A stretch of 42,941 nucleotides of DNA, from assembly GCF_000336675.1 (NCBI RefSeq), contig NZ_AOMB01000044.1, forward strand, positions 1 through 42,941, in the 5' to 3' direction. Within the stretch, counting starts at the first letter, position 1. Every line of letters starts with the position of its first letter. This document shows positions 1 through 42,941 of the stretch, piece after piece. The notes beneath the pieces are model-generated. The model did no database searches. It saw only the letters and a list, made by a program, of their open reading frames with translations, and was not told the origin of the DNA. Source of the stretch: Halococcus hamelinensis 100A6. GTDB taxonomy: Archaea > Halobacteriota > Halobacteria > Halobacteriales > Halococcaceae. Made by a program: the position numbers and the translations under genes.

Positions 1-432
1 GAACTCGGCCCGGTGGGACTCCTCGTCCGAGAGCAGCGTCACCGCGAGGTCCTCGGTCACGGGGTCGTCGGCCGCCTCCGCCGCCTCGATGAGGTCGCGG
101 TAGGTCTCGACCGCGCCCTGCTCGGCTTCGATGACGCCGTCGATCACGCTCAGGACGTCGGTCGTGTCCTCGGGCGGCTGGAGGCTCTCCTGGCCCATCT
201 CCATCTCGAACGAGCCCTTCGGCTGGCCGCCGAGCTGGGTGATGCGCTCGCCGAGGGTCTCGGCGTGGCCGAGCTCCTCCTCGACGTCCGCGCGGAGGCC
301 CTCGGCGACCTCCTCGGCGGTGACGCCCTCGATCGCGATGGCGTCGGTCTGGTAGTTGATCACCGTCTCGAACTCGTCGTTGCGCGCGGCGTGAAGCAGG
401 TCGAGAACGTCCTCGTCACCGTCGGTGCTCAT
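1..432 (-). CDS. Ferritin-like di-iron protein (partial, cut by left edge)
   Basis: Ferritin-like four-helix-bundle protein; 144 residues are visible and the C-terminus lies outside the window. Di-iron ligands are spaced as in bacterioferritin/rubrerythrin relatives: Glu20, Glu53-x-x-His56, a Glu near 102-104, and Glu137-x-x-His140. Such proteins bind iron for storage, oxidation or peroxide detoxification in the cytoplasm; which of these applies cannot be told from the sequence. The ATG at 432 is chosen because a CTTAAG-type box lies 24-33 nt upstream, inside the end of dapE, implying a leaderless transcript. The gene follows dapE on the same strand after 25 nt, but its own promoter makes independent expression likely. 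The family is secure; subfamily and function are not. Confidence 0.85.
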   Translation of the reverse strand, partial: MSTDGDEDVLDLLHAARNDEFETVINYQTDAIAIEGVTAEEVAEGLRADVEEELGHAETLGERITQLGGQPKGSFEMEMGQESLQPPEDTTDVLSVIDGVIEAEQGAVETYRDLIEAAEAADDPVTEDLAVTLLSDEESHRAEF

Positions 433-455
433 GTTTGCAGGGAGGGCCGTCGGCC

Positions 456-465
456 ACTTAAGAAC
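456..465 (-). promoter_or_regulatory. TATA-like box of the ferritin-like gene, overlapping the dapE stop codon
   Basis: On the minus strand the sequence reads GTTCTTAAGT, 24-33 nt before the ATG at 432. That is the right distance for a leaderless haloarchaeal transcript. The TAA stop of dapE (458-460) is part of the box. Confidence 0.45.
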
Positions 466-1561
466 CCGTTTCGCGGAGACACTTCCCCACCACCTCGTCG
501 AGGAGTTCGGTCGCACGTTCGACCGCTGGAAGTCGAACGTACTCGCGGTCGGCGTGGGCCACTGGCCCCTCCTCGTCGGCGAGCACACCCGGGCCGAAGA
601 CGACGGTGGGCGCACGCCGAGCGAAGTACGAGGCCTCGGTCGCGGCGGTGAACGGCCGCGCCGCACAGCCGAGGTCCCGAAACGCCCGCACGACACCCGC
701 ATCGGCGTCCGTCTCGAAGGCTTCGAGGAACGGCGTCTTCCGGTCGGTGAGTTCGAACGAGACCCCGGAACCGAGGCGCTCGCGGAGGTACCCGTCGAGG
801 CCGGTCTCGTAGCCGTTGGCGGTCTCGGGGGGCACGCTCCGGCGGTCGAGGACGACCTCACACGCGCCGGCGACCTGGTTCGTGGCGTCGCCACCCTCGA
901 TCACCGTGGGCGTGAGCGTCGGCGCGCCGAGGTCGGGGTGGGCGTCGAGCCCGTCGGGCCGGTCGTCGAAACCCGACAGCGCCTCGATGGCGCGAGCGGC
1001 GAGCGGGATGGCGTTCGTCCCGCTCTCGGGTTCGGCGGCGTGAGCGCTCTCGCCACGAAGCTCGATCCGCCCCTCGAAGCGACCCTTCGCGGCGGTACAG
1101 ACGTCCAATCCGGTGGGCTCGCCGACGATGACCGCGTCGCCGCGTTCGGGGTCGAGGTCGAGCTCCGGCACGAGCGCCGCCGCCCCCGTCGAGTAGACCT
1201 CCTCGTCGGGAGTGATGGCGAGCGTGACGCGGCCGTCGTCGGGGTCGGAGTCGAAAAACGCCGCGAGCATCGCCGCGAGCGGACCCTTCGCGTCGCACGA
1301 CCCCCGCCCCGAGAGGATGTCGCCGTCGCGGGAGGGCGGAACGTGGGGCGCGACCGTGTCGATGTGGGTGTTGAGGACGATGTGGGGGCCATCGGAGTCG
1401 CCAGTGCGGGTCGCGGTCACGTTGCCCGCGTCGTCGACCGTCGGTTCGACGTCGTGCTCGCAAAGCGTCTCACGGAGGAACGAGCGCATCTCGTCGACGT
1501 TCTCGTGGGAGGGGGTCTCGACCGCGCGTTCGAGGAACCCCCGCGGGTCGAAGTCGGTCAT
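458..1561 (-). CDS. dapE: Succinyl-diaminopimelate desuccinylase-like M20 metallohydrolase
   Basis: Zinc-dependent M20-family deacylase, 367 residues. In this operon it most likely hydrolyses N-succinyl-LL-diaminopimelate to LL-diaminopimelate and succinate in the cytoplasm. Visible motifs: the metal/catalytic pair His66-x-Asp68 in LNTHIDTV, bridging Asp90 in GRGSCDAKG, and the catalytic base plus metal ligand Glu120-Glu121 in TPDEEV. The start at 1561 is fixed by a TGATG overlap with the dapF stop, which suggests translational coupling. It is the last gene of the operon. M20 enzymes also include acetylornithine and LysK-type deacetylases, so the substrate is inferred from the neighbours dapD (succinylase branch) and dapF. 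Confidence 0.88.
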   Translation of the reverse strand: MTDFDPRGFLERAVETPSHENVDEMRSFLRETLCEHDVEPTVDDAGNVTATRTGDSDGPHIVLNTHIDTVAPHVPPSRDGDILSGRGSCDAKGPLAAMLAAFFDSDPDDGRVTLAITPDEEVYSTGAAALVPELDLDPERGDAVIVGEPTGLDVCTAAKGRFEGRIELRGESAHAAEPESGTNAIPLAARAIEALSGFDDRPDGLDAHPDLGAPTLTPTVIEGGDATNQVAGACEVVLDRRSVPPETANGYETGLDGYLRERLGSGVSFELTDRKTPFLEAFETDADAGVVRAFRDLGCAARPFTAATEASYFARRAPTVVFGPGVLADEEGPVAHADREYVRLPAVERATELLDEVVGKCLRETGS

Positions 1562-2442
1562 CAGTCGTCGGCGGTCGCGCCGGCGTCGCCGTCTATCTCG
1601 ACCGAGCGCGAGCCACCCAGGGAGACCCGGCCCGCGAACTCGCGCTCGGTGGGGCCGCGGAGTATCGCTTCGGTGCCCGAGAATTCGACGTCGAGTTCGC
1701 CACCCGGCGGGGAGACCGTCACCGAATCGTCCTCGGTACGGCCGAGCTTTCGGGCGGCCGCCGCGACCGCGACCGCGCCGGTCCCGCAGGACCGGGTCTC
1801 GCCCTCGACGCCGCGCTCGTAGGTCCGCTGGTCGAACCCACCCGCGCCGTCGGGGCTCGCGACCGTGACGTTCGCCCCGCGCGGGAAGACCTCGGCGTGA
1901 CGGACCGGCGGCGCGACCGATTCGAGGTCGATGGTCGAAACGTCGTCGACGAACGCCACCGCGTGGGGCACCCCGGTGTCGACCGCGGTGGCGTCGAGAT
2001 CGCCGATGGGTTCCTCGACGAGCGGCTCGTCGCGCGCGAGCGGGACGGCCTCGGGCGAGAAGCGCGGCATCCCCATCTCGATCGAGACCGCCGTTTCGTC
2101 GACCGTCGCACGGCGGGTTCCCGACTGGGTGTCGACCATCACGACACGCTCGCCCGTTCGTTCGGCGGCCCAGGCCGCCGCACACCGCGCGCCGTTGCCA
2201 CACATCGGGGCGGTCGAGCCGTCGGGCTGGACCAGCGTCATGACGACCCGCGGCGAGGCGTAGCCGGCTTCGAGCGCGAGAAAGAGCACGCCGTCCGCGC
2301 CGGTGGAGCCGTCTCCGTCCCCGATCCCGCTGTCGCGGTCACAGAGGTCGATCGCGAGTCGTCGTCGGTCCGTCACCGGCTGGGCCGCGTCGATGACGAA
2401 GAAGTCGTTGCCGGTGCCGTGGAACTTGTCGAATGATATCAT
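1561..2442 (-). CDS. dapF: Diaminopimelate epimerase
   Basis: Converts LL-diaminopimelate to meso-diaminopimelate by a two-cysteine, cofactor-free mechanism. The 293 residues match the family length. Catalytic Cys81 lies in MCGNGARC and catalytic Cys219 in ETRSCGTGA; the N-terminus has the typical FHGTGNDF motif. An in-frame extension upstream of Met 2442 is rejected because the conserved N-terminus starts there and the ATG overlaps the lysA stop (ATGA). The gene lies between lysA and dapE, overlapping both, so it is co-transcribed and probably translationally coupled. Confidence 0.95.
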   Translation of the reverse strand: MISFDKFHGTGNDFFVIDAAQPVTDRRRLAIDLCDRDSGIGDGDGSTGADGVLFLALEAGYASPRVVMTLVQPDGSTAPMCGNGARCAAAWAAERTGERVVMVDTQSGTRRATVDETAVSIEMGMPRFSPEAVPLARDEPLVEEPIGDLDATAVDTGVPHAVAFVDDVSTIDLESVAPPVRHAEVFPRGANVTVASPDGAGGFDQRTYERGVEGETRSCGTGAVAVAAAARKLGRTEDDSVTVSPPGGELDVEFSGTEAILRGPTEREFAGRVSLGGSRSVEIDGDAGATADD

Positions 2443-3680
2443 TGGTCGAGCCTCGAAAGGTCGTCTACCGTCTCGCGCCGCACGCACACCCAGGACTCGT
2501 CGCCGTCGAGGGCACAGACCGCGGGTCGTGGGCGGGAGTTGTAGGTGCTCGCCATCTCGTAGCCGTACGCGCCGGCGTTGCCGACGGCCAGGAGGTCCCC
2601 GCGCTCGGGCACGGGAAGGCTCCGGCCGCGCGCGAGGGTGTCCGAGGACTCACAGACCGGCCCGGCGACGGTCGTCGCGACCGTCCCGCGCTCGGACGCA
2701 TCCGCCGCGAGCGAGCGGATCGCGTGGTAGGCGTCGTAGAGCGCGGGTCGGGCGAGTGCCGTCATTCCGGCGTCGACACCCACGACAGTGGTCTCGGGCG
2801 TCGGCTTGACGGTGTTGACACGCGCCAGGAGGACGCCCGCGTCGGCCACGAGATACCGGCCGGGCTCGATGCCGAGCCGCGCGTCGGCCCCGAACGCGTC
2901 GCGAGTGGCCTCGGCGAGCGCCCCGAGGTCGAGCGGGGGGTCGGTCTCGTGGTAAGGGACCCCGAACCCGCCGCCGATGCTCACCGCGTCGATGTCGTGG
3001 TCGGCGAGGTCGGCGGCGATCTCGCTCACCCGCTCGACCAGCGCCGCGTGACCACTCAGGTCGCCGAGGATGCCGCTGCCGGCGTGGGCGTGGAGCCCGA
3101 CGAGGTCGAACCCCATCCCCTCGGCGTCGGCCGCGACCGCTTCGATCCGTTCGGCCGGGATGCCGAACGTCGGGTCGCCGCCGGTTCTGACCTTCTCGTG
3201 ATGGCCCGCGCCCACGGCGGGGTTCGCCCGGAGGTAGACCCGGCCCGTCCAGTCCCGGTCGGCCAGTCGGGTCAGGGTATCGCGCGCGCCGACGGTGATC
3301 GTGACCTCACGTTCGGCGGCGATCTCGACGACTCGATCCAGGTCGCGGGCGGGCGGGTTGACCGCGGTGTATCGCAGGGTCGAAACGCCCGCCTCGTACG
3401 CCCGGACGACCTCGCCGGCGGAGGCACACTCCGCACCGAGTCCCTCCTCGGCGAGCGTTTCGAGAACCGGCTTCCTGGCGTTGGCCTTCACCGCGTAGTC
3501 GATCGCGGCGTCGGGGAACGCCGCTCGAAGACGAGCCGCGTTCTCGCGCACACGACCGAGGTCGACCACGTAGAGCGGCGTGCCGTGGTCGGCGGCGAGG
3601 TCGCGCAGCCGCGCCGCCGACCAGTCCCCGAGCCGTCGCACGGCCGGGTTCCCGTCGAGGTCCGCGACGGCCCCCGCCAT
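2439..3680 (-). CDS. lysA: Diaminopimelate decarboxylase
   Basis: PLP-dependent, alanine-racemase-fold decarboxylase that turns meso-diaminopimelate into L-lysine, the last step of the pathway. It has 413 residues from the ATG at 3680; a GTG one codon earlier is possible, but the ATG gives a TGATG overlap with dapD. The PLP lysine is Lys65 in DYAVKANARK. GGGFGVPY forms the phosphate-binding glycine loop, and PVCESSDTL carries the C-terminal catalytic cysteine. Its place ahead of dapF is not in pathway order, but the grouping is typical of haloarchaeal dap operons. Confidence 0.95.
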   Translation of the reverse strand: MAGAVADLDGNPAVRRLGDWSAARLRDLAADHGTPLYVVDLGRVRENAARLRAAFPDAAIDYAVKANARKPVLETLAEEGLGAECASAGEVVRAYEAGVSTLRYTAVNPPARDLDRVVEIAAEREVTITVGARDTLTRLADRDWTGRVYLRANPAVGAGHHEKVRTGGDPTFGIPAERIEAVAADAEGMGFDLVGLHAHAGSGILGDLSGHAALVERVSEIAADLADHDIDAVSIGGGFGVPYHETDPPLDLGALAEATRDAFGADARLGIEPGRYLVADAGVLLARVNTVKPTPETTVVGVDAGMTALARPALYDAYHAIRSLAADASERGTVATTVAGPVCESSDTLARGRSLPVPERGDLLAVGNAGAYGYEMASTYNSRPRPAVCALDGDESWVCVRRETVDDLSRLDQ

Positions 3681-4507
3681 CACCGAAGCGCCTCCTCGCG
3701 CTCGGTGGCTTCCAGAGTCCTGTTCTCGACGGCGGTGGCGACCACGGCGGGCTTGTAGGCCCCGCCCTCGAAGAGGTCGTGCTCGCCCACGGAGGACTCG
3801 ACGAACCGCGTGAACGCCCGCCGCTCGGGCGGGAGTTCGCCGTAGACGACCTCTTCTTCTACCAAATCGTAGACCGGGATTCGGGGCGTCAGCAGGGTGT
3901 TCTCACCTACCACCGAGTCGTGACCCACTACGAACCCCGAGGTCACGCGACAGCCCGCGCCGAGCGAGACGCCCTCCTCGACCACGACTGGAGCATCCTC
4001 GACGGGTTCGAGCACGCCACCCAGGAGGGTGTTCGCGCCGAGTTTCACGTCCGCGCCGACCTGGGCACACGACCCCACCGTATCACACGAGTCCACGAGC
4101 GTGCCGTCGCCGACGTACGCGCCCGCGTTGAGGAAACACGGACTCATCAGGATGGCGTCACTGCCGATGGACGCGCCCCGTCGCACGACGGTTCCGTCCG
4201 GGGTGTTCCGGGTGCCGCGCTCGCCGAGGTCGTCGGTCGAGCGAAGCGGGAGCACGTCGTGGTAGGCGACATCGCCGTACTCCCGACGCTGGGTTTCACG
4301 GAGACTGAAGTTCAGCAGGATTCCCTGCTTCACCCACTCGTTCGCCACCCAGTCGTCGCCCTGCTTTTCGGCCGCCCGGACCTCGCCGGCTTCGAGCGCG
4401 TCGAGGAACGCGTCGAGGGTGTCGCGTTCGTCCGTGCCCGCCTCGCTCGCGGTCAGTCCCTCGTCGGCGCGCGCCCAGAGGTCCTCGATCTCGGTTTCGA
4501 GGCTCAC
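3680..4507 (-). CDS. dapD: Tetrahydrodipicolinate N-succinyltransferase
   Basis: Transfers succinyl from succinyl-CoA to tetrahydrodipicolinate, committing the pathway to the succinylase branch. The protein is 275 residues. An N-terminal alpha domain is followed by imperfect hexapeptide repeats of a left-handed beta helix from about residue 100 to 220, for example GASIGSDAILMSPCFLNAGAYVG and GANTLLGGVLE broken into repeat units. The start is GTG at 4507, overlapping the dapB stop as GTGA; no better ATG is available nearby. Its presence is the reason to call the operon's M20 enzyme a desuccinylase. Confidence 0.93.
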   Translation of the reverse strand: MSLETEIEDLWARADEGLTASEAGTDERDTLDAFLDALEAGEVRAAEKQGDDWVANEWVKQGILLNFSLRETQRREYGDVAYHDVLPLRSTDDLGERGTRNTPDGTVVRRGASIGSDAILMSPCFLNAGAYVGDGTLVDSCDTVGSCAQVGADVKLGANTLLGGVLEPVEDAPVVVEEGVSLGAGCRVTSGFVVGHDSVVGENTLLTPRIPVYDLVEEEVVYGELPPERRAFTRFVESSVGEHDLFEGGAYKPAVVATAVENRTLEATEREEALR

Positions 4508-5268
4508 GCGAGCACCTCCTCGAACTCGTACCAGCCCGCATCACGCCCGGCGAGCCAGACCGCCGCGTCGAGCGCGCCGGCGGCGAAGACCCCCCGGCTC
4601 TCGGCACGGTGAGTGAGCGTGAGCACCTCGTCGTTGCCCGCGAGCAGGACCTCGTGTTCGCCACGAACGTTCCCCGCCCGCCGGACGTGAACCCCGACCT
4701 CGTCCCCGTCGCGGGGCTGTTCGCCCTCGCGGCCGTAGGTCCGGTCGTGATTCGCCCCGCTCGCGTCGTCGATACGGTCGAGTAAAGTGGTCGCCGTGCC
4801 GCTCGGCGCGTCGCGCTTTCGGTTGTGGTGGGTCTCGGTGAGCTCGATATCGTAGTCGGGGAGGGTTTCGACCGTCTCGGCGAGCGCCTCGGCAAGCGCG
4901 TGGACCCCGCGCGAGAAGTTCGTCGCCCGGAGAACCGGAACTCGGTCGGCGACGCCGCGGAGCACGTCGCGATGGGCCTCGTCGAAGCCCGTGGTGCCGG
5001 TGACGAATCCCACGTCCGCCTCCGCACACGCCGACGCGTACTCGACGGCGGACTCCGGTCCCGTGAAGTCCACCACGACGTCGGGCGCGTGGGTTGCTAG
5101 GAGATCCGGGAAGTCGACCGCCGGACGGAGTTCGTGACCCGCGACGTGCTCGGCCGCCGGGTCGCGGTTCGTCGCGAAAGCGACAGTCGTATCGTCGCGC
5201 CCGGCGGCCGTGTCGAGGACCGCCCGACCCATCGTCCCCGTCGCGCCCGTGACCCCGACCGCCGTCAC
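4504..5268 (-). CDS. dapB: 4-hydroxy-tetrahydrodipicolinate reductase
   Basis: NAD(P)H-dependent reductase of the dihydrodipicolinate intermediate, 254 residues. The Rossmann nucleotide-binding loop GATGTMG is at residues 8-14. A GTTG motif is at 91-94. The active-site signature HHNRKRDAPSGTA starts at His147-His148 and includes Lys151. The start is GTG at 5268, overlapping the dapA stop as GTGA. It sits between dapA and dapD, so the first three genes follow pathway order. Confidence 0.95.
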   Translation of the reverse strand: MTAVGVTGATGTMGRAVLDTAAGRDDTTVAFATNRDPAAEHVAGHELRPAVDFPDLLATHAPDVVVDFTGPESAVEYASACAEADVGFVTGTTGFDEAHRDVLRGVADRVPVLRATNFSRGVHALAEALAETVETLPDYDIELTETHHNRKRDAPSGTATTLLDRIDDASGANHDRTYGREGEQPRDGDEVGVHVRRAGNVRGEHEVLLAGNDEVLTLTHRAESRGVFAAGALDAAVWLAGRDAGWYEFEEVLA

Positions 5269-6182
5269 CGTTCGACCTCCGCGGGGGTTCGTCGGTCGTC
5301 GGTATCGAGGTCGGCGAGGATCTCGGCGAGCGCGTCGCGACGCTTCGCCGAGAGCCGCGAGAGCGGCGAGCGCATCGTGGGGTCCATGTGGCCCCGGATC
5401 GAGAGCGCCTCCTTCAACGGGATCGGGTTGGTCTCCCAGAACAGCGCGCGGAACAGGGGTCCGAGCTCGTGGTGGCGCTCGCGGGCGCGCTCGAAGTCGC
5501 CGTCGAGCCCGGCGTGAACCATCCGGCTCACGCGCTCTGGTTCGACGTTCGCCGCGACGCTGATGGTGCCGCGCCCGCCGGTCGCGAGGGTCGAGAGTGT
5601 GACCGCGTCCTCGCCCGAGAGCACGGCGAAGTCGCTCTCGCGGGTTCGCTCGATGACCTCGCTGACGGCGGCGAGGTCGCCGCTCGCGGACTTGTAGCCG
5701 ACGACGTTGGGGTGCTCGGCGAGCGTCACGGCGGTGTCGACCTCTATCGTGCGGCCCGTCCGGCCGGGGACGTTGTAGACGACCTGCGGGAGGTCGACGG
5801 CGTCGGCCACGGTCCGGAAGTGGGTCTCCATCCCGGCGGGTTCGGGCTTGTTGTAGTACGGCGAGATGAGGAGCAGCGCGTCCGCGCCGGCGTCGCGGGT
5901 GCGTTCGGCGAGTTCGACCGCCTCGCGTGTCGAGTTCGACCCCGCGCCGGCGACGACGGGTATCGAGACCGCCTCGGCCACGGTCTCCACGACCGCGACG
6001 TGCTCGTCGTGGGTCATGGTCGCGCTCTCGCCGGTGGTGCCGACGGGAACCAGGCCGTCGACCCCCGCCTGTGCGAGCCGTCGGGCTTCGGCCCGTAGTC
6101 CGTCGAAATCGATGCTTTCGTCCGCCTCGAACGGCGTCGCCATCGCGGGAAAGACGCCGTCGAGGTCGATCTGGTGTGTCAT
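5265..6182 (-). CDS. dapA: 4-hydroxy-tetrahydrodipicolinate synthase
   Basis: TIM-barrel lyase that condenses pyruvate with aspartate semialdehyde, the entry step of lysine synthesis; 305 residues. The Schiff-base lysine is Lys164 in VGYKSASGD, the proton-relay Tyr136 is in VVYNVPGRTG, and VGTTGES is at 47-53. Arg141 occupies the position that binds the aspartate semialdehyde carboxylate. It is the first gene of the operon, with an ATG at 6182. About 235 nt of non-coding DNA with two inverted repeats precede it and may hold regulation. DapA-like aldolases can act on other keto acids, but here the neighbours settle the assignment. Confidence 0.95.
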   Translation of the reverse strand: MTHQIDLDGVFPAMATPFEADESIDFDGLRAEARRLAQAGVDGLVPVGTTGESATMTHDEHVAVVETVAEAVSIPVVAGAGSNSTREAVELAERTRDAGADALLLISPYYNKPEPAGMETHFRTVADAVDLPQVVYNVPGRTGRTIEVDTAVTLAEHPNVVGYKSASGDLAAVSEVIERTRESDFAVLSGEDAVTLSTLATGGRGTISVAANVEPERVSRMVHAGLDGDFERARERHHELGPLFRALFWETNPIPLKEALSIRGHMDPTMRSPLSRLSAKRRDALAEILADLDTDDRRTPAEVER

Positions 6183-6417
6183 GTGGTGGTGGAGTGGGGA
6201 CTCTGAAGTCGATTCACGAGAACGGTGCGCAACGGGGCGCTACACCCGCCGCGAACCAGCCGGTTCGCGTTTCGATTTCGTCCCCGCCGCGGCCTCGAAC
6301 TCGTCACACCCATCGCTCGCCGACCGGGTCTGTGAGGGTGTGACGCGTGGCATATCACGACCACGGCACCCGGAGGACTTAGGCGTTGTGACGGGTGCGA
6401 TACCTGCCAGTGCCGCC
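6183..6417. promoter_or_regulatory. Leader/promoter region of the dap operon with two inverted repeats
   Basis: This is non-coding DNA between the epimerase gene and dapA. It holds a perfect 10-bp inverted repeat (6302-6311 CGTCACACCC and 6336-6345 GGGTGTGACG, 24 nt apart) and a 7-bp hairpin (6251-6257 GCGAACC, 6262-6268 GGTTCGC, 4-nt loop). A CCTAAGTCC box on the minus strand near 6377-6385 could be the TATA element; if so, both repeats would lie in a leader of roughly 170 nt. No known riboswitch class was recognised. Confidence 0.4.
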
Positions 6418-7677
6418 CTACAGCCGTTCGAGCGCCGCGATGGATTCGAGCAGCGCACGACCGTTGTGGTAGGCGGCCTTGTAGACCGCGCCCTTCCGGC
6501 CGACGGGTTCGAGCTCGTCGGTCACGCCGGAGTGCCACTCGCCCACGTCGTGGTCGATGCCGTGCTCGTCGAGGAAGTCGTAGGTCTCGGTGAAGACGTC
6601 GAGATATCTCGACTCCCCGGTGTGTTCGTACATCCTGAGCGCGCTCGTCAGCCCCTCGGCCTGCACCCACCACGCCTTGACCCGGAAGCTCGCCGGCTCG
6701 TCGAAGCCACCGTAGAAGTAGAACCCTCCCTGTTCGTCGTCGTAGCCGTATTCGAGGGTGTACTCCCAGAGGGTCTCGTAGAGGTCCGTGTAGAGGTCCT
6801 TCGAGACCCCGAGCGCGTCGGCGGCGTCCATCGAGAGCCAGACGTTCTCGATGTCGTGACCGTACGAGACGACTCGGAGGTCCTCGCCGTCGAGTTTCGG
6901 CTCCCATCGAGGGGTGTACTTGTCCGAACACGCGCCTAACCGCTTTCGGACTACCGTGTTGGTGAGGATGTCGAGGAGTTCGTGCAGACATTCGCGTCCC
7001 CGATCGGTTTCGAAGACCTCGTAGTAGGTCGTGAACGCCTCCATCAGATGGAGGTGGGTGTTCATGAGTTTCAGGGAGGCGTCGAGCGCATCGTCGCCCG
7101 ACTCCTTCGGCGACCAGTCGGGCTCGATGTTGTCGAGGTAGGTCCGTCCGTCGAGAATCGGCTCCCACTCGGGCGTGAAGTACTCGACGTAGCCGCCGTG
7201 AGCCTCGTCCTTGGCGTGCTCGTCGAGCAGGTCGACGAGTTCGTGGGCGTACTCGGCCGCGCGCTCGTCGCTGGTCGCGCGGTGGTACTCCGAGAGCGCG
7301 TAGAGGCCGAACGACTGGCCGTAAAGGTGTTTGTTTGGTTTCGAAGTCGTGCCGTCGCGTTCGACCTCCCAGACGAACCCGCCGTGCTCCTCGTCCCACA
7401 TCTCGTCGAGCAGGAACTCGAGGCCGTGGTCGGCGATCCCCTCATATCGCTCGCCGTAGCCCTCGCGCGCGAGGCGTGCGGTGAACCAGACCATCCGGGC
7501 CTGGGTGACGACCTGTTTGTGGCCGTTGCCCGCGAACTCGCCCTCACTCTCGTAGCTCGTCAGGAAGCCACCCTGCTCGTCGATGCACCGGGGAAACCAG
7601 AAGTCGAGTACGTTCTCCCGCAACACCGCTTCGAGCTTCGGACGGTACTCCTCGGCGACGACGGCCGCGTCGGTCAT
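6418..7677 (-). CDS. AGE-family sugar 2-epimerase (cellobiose/mannobiose 2-epimerase-like)
   Basis: An (alpha/alpha)6-barrel enzyme of the N-acylglucosamine 2-epimerase family, 419 residues. Family motifs are spread along the chain: NKHLYGQSFGLYALSE near 116-130, NTHLHLMEAF with His208, YGHDIENVWL with His274, KAWWVQAE near 334-341, and KAAYHNGRALLE with His404. The GHDiE...W and YHNGRA motifs are closest to cellobiose/mannobiose 2-epimerases, which epimerise the reducing-end glucose to mannose. The exact substrate is an inference. The start at 7677 is preferred over an upstream GTG/ATG extension of low-complexity Arg-rich sequence, and an ACTATTGAAG box lies about 25 nt upstream. The gene diverges from a sugar ABC transporter, suggesting the imported sugar is the substrate. 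Confidence 0.85.
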   Translation of the reverse strand: MTDAAVVAEEYRPKLEAVLRENVLDFWFPRCIDEQGGFLTSYESEGEFAGNGHKQVVTQARMVWFTARLAREGYGERYEGIADHGLEFLLDEMWDEEHGGFVWEVERDGTTSKPNKHLYGQSFGLYALSEYHRATSDERAAEYAHELVDLLDEHAKDEAHGGYVEYFTPEWEPILDGRTYLDNIEPDWSPKESGDDALDASLKLMNTHLHLMEAFTTYYEVFETDRGRECLHELLDILTNTVVRKRLGACSDKYTPRWEPKLDGEDLRVVSYGHDIENVWLSMDAADALGVSKDLYTDLYETLWEYTLEYGYDDEQGGFYFYGGFDEPASFRVKAWWVQAEGLTSALRMYEHTGESRYLDVFTETYDFLDEHGIDHDVGEWHSGVTDELEPVGRKGAVYKAAYHNGRALLESIAALERL

Positions 7678-7905
7678 GCCTTCAGAGACGGCGGTGGCTT
7701 CAATAGTCGTTCTGGTGAGAGTTCGACGCCCGGACCGCAGGCCATCACGACCGGCGACGACACGTAGTGCCTGCAAAACGCCTGTAGAGAGGCCTACCGC
7801 CTGTGGAACGAGTCATAGCGGTTCGGGCTACCGATGGCGTCGGGTTAGATCCAGACCGGACGATAAGTATAAAAATGTGGGAAAATAACCGGTGGCATCG
7901 TATCT
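7678..7905. promoter_or_regulatory. Divergent control region between the epimerase and ABC transporter genes
   Basis: A non-coding stretch holding promoters for both directions. On the plus strand AAGTATAAAAA (7864-7874) is a good TATA box about 32-42 nt before the ATG at 7906. Upstream of it, GCCTG/GCCTA units start at 7769, 7780, 7792 and 7799. The first three are spaced 11 and 12 nt, about one helical turn, so they could be an operator. No terminator-like hairpin was seen. Confidence 0.5.
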
Positions 7906-9324
7906 ATGACTAATAAACAAACACGTCGTCGGTTCCTCACGACGGCCGGGCTCGCGACCGGTGTCGGGCTCGCGGGCTGTACCCGAGGCGGCACGAGCTC
8001 CGGCGGCAACTCGTCGGGGAACTCGTCGACGACGTCCCCGTCGTCGGAACTCGACCCCGCGGCCTATCGGGACGCGAACATCGACTGGCGGGCCCACGAG
8101 GGGACCAGCATCAACCTCGGGGCCGTCCAGCACGACTGGGTGACGAACGTCAGACCCTACGTATCGGTCTTCGAGGAGCTGACGGGGATCGACGTCGTCT
8201 GGAGCATCCTCCCCGAACAGCAGTTCCGCACCAAACGCCTCACCGACGTGAGCACCGGTGCGGGCAACTTCGACCTGTTCTTCATGGACCAGGTCGTCAA
8301 CCAGTTCGCCCGCGCGGGCTGGCTCGAGAACCTCGACCCGTACTTCGACAGCGACACCCTCTTCGACGAGGACTGGTACGGCACCCAGGACCTCCTCCAG
8401 GTCTGTCGACAGGCCGCCCACGGCGCGGGTCGCCAGCCCTACTGGACCGGCCTGCCGATCACCGTCGAGGTCCAGACGATGTTCTACCGGGAGGACCTCT
8501 ACGACAAACACGGGCTCTCGGTGCCGAAGACCACCGACCAGTTCCTAAAGAACGCGAAGACGATCCACGCCAACGAGTCCGACACCGTCGGGGTCGTCAA
8601 CCGTGGCCAGAAGGGCTACGGGATGAACATCTACACGATGGACCCGTGGATCCGGGAGTTCGGGGGGCAGCTCTGGGAGTCCTATCCCAACGACTCGGGG
8701 CTCGACACGGAGACGGCGATGAAGGCGGGTCGGTTCTACGTCGACACCCTCCAGCAGTACGGCTCGGCCTCGGCCGCCACGATGGAGTGGTCCCAGGTGG
8801 TCGCGACGATGCAACAGGGCGGGGCCGGCCACATCCTGAACGACGCCAACCTGTTCTGGGGGAGCCTCTCGGACCCGAGCTCCTCGCAGGTCGCCGACGA
8901 CATCGCGATCGCGAAGATGCCGGTGCCGAAGGGACAGAACACCTCGTTCGTGCCGGGCGCGTTCGTCTGGCAGCTCTCGACCTCGCCGGTCGCCGCCAAC
9001 CCCGAGGCCGCGTTCCTGTTCATGATCTGGGCGACCGCGAAGCCCACCCAGCGCGCGATGGCCATTCAGGGCTCGGCGTCGTTCCCGGTCCGACGGTCGG
9101 TCTGGGAGGCCGACCCGTACCGCCAGAAGTACGGCCAGAACTTCGCCGACGTCTCCCTCCAGTCGCTCCAGGAGGCGAAGATCGAGCCGTTCGACCCGCA
9201 GTATCCCGTCTGGGGGCAGAAGTACTCGATCCAGCTCCAGCAGGCCATCGCCGGCAACAAGTCGGTTCAGTCGGCCTTCGAGAAGGCCGCCCAGCAAGCC
9301 GAACTCACCGCGGGGAGCGGGTGA
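7906..9324 (+). CDS. Carbohydrate ABC transporter substrate-binding lipoprotein
   Basis: Extracellular binding protein of a CUT1-type sugar transporter, 472 residues. A Tat signal (Arg-Arg-Arg-Phe-Leu at 7-11) leads into a lipobox ending LAGC with Cys25, so the mature protein is predicted to be a Tat-exported lipoprotein, as is common in haloarchaea. A Ser/Gly/Thr-rich linker (26-47) separates anchor and domain. The rest resembles solute-binding family 1 (MalE/UgpB-like), including the C-terminal region with SASFPVRRSVW. It is the first gene of the operon; the permease starts 4 nt after the stop. The bound sugar is not determinable; the neighbouring epimerase suggests an oligosaccharide or amino sugar. 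Confidence 0.92.
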   Translation: MTNKQTRRRFLTTAGLATGVGLAGCTRGGTSSGGNSSGNSSTTSPSSELDPAAYRDANIDWRAHEGTSINLGAVQHDWVTNVRPYVSVFEELTGIDVVWSILPEQQFRTKRLTDVSTGAGNFDLFFMDQVVNQFARAGWLENLDPYFDSDTLFDEDWYGTQDLLQVCRQAAHGAGRQPYWTGLPITVEVQTMFYREDLYDKHGLSVPKTTDQFLKNAKTIHANESDTVGVVNRGQKGYGMNIYTMDPWIREFGGQLWESYPNDSGLDTETAMKAGRFYVDTLQQYGSASAATMEWSQVVATMQQGGAGHILNDANLFWGSLSDPSSSQVADDIAIAKMPVPKGQNTSFVPGAFVWQLSTSPVAANPEAAFLFMIWATAKPTQRAMAIQGSASFPVRRSVWEADPYRQKYGQNFADVSLQSLQEAKIEPFDPQYPVWGQKYSIQLQQAIAGNKSVQSAFEKAAQQAELTAGSG

Positions 9325-9328
9325 TCCG

Positions 9329-10270
9329 ATGAGCACGGACACCCGGTCGGTCGGCTCGGACCAGGGCGAGGGCGCGCTCGGCTCGCTCAAGGGCGTCTGG
9401 AACGACTACCTCCCGGTCTGGCTCGCGACCCCGATGGTGCTCGTGGTCCTCCTGATCACGATCTTCCCCGGGGTCTACGACCTCTATCTCAGCCTCGTCA
9501 ACTACACCTACGTCAACCCGGACCGGTTGGGAACGTTCGCGGGGCTCCACAACTTCGCGGTGGTCTTCACCGACCCCACCGTCTGGCAGTCGGTGATGGT
9601 GACGACGGTCTTCGTCCTGAGCGCGCTCGTGCTCGAGACCGTGCTCGGGTTCGGGCTCGCCGCGCTCGTCAACGACGTCGCGAGCGGGCGGGCGAAGTCG
9701 TTCTACCGCGTGGCGTTCATCCTGCCGATGGCGGTCGCGCCCGTGAGCCTCGCGACGATCGGCCAGGTGATGCTCCAGCCCCAGCTCGGGATCGTCCCCT
9801 ACCTGATCAACAGCTACACCCCGTTCGCCGCGCCCGCCTTCCTCACCGACGTCCCGCTGCTCACGGTGATCCTGATCGACACCTGGAACTGGACGCCGTT
9901 CATGTTCCTGATCTTCTACGCGGGCCTCTCGTCGGTGCCCGACGAACTGCTCGAGGCCGCCCGGATCGACGGCGCACCGATGTGGCGGCGCTACGTCCAC
10001 GTCGTGATCCCCTACCTCAAACCCGTGCTGTTCGTGGCGATACTCATCCGACTGATCGACCTCTTTCGGTCGTTCGGGCTGGTCTACACCCTCACTCAGG
10101 GTGGACCGGGGAACGCGACGATGCTGATCGGGATCCAGATCTTCCAGACCGGCTTCACCTACGTCGACCTCGGGGCGGCGAGCGCGCTCGCGATCGTCTA
10201 CCTCGTGGTCGTGTTGATCATCTGCAACGTCCTGATCCGCGTCGTCGGCTTCGGGGAGGTGCTCGACTGA
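9329..10270 (+). CDS. Sugar ABC transporter permease (MalF/UgpA type)
   Basis: Inner-membrane permease subunit, 313 residues with six predicted helices; the first is around residues 28-52. The cytoplasmic EAA loop that docks on the ATPase is visible as DELLEAARIDGA followed by an IPYLKP segment. The N-terminal 25 residues are polar and cytoplasmic. Its TGA stop overlaps the next ATG (TGATG), implying coupled translation of the two permeases, which form a heterodimer in this family. The start at 9329 follows the binding-protein stop by 4 nt. Confidence 0.93.
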   Translation: MSTDTRSVGSDQGEGALGSLKGVWNDYLPVWLATPMVLVVLLITIFPGVYDLYLSLVNYTYVNPDRLGTFAGLHNFAVVFTDPTVWQSVMVTTVFVLSALVLETVLGFGLAALVNDVASGRAKSFYRVAFILPMAVAPVSLATIGQVMLQPQLGIVPYLINSYTPFAAPAFLTDVPLLTVILIDTWNWTPFMFLIFYAGLSSVPDELLEAARIDGAPMWRRYVHVVIPYLKPVLFVAILIRLIDLFRSFGLVYTLTQGGPGNATMLIGIQIFQTGFTYVDLGAASALAIVYLVVVLIICNVLIRVVGFGEVLD

Positions 10271-11109
10271 TGGCGACCAGCAGTTCGGACGGCGGGCTGA
10301 AGGAGGTCGGCCGCCACGCCGTCCTCGTCCTCTGGACGGTCGTCGCGCTGTTCCCGCTGGCGTGGATCACGTTCATGTCGCTGAAGCCGCCGGGCGAGGC
10401 GATCACCCTCCCCCCGGACTGGATCTTCCTGCCGACGGTCTACAACTACATCCAACTGGTGCAGGACGCGGCGTTCGTCCACGCCTACGCGAACAGTCTC
10501 ATCAGCGTGAGCGCCTCCGTGGTGCTCGTGCTCCTAGTCGGGGTCCCGGGAGCCTACGTGCTCTCGCGCTACGACGTCCCGAAGAAGCCCGACGTCCTGA
10601 TCTGGATCCTCTCCTCGCGGATGTTGCCGCCGGTCGCGGTCGTCATTCCGTTCTTCGTGATCTTCCGGACCTTCGACCTCTACGACACCCTGATCGGGTT
10701 GGTGTTCATGTACATCACCATCAACATCTCCGTCGTGGTCTGGGTGATGAAGTCCTTCTTCGATGGGATCCCCGAATCCCTCGAAGAGGCCGCGATGGTC
10801 GATGGTGCGACGCGCTCGCAGGCGTTCCGGAAGGTGGTGTTGCCCTCGGCGGTGCCGGGGATCATCTCGGTCGCCGTGATCAGCTTCATCTTCGCGTGGA
10901 TCGAGCTCCTGTTCTCGCTGGTGCTCACCAACAACCAGGCGGTGACCGTCTCGTTGCAGGTCTACACCTTCATCGGGTCGCGAAACATCGAGTACAGCAT
11001 GCTGGCGGCGGCCTCGATGGCGATGATCGTCCCAGTATTGATCTTCCTGATCGCGGCGAACCGGTACCTCGCCTCCGGGCTGAGCTTCGGGGTGGTGTTG
11101 AAGGAATGA
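10270..11109 (+). CDS. Sugar ABC transporter permease (MalG/UgpE type)
   Basis: Second permease, 279 residues, six predicted helices. The EAA loop reads SLEEAAMVDGATR and then LPSAVPGI. The start at 10270 is chosen over an in-frame Arg-rich upstream extension because the ATG shares a base with the TGA of the first permease and is followed directly by a typical MalG N-terminus (polar segment, then a helix from about residue 15). A 55-nt spacer without obvious signals precedes the ATPase gene. Confidence 0.93.
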   Translation: MATSSSDGGLKEVGRHAVLVLWTVVALFPLAWITFMSLKPPGEAITLPPDWIFLPTVYNYIQLVQDAAFVHAYANSLISVSASVVLVLLVGVPGAYVLSRYDVPKKPDVLIWILSSRMLPPVAVVIPFFVIFRTFDLYDTLIGLVFMYITINISVVVWVMKSFFDGIPESLEEAAMVDGATRSQAFRKVVLPSAVPGIISVAVISFIFAWIELLFSLVLTNNQAVTVSLQVYTFIGSRNIEYSMLAAASMAMIVPVLIFLIAANRYLASGLSFGVVLKE

Positions 11110-11164
11110 TCCTTCGACCCGCCCACGCAACGACGACCGACAACCGACAGACGGAGACCCACTA

Positions 11165-12349
11165 ATGGCACGAATCGAACTCAACGGCATCACGAAGACG
11201 TTCGCGGAGGGAAGCGACGAGATCGTCGCGGTCGACGACGTCGACCTCACGATCGAGAACGACGAGTTCCTGATCATGGTCGGCCCCTCGGGGAGCGGGA
11301 AGTCGACGCTCCTCAGGATGATCGCGGGGCTCGAACGACAGACCGAGGGCGAGATCACGATCGACGGCGAGCCGATCGGCGACCTCGAACCCGGCGAGCG
11401 CAACATCGCGATGGTGTTCCAGAACTACGCGCTCTACCCGAACATGTCGGTCCGTGGGAACATGAGCTTCGGGCTGAAGATGTCGACCGACCTCTCGGAC
11501 GACGAGATCGACGGCCGGGTCGAGGACGCCGCCCAAACCATGAACATCGGGCACATGCTCGACAGCGACCCCAGCCAGCTCTCCGGCGGGGAGAAACAGC
11601 GCGTGGCGATCGGGCGGGCGACCGTCCGCGACCCGAACGCCTTCCTGATGGACGAGCCGCTCTCGAACCTCGACGCGAAGCTCCGCGCGGAGATGCGCAC
11701 CGAGATCAAGCGCCTCCAGCGCGAGCTCGGCGTCACGACGGTCTACGTCACCCACAACCAGACCGAGGCGATGACGATGGGCGACCGGCTCGCGATCCTC
11801 AACGACGGCAAGCTCCAGCAGGTCGGCACACCCCTGGAGTGCTTTTACCGCCCGGCGAACACGTTCGTCGCGGGGTTCGTCGGCAGCCCGTCGATGAACT
11901 TCTTCGAGGTCACGCTCGATGGCGACCGATTGACGGCCGACAGCATCTCCTACGACGTCGACCCCGACGCGACCGAGGGGATCGACGACGGGACGGAGCT
12001 GCTGTTCGGCGTCCGTCCGGAGGACATCGAGCTCCGCGAGGAGGCCGACTCGCCCGACGACTTCGAGTGCGTCGTGGACGTCGTCGAGCCGATGGGGAGC
12101 CGGAAGTACGTCTACTTCACCCGCCCGGAGGACGAGAACGGGAGCGACGAGACCTTCGTGGCCGAGGTCGACGGCCAGCTCCCGGTCGAGTCGAGCGAGA
12201 CGTGGTTCGTCCACGTCCCGAAGGACACCTTCTACCTCTTCGATCGGGGCTCGGGCGAGGCGGTTCACCACCGTCGGCTGCTCGAACGCACCGAACGGGA
12301 ACTCCTCTCGAAGATCGAGGGACGGAACGCCGAGACCGCCGACACCTGA
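11165..12349 (+). CDS. Sugar ABC transporter ATPase (MalK/UgpC type)
   Basis: ATP-hydrolysing subunit, 394 residues. Walker A GPSGSGKST is at 40-48, Q-loop Gln86, signature LSGGE at 139-143, Walker B FLMDEP at 160-165, D-loop SNLD after it, and switch His197 in VTHNQ. After about residue 235 comes the C-terminal regulatory/TOBE extension found in CUT1 ATPases, so inhibition or regulation through this domain is plausible. It closes the operon; a hairpin at 12359-12382 follows. MalK proteins are often shared among several transporters, so it may serve systems outside this window. Confidence 0.94.
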   Translation: MARIELNGITKTFAEGSDEIVAVDDVDLTIENDEFLIMVGPSGSGKSTLLRMIAGLERQTEGEITIDGEPIGDLEPGERNIAMVFQNYALYPNMSVRGNMSFGLKMSTDLSDDEIDGRVEDAAQTMNIGHMLDSDPSQLSGGEKQRVAIGRATVRDPNAFLMDEPLSNLDAKLRAEMRTEIKRLQRELGVTTVYVTHNQTEAMTMGDRLAILNDGKLQQVGTPLECFYRPANTFVAGFVGSPSMNFFEVTLDGDRLTADSISYDVDPDATEGIDDGTELLFGVRPEDIELREEADSPDDFECVVDVVEPMGSRKYVYFTRPEDENGSDETFVAEVDGQLPVESSETWFVHVPKDTFYLFDRGSGEAVHHRRLLERTERELLSKIEGRNAETADT

Positions 12350-12358
12350 CCCGGTGGT

Positions 12359-12382
12359 TTTCGTCACCTGCTCGTGACGAAA
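12359..12382 (+). terminator. Hairpin after the ABC operon, abutting the NYN gene promoter
   Basis: TTTCGTCAC (12359-12367) pairs perfectly with GTGACGAAA (12374-12382) around a 6-nt loop, just after the ATPase stop at 12349. It could help end transcription or act as an operator, because the NYN gene's TATA-like sequence CGTTTTAG (12383-12390) begins at its right arm. The role is inferred. Confidence 0.4.
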
Positions 12383-12390
12383 CGTTTTAG
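12383..12390 (+). promoter_or_regulatory. TATA-like box of the NYN-domain gene
   Basis: CGTTTTAG lies 24-31 nt before the ATG at 12414, fitting a leaderless transcript. Confidence 0.45.
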
Positions 12391-12413
12391 CGCTCAGTCG
12401 AGCGATTACCGGC

Positions 12414-12911
12414 ATGTCGAACGTCCATCCGGCCCAGCGCGTCGCGGTGTTGGTCGACGCGCAGAACTTCTATCACACCACCCAGAGCGTCTACTCGCGC
12501 AACATCGACTACCGCGAACTCCTGGAGGAGGCCGTCGACGGTCGCCAACTCACCAGGGCGATCGCCTACGTCATCCGGGCGGACTCGCCGAAGGAGGAGA
12601 GCTTCTTCGAGGCGCTCGCGGAGATCGGCTTCGAGACCAAGATCAAGGACCTCAAGACCCACGCCGACGGGTCGAAGACCGCCGACTGGGACGTCGGGAT
12701 GATCCTCGACGCCGTCACCCTCGCACCGCACATCGACACCGCCGTGATCTGCACCGGCGACGGCGACTTCTCCAGGCTCTGTTCGCACCTCCGCCACGAG
12801 GGCGTTCGGGTCGAGGGGATGGCCTTCGGCGAATCGACCTCCGAGGACATGGTCGACGCCGTGGACTCGTTCACCGACCTCTCCGAGCGCGTCGACCGGT
12901 TTTTGCTGTAG
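12414..12911 (+). CDS. NYN/LabA-like PIN-fold domain protein
   Basis: A stand-alone NYN domain (LabA/DUF88 group), 165 residues. The acidic metal-binding residues of this RNase-like fold are visible: Asp15 in VLVDAQN, the aspartates of ADWDVGM, and TGDGDF near residue 121. NYN proteins are predicted or shown metal-dependent ribonucleases; the target here is unknown. It has its own promoter-like box and no obvious operon partner: the sugar ABC operon ends upstream and a convergent small membrane protein gene follows. The domain call is firm; catalytic activity is an inference from the intact acidic residues. Confidence 0.85.
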   Translation: MSNVHPAQRVAVLVDAQNFYHTTQSVYSRNIDYRELLEEAVDGRQLTRAIAYVIRADSPKEESFFEALAEIGFETKIKDLKTHADGSKTADWDVGMILDAVTLAPHIDTAVICTGDGDFSRLCSHLRHEGVRVEGMAFGESTSEDMVDAVDSFTDLSERVDRFLL

Positions 12912-12916
12912 GTCGT

Positions 12917-13093
12917 CTACACGCCGCCGTCGGAGACGCCGAGGAGCAGGGTGCCGCCGGCCATCACGAGCGCCGCGACGAACGCGACGAGACCCGGGAT
13001 CCAGTCGAACTCGGGGATGGCGTAGAGCAGTACGACGATCGAACTGACGAGGAGCATCCCGCCACCGGCCATGGTCTGTGTGCGTTGATCCAT
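12917..13093 (-). CDS. Small two-helix membrane protein (58 residues)
   Basis: A short gene whose product starts MDQRTQTMAGGG. It has two hydrophobic segments, about residues 13-25 and 34-52, separated by a short PEFDW turn, and ends in a polar tail. The pattern is that of a small haloarchaeal two-TM protein of unknown function. It converges with the NYN gene, the two stops being only 5 nt apart, and diverges from the PUA gene. Codon usage is like the neighbours: GC-rich third positions and hydrophobic codons in runs, which supports real coding. I do not recognise a named family. Confidence 0.65.
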   Translation of the reverse strand: MDQRTQTMAGGGMLLVSSIVVLLYAIPEFDWIPGLVAFVAALVMAGGTLLLGVSDGGV

Positions 13094-13184
13094 GGGGACC
13101 AGTGGCCGCCGCCGATATAAACAGCTTCGGAAGCCGTCGAGCGGGATGGCCGGGCTTTTGCCCGCCGCGCCCGAGGTTCGGCCG

Positions 13185-13646
13185 ATGGACGAGGACGAGA
13201 CCGCGCGACTCCGAACGATCGCCGACTACCAGTTCGGTGCAGGGGCGGGGGCGGCGCTGTTCCCCGATGCCGACCTCGCGGTGCGGCGGTCGGTGAGCGG
13301 CCGCCCACAGCAGGTGTTCGACGGCGAGCGACGGCTGGTTTCGTACAACACGGACGGGCGATTCACCCTCGGAGTCGCAGGCGGGCGGCGGCTCCTCGGG
13401 CTCGACGCGCCGACCGCGCGGGTCGTGGTGGGCGAGGAGAGCGACCCGTTCGTCAGGGACGGCAAGAACGCCTTCGCGAAGTTCGTACAAGAGGTGGACC
13501 CCGCGGTGCGGCCCAGTGACGAGGTCTGTATCGTGGACCCCGCCGACGACCTGCTCGGGGTCGGTCGGGCGCGACTCTCGGCCGACGCGATGGCGGATTT
13601 CGAGACCGGCGTCGCGGTGAAGACCCGCGACGGAAACGACGGCTGA
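13185..13646 (+). CDS. PUA-domain RNA-binding protein
   Basis: A 153-residue protein with a C-terminal PUA domain (about 77-150). The family pattern is seen as VVVGEESDPFV, GKNAFAKFV, DEVCIVD and LLGVGRARLS, ending in GVAVKTR. The N-terminal 75 residues match the domain that precedes PUA in archaeal proteins related to tRNA-guanine transglycosylase/archaeosine enzymes. It probably binds structured RNA, possibly tRNA or rRNA; the partner enzyme is not nearby. The start at 13185 (MDEDETARLR) is preferred; an in-frame ATG at 13146 would add a proline-rich stretch. A long repeat-filled gap follows the stop. Confidence 0.8.
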   Translation: MDEDETARLRTIADYQFGAGAGAALFPDADLAVRRSVSGRPQQVFDGERRLVSYNTDGRFTLGVAGGRRLLGLDAPTARVVVGEESDPFVRDGKNAFAKFVQEVDPAVRPSDEVCIVDPADDLLGVGRARLSADAMADFETGVAVKTRDGNDG

Positions 13647-13649
13647 GGC

Positions 13650-14056
13650 GGGTTTCGCGGTGCTGCGGCCGCCGGTGCGGTCGCGGCGGTTGCGGTGCGG
13701 TCGTGGTGTGGCGGTGCGGGGCGGCCGCCGCAGTGCGGTTACGGTGGTCGTGGCTGCGGTTCCTGGTGTCTCGGCGAGCGCCGAAGGCGCGAGCCGAGGC
13801 TCAGGAGAACGGTGTTCTCCTGGTGGATGAAGGGCGAGCGAACTTCGGAGCACGCTTCGCGCGCTCCGTCCTTCCGTTCGCTCCGCTCACGGGAACGGAG
13901 TGAGCGAGGGCTTCGGCGGTGCTGTGTGGTGGCGGTTGCGGAGGTGTCAGTTATCGTTCCGCGAGCGAACGGAGTGAGCGAGCGGCCTTTTTTGATCCAC
14001 ATTTTTTGGCCGAGCGGTCCGCGAAGCGGACCCGAGGCGAAAAAAGGTGGGGGCGC
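13650..14056. repeat. Intergenic mosaic repeat, copy 1
   Basis: This fills the 450-nt gap between the PUA gene and the acyl-CoA synthetase gene. It starts with a G-rich TGCGGT-iterated stretch. Next come perfect hairpins: 13770-13798 (CTCGGC-GA-GCGCC, loop GAA, mirrored with tandem GA mismatches), 13802-13822 (CAGGAGAAC, loop GGT), and 13846-13868 (CGGAGC/GCTCCG). It ends in the T-run/A-run hairpin at 13997-14050. A 26-nt block at 13818-13843 and a 30-nt block at 13897-13926 recur identically in copy 2 (24449-24474 and 24538-24567). No gene is seen in it. Confidence 0.8.
13997..14050 (+). terminator. Terminal hairpin of repeat copy 1, possible bidirectional terminator
   Basis: The outer stem pairs CCAC-A-TTTTTT with AAAAAA-G-GTGG. 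An inner stem pairs GGTCCGC with GCGGACC around GAA. T-runs occur on both strands, so RNA made from either direction would carry a U-tract next to a stem. Terminator function is inferred. Confidence 0.45.
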
Positions 14057-14066
14057 AAAGGCTTAG
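14057..14066 (+). promoter_or_regulatory. TATA-like box of the acyl-CoA synthetase gene
   Basis: AAAGGCTTAG lies 31-40 nt before the ATG at 14097, immediately after the terminal hairpin of repeat copy 1. Confidence 0.35.
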
Positions 14067-14096
14067 TCCCGAGCCGGCCAATCCTCCTGGTAGTTC

Positions 14097-15695
14097 ATGA
14101 ATGTCGAGATGCGCACCACCGATTTCCTCGATCGAGCGGTCGATTGCTACAGCGACGTCGTCGGCGTCGTCGCTCACGACGGCACCGAGTACACCTACGC
14201 GGAGTTCGCCGAGCAGGTGAACCGGGTCTCGAACGCGCTCTCGGGGATGGGTGTGGGCCAGGGCGACCGGGTGGCGCTGCTCGCGCCGAACACCCACTAC
14301 TTCCTCGAAACCATGTACGGGGTGAACCAGTTGGGGGCGGTCTTCGTCCCGATGAACTACCTCCTCACTCCCTCGGACTTCGAGTACATCCTCGACGACT
14401 GCGAGGCGAGGGTCGTGATCGCCGATTACGACTACGCCGAGAAGGTCGAGGCCGTCCGTGAGTCGGTGCCCGCCGAGGGGTTCGTCGGCTATCGCGCCGA
14501 CGATATCGACGGCGAGTGGACCGACTACGAGGACTGGCTCGCGGGCGCGTCGGCGGACGCGCCCGACCGGCCGGAGATCGCGGAGGACGACGACGCGAGC
14601 ATCAACTACACCTCGGGGACGACCGGCGACCCGAAAGGGGTGGTCAGAACCCACCGGACCGAACACTGGCACGCCCTCGTTCTGAACCAGCACATGGAGG
14701 TCGCGGACGACGACACCTACCTCTGGACGCTGCCGATGTTCCACTGTAACGGCTGGGGGCACACCTACGCCATCACCGGGATGGGGGGCACGCACGTCTG
14801 CCAGCGCACCTTCGATCCCGAGGGGACACTTCGCCGAGTGAGGGAACACGACGTCTCCTACCTCTCGGGCGCGCCCACGGTGTTGAACCGGCTCATCGCC
14901 TACTACGACGACCACCCGGACGCCGTGACGACCGGCGAGCGCGAGGTCCGGATCTCGACCGCCGGGAGCGCGCCCGCCACCGCGACGCTCTCGACCGTCG
15001 AAGAGGAGATCGGGTGGCGCGTGATCCACCTCTACGGCCTCACCGAGACCGCCCCGATGATCACGACCTCGCACTCGCCGCGCCGGCTCGCCCAGCGCGG
15101 GCGCGACCTCAAAGTGAATCAGGGATCCGAGATGATCGCCACCGACGTCCGCGTGGTCGACGACGACGGTCGGGACGTACCGCGCGACGGCGCGACCATC
15201 GGCGAGATCGTCGTGCGCGGGAATCAGGTGATGGACCGCTACCTCAACAAGCCCGACGCCACCCACGAGGCGTTCAACGCGAAACTGCCGGGCTACTTCC
15301 ACACCGGCGACCTCGCGACCATCGACGAGGACGGGATGGTGGCGATCCAGGACCGAAGCAAGGACATCATCATCTCGGGCGGCGAGAACGTCTCCTCGAT
15401 CGGCGTCGAGGACGTGCTCTACGACCACCCCGACGTCGCGAAGGCCGCCGTGATCCCGACCCCGAGCGACGAGTGGGGCGAGGCGGTGACGGCGCTCGTG
15501 GTCGCGAAATCAGGTGCGTCGCCGAGCGCCGAGGCCATCAGGGAGTTCGCCGGCGAGCACCTCGCGCGGTACCAGGTTCCAAAACGCGTCGAGTTCGTCG
15601 ACGACCTCCCCGAGACCGCGACCGGAAAGGTCCAAAAATATCAGCTCCGCCAGGAGTACTGGGAAGGCGAGGAACGGCTCGTGGGGCAGGGCTGA
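14097..15695 (+). CDS. Acyl-CoA synthetase / AMP-binding ligase (ANL superfamily)
   Basis: Adenylate-forming ligase of 532 residues that activates a carboxylic acid, probably a fatty acid, with ATP and CoA. Motifs in order: the P-loop-like YTSGTTGDPKG at 171-181, the adenine-binding YGLTET at 313-318, YFHTGDLATIDEDG from 400, the hinge DRSKDIIISGGENV from 419, and the C-terminal catalytic Lys511 in PETATGKVQK. The sequence resembles medium/long-chain FadD-like enzymes, but the substrate cannot be assigned. It stands alone: a repeat region lies upstream and a convergent regulator gene downstream. The ATG at 14097 is used; a second Met is five codons in. Confidence 0.92.
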   Translation: MNVEMRTTDFLDRAVDCYSDVVGVVAHDGTEYTYAEFAEQVNRVSNALSGMGVGQGDRVALLAPNTHYFLETMYGVNQLGAVFVPMNYLLTPSDFEYILDDCEARVVIADYDYAEKVEAVRESVPAEGFVGYRADDIDGEWTDYEDWLAGASADAPDRPEIAEDDDASINYTSGTTGDPKGVVRTHRTEHWHALVLNQHMEVADDDTYLWTLPMFHCNGWGHTYAITGMGGTHVCQRTFDPEGTLRRVREHDVSYLSGAPTVLNRLIAYYDDHPDAVTTGEREVRISTAGSAPATATLSTVEEEIGWRVIHLYGLTETAPMITTSHSPRRLAQRGRDLKVNQGSEMIATDVRVVDDDGRDVPRDGATIGEIVVRGNQVMDRYLNKPDATHEAFNAKLPGYFHTGDLATIDEDGMVAIQDRSKDIIISGGENVSSIGVEDVLYDHPDVAKAAVIPTPSDEWGEAVTALVVAKSGASPSAEAIREFAGEHLARYQVPKRVEFVDDLPETATGKVQKYQLRQEYWEGEERLVGQG

Positions 15696-15731
15696 CCGGG
15701 AAGCACGGTCGATCGTTCGGGCCGAGCCTCG

Positions 15732-16274
15732 TCAGGAGAGGTGGGCGGCGACGTCGGCCTCGGTGATGATCCCGAGCAGTTCGCCGCTCTCGACGACGAT
15801 CACGGCGTCGTGGTGGTCGAGGTGGGTATCGACCGCGTCGAGGGCCGCGTCGGGGGCCACCGTGGTGATCGACTCGCGCATCACGTCGGCCACCGGCAGC
15901 GACGCGGCGTCGTCGATGCCGGCCTGGCGGACGTCGCCGTTCGAGATGATCCCCACCGGATAACCGTCGTGGACGACGGGAAGCTGTGAGTAGCCCTCGG
16001 CGCGCATCCGGTCGATGGCGTCCCGAACGCTGTCGTCGGGCGCGACCGCGACCACCGACTCGTGCATCAGGTCGCGCGCACGCCGGATGCTCCCCTCGGC
16101 GGCGTCGAGGGCCGAAACGACCCGCCGGAGCGTCGAGAGCCGCGGGTCGACGTCGCCACCCTCGATCCGGGCGACCAGCGGCTGGGAGACGCCCGCGCGC
16201 TCGGCGAGCGCGCTCTGGGTGAGGTCGACCCGGTGGCGACGCTCGCGTAACTCCTCCGGCGTCGGGAGCTCCAT
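15732..16274 (-). CDS. XRE-type HTH plus tandem CBS-domain regulator
   Basis: A 180-residue DNA-binding sensor. Residues 5-62 form an XRE/Cro helix-turn-helix (LTQSALAERAGVSQPLVARIEGG). Two CBS motifs follow, about 68-118 (DLMHESVVAVAPDDSV, GYPVGIISNGDV) and 126-178 (DVMRESITTVAPDAAL, GELLGIITEADV). CBS pairs bind adenine nucleotides or S-adenosyl ligands, so this is probably a transcription factor responding to energy or nucleotide state. It follows purM on the same strand after 51 nt but has its own box GCTTTTGATTA about 25-33 nt upstream. Targets are unknown; purM and itself are the nearest candidates. Confidence 0.88.
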   Translation of the reverse strand: MELPTPEELRERRHRVDLTQSALAERAGVSQPLVARIEGGDVDPRLSTLRRVVSALDAAEGSIRRARDLMHESVVAVAPDDSVRDAIDRMRAEGYSQLPVVHDGYPVGIISNGDVRQAGIDDAASLPVADVMRESITTVAPDAALDAVDTHLDHHDAVIVVESGELLGIITEADVAAHLS

Positions 16275-16325
16275 ACACGGTGATAACCAGCGGTAATCAA
16301 AAGCGTTGCGTCCCGCGGTGTGAAC

Positions 16326-17294
16326 TCAGTCGAGCGCCAGCCCACCGACGCCCACTCCGGTTCCCTCGGTGACGTGGCCGACGACCGCGCCGTCGGTCGC
16401 CGCGGCCAGGTCGTCGGCGTCGGCGGGGTCGAGCGCCGCGACGAACCCCATCCCCATGTTGAACGTCCGGTAGCGTTCCTCTTCCGGGACGTTGCCCGCG
16501 TCCGCGACGAACTCGAAGACGGGGGGAACGGGTAGCGGGTCGGTGATCTCGTACCGGAACGACCCCATCCGCGAGAGGTTGGTCCAGCCGCCACCCGTGA
16601 CGTGGGCGGCGGCGTGGGCGGAGTGGTCGGCGAGCGGGTCGAGGAGGTCGGTGTAGATCCGCGTCGGTTCCAGCAGGACCTCACCCACGGTTCGCTCGGA
16701 GTCGTCGGGGAACGGTTCGTCGTAGCCGCCGGCGCGGCCCGCGGCCTCCCGAGCAAGTGTCAGCCCGTTCGAGTGGATGCCCGTCGAGGGGAAGCCGACG
16801 AGCGCGTCGCCCGCCCGTGCCTCCCCGAAGAGGTCGTCCTCGTCCGCCAGCCCCGCGCAGGTTCCCGCGATGTCGAGGCCCTTGATCACCTCGGGCATCA
16901 CCGCGGTCTCGCCGCCGACGAGCGCCACGTCCGCGCGTTCGGCCCCCACGGCGAGCCCCTCGCCCACGGCGGCGGCGGTCCCGTCGTCGGGTTCGTCGAC
17001 GGCGAGGTAGTCCACGAACGCCACGGGTTCGACCCCGGCGGCCACGAGGTCGTTGACGTTCATCGCGACGCAGTCGATGCCCACGGTCGAATAGTCGTCG
17101 AGCGCCTCGGCGACGAGGAGTTTGGTGCCCACTCCATCGGTGGCGAGCGCGAGGTACTGCCCGCCGATGTCGACCAGACCGGCGTAGTCGCCCTCGCCCT
17201 CGCCGGCCGCGCCGACCAGCGCCGCGGTCGCGGCCTCGCTGGCTTCGATGTCGACGCCCGAGTCGGCGTAGGTGAGTTCCTCGTCGTCGCTCAT
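16326..17294 (-). CDS. purM: Phosphoribosylformylglycinamidine cyclo-ligase (AIR synthetase)
   Basis: ATP-dependent ring closure of formylglycinamidine ribonucleotide to aminoimidazole ribonucleotide in purine synthesis; 322 residues. Family features include the N-terminal YADSGVDIEA, GVGTKLLVAE, MNVNDLVAAGVEPVAFVDYLA, LVGGETAVMPE, and STGIHSNGLTLAR. The C-terminal half has ARPCLR-type family equivalents such as AHVTGGGWTNLSRM and FNMGMGFV. The start MSDDEEL at 17294 is taken instead of a nine-codon upstream extension; GGGCTTTTGCG about 25 nt upstream is a candidate promoter. It lies 48 nt after the M50 gene on the same strand. Confidence 0.94.
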   Translation of the reverse strand: MSDDEELTYADSGVDIEASEAATAALVGAAGEGEGDYAGLVDIGGQYLALATDGVGTKLLVAEALDDYSTVGIDCVAMNVNDLVAAGVEPVAFVDYLAVDEPDDGTAAAVGEGLAVGAERADVALVGGETAVMPEVIKGLDIAGTCAGLADEDDLFGEARAGDALVGFPSTGIHSNGLTLAREAAGRAGGYDEPFPDDSERTVGEVLLEPTRIYTDLLDPLADHSAHAAAHVTGGGWTNLSRMGSFRYEITDPLPVPPVFEFVADAGNVPEEERYRTFNMGMGFVAALDPADADDLAAATDGAVVGHVTEGTGVGVGGLALD

Positions 17295-17342
17295 GGCGAA
17301 ACCCGGGGGTGAGGCGCGCAAAAGCCCATCGATGCGCCGGAT

Positions 17343-17981
17343 TCAGAGCCCGAACCCGAACTGGAGGAGCACGAACACCGCCGAGCCAGCGCTCACGACG
17401 AACGTGACCGCGAACACCGTCTTGCTCCACGCGAACACCGTCCGGCCGTCGAGCGGGCCGAACGGCAGCATGTTGAAGCCCGCGAGGAGGAGGTTGATCC
17501 CGACCCCGAAGACCCCGACCGCGCCGAGGAACCCGGTCGAGAACAGCGCGAGGGTCGCGAACCCGACCGCGAGCACGAGGTTCGTGACGGGCCCCGCGAG
17601 CGCGATCAGCCCGTTCTGGCGCTTCGTGATCCGCCCCCGGTGGTAGACCGCGCCGGGCGCGGCGAACAGGAAACCCGCGAAGGCGCTTGCGACGGCCAGA
17701 AAGAGCATCCCGTAGTCGGCGCGGAAGGCCGCGACCTGGCCGAAGCGCTGGGCGACGACTTTGTGGGCGAGTTCGTGGAACAGGAATCCCACGCCGGCGG
17801 TGAGCATGCTCAGCCCGAACACCTGGAGGATGGCCGGCGAGAGCAGGGCGTTCGGGTCGCCGGCGAGCAGCGCGGCTCTGAGGTCGATGCCGAGGAACGA
17901 ATCGAAGAACAGTGCGAACGCGACGCCGAGCGCGAGCCAGGCGATCGCGAGGTCGAACACCTCGCGGGTGTGGAATCTCAC
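17343..17981 (-). CDS. M50-family membrane metalloprotease (site-2-protease-like)
   Basis: Integral-membrane zinc protease, 212 residues with about six hydrophobic segments. The zinc site HELAH is at 69-73, inside a helix, and the third ligand motif NMLPFGPLDG is at 170-179 with Asp178, both as in M50 enzymes. It lacks PDZ or CBS extensions, so it is a minimal form. The GTG start at 17981 overlaps the TraB-family stop (GTGA), so the two membrane proteins are co-expressed and probably coupled. Longer in-frame upstream sequence is the out-of-frame shadow of that gene and is rejected. Site-2 proteases release membrane-anchored regulators; the substrate here is unknown. Confidence 0.87.
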   Translation of the reverse strand: MRFHTREVFDLAIAWLALGVAFALFFDSFLGIDLRAALLAGDPNALLSPAILQVFGLSMLTAGVGFLFHELAHKVVAQRFGQVAAFRADYGMLFLAVASAFAGFLFAAPGAVYHRGRITKRQNGLIALAGPVTNLVLAVGFATLALFSTGFLGAVGVFGVGINLLLAGFNMLPFGPLDGRTVFAWSKTVFAVTFVVSAGSAVFVLLQFGFGL

Positions 17982-19474
17982 GTCACCGTCCCCCAGATCA
18001 GGTCGGCGCTGTTGCGTGCCCCCTCGACCATCAGGTCGGCGACGCCGCCCACGCCGCCGACCCCGGAGGCCAGTACCGGAAGAACGACCGCCGCGAACAG
18101 GAAGCTCGCGACGATGGAGCCGACGTTGGTGAGCGCGACCACCGCGATCAGCCTGAAGAGTCCCACCGCTTTCAACTGGGTCCAGAGCTCGCCCATCGGC
18201 GTCTCCTCGTCGCTCAGGATCTCGTTGAGCGTGCCGACGTCGCCGACGTTGACGTCGAGGTAGCGGAGCTCGACGTAGCCCGCGAACCAGCCGGGCGCGA
18301 GCAGCGGGTTGACCGACGTGAGCCACGCCACCGCGCCGCCGACGAGCGCGCTGGTCCAGTGGGCACCGCCGAGCCGGGCGAGGGTCGCCGAGAAGACCCC
18401 GTTGATCAGGAACCACGCGCCGAAGAGCGTGAGCAGGAACTCGTTGCGCGCACCCGCCATCGCGAGCAGAACGAAGAAGGCGAGGAAGCCGAGCGTGATG
18501 AGGTAGCCGACGACCTTGTAGGGCGAGAACCGCCGGCCGCTCTCGTGGCCGACCAGCGACTCCATCGGGGGCAGCGTCTCGGGGTTCTCGAGATACCGTT
18601 CGACGCCCTCCATGTGGCCAGCGCCGAGCACCGCGACCACCCGATGGCCGCCCGCGCGGAGCGCCACCAGCCGGTGGGCGATGAACGCGTCGCGTTCGTC
18701 GATCAGGGCCTCGGCCCCACCGGGCGAGAACCCCCGGAACTCCTCCAGCATCGTGCTCACGACGTCGGTGTCGGTCATGTCCGCGATGTCGAACTCCTCG
18801 ACTTCGTCCTCCTCGGGGAGACTCCAGACGAAGGCGAGGGAAAGCACCGCCGCGAGCCCTAGCCCGAGGACGATGGCGACGAGAGTGTAGTCGAGGATCG
18901 AGACCGCCAGTCCCGGGATAGCGAGCGCCGGAGGCACGACGAGCGGGCCGAAGAAGGCCTCGACCGGGATCCCGAGGACGACCCCGAGCGAGAGCCCGAT
19001 ACCGAGACCGACCGCGATCGGCGAGGCGAACGCCAGCGGCAGGCTGAGGAGCATACTGAACTTCTCGCCCGCCGTCATCCGGGCCCAGAAACGCTGGACG
19101 GTCATCTGGATGTCGCGGTCGACCAGCGCGAGCCCGAGCCCGAGTTCCTCGGCGGTCTCGACGCCAGCGAGCATGTCGGCACCGGGGGTGATGTCGAACT
19201 CGTCGCCGAGGCGGGTCTGGACGTACGAGAGCATCCAGTAGGCGAGGAACTGGAAGACGGTGTTCCCTCGGAGGAGGTCGCCCGCCGCGAGGTCGTCGGG
19301 CTCCTCGCCTTTGAGCTGGCGAAACCGGCCCTCGTCGAGTTCGACCGCGACGACGTCGGGTCGTTCCTCGCGGATGGTCTCCTCGACCTCGCCGACGCTC
19401 TCGGGCGAGACGTGAGCCGTGCCGACGACCCGGACGCTGCCCTCGGCGTCCGTGGTCGCCGCAGGATCGCTCAT
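17978..19474 (-). CDS. TraB/TIKI-family membrane protein with transmembrane insertion
   Basis: A 498-residue member of the TraB (pheromone-shutdown)/TIKI group. The paired GxxH motifs are present: GTAH at 18-21 and GAGH at 284-287, together with AVELDEGR near 44-51 and IDERDAFIAHRL near 258-269. TIKI proteins, in the same superfamily, are GxxH-dependent metalloproteases; activity of archaeal TraB is unproven. About residues 137-216 are strongly hydrophobic, three or four potential helices lying between the two motifs. More helices follow after about 310. The start at 19474 follows a GGGTAAGAAA box by 22 nt. It overlaps the M50 gene downstream. Confidence 0.85.
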   Translation of the reverse strand: MSDPAATTDAEGSVRVVGTAHVSPESVGEVEETIREERPDVVAVELDEGRFRQLKGEEPDDLAAGDLLRGNTVFQFLAYWMLSYVQTRLGDEFDITPGADMLAGVETAEELGLGLALVDRDIQMTVQRFWARMTAGEKFSMLLSLPLAFASPIAVGLGIGLSLGVVLGIPVEAFFGPLVVPPALAIPGLAVSILDYTLVAIVLGLGLAAVLSLAFVWSLPEEDEVEEFDIADMTDTDVVSTMLEEFRGFSPGGAEALIDERDAFIAHRLVALRAGGHRVVAVLGAGHMEGVERYLENPETLPPMESLVGHESGRRFSPYKVVGYLITLGFLAFFVLLAMAGARNEFLLTLFGAWFLINGVFSATLARLGGAHWTSALVGGAVAWLTSVNPLLAPGWFAGYVELRYLDVNVGDVGTLNEILSDEETPMGELWTQLKAVGLFRLIAVVALTNVGSIVASFLFAAVVLPVLASGVGGVGGVADLMVEGARNSADLIWGTVT

Positions 19475-19495
19475 TGGCGAGTGGATGAACCCGGC

Positions 19496-19505
19496 TTTCT
19501 TACCC
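19496..19505 (-). promoter_or_regulatory. TATA-like box of the TraB-family gene
   Basis: The minus strand reads GGGTAAGAAA 22-31 nt before the ATG at 19474. It probably drives the TraB/M50 unit and perhaps purM. Confidence 0.4.
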
Positions 19506-19602
19506 CTGTCGGACGAGCACGAGGCGACGGATCCGACCACCAGGGCGGCCGTTTCCAGTCTTCAGGCTCGACGAACCCCGACGCCACCAGTCCCGTCTCA
19601 AG

Positions 19603-19611
19603 GATATTATC
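19603..19611 (+). promoter_or_regulatory. AT-rich promoter element before the multi-pass membrane protein gene
   Basis: GATATTATC lies 46-54 nt before the ATG at 19657. A second box, CCGTTATGC (19622-19630), is at a distance more typical of a leaderless start. Either may be the TATA element. Confidence 0.35.
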
Positions 19612-19656
19612 TATCACGGAACCGTTATGCTCTGAGGGCACCTCTAGGAACACGTT

Positions 19657-20427
19657 ATGTCATTAAAGATAACACAAATACTGCGGAGCGGCGTCGACAG
19701 AACCCGTGAACGGAACGGCCTGCTACTGGTCGGGATCCTGTTCGTGCTCTCGGCCGTCAGCAGCCTCCTCGGAGCCGGAGTCGCGCGGTACGTCCCGGAC
19801 CAGGGCTTCGCCTCGCCCGACGCGGCAGCGGACGCGCTGTTCGCGTTGCCGGCGGTGGGAGCCGGGGTGCTCTCGCTCGTCCTCGCGTTCGCGAGCCTCG
19901 TGGTGAGCATCGCGGCGATCCGGGTGTTCGTCAGCGACGAGACCGAACGACTGCCCCGCGAGGCCTTCACCCGGCGGATGGGATGGGTCGCGCTCAACGC
20001 CATCGTCGGCGGGGTCGTCTTCGGCATCGCCGTGGCGGCCGGGTTCGCCCTGCTGATCGTCCCGGGGGTCTTCCTGCTCGTGACCCTCGCGTTCTGGACC
20101 GTCTTCGTCGCGGTCGAGGACCGGAACTTCCTCGACGGGTTCCGTGGGAGCTGGCGGCTCACCAAGGGCCACCGCCTCAGTCTCCTTGGGCTCGGCGTCG
20201 CGGTGATGCTCGCGACGGTGGTCGTCCAGGCGGTCTTCGGCATTGGCATGGTGACCGGCCCCGTCCTCGGCGGGCTCATCGCGGCGGTCGGCAGCGCCAT
20301 CACGAGCGTCTTCTCGGTCGCGGTGCTCGCGTCGGCCTACACCGAGCTCACCGCGATGGAGGACGACGAAACGCTCGGCTTCGAGGAGGAACAGCCCTCC
20401 GCGACCAGCGGTCGGGAGGCCATCTGA
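19657..20427 (+). CDS. Multi-pass membrane protein (GPDPase-membrane-domain-like)
   Basis: A 256-residue membrane protein with hydrophobic segments at about 21-43, 62-91, 110-152 (two), 173-198 and 200-228, and an acidic C-terminal tail. The segment VEDRNFLDGFRGSWRLTKGH (153-172) resembles the conserved loop of the membrane domain found fused to glycerophosphodiester phosphodiesterases and in many haloarchaeal membrane proteins of unknown function. No enzyme domain is present. It stands between divergent TraB and convergent thioesterase genes, so it is a single-gene unit. A function cannot be assigned. Confidence 0.72.
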   Translation: MSLKITQILRSGVDRTRERNGLLLVGILFVLSAVSSLLGAGVARYVPDQGFASPDAAADALFALPAVGAGVLSLVLAFASLVVSIAAIRVFVSDETERLPREAFTRRMGWVALNAIVGGVVFGIAVAAGFALLIVPGVFLLVTLAFWTVFVAVEDRNFLDGFRGSWRLTKGHRLSLLGLGVAVMLATVVVQAVFGIGMVTGPVLGGLIAAVGSAITSVFSVAVLASAYTELTAMEDDETLGFEEEQPSATSGREAI

Positions 20428-20482
20428 GCGAGGGGATCGAGCGGTGTGAACGAGTAGTAACGTCCGTCGAGCGGAACTGATG

Positions 20483-20929
20483 TTATTCGCCGTCGCCGTT
20501 GCCCTCGACCGCGGCCTCGTAGAGGCGTTCGCCGTCGGCGGTCTCGACGGTGAGTTCCGGAACGGACGTGGGCTCGAGGTCGTCGTCGACCGCGACGTAG
20601 ACGAAGTAGGACTCGGTGGTCTTCTCGCGCTCGTCCTCCGCGAGGTCCTCGCGGTAGGCCCGGAGGCGTACGTGACTGCTCGTTCGGCCCGCCTCGTAGA
20701 CGTAGGCCTCGATCAGCGCGACGTCGCCGACCCGGATCGGTCGCTCGAAGTCGACCCGGTTGATCCGGGCCGTGACACAGGGGTTGCCCGAGAACCGCGC
20801 GGCGCTCATCGCGCCGACCTCGTCCATCCACTTCATCACGTTTCCCCCGTGGGCGGTCTGGAGGTTGTTGGCGTGGTGGGGCTGGACCATCGTCCGATTC
20901 TGGATGAACGTCTCCATCAGGCCGGTCAT
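20483..20929 (-). CDS. Acyl-CoA thioesterase (hotdog fold)
   Basis: A 148-residue single hotdog domain of the YciA/BACH type, which hydrolyses acyl-CoA to free acid and CoA. The pattern NNLQTAHGGNVMKWMDEVG (21-39) contains His27-Gly-Gly and the acidic Asp36 of the active-site helix. RINRVDFERPIRVGDV and the SSHVRLRAYRED strand complete the family signature. The chain preference is unknown. The ATG at 20929 is used; Met5 is an alternative. It lies 100 nt downstream of the M28 peptidase gene on the same strand and converges with the membrane protein gene. Confidence 0.87.
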   Translation of the reverse strand: MTGLMETFIQNRTMVQPHHANNLQTAHGGNVMKWMDEVGAMSAARFSGNPCVTARINRVDFERPIRVGDVALIEAYVYEAGRTSSHVRLRAYREDLAEDEREKTTESYFVYVAVDDDLEPTSVPELTVETADGERLYEAAVEGNGDGE

Positions 20930-21029
20930 GGACCGCCTTCGCCACCCGACCGGATGAACCTGCTGAAAACCGCTCTCTCCGGGGATTCCGTGGTCGAGTC
21001 GAGACGGTCGAAAGCGGTCGGCCGTGGCG

Positions 21030-22385
21030 TCAGTACGGCCAGTCGCCGGTGACCTTCATGCCCGGGGCCTCGTCCTCGGCTTCGAGCGCCGCCGCGATGT
21101 CCTCCGGGTCCTTGTGGGCCACCGAGAGGTCGTCGCTCGCGAGGTCCACCGTGAGGTCGGTGAGGAGGACCGCCTGCTCGCGGAGGGTTCTGGATTCGAG
21201 TTTGTCGAGGGTGTCGGCGTGGGTGTGGCCCCAGCCGCGGTCCGGGCCGGTGTCGCTCCCGACGTGATAGCCCGGCACGCCCCAGCGGACGAACGGCCAG
21301 TGGTCGCTGTGGGGACCCTGTTTCGGGACGACCTCGACGGGGTGGTCGAACCGGTCGCCGACGCGCTCGGCGGCCGCGTCGAGTTCGTCGAACCCGTGGG
21401 TGATAAACGAGAGCGTCCGCCCGACGACGACCCCATCGAGGTTGAGTATCGCTTTTATCCCGTCGAGGTCGGCGTGGTCGGCCATGTACTCCGAACCCCG
21501 CAACCCCACCTCCTCGGCCCCGAACGCGACGAACTCCACAGTACGATCGAGTTCGTCCTCGCGTCCGGCGAGCGCTCGTACGAGCTCGACCACCATCGCC
21601 GTGCCCGCGCCGTTGTCGCCCGCCCCCTCGGCGATGTCGTGGGCGTCGACGTGGCTCGTCACCAGGACTCGCGTCCCGCTCTCCGGACCGAGTTCGGCGC
21701 GGACGTTCTGACTGGTAGCGTCGTGAACGTCGGCCTCGACCCGAACCGTCGCCGGCTCGCCGTCTCGTGGACGTCGTTCGCTCGACCGGTCCGAGGCGCG
21801 CGCCTCGCCGGCGAACCGCCGTCCGAGCCGGAGCCCGACCTCCTTCGAGACGCCGACGGCGGGGATCTCGCCGATCGGGCCGTCGGCACCGCTCACGCTC
21901 CCGGTGGGTGGAAGCTGGCCGGGCACGTGATTCCGGAAGACGAACGCCGCCGCGCCGGCCGCGACCGCGCGGTGGTACTTCTCCGTCCGGTGGATGAAGC
22001 GGTCGTGGTGGTCGGGCACGTCGCTGGCCGCCATCACGACCTTGCCACCGAGGTCGTGGTTCTCGAAATCCGCGGGCAGCCCGTAGCCGAGGTCGACGAA
22101 CTCGCCGGTGGCCTCGCCGCTCGGGCTTCGGGGGAGGGCGATGGAGTCGTGTTCGATCCCGTCGACCACGACACCGCTCTCGCCGCGCGTCCAGCCCTGG
22201 ATCTCGAACTCGTCGAGGCGTGCGTTTCGCGCCCCGACCTCGGCGAGCGCGTCGCGGGTCGCCTCGGCGGCGCGGCGTTCCCCCTCGCTGCCCGCCATTC
22301 GCTCCCCGTTCTCGATATCGACCAGGGTTTCGAGGTGGTCCCATCCCGTCCGGCTGGTGAACGTCTCACCGATCCAGTCTGCCAT
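21030..22385 (-). CDS. M28-family zinc aminopeptidase-like protein with PA-type insert
   Basis: A 451-residue di-zinc peptidase. Metal and catalytic residues: His245 in TSHVDAHD, bridging Asp257 in GAGDNGAG, Glu291-Glu292 in FGAEEVG, Asp317 in LNLDG, and His389 in GHTHADT. Residues about 95-220 correspond to the protease-associated (PA) insert seen in many M28 proteins. There is no signal peptide or Tat motif at the N-terminus (MADWIGETF), so it appears cytoplasmic, unlike many secreted M28 aminopeptidases. The start at 22385 is supported by the conserved N-terminal helix. It lies 66 nt downstream of the methyltransferase gene on the same strand. Confidence 0.88.
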   Translation of the reverse strand: MADWIGETFTSRTGWDHLETLVDIENGERMAGSEGERRAAEATRDALAEVGARNARLDEFEIQGWTRGESGVVVDGIEHDSIALPRSPSGEATGEFVDLGYGLPADFENHDLGGKVVMAASDVPDHHDRFIHRTEKYHRAVAAGAAAFVFRNHVPGQLPPTGSVSGADGPIGEIPAVGVSKEVGLRLGRRFAGEARASDRSSERRPRDGEPATVRVEADVHDATSQNVRAELGPESGTRVLVTSHVDAHDIAEGAGDNGAGTAMVVELVRALAGREDELDRTVEFVAFGAEEVGLRGSEYMADHADLDGIKAILNLDGVVVGRTLSFITHGFDELDAAAERVGDRFDHPVEVVPKQGPHSDHWPFVRWGVPGYHVGSDTGPDRGWGHTHADTLDKLESRTLREQAVLLTDLTVDLASDDLSVAHKDPEDIAAALEAEDEAPGMKVTGDWPY

Positions 22386-22451
22386 ACGCTCCCGTGGCCG
22401 ACGGGGAGTAAATCGCTGACCATTCGGTGAGAGCGTCGGGGACGGATCCCG

Positions 22452-23111
22452 TTACAGCCGCACGCTCGCGAGGAGTCCCTCGCCGACCGGGACGAGCGCC
22501 GTCTCGAAGTCGGGGTCGGCCCGAACCCGTTCGTAGTAGTCGGCGATGTGGTGGGCGGTGGCCGGGGCCTCGTCGCCGTCGAGCGCATCGAGGACCGCGT
22601 CGGGTCCGAACTGTTCGCCGGCCGCGAGGACGTTGTCGGCGAGGACGATCCCCCCGGGAGCCACCTTCCCCCGAACCGCCTCGAACGCCTCGACGTAGCG
22701 GTCGTCCTCGTTGTCCACGAGTACCAGGTCGAAGGGACCATCGTACCGCTCGACGGTCTCGATGGCGTCGCCTTCCTCGAAGACCGCGCGGTCGTCGTAG
22801 CCGCCGCGTGCGAAGAACTCGCGAGCCATGTCGAGTTCGTCGGGGTCGTGTTCGGTGAGGACGATCTGACCATCGCTCGGCAGCGCCGGGGCCACCCAGT
22901 AGGCCGAGTAGCCGAAACCGGAGCCGAACTCGAAGACCGACGAGGCGGCCGTCAGCCGGGCGCTCAGCCGATAGAACGCGCCCGCGTCCGGTCCGATGGT
23001 GGGAAAGCCCGACTCGCGGGCGGTGGTCTCCATCTCGTCGAGTACGTCGTCGGGTTCGGGGGCGGCGCGTCGACAGAGCCGGGCGACCGCCTCGGGCATC
23101 GGGTTCGCCAT
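22452..23111 (-). CDS. SAM-dependent O-methyltransferase (class I, family 3-like)
   Basis: A 219-residue methyltransferase with the Rossmann SAM site EFGSGFGYSAYW (motif I), TEHDPDELDMAREFF (motif II region), EEGDAIETV, and the family-typical metal/substrate segment VLVDNEDDRYVEAF, then VLADNVL. The pattern is that of caffeoyl-CoA O-methyltransferase-like enzymes, common in archaea; the substrate is unknown. The start MANPMPEAV at 23111 is chosen since an in-frame 52-codon upstream extension overlaps the divergent prenyl synthase control region and is Arg/Pro-rich. It diverges from the polyprenyl synthase gene with 115 nt between. Confidence 0.87.
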   Translation of the reverse strand: MANPMPEAVARLCRRAAPEPDDVLDEMETTARESGFPTIGPDAGAFYRLSARLTAASSVFEFGSGFGYSAYWVAPALPSDGQIVLTEHDPDELDMAREFFARGGYDDRAVFEEGDAIETVERYDGPFDLVLVDNEDDRYVEAFEAVRGKVAPGGIVLADNVLAAGEQFGPDAVLDALDGDEAPATAHHIADYYERVRADPDFETALVPVGEGLLASVRL

Positions 23112-23226
23112 GAGCCCCGGAAGAGGGGGACGGACAAAGCTCCACGCACGGCGCGTTTTCGCGAGCCAGCGGGGGATCGAGGACGGAGAGGAGACTTTTT
23201 CACTCGTCACCCCCACCCGTATTCGT

Positions 23227-24291
23227 ATGCGTGACGTGCTCGCGACGTGGCGACCGGTCATCGACACCGAGATCGAGCGGCTGCTCCCGCGCGAGATCGA
23301 CGCCGAGTACGTCGCTTCCTTCTTCGGCGAGCCGACCTACGAGTACGATTCGACCGCGATCCAGCGCGCCCTCCCCGACCTCACCTGGGACCTCCTCGAC
23401 CGCGGCGGCAAACGCTGGCGCGCCGTGGTCTGCTGTCTCCTGATCGAGGGGTTCGGCGCGGACCCCCACGACTACCTCCCCTACGCCTGTATCCCCGAGA
23501 TCCTCCACAACGGCACCATCATCGTCGACGACGTCGAGGACGGCGCGACGATGCGCCGGGGCGAGACCGCCCTCCACCACGACTTCGGCACCGACATCGC
23601 GCTCAACGCGGGCAACGCGCTCTACTTCTTCCCGCTCAAGATCGTCGCCCGGAACCCGGGGGACCTCGACGCCGAAACCCGGCTCGCGCTCTACGAGATG
23701 TTGATGCACGAGCTCAACCGGACCCACCTCGGGCAGGGGATGGACATCCAGTGGCACAACGAGCGCGAGATCCGGATGACCGAAGCCCAGTACCTCGAGA
23801 TGTGTGCGTGTAAAACCGGGTGTCTCGGCCGGATCGTCGCGCGGCTCGCCGCCATCCTCACCGGCCAGTTCGCAGAGGACGAACGCCACGCCGCACGCTA
23901 CGCCGAGCTCATGTCCATCTCCTTTCAGATCGGCGACGACATCCTCGACGTCGAGACCGCGACCGAGGACGGCGGCGCGTTCGGCAAGGGGATCGGCAAC
24001 GACGTCCGCGAGGGGAAGAAGACCCTGATGGCGATCCACGCCGCGCGCAACGCCGACCCCGAACGCGCCGCCCGACTGGAGGCGATCCTCTGGGCCGACG
24101 AGAACACCGACGAGGAGGTCCGAGAGGTCATCGACCTCCTCCGCGAGACCGACAGCGTGGCCTACGCCCGCGAGTGCGCGCTCGATATCGCTTCCGAGGC
24201 CCGCGACCACCTCGCGGCGCTCGACCTCGACGAGGAGTCCGCGACCCAGCTCGCCGAATTCACCCGATTCATGGTCGAACGCGAGGTCTGA
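23227..24291 (+). CDS. Polyprenyl (geranylgeranyl-type) diphosphate synthase
   Basis: Trans-prenyltransferase of 354 residues that condenses isopentenyl diphosphate units for archaeal lipid or quinone side chains. GKR (61-63) binds IPP, the first aspartate-rich motif DDVED is at 101-105, with RRG following, and the second, DDILD, is at 237-241. Position -5 from the first motif, a chain-length determinant, is Gly96 rather than the aromatic residue usual in archaeal C20 synthases. The product may therefore be longer than C20, though other residues could limit it. The start at 23227 is the first ATG after a divergent promoter region. Convergent with the ATP synthase operon across repeat copy 2. 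Confidence 0.92.
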   Translation: MRDVLATWRPVIDTEIERLLPREIDAEYVASFFGEPTYEYDSTAIQRALPDLTWDLLDRGGKRWRAVVCCLLIEGFGADPHDYLPYACIPEILHNGTIIVDDVEDGATMRRGETALHHDFGTDIALNAGNALYFFPLKIVARNPGDLDAETRLALYEMLMHELNRTHLGQGMDIQWHNEREIRMTEAQYLEMCACKTGCLGRIVARLAAILTGQFAEDERHAARYAELMSISFQIGDDILDVETATEDGGAFGKGIGNDVREGKKTLMAIHAARNADPERAARLEAILWADENTDEEVREVIDLLRETDSVAYARECALDIASEARDHLAALDLDEESATQLAEFTRFMVEREV

Positions 24292-24399
24292 GGAGGGTTT
24301 CGTCGCAGCGGGGAACGACCGCATCGCCGATAGTCGCCGATCCCGACCGACGATTCGAACGAAGCCGCGACGTTGGCCGCCGTCGGCCGGCCGCGGGCC

Positions 24400-24790
24400 G
24401 GTGGCGGTGCGGCGGCTGGCGGCCAGTGGTGCGGTTGCGGTTCTGATGTCCTGGTGGATGAAGGGCGAGCGAACGGAGCGAGGTGCGAGCAGCGCGAGCA
24501 CCTCGATGCGAACGGTGGAACGGAGTGAACCGTGAGCGGAGTGAGCGAGGGCTTCGGCGGTGCTGTGCGGGAACGTTAGTGATTGTACCGTGAGCGAGTG
24601 AAGCGAGCGAGCGGACCAAGGAATCCCCGAGCGGAGCGAGGGGGTGACGTGGTTCGAGGGAGCGGAGCTCCCTCGTCATCACGAAACGGCTTCGCCGTTT
24701 CGAACGACAGGCTTTTGATCCACATTTTGCCAGGGAGCGAGTGAGCCGAAGGCGAACGAGCGACCGCAACAAAAGGTGGGAGTGCGAGAG
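24400..24790. repeat. Intergenic mosaic repeat, copy 2
   Basis: This occupies most of the 514-nt gap between convergent prenyl synthase and atpD. It shares exact 26-nt (24449-24474) and 30-nt (24538-24567) blocks with copy 1. It shares a GTTAGTGATTGTACCG block (24575-24590) with copy 3, where one base differs. It also contains perfect palindromes not in the other copies, GAGGGAGC/GCTCCCTC-type and GAAACGGCTTCGCCGTTTC, between about 24655 and 24702. It ends in the T-run/A-run hairpin at 24720-24779. No gene is seen between 24292 and 24805. Confidence 0.8.
24720..24779 (+). terminator. Terminal hairpin of repeat copy 2, possible bidirectional terminator
   Basis: CCAC-A-TTTTG pairs with CAAAAG-GTGG around about 40 nt of unrelated interior. 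It lies between two convergent genes, where a two-way terminator would be useful. Function is inferred. Confidence 0.45.
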
Positions 24791-24805
24791 GTGGGTGGAG
24801 GAGGT

Positions 24806-25507
24806 CTATGAGGTAACCGCGACTTCGCCCTCGGGGCGCTCGGCGGCCTCGGCGTCGGCTTCGTCGCGGGCCTCGCGCTCCTGTTCCTCTTTTTTGTCCT
24901 TGACCTTCTTCATCCGGAAGATCTCCTCGCGTTCCTGTTCTTCGAGCTTCTGCTCGATGTACTCCTGGGACTCCCGGAGTTCGGGCAGGAGCTTGAACTC
25001 GAGGGCGTTGACCCGGCGCTTGGTGGTCTCGATCTCGTTCAGCATCTTCTTCATCGCGGTCTCGACCTCGGCGGCGAGCACGATCGAGTTGATGAGGTCC
25101 TCGTAGGCGTCGGCGGCCTCGTCGATGTAGGCGCTCGTCCCGAGCACGCCGTAGCCCCGCTGGTCGAGCGGCTTCTTGACCTTCGAGGACTCGATCTGGG
25201 GCACCACGACGCCCATGATGTTCTTCGATTGGATCGTGATCTCGGGGTGGTCCTCGAGGGCCGCGGCCGCACCGCGGACCGCGACGTCGCCCTCGATCGC
25301 CCGCGCCATGTCGATCTTCGCCTGGGCCTGCTCGTAGTCGTCGCCCATCCCCGAACGGACGTCCTGGGCCTCGTCGAGGATATCCATGAACTCCATGATG
25401 AGGCCGTCACGCTTCTGTTCGAGCGTGTCGTGGCCCCGCTCGGAGAGGTCGATGCGGTCCTCGATCCCCATCAGCTCCTTGCGGGTGGGTTTGACGTCGT
25501 TGGCCAT
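24806..25507 (-). CDS. atpD: A-type ATP synthase subunit D
   Basis: Central-stalk subunit of the archaeal A1AO ATP synthase, 233 residues. It shows the family's long antiparallel coiled coil: N-terminal [15 protein letters not shown]-terminal helix with [22 protein letters not shown]. It rotates inside the A3B3 ring and couples it to the membrane ring. The charged C-terminal tail (about 205-233, Glu/Lys/Ala-rich) extends past the conserved core. Last gene of the operon, 29 nt after atpB, with a promoter-like CTTAAG box between them, so it may also be transcribed separately. Confidence 0.95.
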
Positions 25508-25515
25508 TGTTGGTT

Positions 25516-25541
25516 GGTGTTATGACACCGAGGTCCTTAAG
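25516..25541 (-). promoter_or_regulatory. Hairpin and CTTAAG box between atpB and atpD
   Basis: On the minus strand CTTAAGG (25535-25541) overlaps the atpB TAA stop (25537-25539) and lies 28-34 nt before the atpD ATG, a suitable TATA position. GGTGT/ACACC (25516-25529) forms a small hairpin after it. It could be an internal promoter or a processing signal. Confidence 0.35.
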
Positions 25542-26982
25542 CCTCGGCCTCGGCTCCGCTCGACTCCTCGCCCTCCTCCGGGGCGTCGTCGGCGTCCTCG
25601 TTGTAGTAGCGCTCGATGAGCTCCTCGTCGATCCGGTTGAGTTCCTGTTTCGGGAGCGCGGAGAGCAGTTCCCACCCGATGTCGAGGGTCTCCTCGACGT
25701 CGCGGTTGGTGTCGTAGCCCTGGTCGACGAACTCCGCCTCGAACCGGTCGGCGAGGTCGAGGTACTGGTTGTCGCGTTCGGAGAGCGCCTCGCGGCCCAC
25801 GATGTTCACCAGGTCCCGGAGGTCCTCGCCCTCCGCGTAGGCTGCGTAGAGCTGGTCGGAGACGTCGCCGTGGTCCTCGCGGGTCAGCCCTTCACCGATG
25901 CCGTCGTCCATCAGCCGCGAGAGGCTCGGCAGCACGTTCACCGGCGGCTCGACGCCCTGGCTGTTGAGGTCGCCGTCGAGCATGATCTGTCCCTCGGTGA
26001 TGTAGCCCGTGAGGTCGGGGATCGGGTGGGTCTCGTCCTCGCTCGGCATCGTGAGGATCGGGATCTGCGTCACCGAGCCGTCCCGGCCGCGGATCCGGCC
26101 CGCGCGCTCGTAGAGCTGCGCCAGGTCGGTGTACATGTAGCCCGGGTAGCCCCGGCGACCCGGAACCTCCTCGCGCGCCGCCCCGATCTCCCGGAGCGCC
26201 TCGCAGTAGTTGGTCATGTCCGTCAGGATCACCAACACGTGGTAGTCCTTCTCGAACGCGAGGTACTCCGCGGTCGTCAGCGCGAGCCGCGGGGTGATCT
26301 GGCGTTCGACGGCGGGGTCGTCCGCGAGGTTCGAGAAGACGACCGAGCGTTCGAGCGCGCCCGTGCGCTCGAAGTCCGCGAGGAACTCGTTGGACTCCTC
26401 GGCGGTGATACCCATCGCACAGAACACCACCGCGAACTCGCTGCCGTCACCTTCCTCGTCCGCCTCGTCCTCCTCCGGCACCGTTGCCTGGCGCGCGATC
26501 TGGAGGGCGAGTTCGTTGTGCGGCAGCCCCGAGGCCGAGAAGATCGGGAGTTTCTGACCCCGGACGAGGGTGTTCATGCCGTCGATGGCCGAGACACCCG
26601 TCTGGATGAACTCCTCGGGGTACTCTCTGGCCGTCGGATTGATCGCCGAACCGACGATGCTCTCGCGGCTGTCGGGGACGATCTCCGGGCCGTCGTCGAT
26701 CGGTCGGCCCGAGCCGTCGAGCACTCGCCCCAGTAGGTCCTCGGTGACGGGCATCGTCATGGTCTCGCCGAGGAAGCGGACCGAGGCATCGCGGTTGATG
26801 CTGCCGGTGCCCTCGAAGACCTGGATCGACACGAAGTCCTCCGAGGATTCGAGCACCTGGCCGCGCTTTCGCTCCCCGTCGGGGAGTTCGATCTCCACGA
26901 TCTCGTCGTAGCCGACCGGCTCGTCGATCTCGACGAACACCAGCGGCCCGCTGATCTCCTCGATCGTTCGATATTCCTTCAT
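25537..26982 (-). CDS. atpB: A-type ATP synthase subunit B
   Basis: Non-catalytic nucleotide-binding subunit of the A1 head, 481 residues. N-terminal beta-barrel ([24 protein letters not shown]), then the nucleotide-fold region in which the P-loop position is replaced ([13 protein letters not shown]), as is normal for subunit B. Other family segments are [28 protein letters not shown] and [19 protein letters not shown]. The C-terminus is an acidic low-complexity tail after about residue 455. The start lies one base after the atpA stop region (atpA ends at 28741-26984), so translation is closely linked. Confidence 0.97.
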
Positions 26983-26983
26983 G

Positions 26984-28741
26984 TTAGTATTTCTCCCGGA
27001 GCTGGTCCTGGATGTCGGACTCGATATTCTCGATGAACTCGCCGTACTCCTCGGTGGTCCCGATCCGGTTGAGCCGGGGTGCGGCGTCGATACTCGTGAT
27101 CTCCTCGACCGGAACGCCCGCTTCGAGCGCGTCGAAGGCCTCCTCGCTGTAGGTCTGGATCGCCTCCATCATCCGGTAGGTCTTCTCCGGCGAGGAGTAG
27201 GCGTCGGTCGGGTTGAGCGCGTTCTGCTGGAGGAACGCCTCCCGGAGGTAGCGCGCCACGTCGAGCGTGAGCTGCTGGTCGTCCGGCAGCGCGTCCTCGC
27301 CGACCAGTTGCACGATCTCCTGGAGTTCGGCCTCCTCGTCGAGGGTGTTGATCACCCACTGACGAGTCTCCGGCCAGTCGGCCGCGACGTTCTCCTCGAA
27401 CCACGGATCTAGCTGATCTCGATAGAGCGAGTACGACTCGTTCCAGTCGATCGCCGGGAAGTGCCGGCGCTCGGCGAGGTCGGAGTCGAGCGCCCAGAAC
27501 GTCTTCACGATACGCAGCGTGTTCTGGGTGACGGGTTCGGAGAAGTCGCCGCCCGGCGGGCTGACCGCCCCGACCGCCGAGATCGAGCCCTCGGTGCCGT
27601 TGATGTTCTCGAAGTAGCCCGCACGCTCGTAGAACGCCGAGAGCCGTGCCGCCAGGTAGGCGGGATAGCCCTCCTCGCCTGGCATCTCTTCGAGCCGCGA
27701 ACTGATCTCGCGCATCGCCTCGGCCCACCGCGAGGTGGAGTCGGCCATCAGCGCGACGTCGTAGCCCATGTCGCGGTAGTACTCGGCGATCGTGATCCCG
27801 GTGTAGACACACGACTCGCGTGCCGCCACCGGCATGTTCGAGGTGTTCGCGATGAGACACGTCCGGCTCATCAGCGGTTTCCCCGTGTTCGGGTCCTCGA
27901 GGTCCGGGAAGTCGTCGATGACCTCCGTCATCTCGTTGCCCCGCTCGCCACAGCCGATGTAGATCACGATGTCGGCGTCGGCGAACTTCGCGAGGCTCTG
28001 CTGGGTGACGGTCTTCCCGCTGCCGAACGGCCCCGGGATCGCCGCCGTCCCGCCCTTCGCGAGCGGGAAGAGGCCGTCCTGGACCCGCTGGCCAGTGACG
28101 AGCGGCGTCGTCGGCGTCTGTTTGTCGACCGTCGGGCGGGTCTCGCGCACCGGCCACTCCTGGTGCATCGTGACCTCCTCGCCCGAGTCGAGTTCGACGA
28201 TCGAGTCGGTGACCGAGAACGACCCCTCCTCGACGTTCGTGACCTCGCCGCCCTCGTAGTCGGGCGGCACCATCACGCGGTGTTCGATGCTCTCGGTTTC
28301 GGGGACCGTTCCCACGACGTCGCCGGCTTCGAGCTCGTCGCCAACCTCGACCGTGGGCGTGAACTCCCACTCCTCGTCGAGGTCGATCCCCGGCGCGTCG
28401 ACGCCACGGTCGAGGAACGCGCCCATCCGGTCTTCGAGCACGTCGAGCGGGCGCTGGACGCCGTCGTAGATCGAATAGAGCATGCCGGGACCGAGGTCGA
28501 CCGACAGCGGTTCACCGGTGTTCTCGACGGGTTGGCCCGGCGAGATCCCCGAGGTCTCCTCGTAGACCTGGATGGTGGTCCGATCGCCCTCGATCTCGAT
28601 CACTTCGCCCATCAGCCCCTCGTCGCCGACGTAGACCACGTCGTTCATCCGCGCGCCGAGGCCCGTGGCGACCACCACGGGACCGCTCACGCTGGCGATG
28701 GTGCCGTCGTCCGTCGTTCGTGTCTCTGTTGCTTGACTCAT
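26984..28741 (-). CDS. atpA: A-type ATP synthase subunit A (catalytic)
   Basis: Catalytic subunit of the A1 head, 585 residues, normal length, with no intein. The Walker A P-loop GPFGSGKT is at 237-244, preceded by the bulge region typical of V/A-type A subunits (about 110-200, [18 protein letters not shown]). Downstream come [27 protein letters not shown] and the [17 protein letters not shown] segment. It pairs with atpB in the A3B3 hexamer. The ATG at 28741 lies 3 nt from the atpF stop. Confidence 0.98.
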
Positions 28742-28744
28742 GAT

Positions 28745-29071
28745 TTAGGTGTCGTCCATCAGGTCGATGCCGATGGCGCGTTTGATCTGCTCGCGCAGCC
28801 CGCCGCTGCCCGCCTCGTCGCCGCCGAGCGTCACCAGCGTGGGTTCGATGCTGGTTTCGGCGTCCTGTCGTACGCCGCGCGAGAGGTACTCGGTGTCGGC
28901 GTCGGCCATCACCACGATCCCGACGTCATCGTTCGCGAACACCCGCTCGACGGCGTCGTCGAGCTTTTCGTCCTTTTCGTCCTCCGCGACGTTCTCGATC
29001 TCGCGAACGCCCGCGAGGCGAAAGCCGGTGGTGAACTCCGGCGTGCCGATGACCGCGATCTCCTGGCTCAT
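28745..29071 (-). CDS. atpF: A-type ATP synthase subunit F
   Basis: Small central-stalk subunit, 108 residues, a CheY-like fold that binds subunits D and B and regulates the head. The family pattern is EIAVIGTPEFTTGFRLAGV at the start and NDDVGIVVMADADTEYL in the middle; the C-terminal helix ends EQIKRAIGIDL. The start codon overlaps the stop of an 18-codon ORF that bridges it to atpC. Confidence 0.93.
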   Translation of the reverse strand: MSQEIAVIGTPEFTTGFRLAGVREIENVAEDEKDEKLDDAVERVFANDDVGIVVMADADTEYLSRGVRQDAETSIEPTLVTLGGDEAGSGGLREQIKRAIGIDLMDDT

Positions 29072-29124
29072 TGGTGTTCGTCCCCCGCCCTACGCGACCC
29101 ACCGGTTTCGGCGTGTCGGTTCAT
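29068..29124 (-). CDS. 18-codon bridging ORF between atpC and atpF (uncertain)
   Basis: The atpC stop overlaps an ATG as TGATG (29120s), opening an 18-codon ORF (MNRHAETGGSRRAGDEHQ). Its TGA overlaps the atpF ATG as ATGA. Start and stop both join neighbours by overlap, as in translational coupling. It may let ribosomes cross the 49-nt gap; a functional peptide is not implied. Chance is a real alternative in GC-rich DNA. Confidence 0.3.
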   Translation of the reverse strand: MNRHAETGGSRRAGDEHQ

Positions 29125-30173
29125 CGGAGGACGAGGTCCTCCTCGATCGTCTCGGGGTCGAGCCCCGCGGCCCGACCGCGGGCGATCGCCCGGACGTTGT
29201 CGACCTCGCGCTCCTTCGCGAGCACGTAGGCGAACACCGGACAGACCGAGAGCGGGTACCAGTTCGCGAGCCGGCCGGCGTACTCCGCCAGCGCGGCGTC
29301 GAGCGCGCGCTCGAAACCCGTCAGGCTGTCCGCGTCGTCGAGCGCGTCGAGCGCCGCGTCGAGTTCGTCGCCGTACCGGCTGTCGGCCAGCCGGGCGGCG
29401 AGCTCGTCGGGGTTGTCCGCGACCCCCGCGAGGTCCGATTCGTCGAACAGCCGCCCGCCCTCGATGAAGTAGGCCGCGGGGTCGGTGTCCGCGCCCGAGC
29501 GCGCCAGCCGGAGCGCGTTCCGGGCGTTCCGGAAGTCGATCTCGGCTTCGAGGAACTTGAGGTAGAGCCGTCGAGCGTTGCTCTCGCCGGGTCGCACCGC
29601 CAGCAGTTCCTCGTAGTAGGCCCGGTCGATCGCGTTTTCGATCGGCACCAGCGTGCCGGTCGACTCGTACTCGTCGAGCGCGCTCTCCAGGGGCGGCCCG
29701 AAGACGGTGTCCGAGAGCCCCTCGACGACGGCCTCGATCGAGTCGGCTTCGAGCAGCCGGTCGAGACGGTCCTCGTCGAACTCGCCGGTTCGAACCAGGT
29801 CGTTCTCGACGCTCTCGCGACCGGTGTCGGCGTAGATCCCCCGGAGTATCGTCTTGACGTTCCACGCGTCGAACTTCCGGAGGTAGCGCGCGATGTCGTC
29901 GTAGAGCGGGCCGCTCGCCCACCGCAGGAGGTCCTCGAAGTCCTTCGCGAGGTTCCGGGCGAGCGCGTGCTCGACCAGGTCGACGCCCGAGTGGCGAGTC
30001 CCGAGCGCGTTCATCTCCTCTTCGTACTGCGATTCCTCCATGAATCGCGCGATACCGCTTGGCTCCATCCGCACCAGCTGTTGGTAGTCCTCCTCGTCGA
30101 ACAGGTTCGCCCGGCGCGATCGTACCCGGGCGGTGACGTACTCGTAGTTCGAGTCGGTGGCGCGCGTGCTCAT
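29121..30173 (-). CDS. atpC: A-type ATP synthase subunit C
   Basis: Funnel-shaped stalk subunit (V-type d / A-type C) that links the central stalk to the rotor ring, 350 residues, mainly helical. The family pattern includes the N-terminal YEYVTARVRSRRANLF, YLRKFDAWNVKTILRGIY near 97-114, the SNARRLYLKFLEAEIDFRNARNALRLA helix (in parts), and the C-terminal YVLAKEREVDNVRAIARG. The start at 30173 overlaps the atpE stop. Confidence 0.95.
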   Translation of the reverse strand: MSTRATDSNYEYVTARVRSRRANLFDEEDYQQLVRMEPSGIARFMEESQYEEEMNALGTRHSGVDLVEHALARNLAKDFEDLLRWASGPLYDDIARYLRKFDAWNVKTILRGIYADTGRESVENDLVRTGEFDEDRLDRLLEADSIEAVVEGLSDTVFGPPLESALDEYESTGTLVPIENAIDRAYYEELLAVRPGESNARRLYLKFLEAEIDFRNARNALRLARSGADTDPAAYFIEGGRLFDESDLAGVADNPDELAARLADSRYGDELDAALDALDDADSLTGFERALDAALAEYAGRLANWYPLSVCPVFAYVLAKEREVDNVRAIARGRAAGLDPETIEEDLVLR

Positions 30174-30751
30174 TGGTCGAACAGCCTGGAACTCACGGCT
30201 TTGAGTTCGTCGTCCCAGACCGAATCGAGCATCGAATCGAACGTGTTGTTGACCCGAACCCGCGAGGCCTCGCTCTCGGCGACTACACCACCGAGACAGT
30301 CGTACTCCCCGGCGTGCTCGAAGCCGTCGTACTCCGTGGCGAGCGTGGCGAGCAGGTCGGCGTCGTCGGCTCGACCGTAGAGGCCGACCGACGCGCCGTC
30401 GTCGAACTCCGCCGCGGCGTCCTCGAGCAGCGCCCGCGTGAGCTCCTCGCGCTCCTCGCCCGAGAGACCCGCGACCCGGTCTTCGACCGTCTCGCGGAGG
30501 TCGGAGAGGACCTCCCGCCGTGTTTCGAGCCGGAGCTGTTTGGCCTCGAGCTTCACGCTCGAGAGCCGCTGGTCGCGTTCGCGCTCGATCTGCGTTTCGA
30601 CCTCGCGCTCGCGTTCGGAGACCGTCTCCTCGGCGTCGGCTTCGGCCTCGTCGACGATCTCCGCGGCGCGTTCGTCGGCCGCCTCGCGGATGCGTTCGGC
30701 GCGTTCGCGTGCTTCCTCCTTGACGTCCTCGGCGACGGTTTCGAGACTCAT
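30170..30751 (-). CDS. atpE: A-type ATP synthase subunit E
   Basis: Peripheral-stalk subunit, 193 residues. The N-terminal 100 residues are a charged Glu/Arg-rich coiled coil (VKEEARERAERIREAADER and following). The C-terminal domain ends GGVVAESEASRVRVNNTFDSML, the family signature that binds the head. Pairs with subunit H as the stator. The stop overlaps atpC; the start is 9 nt after the atpK stop. Confidence 0.95.
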   Translation of the reverse strand: MSLETVAEDVKEEARERAERIREAADERAAEIVDEAEADAEETVSEREREVETQIERERDQRLSSVKLEAKQLRLETRREVLSDLRETVEDRVAGLSGEEREELTRALLEDAAAEFDDGASVGLYGRADDADLLATLATEYDGFEHAGEYDCLGGVVAESEASRVRVNNTFDSMLDSVWDDELKAVSSRLFDQ

Positions 30752-30760
30752 TCCATCACC

Positions 30761-31051
30761 TTACGCGCCGGCGAGGAAGAACGCCACGAATCCGATGATG
30801 ATCACGGTCTCGGGGATCACCGTCAGGAAGATGGCGATCCCGAGCGAGATCGAGCCTTCCGAGTACGCACCGACGGCCGCGGCACCGATGCCGCGCTGTG
30901 CGTTCCCGGTACCGACCCCGGCGAGGCCGACGCCGATCGCCGCGAGACCGCTCGCGAGCGCCGCCGCGGCTTCGGTCGACATTCCACCGCCACCGCCGCC
31001 CTGTTGTAGCAGTACCCCCGGATCGACGAGCGCGCTGATGAGTTCTAGCAT
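30761..31051 (-). CDS. atpK: A-type ATP synthase subunit K (rotor ring c-subunit)
   Basis: Membrane rotor proteolipid, 96 residues: helix 1 about 28-50, helix 2 about 66-94 with the ion-binding carboxylate Glu81 in VIPETVIIIG. The N-terminal 24 residues, including a run of six glycines, extend beyond the hairpin core; a start at Met24 would give a 73-residue protein of usual length. Haloarchaeal K subunits often have such an extension, possibly cleaved. An internal promoter-like box and a 10-codon ORF lie upstream, which could allow extra synthesis of this high-copy subunit. Confidence 0.9.
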   Translation of the reverse strand: MLELISALVDPGVLLQQGGGGGGMSTEAAAALASGLAAIGVGLAGVGTGNAQRGIGAAAVGAYSEGSISLGIAIFLTVIPETVIIIGFVAFFLAGA

Positions 31052-31055
31052 GGCG

Positions 31056-31088
31056 TCAGTTGTCCTCGTTCCGTGTGTCGTCGGTCAT
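31056..31088 (-). CDS. 10-codon upstream ORF before atpK (uncertain)
   Basis: ATG at 31088, ten codons (MTDDTRNEDN), TGA at 31056-31058, then four bases to the atpK ATG. It begins about 10 nt after the transcript start predicted from the box at 31121-31128. It could act as a leader peptide or reinitiation element; there is no evidence of a functional product. Confidence 0.3.
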   Translation of the reverse strand: MTDDTRNEDN

Positions 31089-31120
31089 TGTCGAACGGGC
31101 TAAAGTCCCCGCACCAGCCA

Positions 31121-31128
31121 CATAAAAC
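31121..31128 (-). promoter_or_regulatory. Internal promoter candidate of the atp operon (before atpK)
   Basis: The minus strand reads GTTTTATG, in an AT-rich patch rare for this genome. It lies in the 169-nt gap between atpI and atpK, the only long gap in the operon. A transcript would start near 31098. A 6-bp inverted repeat CTCAAA/TTTGAG (31164-31182) precedes it and could end or process the upstream atpHI message. Confidence 0.45.
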
Positions 31129-31220
31129 TTCTCAAAATATTCGCCGTAGACCGAACGAACAGGCTCAAATACGTGGTTTGAGTAGTTCTCGAAATCGGCC
31201 GGTTTCGAAACGAACCCGCC

Positions 31221-33431
31221 CTACTCTTCGAGGGTGTGGGTCCGTTCGTGGCCGAACGGTTCGTACTGGTCGCCGCCGCCCTCGTAGAACTGGTTGAAGA
31301 ACTCGACGTACTCAAGCCGCACGGCCTGGAGGCCGGCGCTCATGACGCCGACGCCGAGCACCAGCAGGTGGCCGACCACGAGCAGCACCATCCCGAAGGC
31401 CGCACCGGCGATGCCCATGTGGATCAGCCCGCCGAACATCAGCGAGGCCTCGCCGCTCAGGGTCTCGACGTAGCCCGGTCCGTGGGTGAACAGGAGGTGG
31501 AACTCGCCGTTGTGCTCGTAGGCCCCGAAGACCAGCAGGTTGACCGCGAACGCCAGCCCGACCTCCGCGAGCACCTCCGCGGCGAGCCGGGTGTACGAGA
31601 GGGGGTTGACGAAGGCCGCTCGAAGCAGCCCTTCGAGGAACCCGACGAGGACACCGATGCCCCCGAAGTGGTTGACCTCGTTGACGATCACGAGGGTGAG
31701 TCCGACCACCAGTCCGACGCCGAGGCCGGCCCAGCCGACGGTCGGCGAGAAGCCCGCGAAGCCGAACGCGAACGGCTGGCCGTTGAAGGCCTGGAACATC
31801 AGCTCGGGTTTGACGCCCATCAGGGTGCGGCTCATGAGCCAGACCCAGACGCCGAGCATCAGGACGAGGTACGAGCCGCTCTCGAGCATCGCGGTCTTGA
31901 AGCTCGTCCGGAGGTTGTCGGCGAAGTCGAAGAGGTAGCCGACCGTCATGTGGAGCAGGCCGAAGAGCACGCTGATCAGGAGCCAGGCGTTCGCGTAGGC
32001 CCCGTACGTCGGCATCAGCCCTTTGTGAAGGGGCTGGCTTTCGAGGCCGAGCGCGCCCTCCCAGAGGTACAGCTTGATGAGCTCCGTGCCGAATATCTCG
32101 CCGTAGAGTATCCCGAACACGAGCGTGAACCCACCCGCCCACAGCGTGATCGCGCCGAGGGCGCGGATCCCGTCGCTCTCGAAGCGTTTGAACAGCAGGG
32201 TGCCCACGGTGAGGTAGACCAGCCCGTAGCCGGCGTCCCCGATCATGAACCCGAACATCAGCGGGAGGGTCAGGAAGAGGACGATCGACGGGTCGATCTC
32301 CGAGTACTTCGGCCGGCTCACCGTCTTGACGAGGAGTTCGAAGGGTTTCACCGGGCCCGGGTTGTCCTGGACCACCGGCGGGTCGCGCTTGCCGATGGCG
32401 ACGTCGGTGCCGCCGTCGGCCGCGACCTCCGCTTCGGTCTCGTCGCTCGATCCACCGTCACCACCCGATTCGGTCGGCTCGCGCTCGGTCACCTGGCCGT
32501 CGCTGTTGTAGGAGGCCTGTTCGAGTTCCTCGACGACGACGTGGTCGCCGACCGCCTCCCTGAGCCGCGATTCGAGGTCGTCGAACCGGTCGGTTGGCAC
32601 CCAGCCCTCGGCGACGAAGGCGTTCTTCGTCGTCGCGAAGGAGAGCGGGGCCTCGCGGCGCTGGACCTCGATCGCGAGCTCCTCCTCGGCGGCGAGCAGG
32701 AAGTCCCCGTGCTCGTCGCGGACCTCACGGATCTCGGCTTCGACGTCCTCGACGTCGTCGGCGAGCGCGCTCCGGCGACTGTCGAGGTCGTCGAGGTGGT
32801 CCTCGGGGCTGCCCTCGGCGTCGGGCACGTCGACCGCGACGAACTCGGTACCGGTGAGTGCGTCGTCGAGGACGTCCGTCTCGCCCGGCGCGGGCTCGGC
32901 GAACACCGCGACTGCGCGCTCGTCGGTGAAGAGTTCGTAGCGTTCGATCGTTTCCGAATCGTCGAGCGCCTCGCGAACTGCCGCTTCGTCGGCCTCGCCC
33001 ACGCGGGTTTCGAGCGAGTCGTAGCCCGAGAGCAGGTCGAGGTCGATCCCGAGCGCCGCGAGGGGTTCGAGCGCGTCGATCCGGTCGGCGAGGTCGGCAC
33101 GCTGGCCTTCGAGGTCCTCGCGCCGGTCGTCGAGCTCGTTGGCCCGCGTGCGGACGGTCTCGATCCGGTCGCCCATCCCGTCGAGGTCGATGTGGCTCGT
33201 CTCGCGGTCCTCGTCGACGTCGAGGAGCGAGAGGAGCGAGCGCACGGTGACGAGACGGTCGGCGGCCTCGTCGGCCCCCGTGACCGGGTTCCCGGGTTCG
33301 AAGCCCTCCCACTCGCCGTCGTAGCCCGTGACGTGGAGGAGGTCGAGCCGGTGGACGGTTTCGATGGTGTCGGTGAGGACGCGCTTCGCGCCCGTGACCG
33401 ACACCCGGCTCATCCGTTCAGGTCTGAGCAT
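31221..33431 (-). CDS. atpI: A-type ATP synthase subunit I (membrane stator, a-subunit homologue)
   Basis: Large membrane stator, 736 residues, equivalent to V-type subunit a. The N-terminal half (to about 330) is cytoplasmic and coiled-coil rich and carries an acidic Ser/Gly/Glu linker (around ESGGDGGSSDETE). The C-terminal half has about eight transmembrane helices, including FGFMIGDAGYGLVYL and the proton-path arginine in PLSYTRLAAEVLAE. The ATG at 33431 (MLRPERMSRVSVTG) overlaps atpH by 14 nt; Met7 at 33413 is an alternative. The upstream in-frame Arg/Pro/Ser-rich stretch is a shadow of atpH. Confidence 0.95.
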   Translation of the reverse strand: MLRPERMSRVSVTGAKRVLTDTIETVHRLDLLHVTGYDGEWEGFEPGNPVTGADEAADRLVTVRSLLSLLDVDEDRETSHIDLDGMGDRIETVRTRANELDDRREDLEGQRADLADRIDALEPLAALGIDLDLLSGYDSLETRVGEADEAAVREALDDSETIERYELFTDERAVAVFAEPAPGETDVLDDALTGTEFVAVDVPDAEGSPEDHLDDLDSRRSALADDVEDVEAEIREVRDEHGDFLLAAEEELAIEVQRREAPLSFATTKNAFVAEGWVPTDRFDDLESRLREAVGDHVVVEELEQASYNSDGQVTEREPTESGGDGGSSDETEAEVAADGGTDVAIGKRDPPVVQDNPGPVKPFELLVKTVSRPKYSEIDPSIVLFLTLPLMFGFMIGDAGYGLVYLTVGTLLFKRFESDGIRALGAITLWAGGFTLVFGILYGEIFGTELIKLYLWEGALGLESQPLHKGLMPTYGAYANAWLLISVLFGLLHMTVGYLFDFADNLRTSFKTAMLESGSYLVLMLGVWVWLMSRTLMGVKPELMFQAFNGQPFAFGFAGFSPTVGWAGLGVGLVVGLTLVIVNEVNHFGGIGVLVGFLEGLLRAAFVNPLSYTRLAAEVLAEVGLAFAVNLLVFGAYEHNGEFHLLFTHGPGYVETLSGEASLMFGGLIHMGIAGAAFGMVLLVVGHLLVLGVGVMSAGLQAVRLEYVEFFNQFYEGGGDQYEPFGHERTHTLEE

Positions 33432-33750
33432 GAACCTCCTCGGTGAACCGCTCGACGACGTAGTCGGCGGTGTCGTCGAGGTTCTCGCGCGCGTTGGATT
33501 CGAGTTCCTCGCGCTCCGCGTCGGCCTCGTCGAGGATCGCCTCGCGCTCGGATTCGATCTCCTCGCGGGCGGTTTCGAGCCGTTCCTCTTCGAGTTCGTC
33601 GGCCTCCTGTTCGGCCTCCTCACGGATCTCGTCGGCCTCCTCGCGGGCCTCGGCGATCCGCTCCTCGCGGTCGGCTTCCGCCTCCTCGATTATCTCCTCG
33701 GCCTCGCGCTCTGCCCCCTGAATTCGGTCGAGCACCTCTGGTCTGGCCAT
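33418..33750 (-). CDS. atpH: A-type ATP synthase subunit H (peripheral stalk)
   Basis: A 110-residue, almost wholly coiled-coil, Glu-rich protein (RIQGAEREAEEIIEEAEADR and onward), the stator partner of subunit E. The start MARPEVLDRIQ at 33750 is preferred to one eight codons upstream because CCAAATAGG (33777-33785) then sits 27-35 nt away as promoter. It is the first gene of the operon. Confidence 0.92.
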   Translation of the reverse strand: MARPEVLDRIQGAEREAEEIIEEAEADREERIAEAREEADEIREEAEQEADELEEERLETAREEIESEREAILDEADAEREELESNARENLDDTADYVVERFTEEVHAQT

Positions 33751-33775
33751 GTCGTTCAGTGAGGCTTGTCCCACC

Positions 33776-33785
33776 GCCTATTTGG
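33776..33785 (-). promoter_or_regulatory. Main promoter candidate of the atp operon
   Basis: The minus strand reads CCAAATAGGC 26-35 nt before the atpH ATG, matching a TATA element for a near-leaderless transcript. Confidence 0.45.
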
Positions 33786-33959
33786 TCGTTCCGGATACCA
33801 TCGCACAGCGAGTTCGCGATTCGACCCGCACCACTTCAACGAAATCGGCGAATGGATCGTCCGGGATTATCGTGCTCCACGACGAATCAGCCGCAGTGGC
33901 GCGCGCTCGCGACCGGTCCGAACGAAAGTGAGGGCCGGTCGCGGACATTGTGCGAGGGA

Positions 33960-34175
33960 TGAGCATCGCAGTGAGTGAGCCGCAGGCGAACGAGCGAGAA
34001 GCACAGTCGGTTGGGGAGGAATGTGGCTGTCGCGGGGCGGTGGCGGAGGCGGGGCGGGGGAGTTAGTGGTTGTACCGCGAGTGAGCCGCAGGCGAACGAG
34101 CGGCCTTTTTTAGTCCAGGTTTTTGCGAGGAGTGGTTCGCCTCCGGCGAACCCGACGAAGTAAAAAAGTGGTTCG
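33960..34175. repeat. Intergenic mosaic repeat, copy 3
   Basis: This lies in the 461-nt gap between the divergent atpH and GT-C-like genes. GTGAGCCGCAGGCGAACGAG occurs twice within it (from about 33974 and 34081). A dense G-rich tract occupies 34034-34060. The block GTTAGTGGTTGTACCG (34062-34077) matches copy 2 with one change. The end is the T-run/A-run hairpin at 34115-34171. No convincing gene is seen between 33751 and 34211. Confidence 0.75.
34115..34171 (+). terminator. Terminal hairpin of repeat copy 3, possible insulator/terminator
   Basis: CCA-GG-TTTTT pairs with AAAAA-AG-TGG. The inner stem GGTTCGCC/GGCGAACC around TCC is perfect. Here it separates divergent promoters and cannot be a simple 3' terminator of either gene. 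Confidence 0.4.
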
Positions 34176-34187
34176 TAAGCGCTTAAT
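34176..34187 (+). promoter_or_regulatory. Promoter element of the GT-C-like gene
   Basis: The perfect palindrome TAAGCGCTTA (34176-34185) followed by AT lies 25-36 nt before the ATG at 34212. It can serve as a TATA element and, being symmetrical, as an operator. Confidence 0.4.
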
Positions 34188-34211
34188 CACGCCCGGTCAC
34201 ACCCCCGCTCG

Positions 34212-35612
34212 ATGACCGGTGGGCACCACGAACGCGAGGGGGCGCTGTTCTCGGCCCGCCAACTCGCCGTCATCGCGTGGGTGACCGCCACCTCCGTCGT
34301 CTTCTTCAACGTCTTCATCAAGTTCGTCAACCGCCAGCTCCTCGGGAATCCCTACGGCACCCCCGTCTACTGGCCGGTCAGCATCTTCGTCTTCCGGCTG
34401 GGGCGGCTCCGGCTGGGCTGGGCGATCCCGATGCTCGTCGCCGCGGTCGGGGTGTTCGCGGTGACGGCGTGGTACCTCCGTGAGGAGCGAACGCGCCTCG
34501 CGCCGGTCGTGGTCGCGGGGGTCGTCCTGCTGGTCTGTTCGAACCTCCTGCACGGGTTCACCCACGGGTTCGTCGTCCCGCTCTCGACCCGCGAGGGCTA
34601 CTACCAGCTCGCCGCCACCGTCGTCGATCCGGTCGCGTTCGTCCGGACCTACGAGGCGAACCAGCTCTCGTACGTCGTCCACGCGCGAACGCACCCGCCG
34701 GGGACGGTCCTGACCTTCACCCTCCTCGATCGGGTCTTCGGGTCGCGCCCGGTCGTCACGGCCGCCATCGCGGCCCTCTCGCTCCCGACCTCGGCCGCGT
34801 TGGTCTACCGGCTCGTCGGGACCTACTACGAGAGATCGGTCGCCCAGTACACCACGCTGCTGTTCGTGTTGCTCCCCGCCGTCCAGGTGTTCTACCTCGC
34901 GACGATCGACGCGGTCATCGCCACGCTGTTGCTCGGGTCGGTGTATTTCTTCACCCGCGAGTCGTGGTGGTGGAGCCTCGCGACGCTCGCCTGCCTGCTC
35001 GTCGCCGCCAGCCAGCTGTTCCTGTTCGTCTTCGTCCTCCCGATCCTGGCCGGGATCGCGTTCTTCCGACGCGAGAAGCTGCTCCCGCTCGTCGGCATCG
35101 GCGTCGGGCTCGTGGCGTGCTACCTGGTCGTGAAGTTCGGGCTGGGGTACGACTACCTCCACAGCCTCTCGATCGCCTCGGACCAGCAGAACCCCGACGG
35201 CTTCATGCTGCTCGCCGACCCCTCGGACTACGTCTTCAGCCGCTTCGAGGATATCGTCGAACTCGGGCTGTTCTTCACCCCGTTCCTCTGTCTGCTCGCG
35301 GCCCGTGGCCTCCGGGACCTCTGGGGTGACCTCCGCCCCGAGGGCCGGTGGTGGCTCGTGGACACCGGCGAGCGCGAGCCGTTCGTGATCGCGGCGGCCG
35401 CGGTCGTCGGGTTCTGTGCGATGCTCGTCGCGGGCGTCTACCACACCGGCGAGACCGCCCGCGGCGCGCTCTACATCTACCCCTACCTCTGCCTGCCGGT
35501 GGCCGCCGTGGTCCACCGCCTCCGACCGGGGTTTCGGGACCGCTGGCTCCTCGCGGGCGCGGTGTTCGGCCAGACACTCCTCTTACAGCTCCTCGGTAGC
35601 TACCTCTGGTGA
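34212..35612 (+). CDS. Polytopic membrane protein, GT-C glycosyltransferase-like
   Basis: A 466-residue membrane protein with about ten to eleven hydrophobic helices. The first extracellular-type loop contains YVVHARTHPPGT (154-165); a His-Pro-Pro-Gly motif there is shared by GT-C-fold family-39-like glycosyltransferases that use polyprenyl-phosphate sugars. The upstream loop TREGYYQLAATVVDP with an acidic residue also fits this fold. A role in cell-surface or lipid glycosylation is an inference; no other glycosylation gene is nearby. The start at 34212 follows a promoter palindrome. Its last 30 nt overlap the convergent gene's 3' end. Confidence 0.68.
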   Translation: MTGGHHEREGALFSARQLAVIAWVTATSVVFFNVFIKFVNRQLLGNPYGTPVYWPVSIFVFRLGRLRLGWAIPMLVAAVGVFAVTAWYLREERTRLAPVVVAGVVLLVCSNLLHGFTHGFVVPLSTREGYYQLAATVVDPVAFVRTYEANQLSYVVHARTHPPGTVLTFTLLDRVFGSRPVVTAAIAALSLPTSAALVYRLVGTYYERSVAQYTTLLFVLLPAVQVFYLATIDAVIATLLLGSVYFFTRESWWWSLATLACLLVAASQLFLFVFVLPILAGIAFFRREKLLPLVGIGVGLVACYLVVKFGLGYDYLHSLSIASDQQNPDGFMLLADPSDYVFSRFEDIVELGLFFTPFLCLLAARGLRDLWGDLRPEGRWWLVDTGEREPFVIAAAAVVGFCAMLVAGVYHTGETARGALYIYPYLCLPVAAVVHRLRPGFRDRWLLAGAVFGQTLLLQLLGSYLW

Positions 35613-36038
35613 AGTGCGCTTTTCGGCGGTCAGCGGCTGGCGAGCCACAAGCTCGCACGGGAAGTCGGGATGCTCCGCGAGGTGACGCACTACGAGATGA
35701 CGGCGGCGACCCGAGACCGCGGGGGTATCGACGTCGTCGGCGGTGAACGACGCCGGAAGCGAGCCGAACAGGTCCCGGAGGGCCTCGAACGAGTCGAACA
35801 CCTTGCGGTGGCCCGCCGACTCCACACCCCGGCGCGCGACGACGTAGCTCCCGTCAGGGCGATGGGTGCCGGTGGTACGAACGAACTCTCGATGTCGTGC
35901 GAGCGAGTCGTCGAGGGCCTCCCGGAGCGAGACGGCCTCCGCTCTGGTGAGTTCGTGCGTGCGACCGGCGACCGAAACCGTCACCGAACCCGGAGTCCGT
36001 CGGACCGATACCTCATCGCCAGGGGATTTCTCGACCAC
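35583..36038 (-). CDS. Uncharacterised haloarchaeal protein (151 residues)
   Basis: I do not recognise a characterised family. The product is charged and soluble. An N-terminal beta-rich part (about 8-45; VRRTPGSVTVSVAGRTHELT) is followed by a helix and a segment VFDSFEALRDLFGSLP. The middle region (about 100-130) has RRRHLVVRHLAEHPDFPCEL, which could be a helix-turn-helix or nucleic-acid-binding surface. The start is GTG at 36038; no ATG fits the reading frame near it. The 3' end overlaps the convergent membrane gene by 30 nt. It diverges from the zinc-ribbon gene with 151 nt between. Confidence 0.65.
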   Translation of the reverse strand: MVEKSPGDEVSVRRTPGSVTVSVAGRTHELTRAEAVSLREALDDSLARHREFVRTTGTHRPDGSYVVARRGVESAGHRKVFDSFEALRDLFGSLPASFTADDVDTPAVSGRRRHLVVRHLAEHPDFPCELVARQPLTAEKRTSPEVATEEL

Positions 36039-36189
36039 GAGCGCGGGAACTCGAAGGCATACCGACCGCTCGGCGCGGCACGAACATAAATCCCAGCGGT
36101 GGTGCAGACCGAGCTGTCGTCCGTGGTTCGGGTCGCGTTCGGCTCCCGCACGACGGCCACCTTTTCACGCTCGCGGTTCGAGGGAGGGT

Positions 36190-36906
36190 ATGCGCATCCG
36201 GGGCGAACGCGAGTGCAAGAACTGCGGTACGCGGTGGTCGTACTACGAGACCGGGAGCGTCGACTGCCCGAACTGCGGGAGCCTCCAGAGCGTCGGCCGC
36301 GACGAGCGTACCCAGCACACCGCGAGCGCGGCGACGCTCGACCTCACCGAGGCGCGAAGCCTGCTCGGGTCCGAAGCCGCCGACACCCGCGCCGCGGCCG
36401 AACGCGCCGCCGAGACCTGCCGGGAGTTCGTTCGGGAACAGGGGTTCATCCGCGCCGGGGAGCTCGCGCCGCTCGACGGGACCGCCGTCGGCGCACGCGA
36501 ACTCCGACAGGTCGGCACCGAACTCGCGCGCGGGCTGCGAACGGACGACGACGAGGAACGGTACTTCCTCGACCTCCTCGGCGGCGTCGAAACGGGCGAG
36601 CGCCCGCCCCCCGAAGCCGTCCCGGACTCGCTGCGGGCGGCTCGCGGCCGGGCGGTCGCGGGCGCGCTCGACGCCTATCGACGGGACGCGACGGCGTATC
36701 TCGACGACCACCCCGATAGCGAGGCGCGGGCGGCGCTCGACAGCCTCGAAGACCACGTCAGGCGGGTCGAGGCGCTCGACGGCGACGTCTCGCCCGACCA
36801 CGCCGAACGACTCCTCGGGGTCGCGCGCGACGTCGGCACGTACCTCCGCGAGGACGACGAGAACGCGCTGGCGGCCGCACGCGACCGGCTCTCGCGGCTC
36901 GGGTAG
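36190..36906 (+). CDS. Zinc-ribbon protein of unknown function
   Basis: A 238-residue protein with an N-terminal zinc ribbon: Cys9-x-x-Cys12 (CKNCGTRW) and Cys26-x-x-Cys29 (CPNCGSLQ). The rest is mainly helical and acidic, with Glu/Ala/Arg-rich segments; a conserved-looking helix lies around 63-85 (ADTRAAAERAAETCREFVRE). Such ribbon-plus-helical proteins are common in haloarchaea and largely uncharacterised; nucleic-acid or protein binding is the usual guess. The ATG at 36190 is chosen because the ribbon begins directly after it, although the frame is open upstream. Confidence 0.72.
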   Translation: MRIRGERECKNCGTRWSYYETGSVDCPNCGSLQSVGRDERTQHTASAATLDLTEARSLLGSEAADTRAAAERAAETCREFVREQGFIRAGELAPLDGTAVGARELRQVGTELARGLRTDDDEERYFLDLLGGVETGERPPPEAVPDSLRAARGRAVAGALDAYRRDATAYLDDHPDSEARAALDSLEDHVRRVEALDGDVSPDHAERLLGVARDVGTYLREDDENALAAARDRLSRLG

Positions 36907-36989
36907 CGCGACCCGGCACACGTCGGCAGCAGACCTTAGCCCGCAACCGTCGAACCCCGGCGCATGTCGACGACTACCGGTGAGACCCG

Positions 36990-37946
36990 ATGACGGATAT
37001 CGGCTACACCCTCTCGACCGAGGAGTTCGGCCCGAACGAACTCGTTCGCCAGGCCGAGCGCGCCGAGGAGGTCGGCTTCGACTTCGTGTCGAGCTCGGAC
37101 CACTACCACCCCTGGACCAGCGAGCAGGGCGAAGCGCCCTTCGTCTGGCCCGTGCTGGGTGGGGTCGCCGAGGCCACCGACGATATCAACGTCGGTGTGG
37201 GCGTCAACTGCCCCATCATGCGTATCCACCCCGCCGTGGTGGCCCACGCCGCCGCGACCGCCGCCGAGATGCTGGAGGGACGCTTCTTCTTCGGCGTCGG
37301 CACCGGCGAGCTCCTCAACGAGCACGTCGTGGGCGAGCACTGGCCCTCCCAACCCGTTCGCCTCGAAATGCTCGAAGAGGCCGTCGAGGTCATCCGCAAG
37401 CTCTGGGAGGGCGGACAGACCAGCCACTACGGCGACCACTACACCGTCGAGAACGCGCGGCTGTTCACCCTCCCCGACGAGCTCCCGCCGATCGTGGTCT
37501 CGGCCTTCGGCGAGCGCGCCGCAACCAGCGCGGGCGAGATGGGGGACGCGTTCTGGTCCGTCGGTCCGCGGGACGACCTCCTCGACACCTACGAGGAGGC
37601 CGGCGGTTCGGACCCGTCGTACTGCCAACTGCACGCCTGCTACGCCGATTCGGAGGACGAGGCCGTCGAGACCGCCCACGAGGTGTGGCCCAACTCCGGG
37701 CTCCCCGGTGAGCTCGCCGCCGAACTCCCGACCACGACCCACTTCGAGCAGGCCAGTCAGATGGTGACGAAGGAAGACATCCGCGAGGGGTCGATCCTCA
37801 CCGAACCCAGCGCCGACGCCCACATCGAGAACATCCAGAACGCGATCGACGCGGGCTATAGCCACATTTACATGCACCAGATCGGCGACGACCAGGAAGC
37901 GCTCCTCGACCTCTACGAGAACGAAGTCCTGCCGAGCTTCGACTGA
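36990..37946 (+). CDS. F420-dependent LLM-class oxidoreductase (TIGR03557-like)
   Basis: A TIM-barrel luciferase-like monooxygenase family member, 318 residues, resembling F420-dependent glucose-6-phosphate dehydrogenases. Family segments: DIGYTLSTEEFGPNELVRQ, VSSSDHYHPW near 34-43 (with the His seen in the Fgd active site), GVGTGELLNEHVVG near 101-114 and LPPIVVSAFGERAA. It would transfer hydride to or from cofactor F420; the substrate is unknown. The start at 36990 is used; it converges with folD, stops 4 nt apart. No F420-biosynthesis gene is in the window. Confidence 0.88.
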   Translation: MTDIGYTLSTEEFGPNELVRQAERAEEVGFDFVSSSDHYHPWTSEQGEAPFVWPVLGGVAEATDDINVGVGVNCPIMRIHPAVVAHAAATAAEMLEGRFFFGVGTGELLNEHVVGEHWPSQPVRLEMLEEAVEVIRKLWEGGQTSHYGDHYTVENARLFTLPDELPPIVVSAFGERAATSAGEMGDAFWSVGPRDDLLDTYEEAGGSDPSYCQLHACYADSEDEAVETAHEVWPNSGLPGELAAELPTTTHFEQASQMVTKEDIREGSILTEPSADAHIENIQNAIDAGYSHIYMHQIGDDQEALLDLYENEVLPSFD

Positions 37947-37950
37947 GAAA

Positions 37951-38844
37951 TTACGGAAGGTCGACGTCGACGCCCTCCTGTTCGCTCGCGGCCTTCACGG
38001 TGTTGTAGAGGAGCATCGCGCGCGTCATCGGCCCCACACCACCGGGCACGGGCGTGATGGCGCTCGCCTGCTCCTTCGCCGACTCGAACTCGACGTCGCC
38101 GACGAGTTCGTAGCCTTTCTCGGTGTCGGCGTCCACCCGGTTCACCCCGACGTCGATCACTACTGCACCCTCGCCGATCATCGAGCCGTCGACGAGTTCG
38201 GGCGCGCCGACCGCCGCGACCACGACGTCGGCGTTTCGCGTCTTCTCGGCCAGATCCTGGGTTCGTGAGTGACAGACGGTGACCGTCGCGTTGCCGTCGT
38301 CGGCCTTCTGGAGCAGGAGGTTCGCGAGCGGTTTGCCGACGATGCGCGAGCGCCCGACGATGGTGATGTCCTTGCCCTCGGTGTCGACGTTCGCCGATGC
38401 GAGGAGTTTCTGGACCCCGTGCGGCGTACAGGGTTTGAATCGCGCGTCGCCCGCGACGAGGCGGCCGACGTTCTCGGGGTGGAAGCCGTCGACGTCCTTC
38501 GCGGGGTCGATCCGGCGGATGACCTCCCGATAGTCGATCTGGTCGGGGGTCGGGTCCTGGACGAGGTAGCCGTGGACCTCGGGGTCGTCGTTGAGTTCGT
38601 CGATGGTCGAGTTGAGGTCGTCCTGCGAGGCGTCGGCGGGGAGTTCGACGTGGACGCCGTTGATCCCGACCTCCTCGCAGTCGCGCTGTTTCATCGAGAC
38701 GTAGGTCTCGCTCGCGGGGTCGTCGCCGACCAGTACGGTGGCGAGCCCGGGCGTCACGCCGGCGTCCTCGAAGGTCGCGATACAGTCTTCGAGGCTCGAT
38801 CGAATATCGTCGGCGACGGCGTTGCCGTCGATGACGTCGGTCAT
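37951..38844 (-). CDS. folD: Methylenetetrahydrofolate dehydrogenase / methenyl-THF cyclohydrolase
   Basis: Bifunctional folate enzyme, 297 residues, interconverting 5,10-methylene- and 10-formyl-tetrahydrofolate. Catalytic Tyr48 and Lys52 lie in YVSMKQRDC. KDVDGFHPENVGRL and PCTPHGVQKLL form the folate site, and GRSRIVGKPLANLL the dinucleotide-binding region; the C-terminus has TPVPGGVGPMT. The loop normally reading QLPLP is Gln96-Asp-Pro-Thr-Pro here; the Gln is kept but two residues differ. It follows glyA on the same strand after 65 nt, so the two consecutive one-carbon steps are probably co-transcribed. Confidence 0.95.
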   Translation of the reverse strand: MTDVIDGNAVADDIRSSLEDCIATFEDAGVTPGLATVLVGDDPASETYVSMKQRDCEEVGINGVHVELPADASQDDLNSTIDELNDDPEVHGYLVQDPTPDQIDYREVIRRIDPAKDVDGFHPENVGRLVAGDARFKPCTPHGVQKLLASANVDTEGKDITIVGRSRIVGKPLANLLLQKADDGNATVTVCHSRTQDLAEKTRNADVVVAAVGAPELVDGSMIGEGAVVIDVGVNRVDADTEKGYELVGDVEFESAKEQASAITPVPGGVGPMTRAMLLYNTVKAASEQEGVDVDLP

Positions 38845-38909
38845 AGGGGACCACTGGGAGCCGTGCTAATCAATGCCTCGGTCCGGGGAGTGGTCGGTGC
38901 CGTCCGGGC

Positions 38910-40157
38910 CTACTCGTAGAGCGGGAAGCGCTCGCAGAGCGCGTCGACGTCGGCCGAGACCTCCTCGACGACGCTCCCGTCGTCGGGGGCGTCCACGACG
39001 CGCGCGATACAGTCGGCGACCTCGCGGCAGGCCTCGGAATCGAAGCCGCGGGTCGTGAGCGCGGGCGTGCCCGCTCGGATCCCGCTGGCGACGAAGTTCG
39101 AGCGGGTCTCGCCCGGGACCGTGTTCGCGTTGAGCACGATGCCCGTCTCTTCGAGGGCTTCCTCGACATCTTTTCCCGTGGTGTCGGGGTGGGATTCCCG
39201 GAGGTCGCAGAGCACGAGGTGGGTGTCGGTTCCACCCGAAACCAGGCCGAGGCCGTGTTCCTGCAGCCGGTCGCCGAGCGCCGTCGCGTTCTCGACCACC
39301 TGGTTCGCGTACTCCTCGAACTCGGGTTCGAGCGCCTCGCCGAACCCGACCGCTTTGCCCGCGATGTTGTGCATCAGCGGCCCGCCCTGCATCCCGGGGA
39401 TGATCGCCGCGTCGATGGCGTCGGCGTGCGCCTCGCTCGACAGGATCATCCCGCCGCGGCCCGAGCGGATGGTCTTGTGGGTGCTCCCGGTGACGAAGTC
39501 CGCGACCCCGACGGGCGAGGTGTGAACGCCGGCCGCGACCAGTCCCGTGATGTGGGCGATGTCGGCGAGCTGGTAGGCGTCGACGCTCTCGGCGATCGCC
39601 TGGAAGCGCTCCCAGTCGACCTCGCGCGGGTAGGCCGAGTAGCCCGAGATGATCATGTCGGGATCGAACGCCTTGGCGTGTTCCTCGATGGCCTCGTAGT
39701 CGAGTCGCCCGGTGTCGGGGTCGACCCCGTAGTGTTCGACCTCGTACACCTTCCCGGCGAAGTTCGCCTTGAAGCCGTGTGAGAGGTGGCCACCGTTGGT
39801 GAGGTCCATCGAGAGGATCTTGTCGCCGGGTTCGAGCGCGGCGAGGTAGACCGCCATGTTTGCCTGCGAGCCGCTGTGGGGCTGGACGTTGACGTACTCG
39901 GCCCCCCAGAGCTCCGTCGCGCGGTCGATGGCCAACTGTTCGACCTCGTCGGCGTACTCACAGCCGCCGTAGTAGCGCTCGCCGGGGTAGCCCTCGGCGT
40001 ACTTGTTGGTGAGCGCGCTGCTCTGGGCGTCCATCACCGCGGGACTGACGTGATTCTCGCTCGCGATCATCGAGAGCGTCGAACGCTGCCGGTCGAGTTC
40101 GCCGTCGAGCGCCTCCGCGACCGCCGGGTCCGTGTGCCGAACGTCCTCGTAGTCCAT
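38910..40157 (-). CDS. glyA: Serine hydroxymethyltransferase
   Basis: PLP enzyme, 415 residues, converting serine and tetrahydrofolate to glycine and methylene-tetrahydrofolate. PLP Lys228 lies in DFVTGSTHKTIRSGRGG; Asp199-x-x-His202 in LADIAHITG stacks on and pairs with the cofactor; NKYAEGYPGERYYGG (51-65) is the family signature. The start MDYEDVRH at 40157 is preceded by TACGCTATTG (24-33 nt upstream on the minus strand) as promoter, so the long in-frame upstream frame is rejected. Its product feeds FolD, encoded next. Confidence 0.96.
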   Translation of the reverse strand: MDYEDVRHTDPAVAEALDGELDRQRSTLSMIASENHVSPAVMDAQSSALTNKYAEGYPGERYYGGCEYADEVEQLAIDRATELWGAEYVNVQPHSGSQANMAVYLAALEPGDKILSMDLTNGGHLSHGFKANFAGKVYEVEHYGVDPDTGRLDYEAIEEHAKAFDPDMIISGYSAYPREVDWERFQAIAESVDAYQLADIAHITGLVAAGVHTSPVGVADFVTGSTHKTIRSGRGGMILSSEAHADAIDAAIIPGMQGGPLMHNIAGKAVGFGEALEPEFEEYANQVVENATALGDRLQEHGLGLVSGGTDTHLVLCDLRESHPDTTGKDVEEALEETGIVLNANTVPGETRSNFVASGIRAGTPALTTRGFDSEACREVADCIARVVDAPDDGSVVEEVSADVDALCERFPLYE

Positions 40158-40268
40158 AATCGACCCTTCGGTCGCACCGTCAATAGCGTACCGATACCGG
40201 CCCACGTTCCCGTTGGCCGCCATTGACGAGACCGCCGAGGATTTAGTCCGGTCGCGTCTATCCGACCC

Positions 40269-40532
40269 ATGCCACGCCCGAAGTCCTCGTTCGACCGGCT
40301 CCGCCCGTTCCAGTTCCGTGAACCCGGTGACGTGCTCGACGACGACACGATGTACACCGTCTACGAGATCGCCCGGCTGCTCCAGGGGCTCGACCCCGAG
40401 ACCGAACTCGACATCGAGACCGAGGACGTGCTGCTCGACTGGGCGATCCCGTGGATGGTGACGAACGCCGAGGAGCTCTGCTTCGCCGACCCCGTCGCCG
40501 ACGACGAACCCGGCCACTACGGTCTCGCGTGA
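40269..40532 (+). CDS. Small conserved haloarchaeal protein (87 residues)
   Basis: An acidic 87-residue protein starting MPRPKSSFDRLRPF, with a helical core YTVYEIARLLQGLDP and WAIPWMVTNAEELCF. It resembles short haloarchaeal proteins filed as a domain of unknown function (possibly DUF5827; not checked). No catalytic motif is visible. It diverges from glyA with 111 nt between and precedes the helicase gene by 100 nt. Function unknown. Confidence 0.7.
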   Translation: MPRPKSSFDRLRPFQFREPGDVLDDDTMYTVYEIARLLQGLDPETELDIETEDVLLDWAIPWMVTNAEELCFADPVADDEPGHYGLA

Positions 40533-40632
40533 GCCACACACCGGGTTTCGTCGGGGACAGCTGTCACCGAACCGTCCGGCCGCGGCGAGCGAAGCCCTAT
40601 ACCCGAGGGCGCACGAACCCGGCACACGAACG

Positions 40633-42919
40633 ATGAGCGGCGAAGGGACCGGCAGCGAGACGGCCGCCGCGACCGGCGAGCCCCGCGAGAACCCAACCGG
40701 ACCCGGTTCGGAAACCGCCTGGCGCGACGTCTTCGGCTACGAGGAACCCTACGAGAACCAGGCCGACGCGATCGAGACCGCGATCGAGACGGGCGAGCAG
40801 GGTGGCTACCTCGTGATGGAGGGGGCCTGCGGGACCGGCAAGACGATGGCGGCGCTCACCGCCGCCGGAACCCTCCTCCGCGAGACCGACCGCTACGACA
40901 ACGTCCTCGTCGTGACGCCGGTCAAACAGCAGCGCCAGCAGTTCATCGAGGACCTCAGAGCCATCAACGAGAGCGTCGACGAGCCCTTCGACGGGCTGGC
41001 GCTGGTCGGCAAAGCCGACCTCTGTCCCTACGAGCGCGTCGGCGCGTTCGAGGAGAGTACACAAGAGGCCTGCGAGGAGCTCCGGGATCACACTTCGGGG
41101 CTGGTCGCGCACGGCGACGGCGGCGGTGAGGGCGAGGTCTGGTGGGACTCGGCGCGTGCCGGCGAGCTCGTCTCCTCGGCACGGGTCGACGCCGACACCT
41201 GGAACACGCTCGACGAGAACCTCACGACGGCGGGCCACACCGCACCGTACCCCACCGCACGGCCGACCGCGCCCGACTCGCTGGCCGAGGGCGACCACGC
41301 ACCCACCTTCTGCCCGTTCGAGGCCGACTGGTACGCGCGTGACAAGTCGGTCCCCGTGAGCTTCGACGCCGGCGAGGGGAACGTCGTCACGACGGACGAA
41401 CTCCTCGCGGGGTCGGTTCCGGCGGGCACCTGCCCGCACCGCTCGATGGGGACGCTGCTCGACGACGCCGACGTGATCGTGGGGAACTACACCCACCTCT
41501 TCGACCCGCGAACCCGCGCGCTCACCGACGGCGCGGTCGACGACCGGACCCTCGTGATCGTCGACGAGGCCCACCGATTGGAGGGGAGGGTTCGGGAGAT
41601 GCTGAGCGATCGAGTGGGGATCCACTCGCTCCGGCGGGCGCGCAACGACGTCCAGTACCTCCGCACGCGGGCGGGTCAGTCGCGCGAGCACCGCGCCCAG
41701 GTCGCCGAACTGCTCGACCCCCACGAGGTCGGCACCGACTCGCTCGAACGCGTCGAGGCGTTCTTCGACGAGGCCATCGACTGGCTCGACGACCGCGTGG
41801 AGACGTATCTCGCGAACGAATACGGGAACCTCGACCGGGCGGCGGGCGACCTCCCGGACGACATCGAGATCCCGCTTCGCGACCCCGAGGTCGAGGAACG
41901 CGACGAGTTCTCGGAGTGGGCACGCGAGGCGGGCTACTCGGCCTCCTTCTGCAAGTCGCTCCACTCGGTCGGTGCGGCGGTCGAGGACGTGCTGGGGACC
42001 GTCGCGCCGGAGCGCTCGTGCGTCTGCGGCGACGTCGGCCGGCTCGTCGCGCGGTGGTGGACCCGCGACCACGCCTCCTACTTCCGGGAGGTCACGCTCA
42101 CGAGCACCGACCGCGAGCATCTGGAGGGCTGGGAGCGCCACTACACCGCCGCGCTGTTCTGCTATGACTGTCTGCCCGCCGAGGACCTGAAGGCGCGCTT
42201 CGCGAACCTCGGCGGCGGCGTGCTGATGAGCGCGACGCTCGAACCGATCGACGTCTTCCGTGAGTGCGTGGGGCTCGACGGGGTCGCGGTCGAGGATTCG
42301 GACGGGACGGACGACGAAACGGACGAAGGGACGGACGAGGAGGCGGCCGAACCCCGCCCGGTGGTCGAGCGGACCTACGACCTGACGTTTCCCCCGGAGA
42401 ACCGGGCGAGCTGGGTGGTCGACGCGCCGGCGTTCACCGCCCGAAACCGCGGCCCGCCGACGGAGGGCAACGACGTTCGCGAGACCTACGCCTACGCGCT
42501 CCGCGAACTCGCGCGGAACCCCGGCAACGTCCTGCTCTGTCTCCCGAGCTATCGCGAGGCGGCGTGGGCGGGCGAGCGCCTCGCGGAGGCGCTCGACAAA
42601 CCCGTACTCGTCGACGAGCCGTCGAGCGACGCGGCGACCGAGGCGCTCAAACGCGAGTTCTTCGCGGGCGGGGGCAAGGTGCTCGTGACCTCGACCCGGG
42701 GAACCCTCACGGAGGGCGTGGACTACGACGGCGACAAACTCGGGACGTGTGCGGTGGTCGGGGTGCCGCTCGTCAACGTGGCCTCACCCCGGATCCGGGC
42801 GGTGCGGCGGGCCTACGGGGCCGCCTTCGACGAATCGAAGGCGTTCCGGTACGCGCTCACGGTGCCCGCGGTCCGGCGGGCGCGTCAGGCCATCGGTCGC
42901 GTCATCCGCGGGCCCGAGG
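40633..42919 (+). CDS. XPD/Rad3/DinG-like Fe-S DNA helicase (3' truncated)
   Basis: Superfamily 2 helicase; about 762 residues are visible and the frame is open to the edge, without a stop. Walker A GACGTGKT is at 64-71, DEAH at 311-314, and motif VI QAIGRVIRG at 752-760. Four cysteines between motifs Ia and II (Cys131, Cys147, Cys227, Cys267) have the arrangement of the XPD iron-sulfur cluster. It probably unwinds DNA 5' to 3' in repair. Three acidic, low-complexity residues-runs near 557-572 (TDDETDE, TDEEAAE) form an insert. Genomic coding ends at 42919, where adapter sequence begins; the last few codons after that point are artefactual. Confidence 0.92.
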
Positions 42920-42938
42920 CTGTCTCTTATACACATCT
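42920..42938 (+). other. Tn5 mosaic end: sequencing-library adapter remnant
   Basis: CTGTCTCTTATACACATCT is the exact 19-base Tn5 mosaic end used in Nextera-type tagmentation. It begins inside the helicase gene and lies three bases from the window's end, so it is almost certainly untrimmed adapter at a contig end and not a transposon in the organism. Confidence 0.95.
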
Positions 42939-42941
42939 CTG

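Follow-up and report, generated by a model that had tools for sequence, protein, structure and literature searches.

The window, by which we mean the whole stretch of 42,941 nucleotides from Halococcus hamelinensis 100A6 that was analyzed, covers positions 1 to 42,941 of a scaffold of 49,487 bases (G000:C44:1-42941, hereafter C44). At its 3' edge lies, on the forward strand, a gene for a putative XPD/Rad3-like helicase (DEAD_2 / Helicase_C_2), whose genuine part spans positions 40633..42919. The assignment is based on Pfam profile matches above the cut-offs (DEAD_2, 9e-14; Helicase_C_2, 1.8e-19) and on the comparison with relatives. This part contains 762 full codons and a single base (42919) of codon 763, and the C-terminus falls outside the window. 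Directly downstream, at 42920-42938 on the forward strand, stands an exact copy of the Tn5 mosaic end (ME), CTGTCTCTTATACACATCT, matching at 19 of 19 bases with 0 mismatches and followed by CTG at 42939-42941; the window terminus thus reads ...GGGCCCGAGG CTGTCTCTTATACACATCT CTG. The first-pass annotation, made from the letters of the window, had described an exact 19-base mosaic end followed by CTG and had considered it an untrimmed tagmentation adapter. The match itself agrees with the description, and the adapter origin is upheld by the ME together with the Epicentre-type flanks seen at other copies (see below).

Given that the reading frame remains open across the 19-mer, one could imagine a chance match within natural coding sequence, a reading with a vanishingly small probability. 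From the base composition of the window, about 1e-8 matches are expected in the window and about 1e-6 in the genome, and none of 100 shuffles was positive (0/100). A search of the whole window at up to 3 mismatches returned no ME match besides 42920-42938, and the reversed control pattern had 0 matches across the 391 genomes of the class. Chance is therefore ruled out by the expected numbers and by the shuffle and reversed-pattern controls, and the outward-pointing copies found elsewhere in the genome already exclude it, as does the conserved sequence, wholly different, that relatives carry at the position of the 19-mer.

The window is cut at a single N (C44:42942), after which come a G and a second ME in the opposite orientation (AGATGTGTATAAGAGACAG) at C44:42944-42962; beyond C44:42962, ordinary high-GC sequence follows. 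CTGNG is the sole content between the two facing MEs of C44:42920-42962. The window edge is a single-base scaffold gap flanked by adapters, as read directly from C44, and not the contig end that the first-pass annotation had assumed, since C44 extends past this one N to its full length.

In the closest relative, G006, the helicase gene is 93% identical, the genome has no ME, and the helicase tail reads GRVIRGPE-EVGVRAFVDERYTPDAPRSVADCL-PDAEREEFVTLTPMFVETVVDRFGTEHPEFGG*. Comparison of the helicase C-terminus with homologues, proposed earlier as a check, showed that the helicases of relatives extend about 50-60 residues beyond RGPE, with sequence that is conserved and wholly unlike the adapter-encoded residues. 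To the right of the gap, C44 picks up the helicase exactly at PDAEREEF, with the true tail running from C44:42963, and both flanks of the gap resume in frame relative to G006. Between them, 70 contiguous G006 coding bases have no counterpart in C44, which has 43 bases there (19+3+N+1+19), a missing segment that is directly visible in this comparison. C44 has thus lost about 70 real helicase bases and carries 43 artefactual ones in their place. Since 70 and 43 both leave a remainder of 1 modulo 3, the reading frame was kept open by accident, and the open chimeric frame can be followed directly in the translated scaffold, which yields an 813-residue protein, ...RGPE-AVSYTHLXEMCIRDS-PDAEREEF.... 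The damage lies directly after QAIGRVIR, which we take to be helicase motif VI. The false residues that had been suspected in the helicase frame are indeed there, AVSYTHL being derived from the adapter within the window. As for the further suggestion that the true gene continues outside the contig, it does continue past the adapter, but its tail is found on the same scaffold. A second, paralogous DEAD_2-type helicase is apparently split as well, between G000:C8:49730-50296 and G000:C9:452-1306, and the C8 end bears a partial mosaic end.

Throughout the genome, 31 exact MEs were identified, 18 of them at contig ends (within about 20 bases) and the remaining 13 at N runs. The orientation is outward, with the adapter outside the genomic insert, in 31 of 31. 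A 12-base probe recovered three additional, shorter copies (C8 end, C21 end and C25 start), so that the adapter scars in this genome amount to 31 full and 3 shorter MEs. Three internal junctions carry the genomic flank twice, once on each side of adapter and N, over 20 bases in C15 (L010, near 15956), 45 bases in C33 (L025, near 55934) and 79 bases in C41 (L029, near 34792). These repeats are overlaps that were left unmerged owing to the adapter, so that the three scaffold joins contain false duplications. Separately, the first 600 of the 852 bases of contig C1 (G000:C1:1-600) read as N.

Epicentre and Illumina Nextera adapters share the ME, and its flank is what tells them apart. The 19-base mosaic end of Illumina Nextera and Nextera XT is identical to that of the window; in those kits the ME is followed by CCGAGCCCACGAGAC or GACGCTGCCGACGA and not by CTGA, whereas the flanks in the window's genome are of the CTGA type, in contrast to the Illumina Nextera flank CCGAGCCCACGAGAC that is present in the relative G005. 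Where sequence outside the ME is retained at other copies in the genome, it reads CTGATGGCGCGAGG or CTGAGCGGGCTGGCA. Reverse-complemented, the two sequences equal the 3' ends that PMC3699833 gives for Epicentre Nextera adaptor 1 (...GCCTCCCTCGCGCCATCAG) and adaptor 2 (...GCCTTGCCAGCCCGCTCAG). Against these adaptors (GCCTCCCTCGCGCCATCAG / GCCTTGCCAGCCCGCTCAG + AGATGTGTATAAGAGACAG), the ME is exact and the flanks of the other copies match both, up to 15 bases, whereas the window site keeps only the outer CTG, which is compatible with either. CTG is the start of the reverse complement of TCAG, and in the old Epicentre Nextera adaptors it is TCAG that stands before the ME; the Epicentre-type flanks at the other copies indicate that the CTG of the window, its first three outer-adapter bases, is adapter as well. 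The adapter, to judge from these flanks, is therefore the Epicentre Nextera one with the TCAG end and not the present-day Illumina Nextera, and all 22 final bases of the window (42920-42941) are laboratory adapter, not biology.

The ME was created in the laboratory as a hybrid of the outside and inside ends of IS50/Tn5. As it is also a functional site for the Tn5 transposase, and as C44:42920-42962 holds two MEs facing each other, a real insertion of IS50/Tn5 or of an engineered mini-Tn5 into the helicase gene, already present in the living strain, has to be weighed. Such an insertion is extremely unlikely. The natural IS50 ends and a Tn5-type transposase domain were sought across the whole genome and, MEs apart, were not found: the Tn5-type DNA-binding domain PF14706 is absent from the genome, while it was detected in the E. 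coli positive control, the IS50 inside end is absent at up to 3 mismatches, and the outside-end matches are the MEs themselves. Thus, although the natural ends are the parents of the hybrid ME, neither of them is present in this genome. Moreover, nothing except CTGNG separates the facing MEs, the 9-bp target duplication expected from a single transposition event is absent, as the left flank (GGCCCGAGG) and the right flank (CCCCGACGC) differ, and all 31 ME copies break off at a contig end or an N. With no transposase domain, natural IS50 ends or target duplication, a natural Tn5 insertion can be dismissed for practical purposes, and the view that a genuine mini-Tn5-like element bounded by mosaic ends interrupted the helicase gene of the sequenced strain is hardly tenable.

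A tagmentation adapter could also have been left by a mate-pair (circularization) junction rather than by short-insert read-through. In Nextera mate-pair junctions, ME abuts ME directly, without an outer adapter. The facing MEs of C44 resemble such later Nextera mate-pair junctions, and 6-kb mate pairs were additionally made in a large haloarchaeal project (PMC4230888). However, CTGNG stands between the MEs here, unlike in the directly abutting ones, most ME copies in the genome are single, and many run on into Epicentre outer adaptors, so that a mate-pair origin is very improbable.

The adapter is not restricted to this assembly. At least one exact ME was found in 41 of the 391 genomes of the class, about one in ten, and a relative of the same genus, Halococcus thailandensis JCM 13552 (G009), also bears many. 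When the first ME site was compared in eight ME-bearing genomes, the window's included, seven had either an Epicentre-type flank or none that could be read. The eighth, G005, of the same genus, is a separate case with the later Illumina Nextera flank (for example, L059 on contig C3, 33890-33908). For several of the listed G005 copies, the distance to the contig start is about 150-250 bases, which suggests that longer adapter stretches were assembled. The large haloarchaeal project mentioned above used PCR-free Epicentre Nextera libraries and A5 assembly (PMC4230888). Considering its genus and adapter type, the window's genome probably comes from that project. A5 builds contigs with IDBA, scaffolds them with SSPACE and screens for Nextera adapters with Tagdust (PMC3441570); given this screening, trimming would have failed only in part. 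When the literature was searched for the characteristic peptides encoded by the adapter, only unrelated uses of the letters were returned.

Taken as a whole, positions 42920-42941 are almost certainly the mosaic end plus three Epicentre Nextera adaptor bases, an ordinary assembly artefact. The identity of the adapter is directly observed, and its most plausible cause would be read-through plus incomplete trimming. Where a tagmented insert was shorter than the read, sequencing would have run through the insert into the adapter, part of which would have remained after incomplete screening. The assembler may then have extended contigs a few bases into the adapter and ended them there, and the scaffolder would have linked such a contig, across a single N, to a neighbor terminating in the opposite adapter. 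C44 consequently has adapter-N-adapter where about 70 real helicase bases belong.

The relevance of this finding is one of data quality only, as the adapter scar falsifies the end of a helicase gene. Gene callers can report a seemingly intact helicase of 813 residues with the false stretch AVSYTHLXEMCIRDS, a protein that lacks the conserved segment directly after helicase motif VI. With more than 30 scars in this genome and 41 of 391 genomes across the class containing the ME, such stretches should be masked in comparisons of haloarchaeal proteins.
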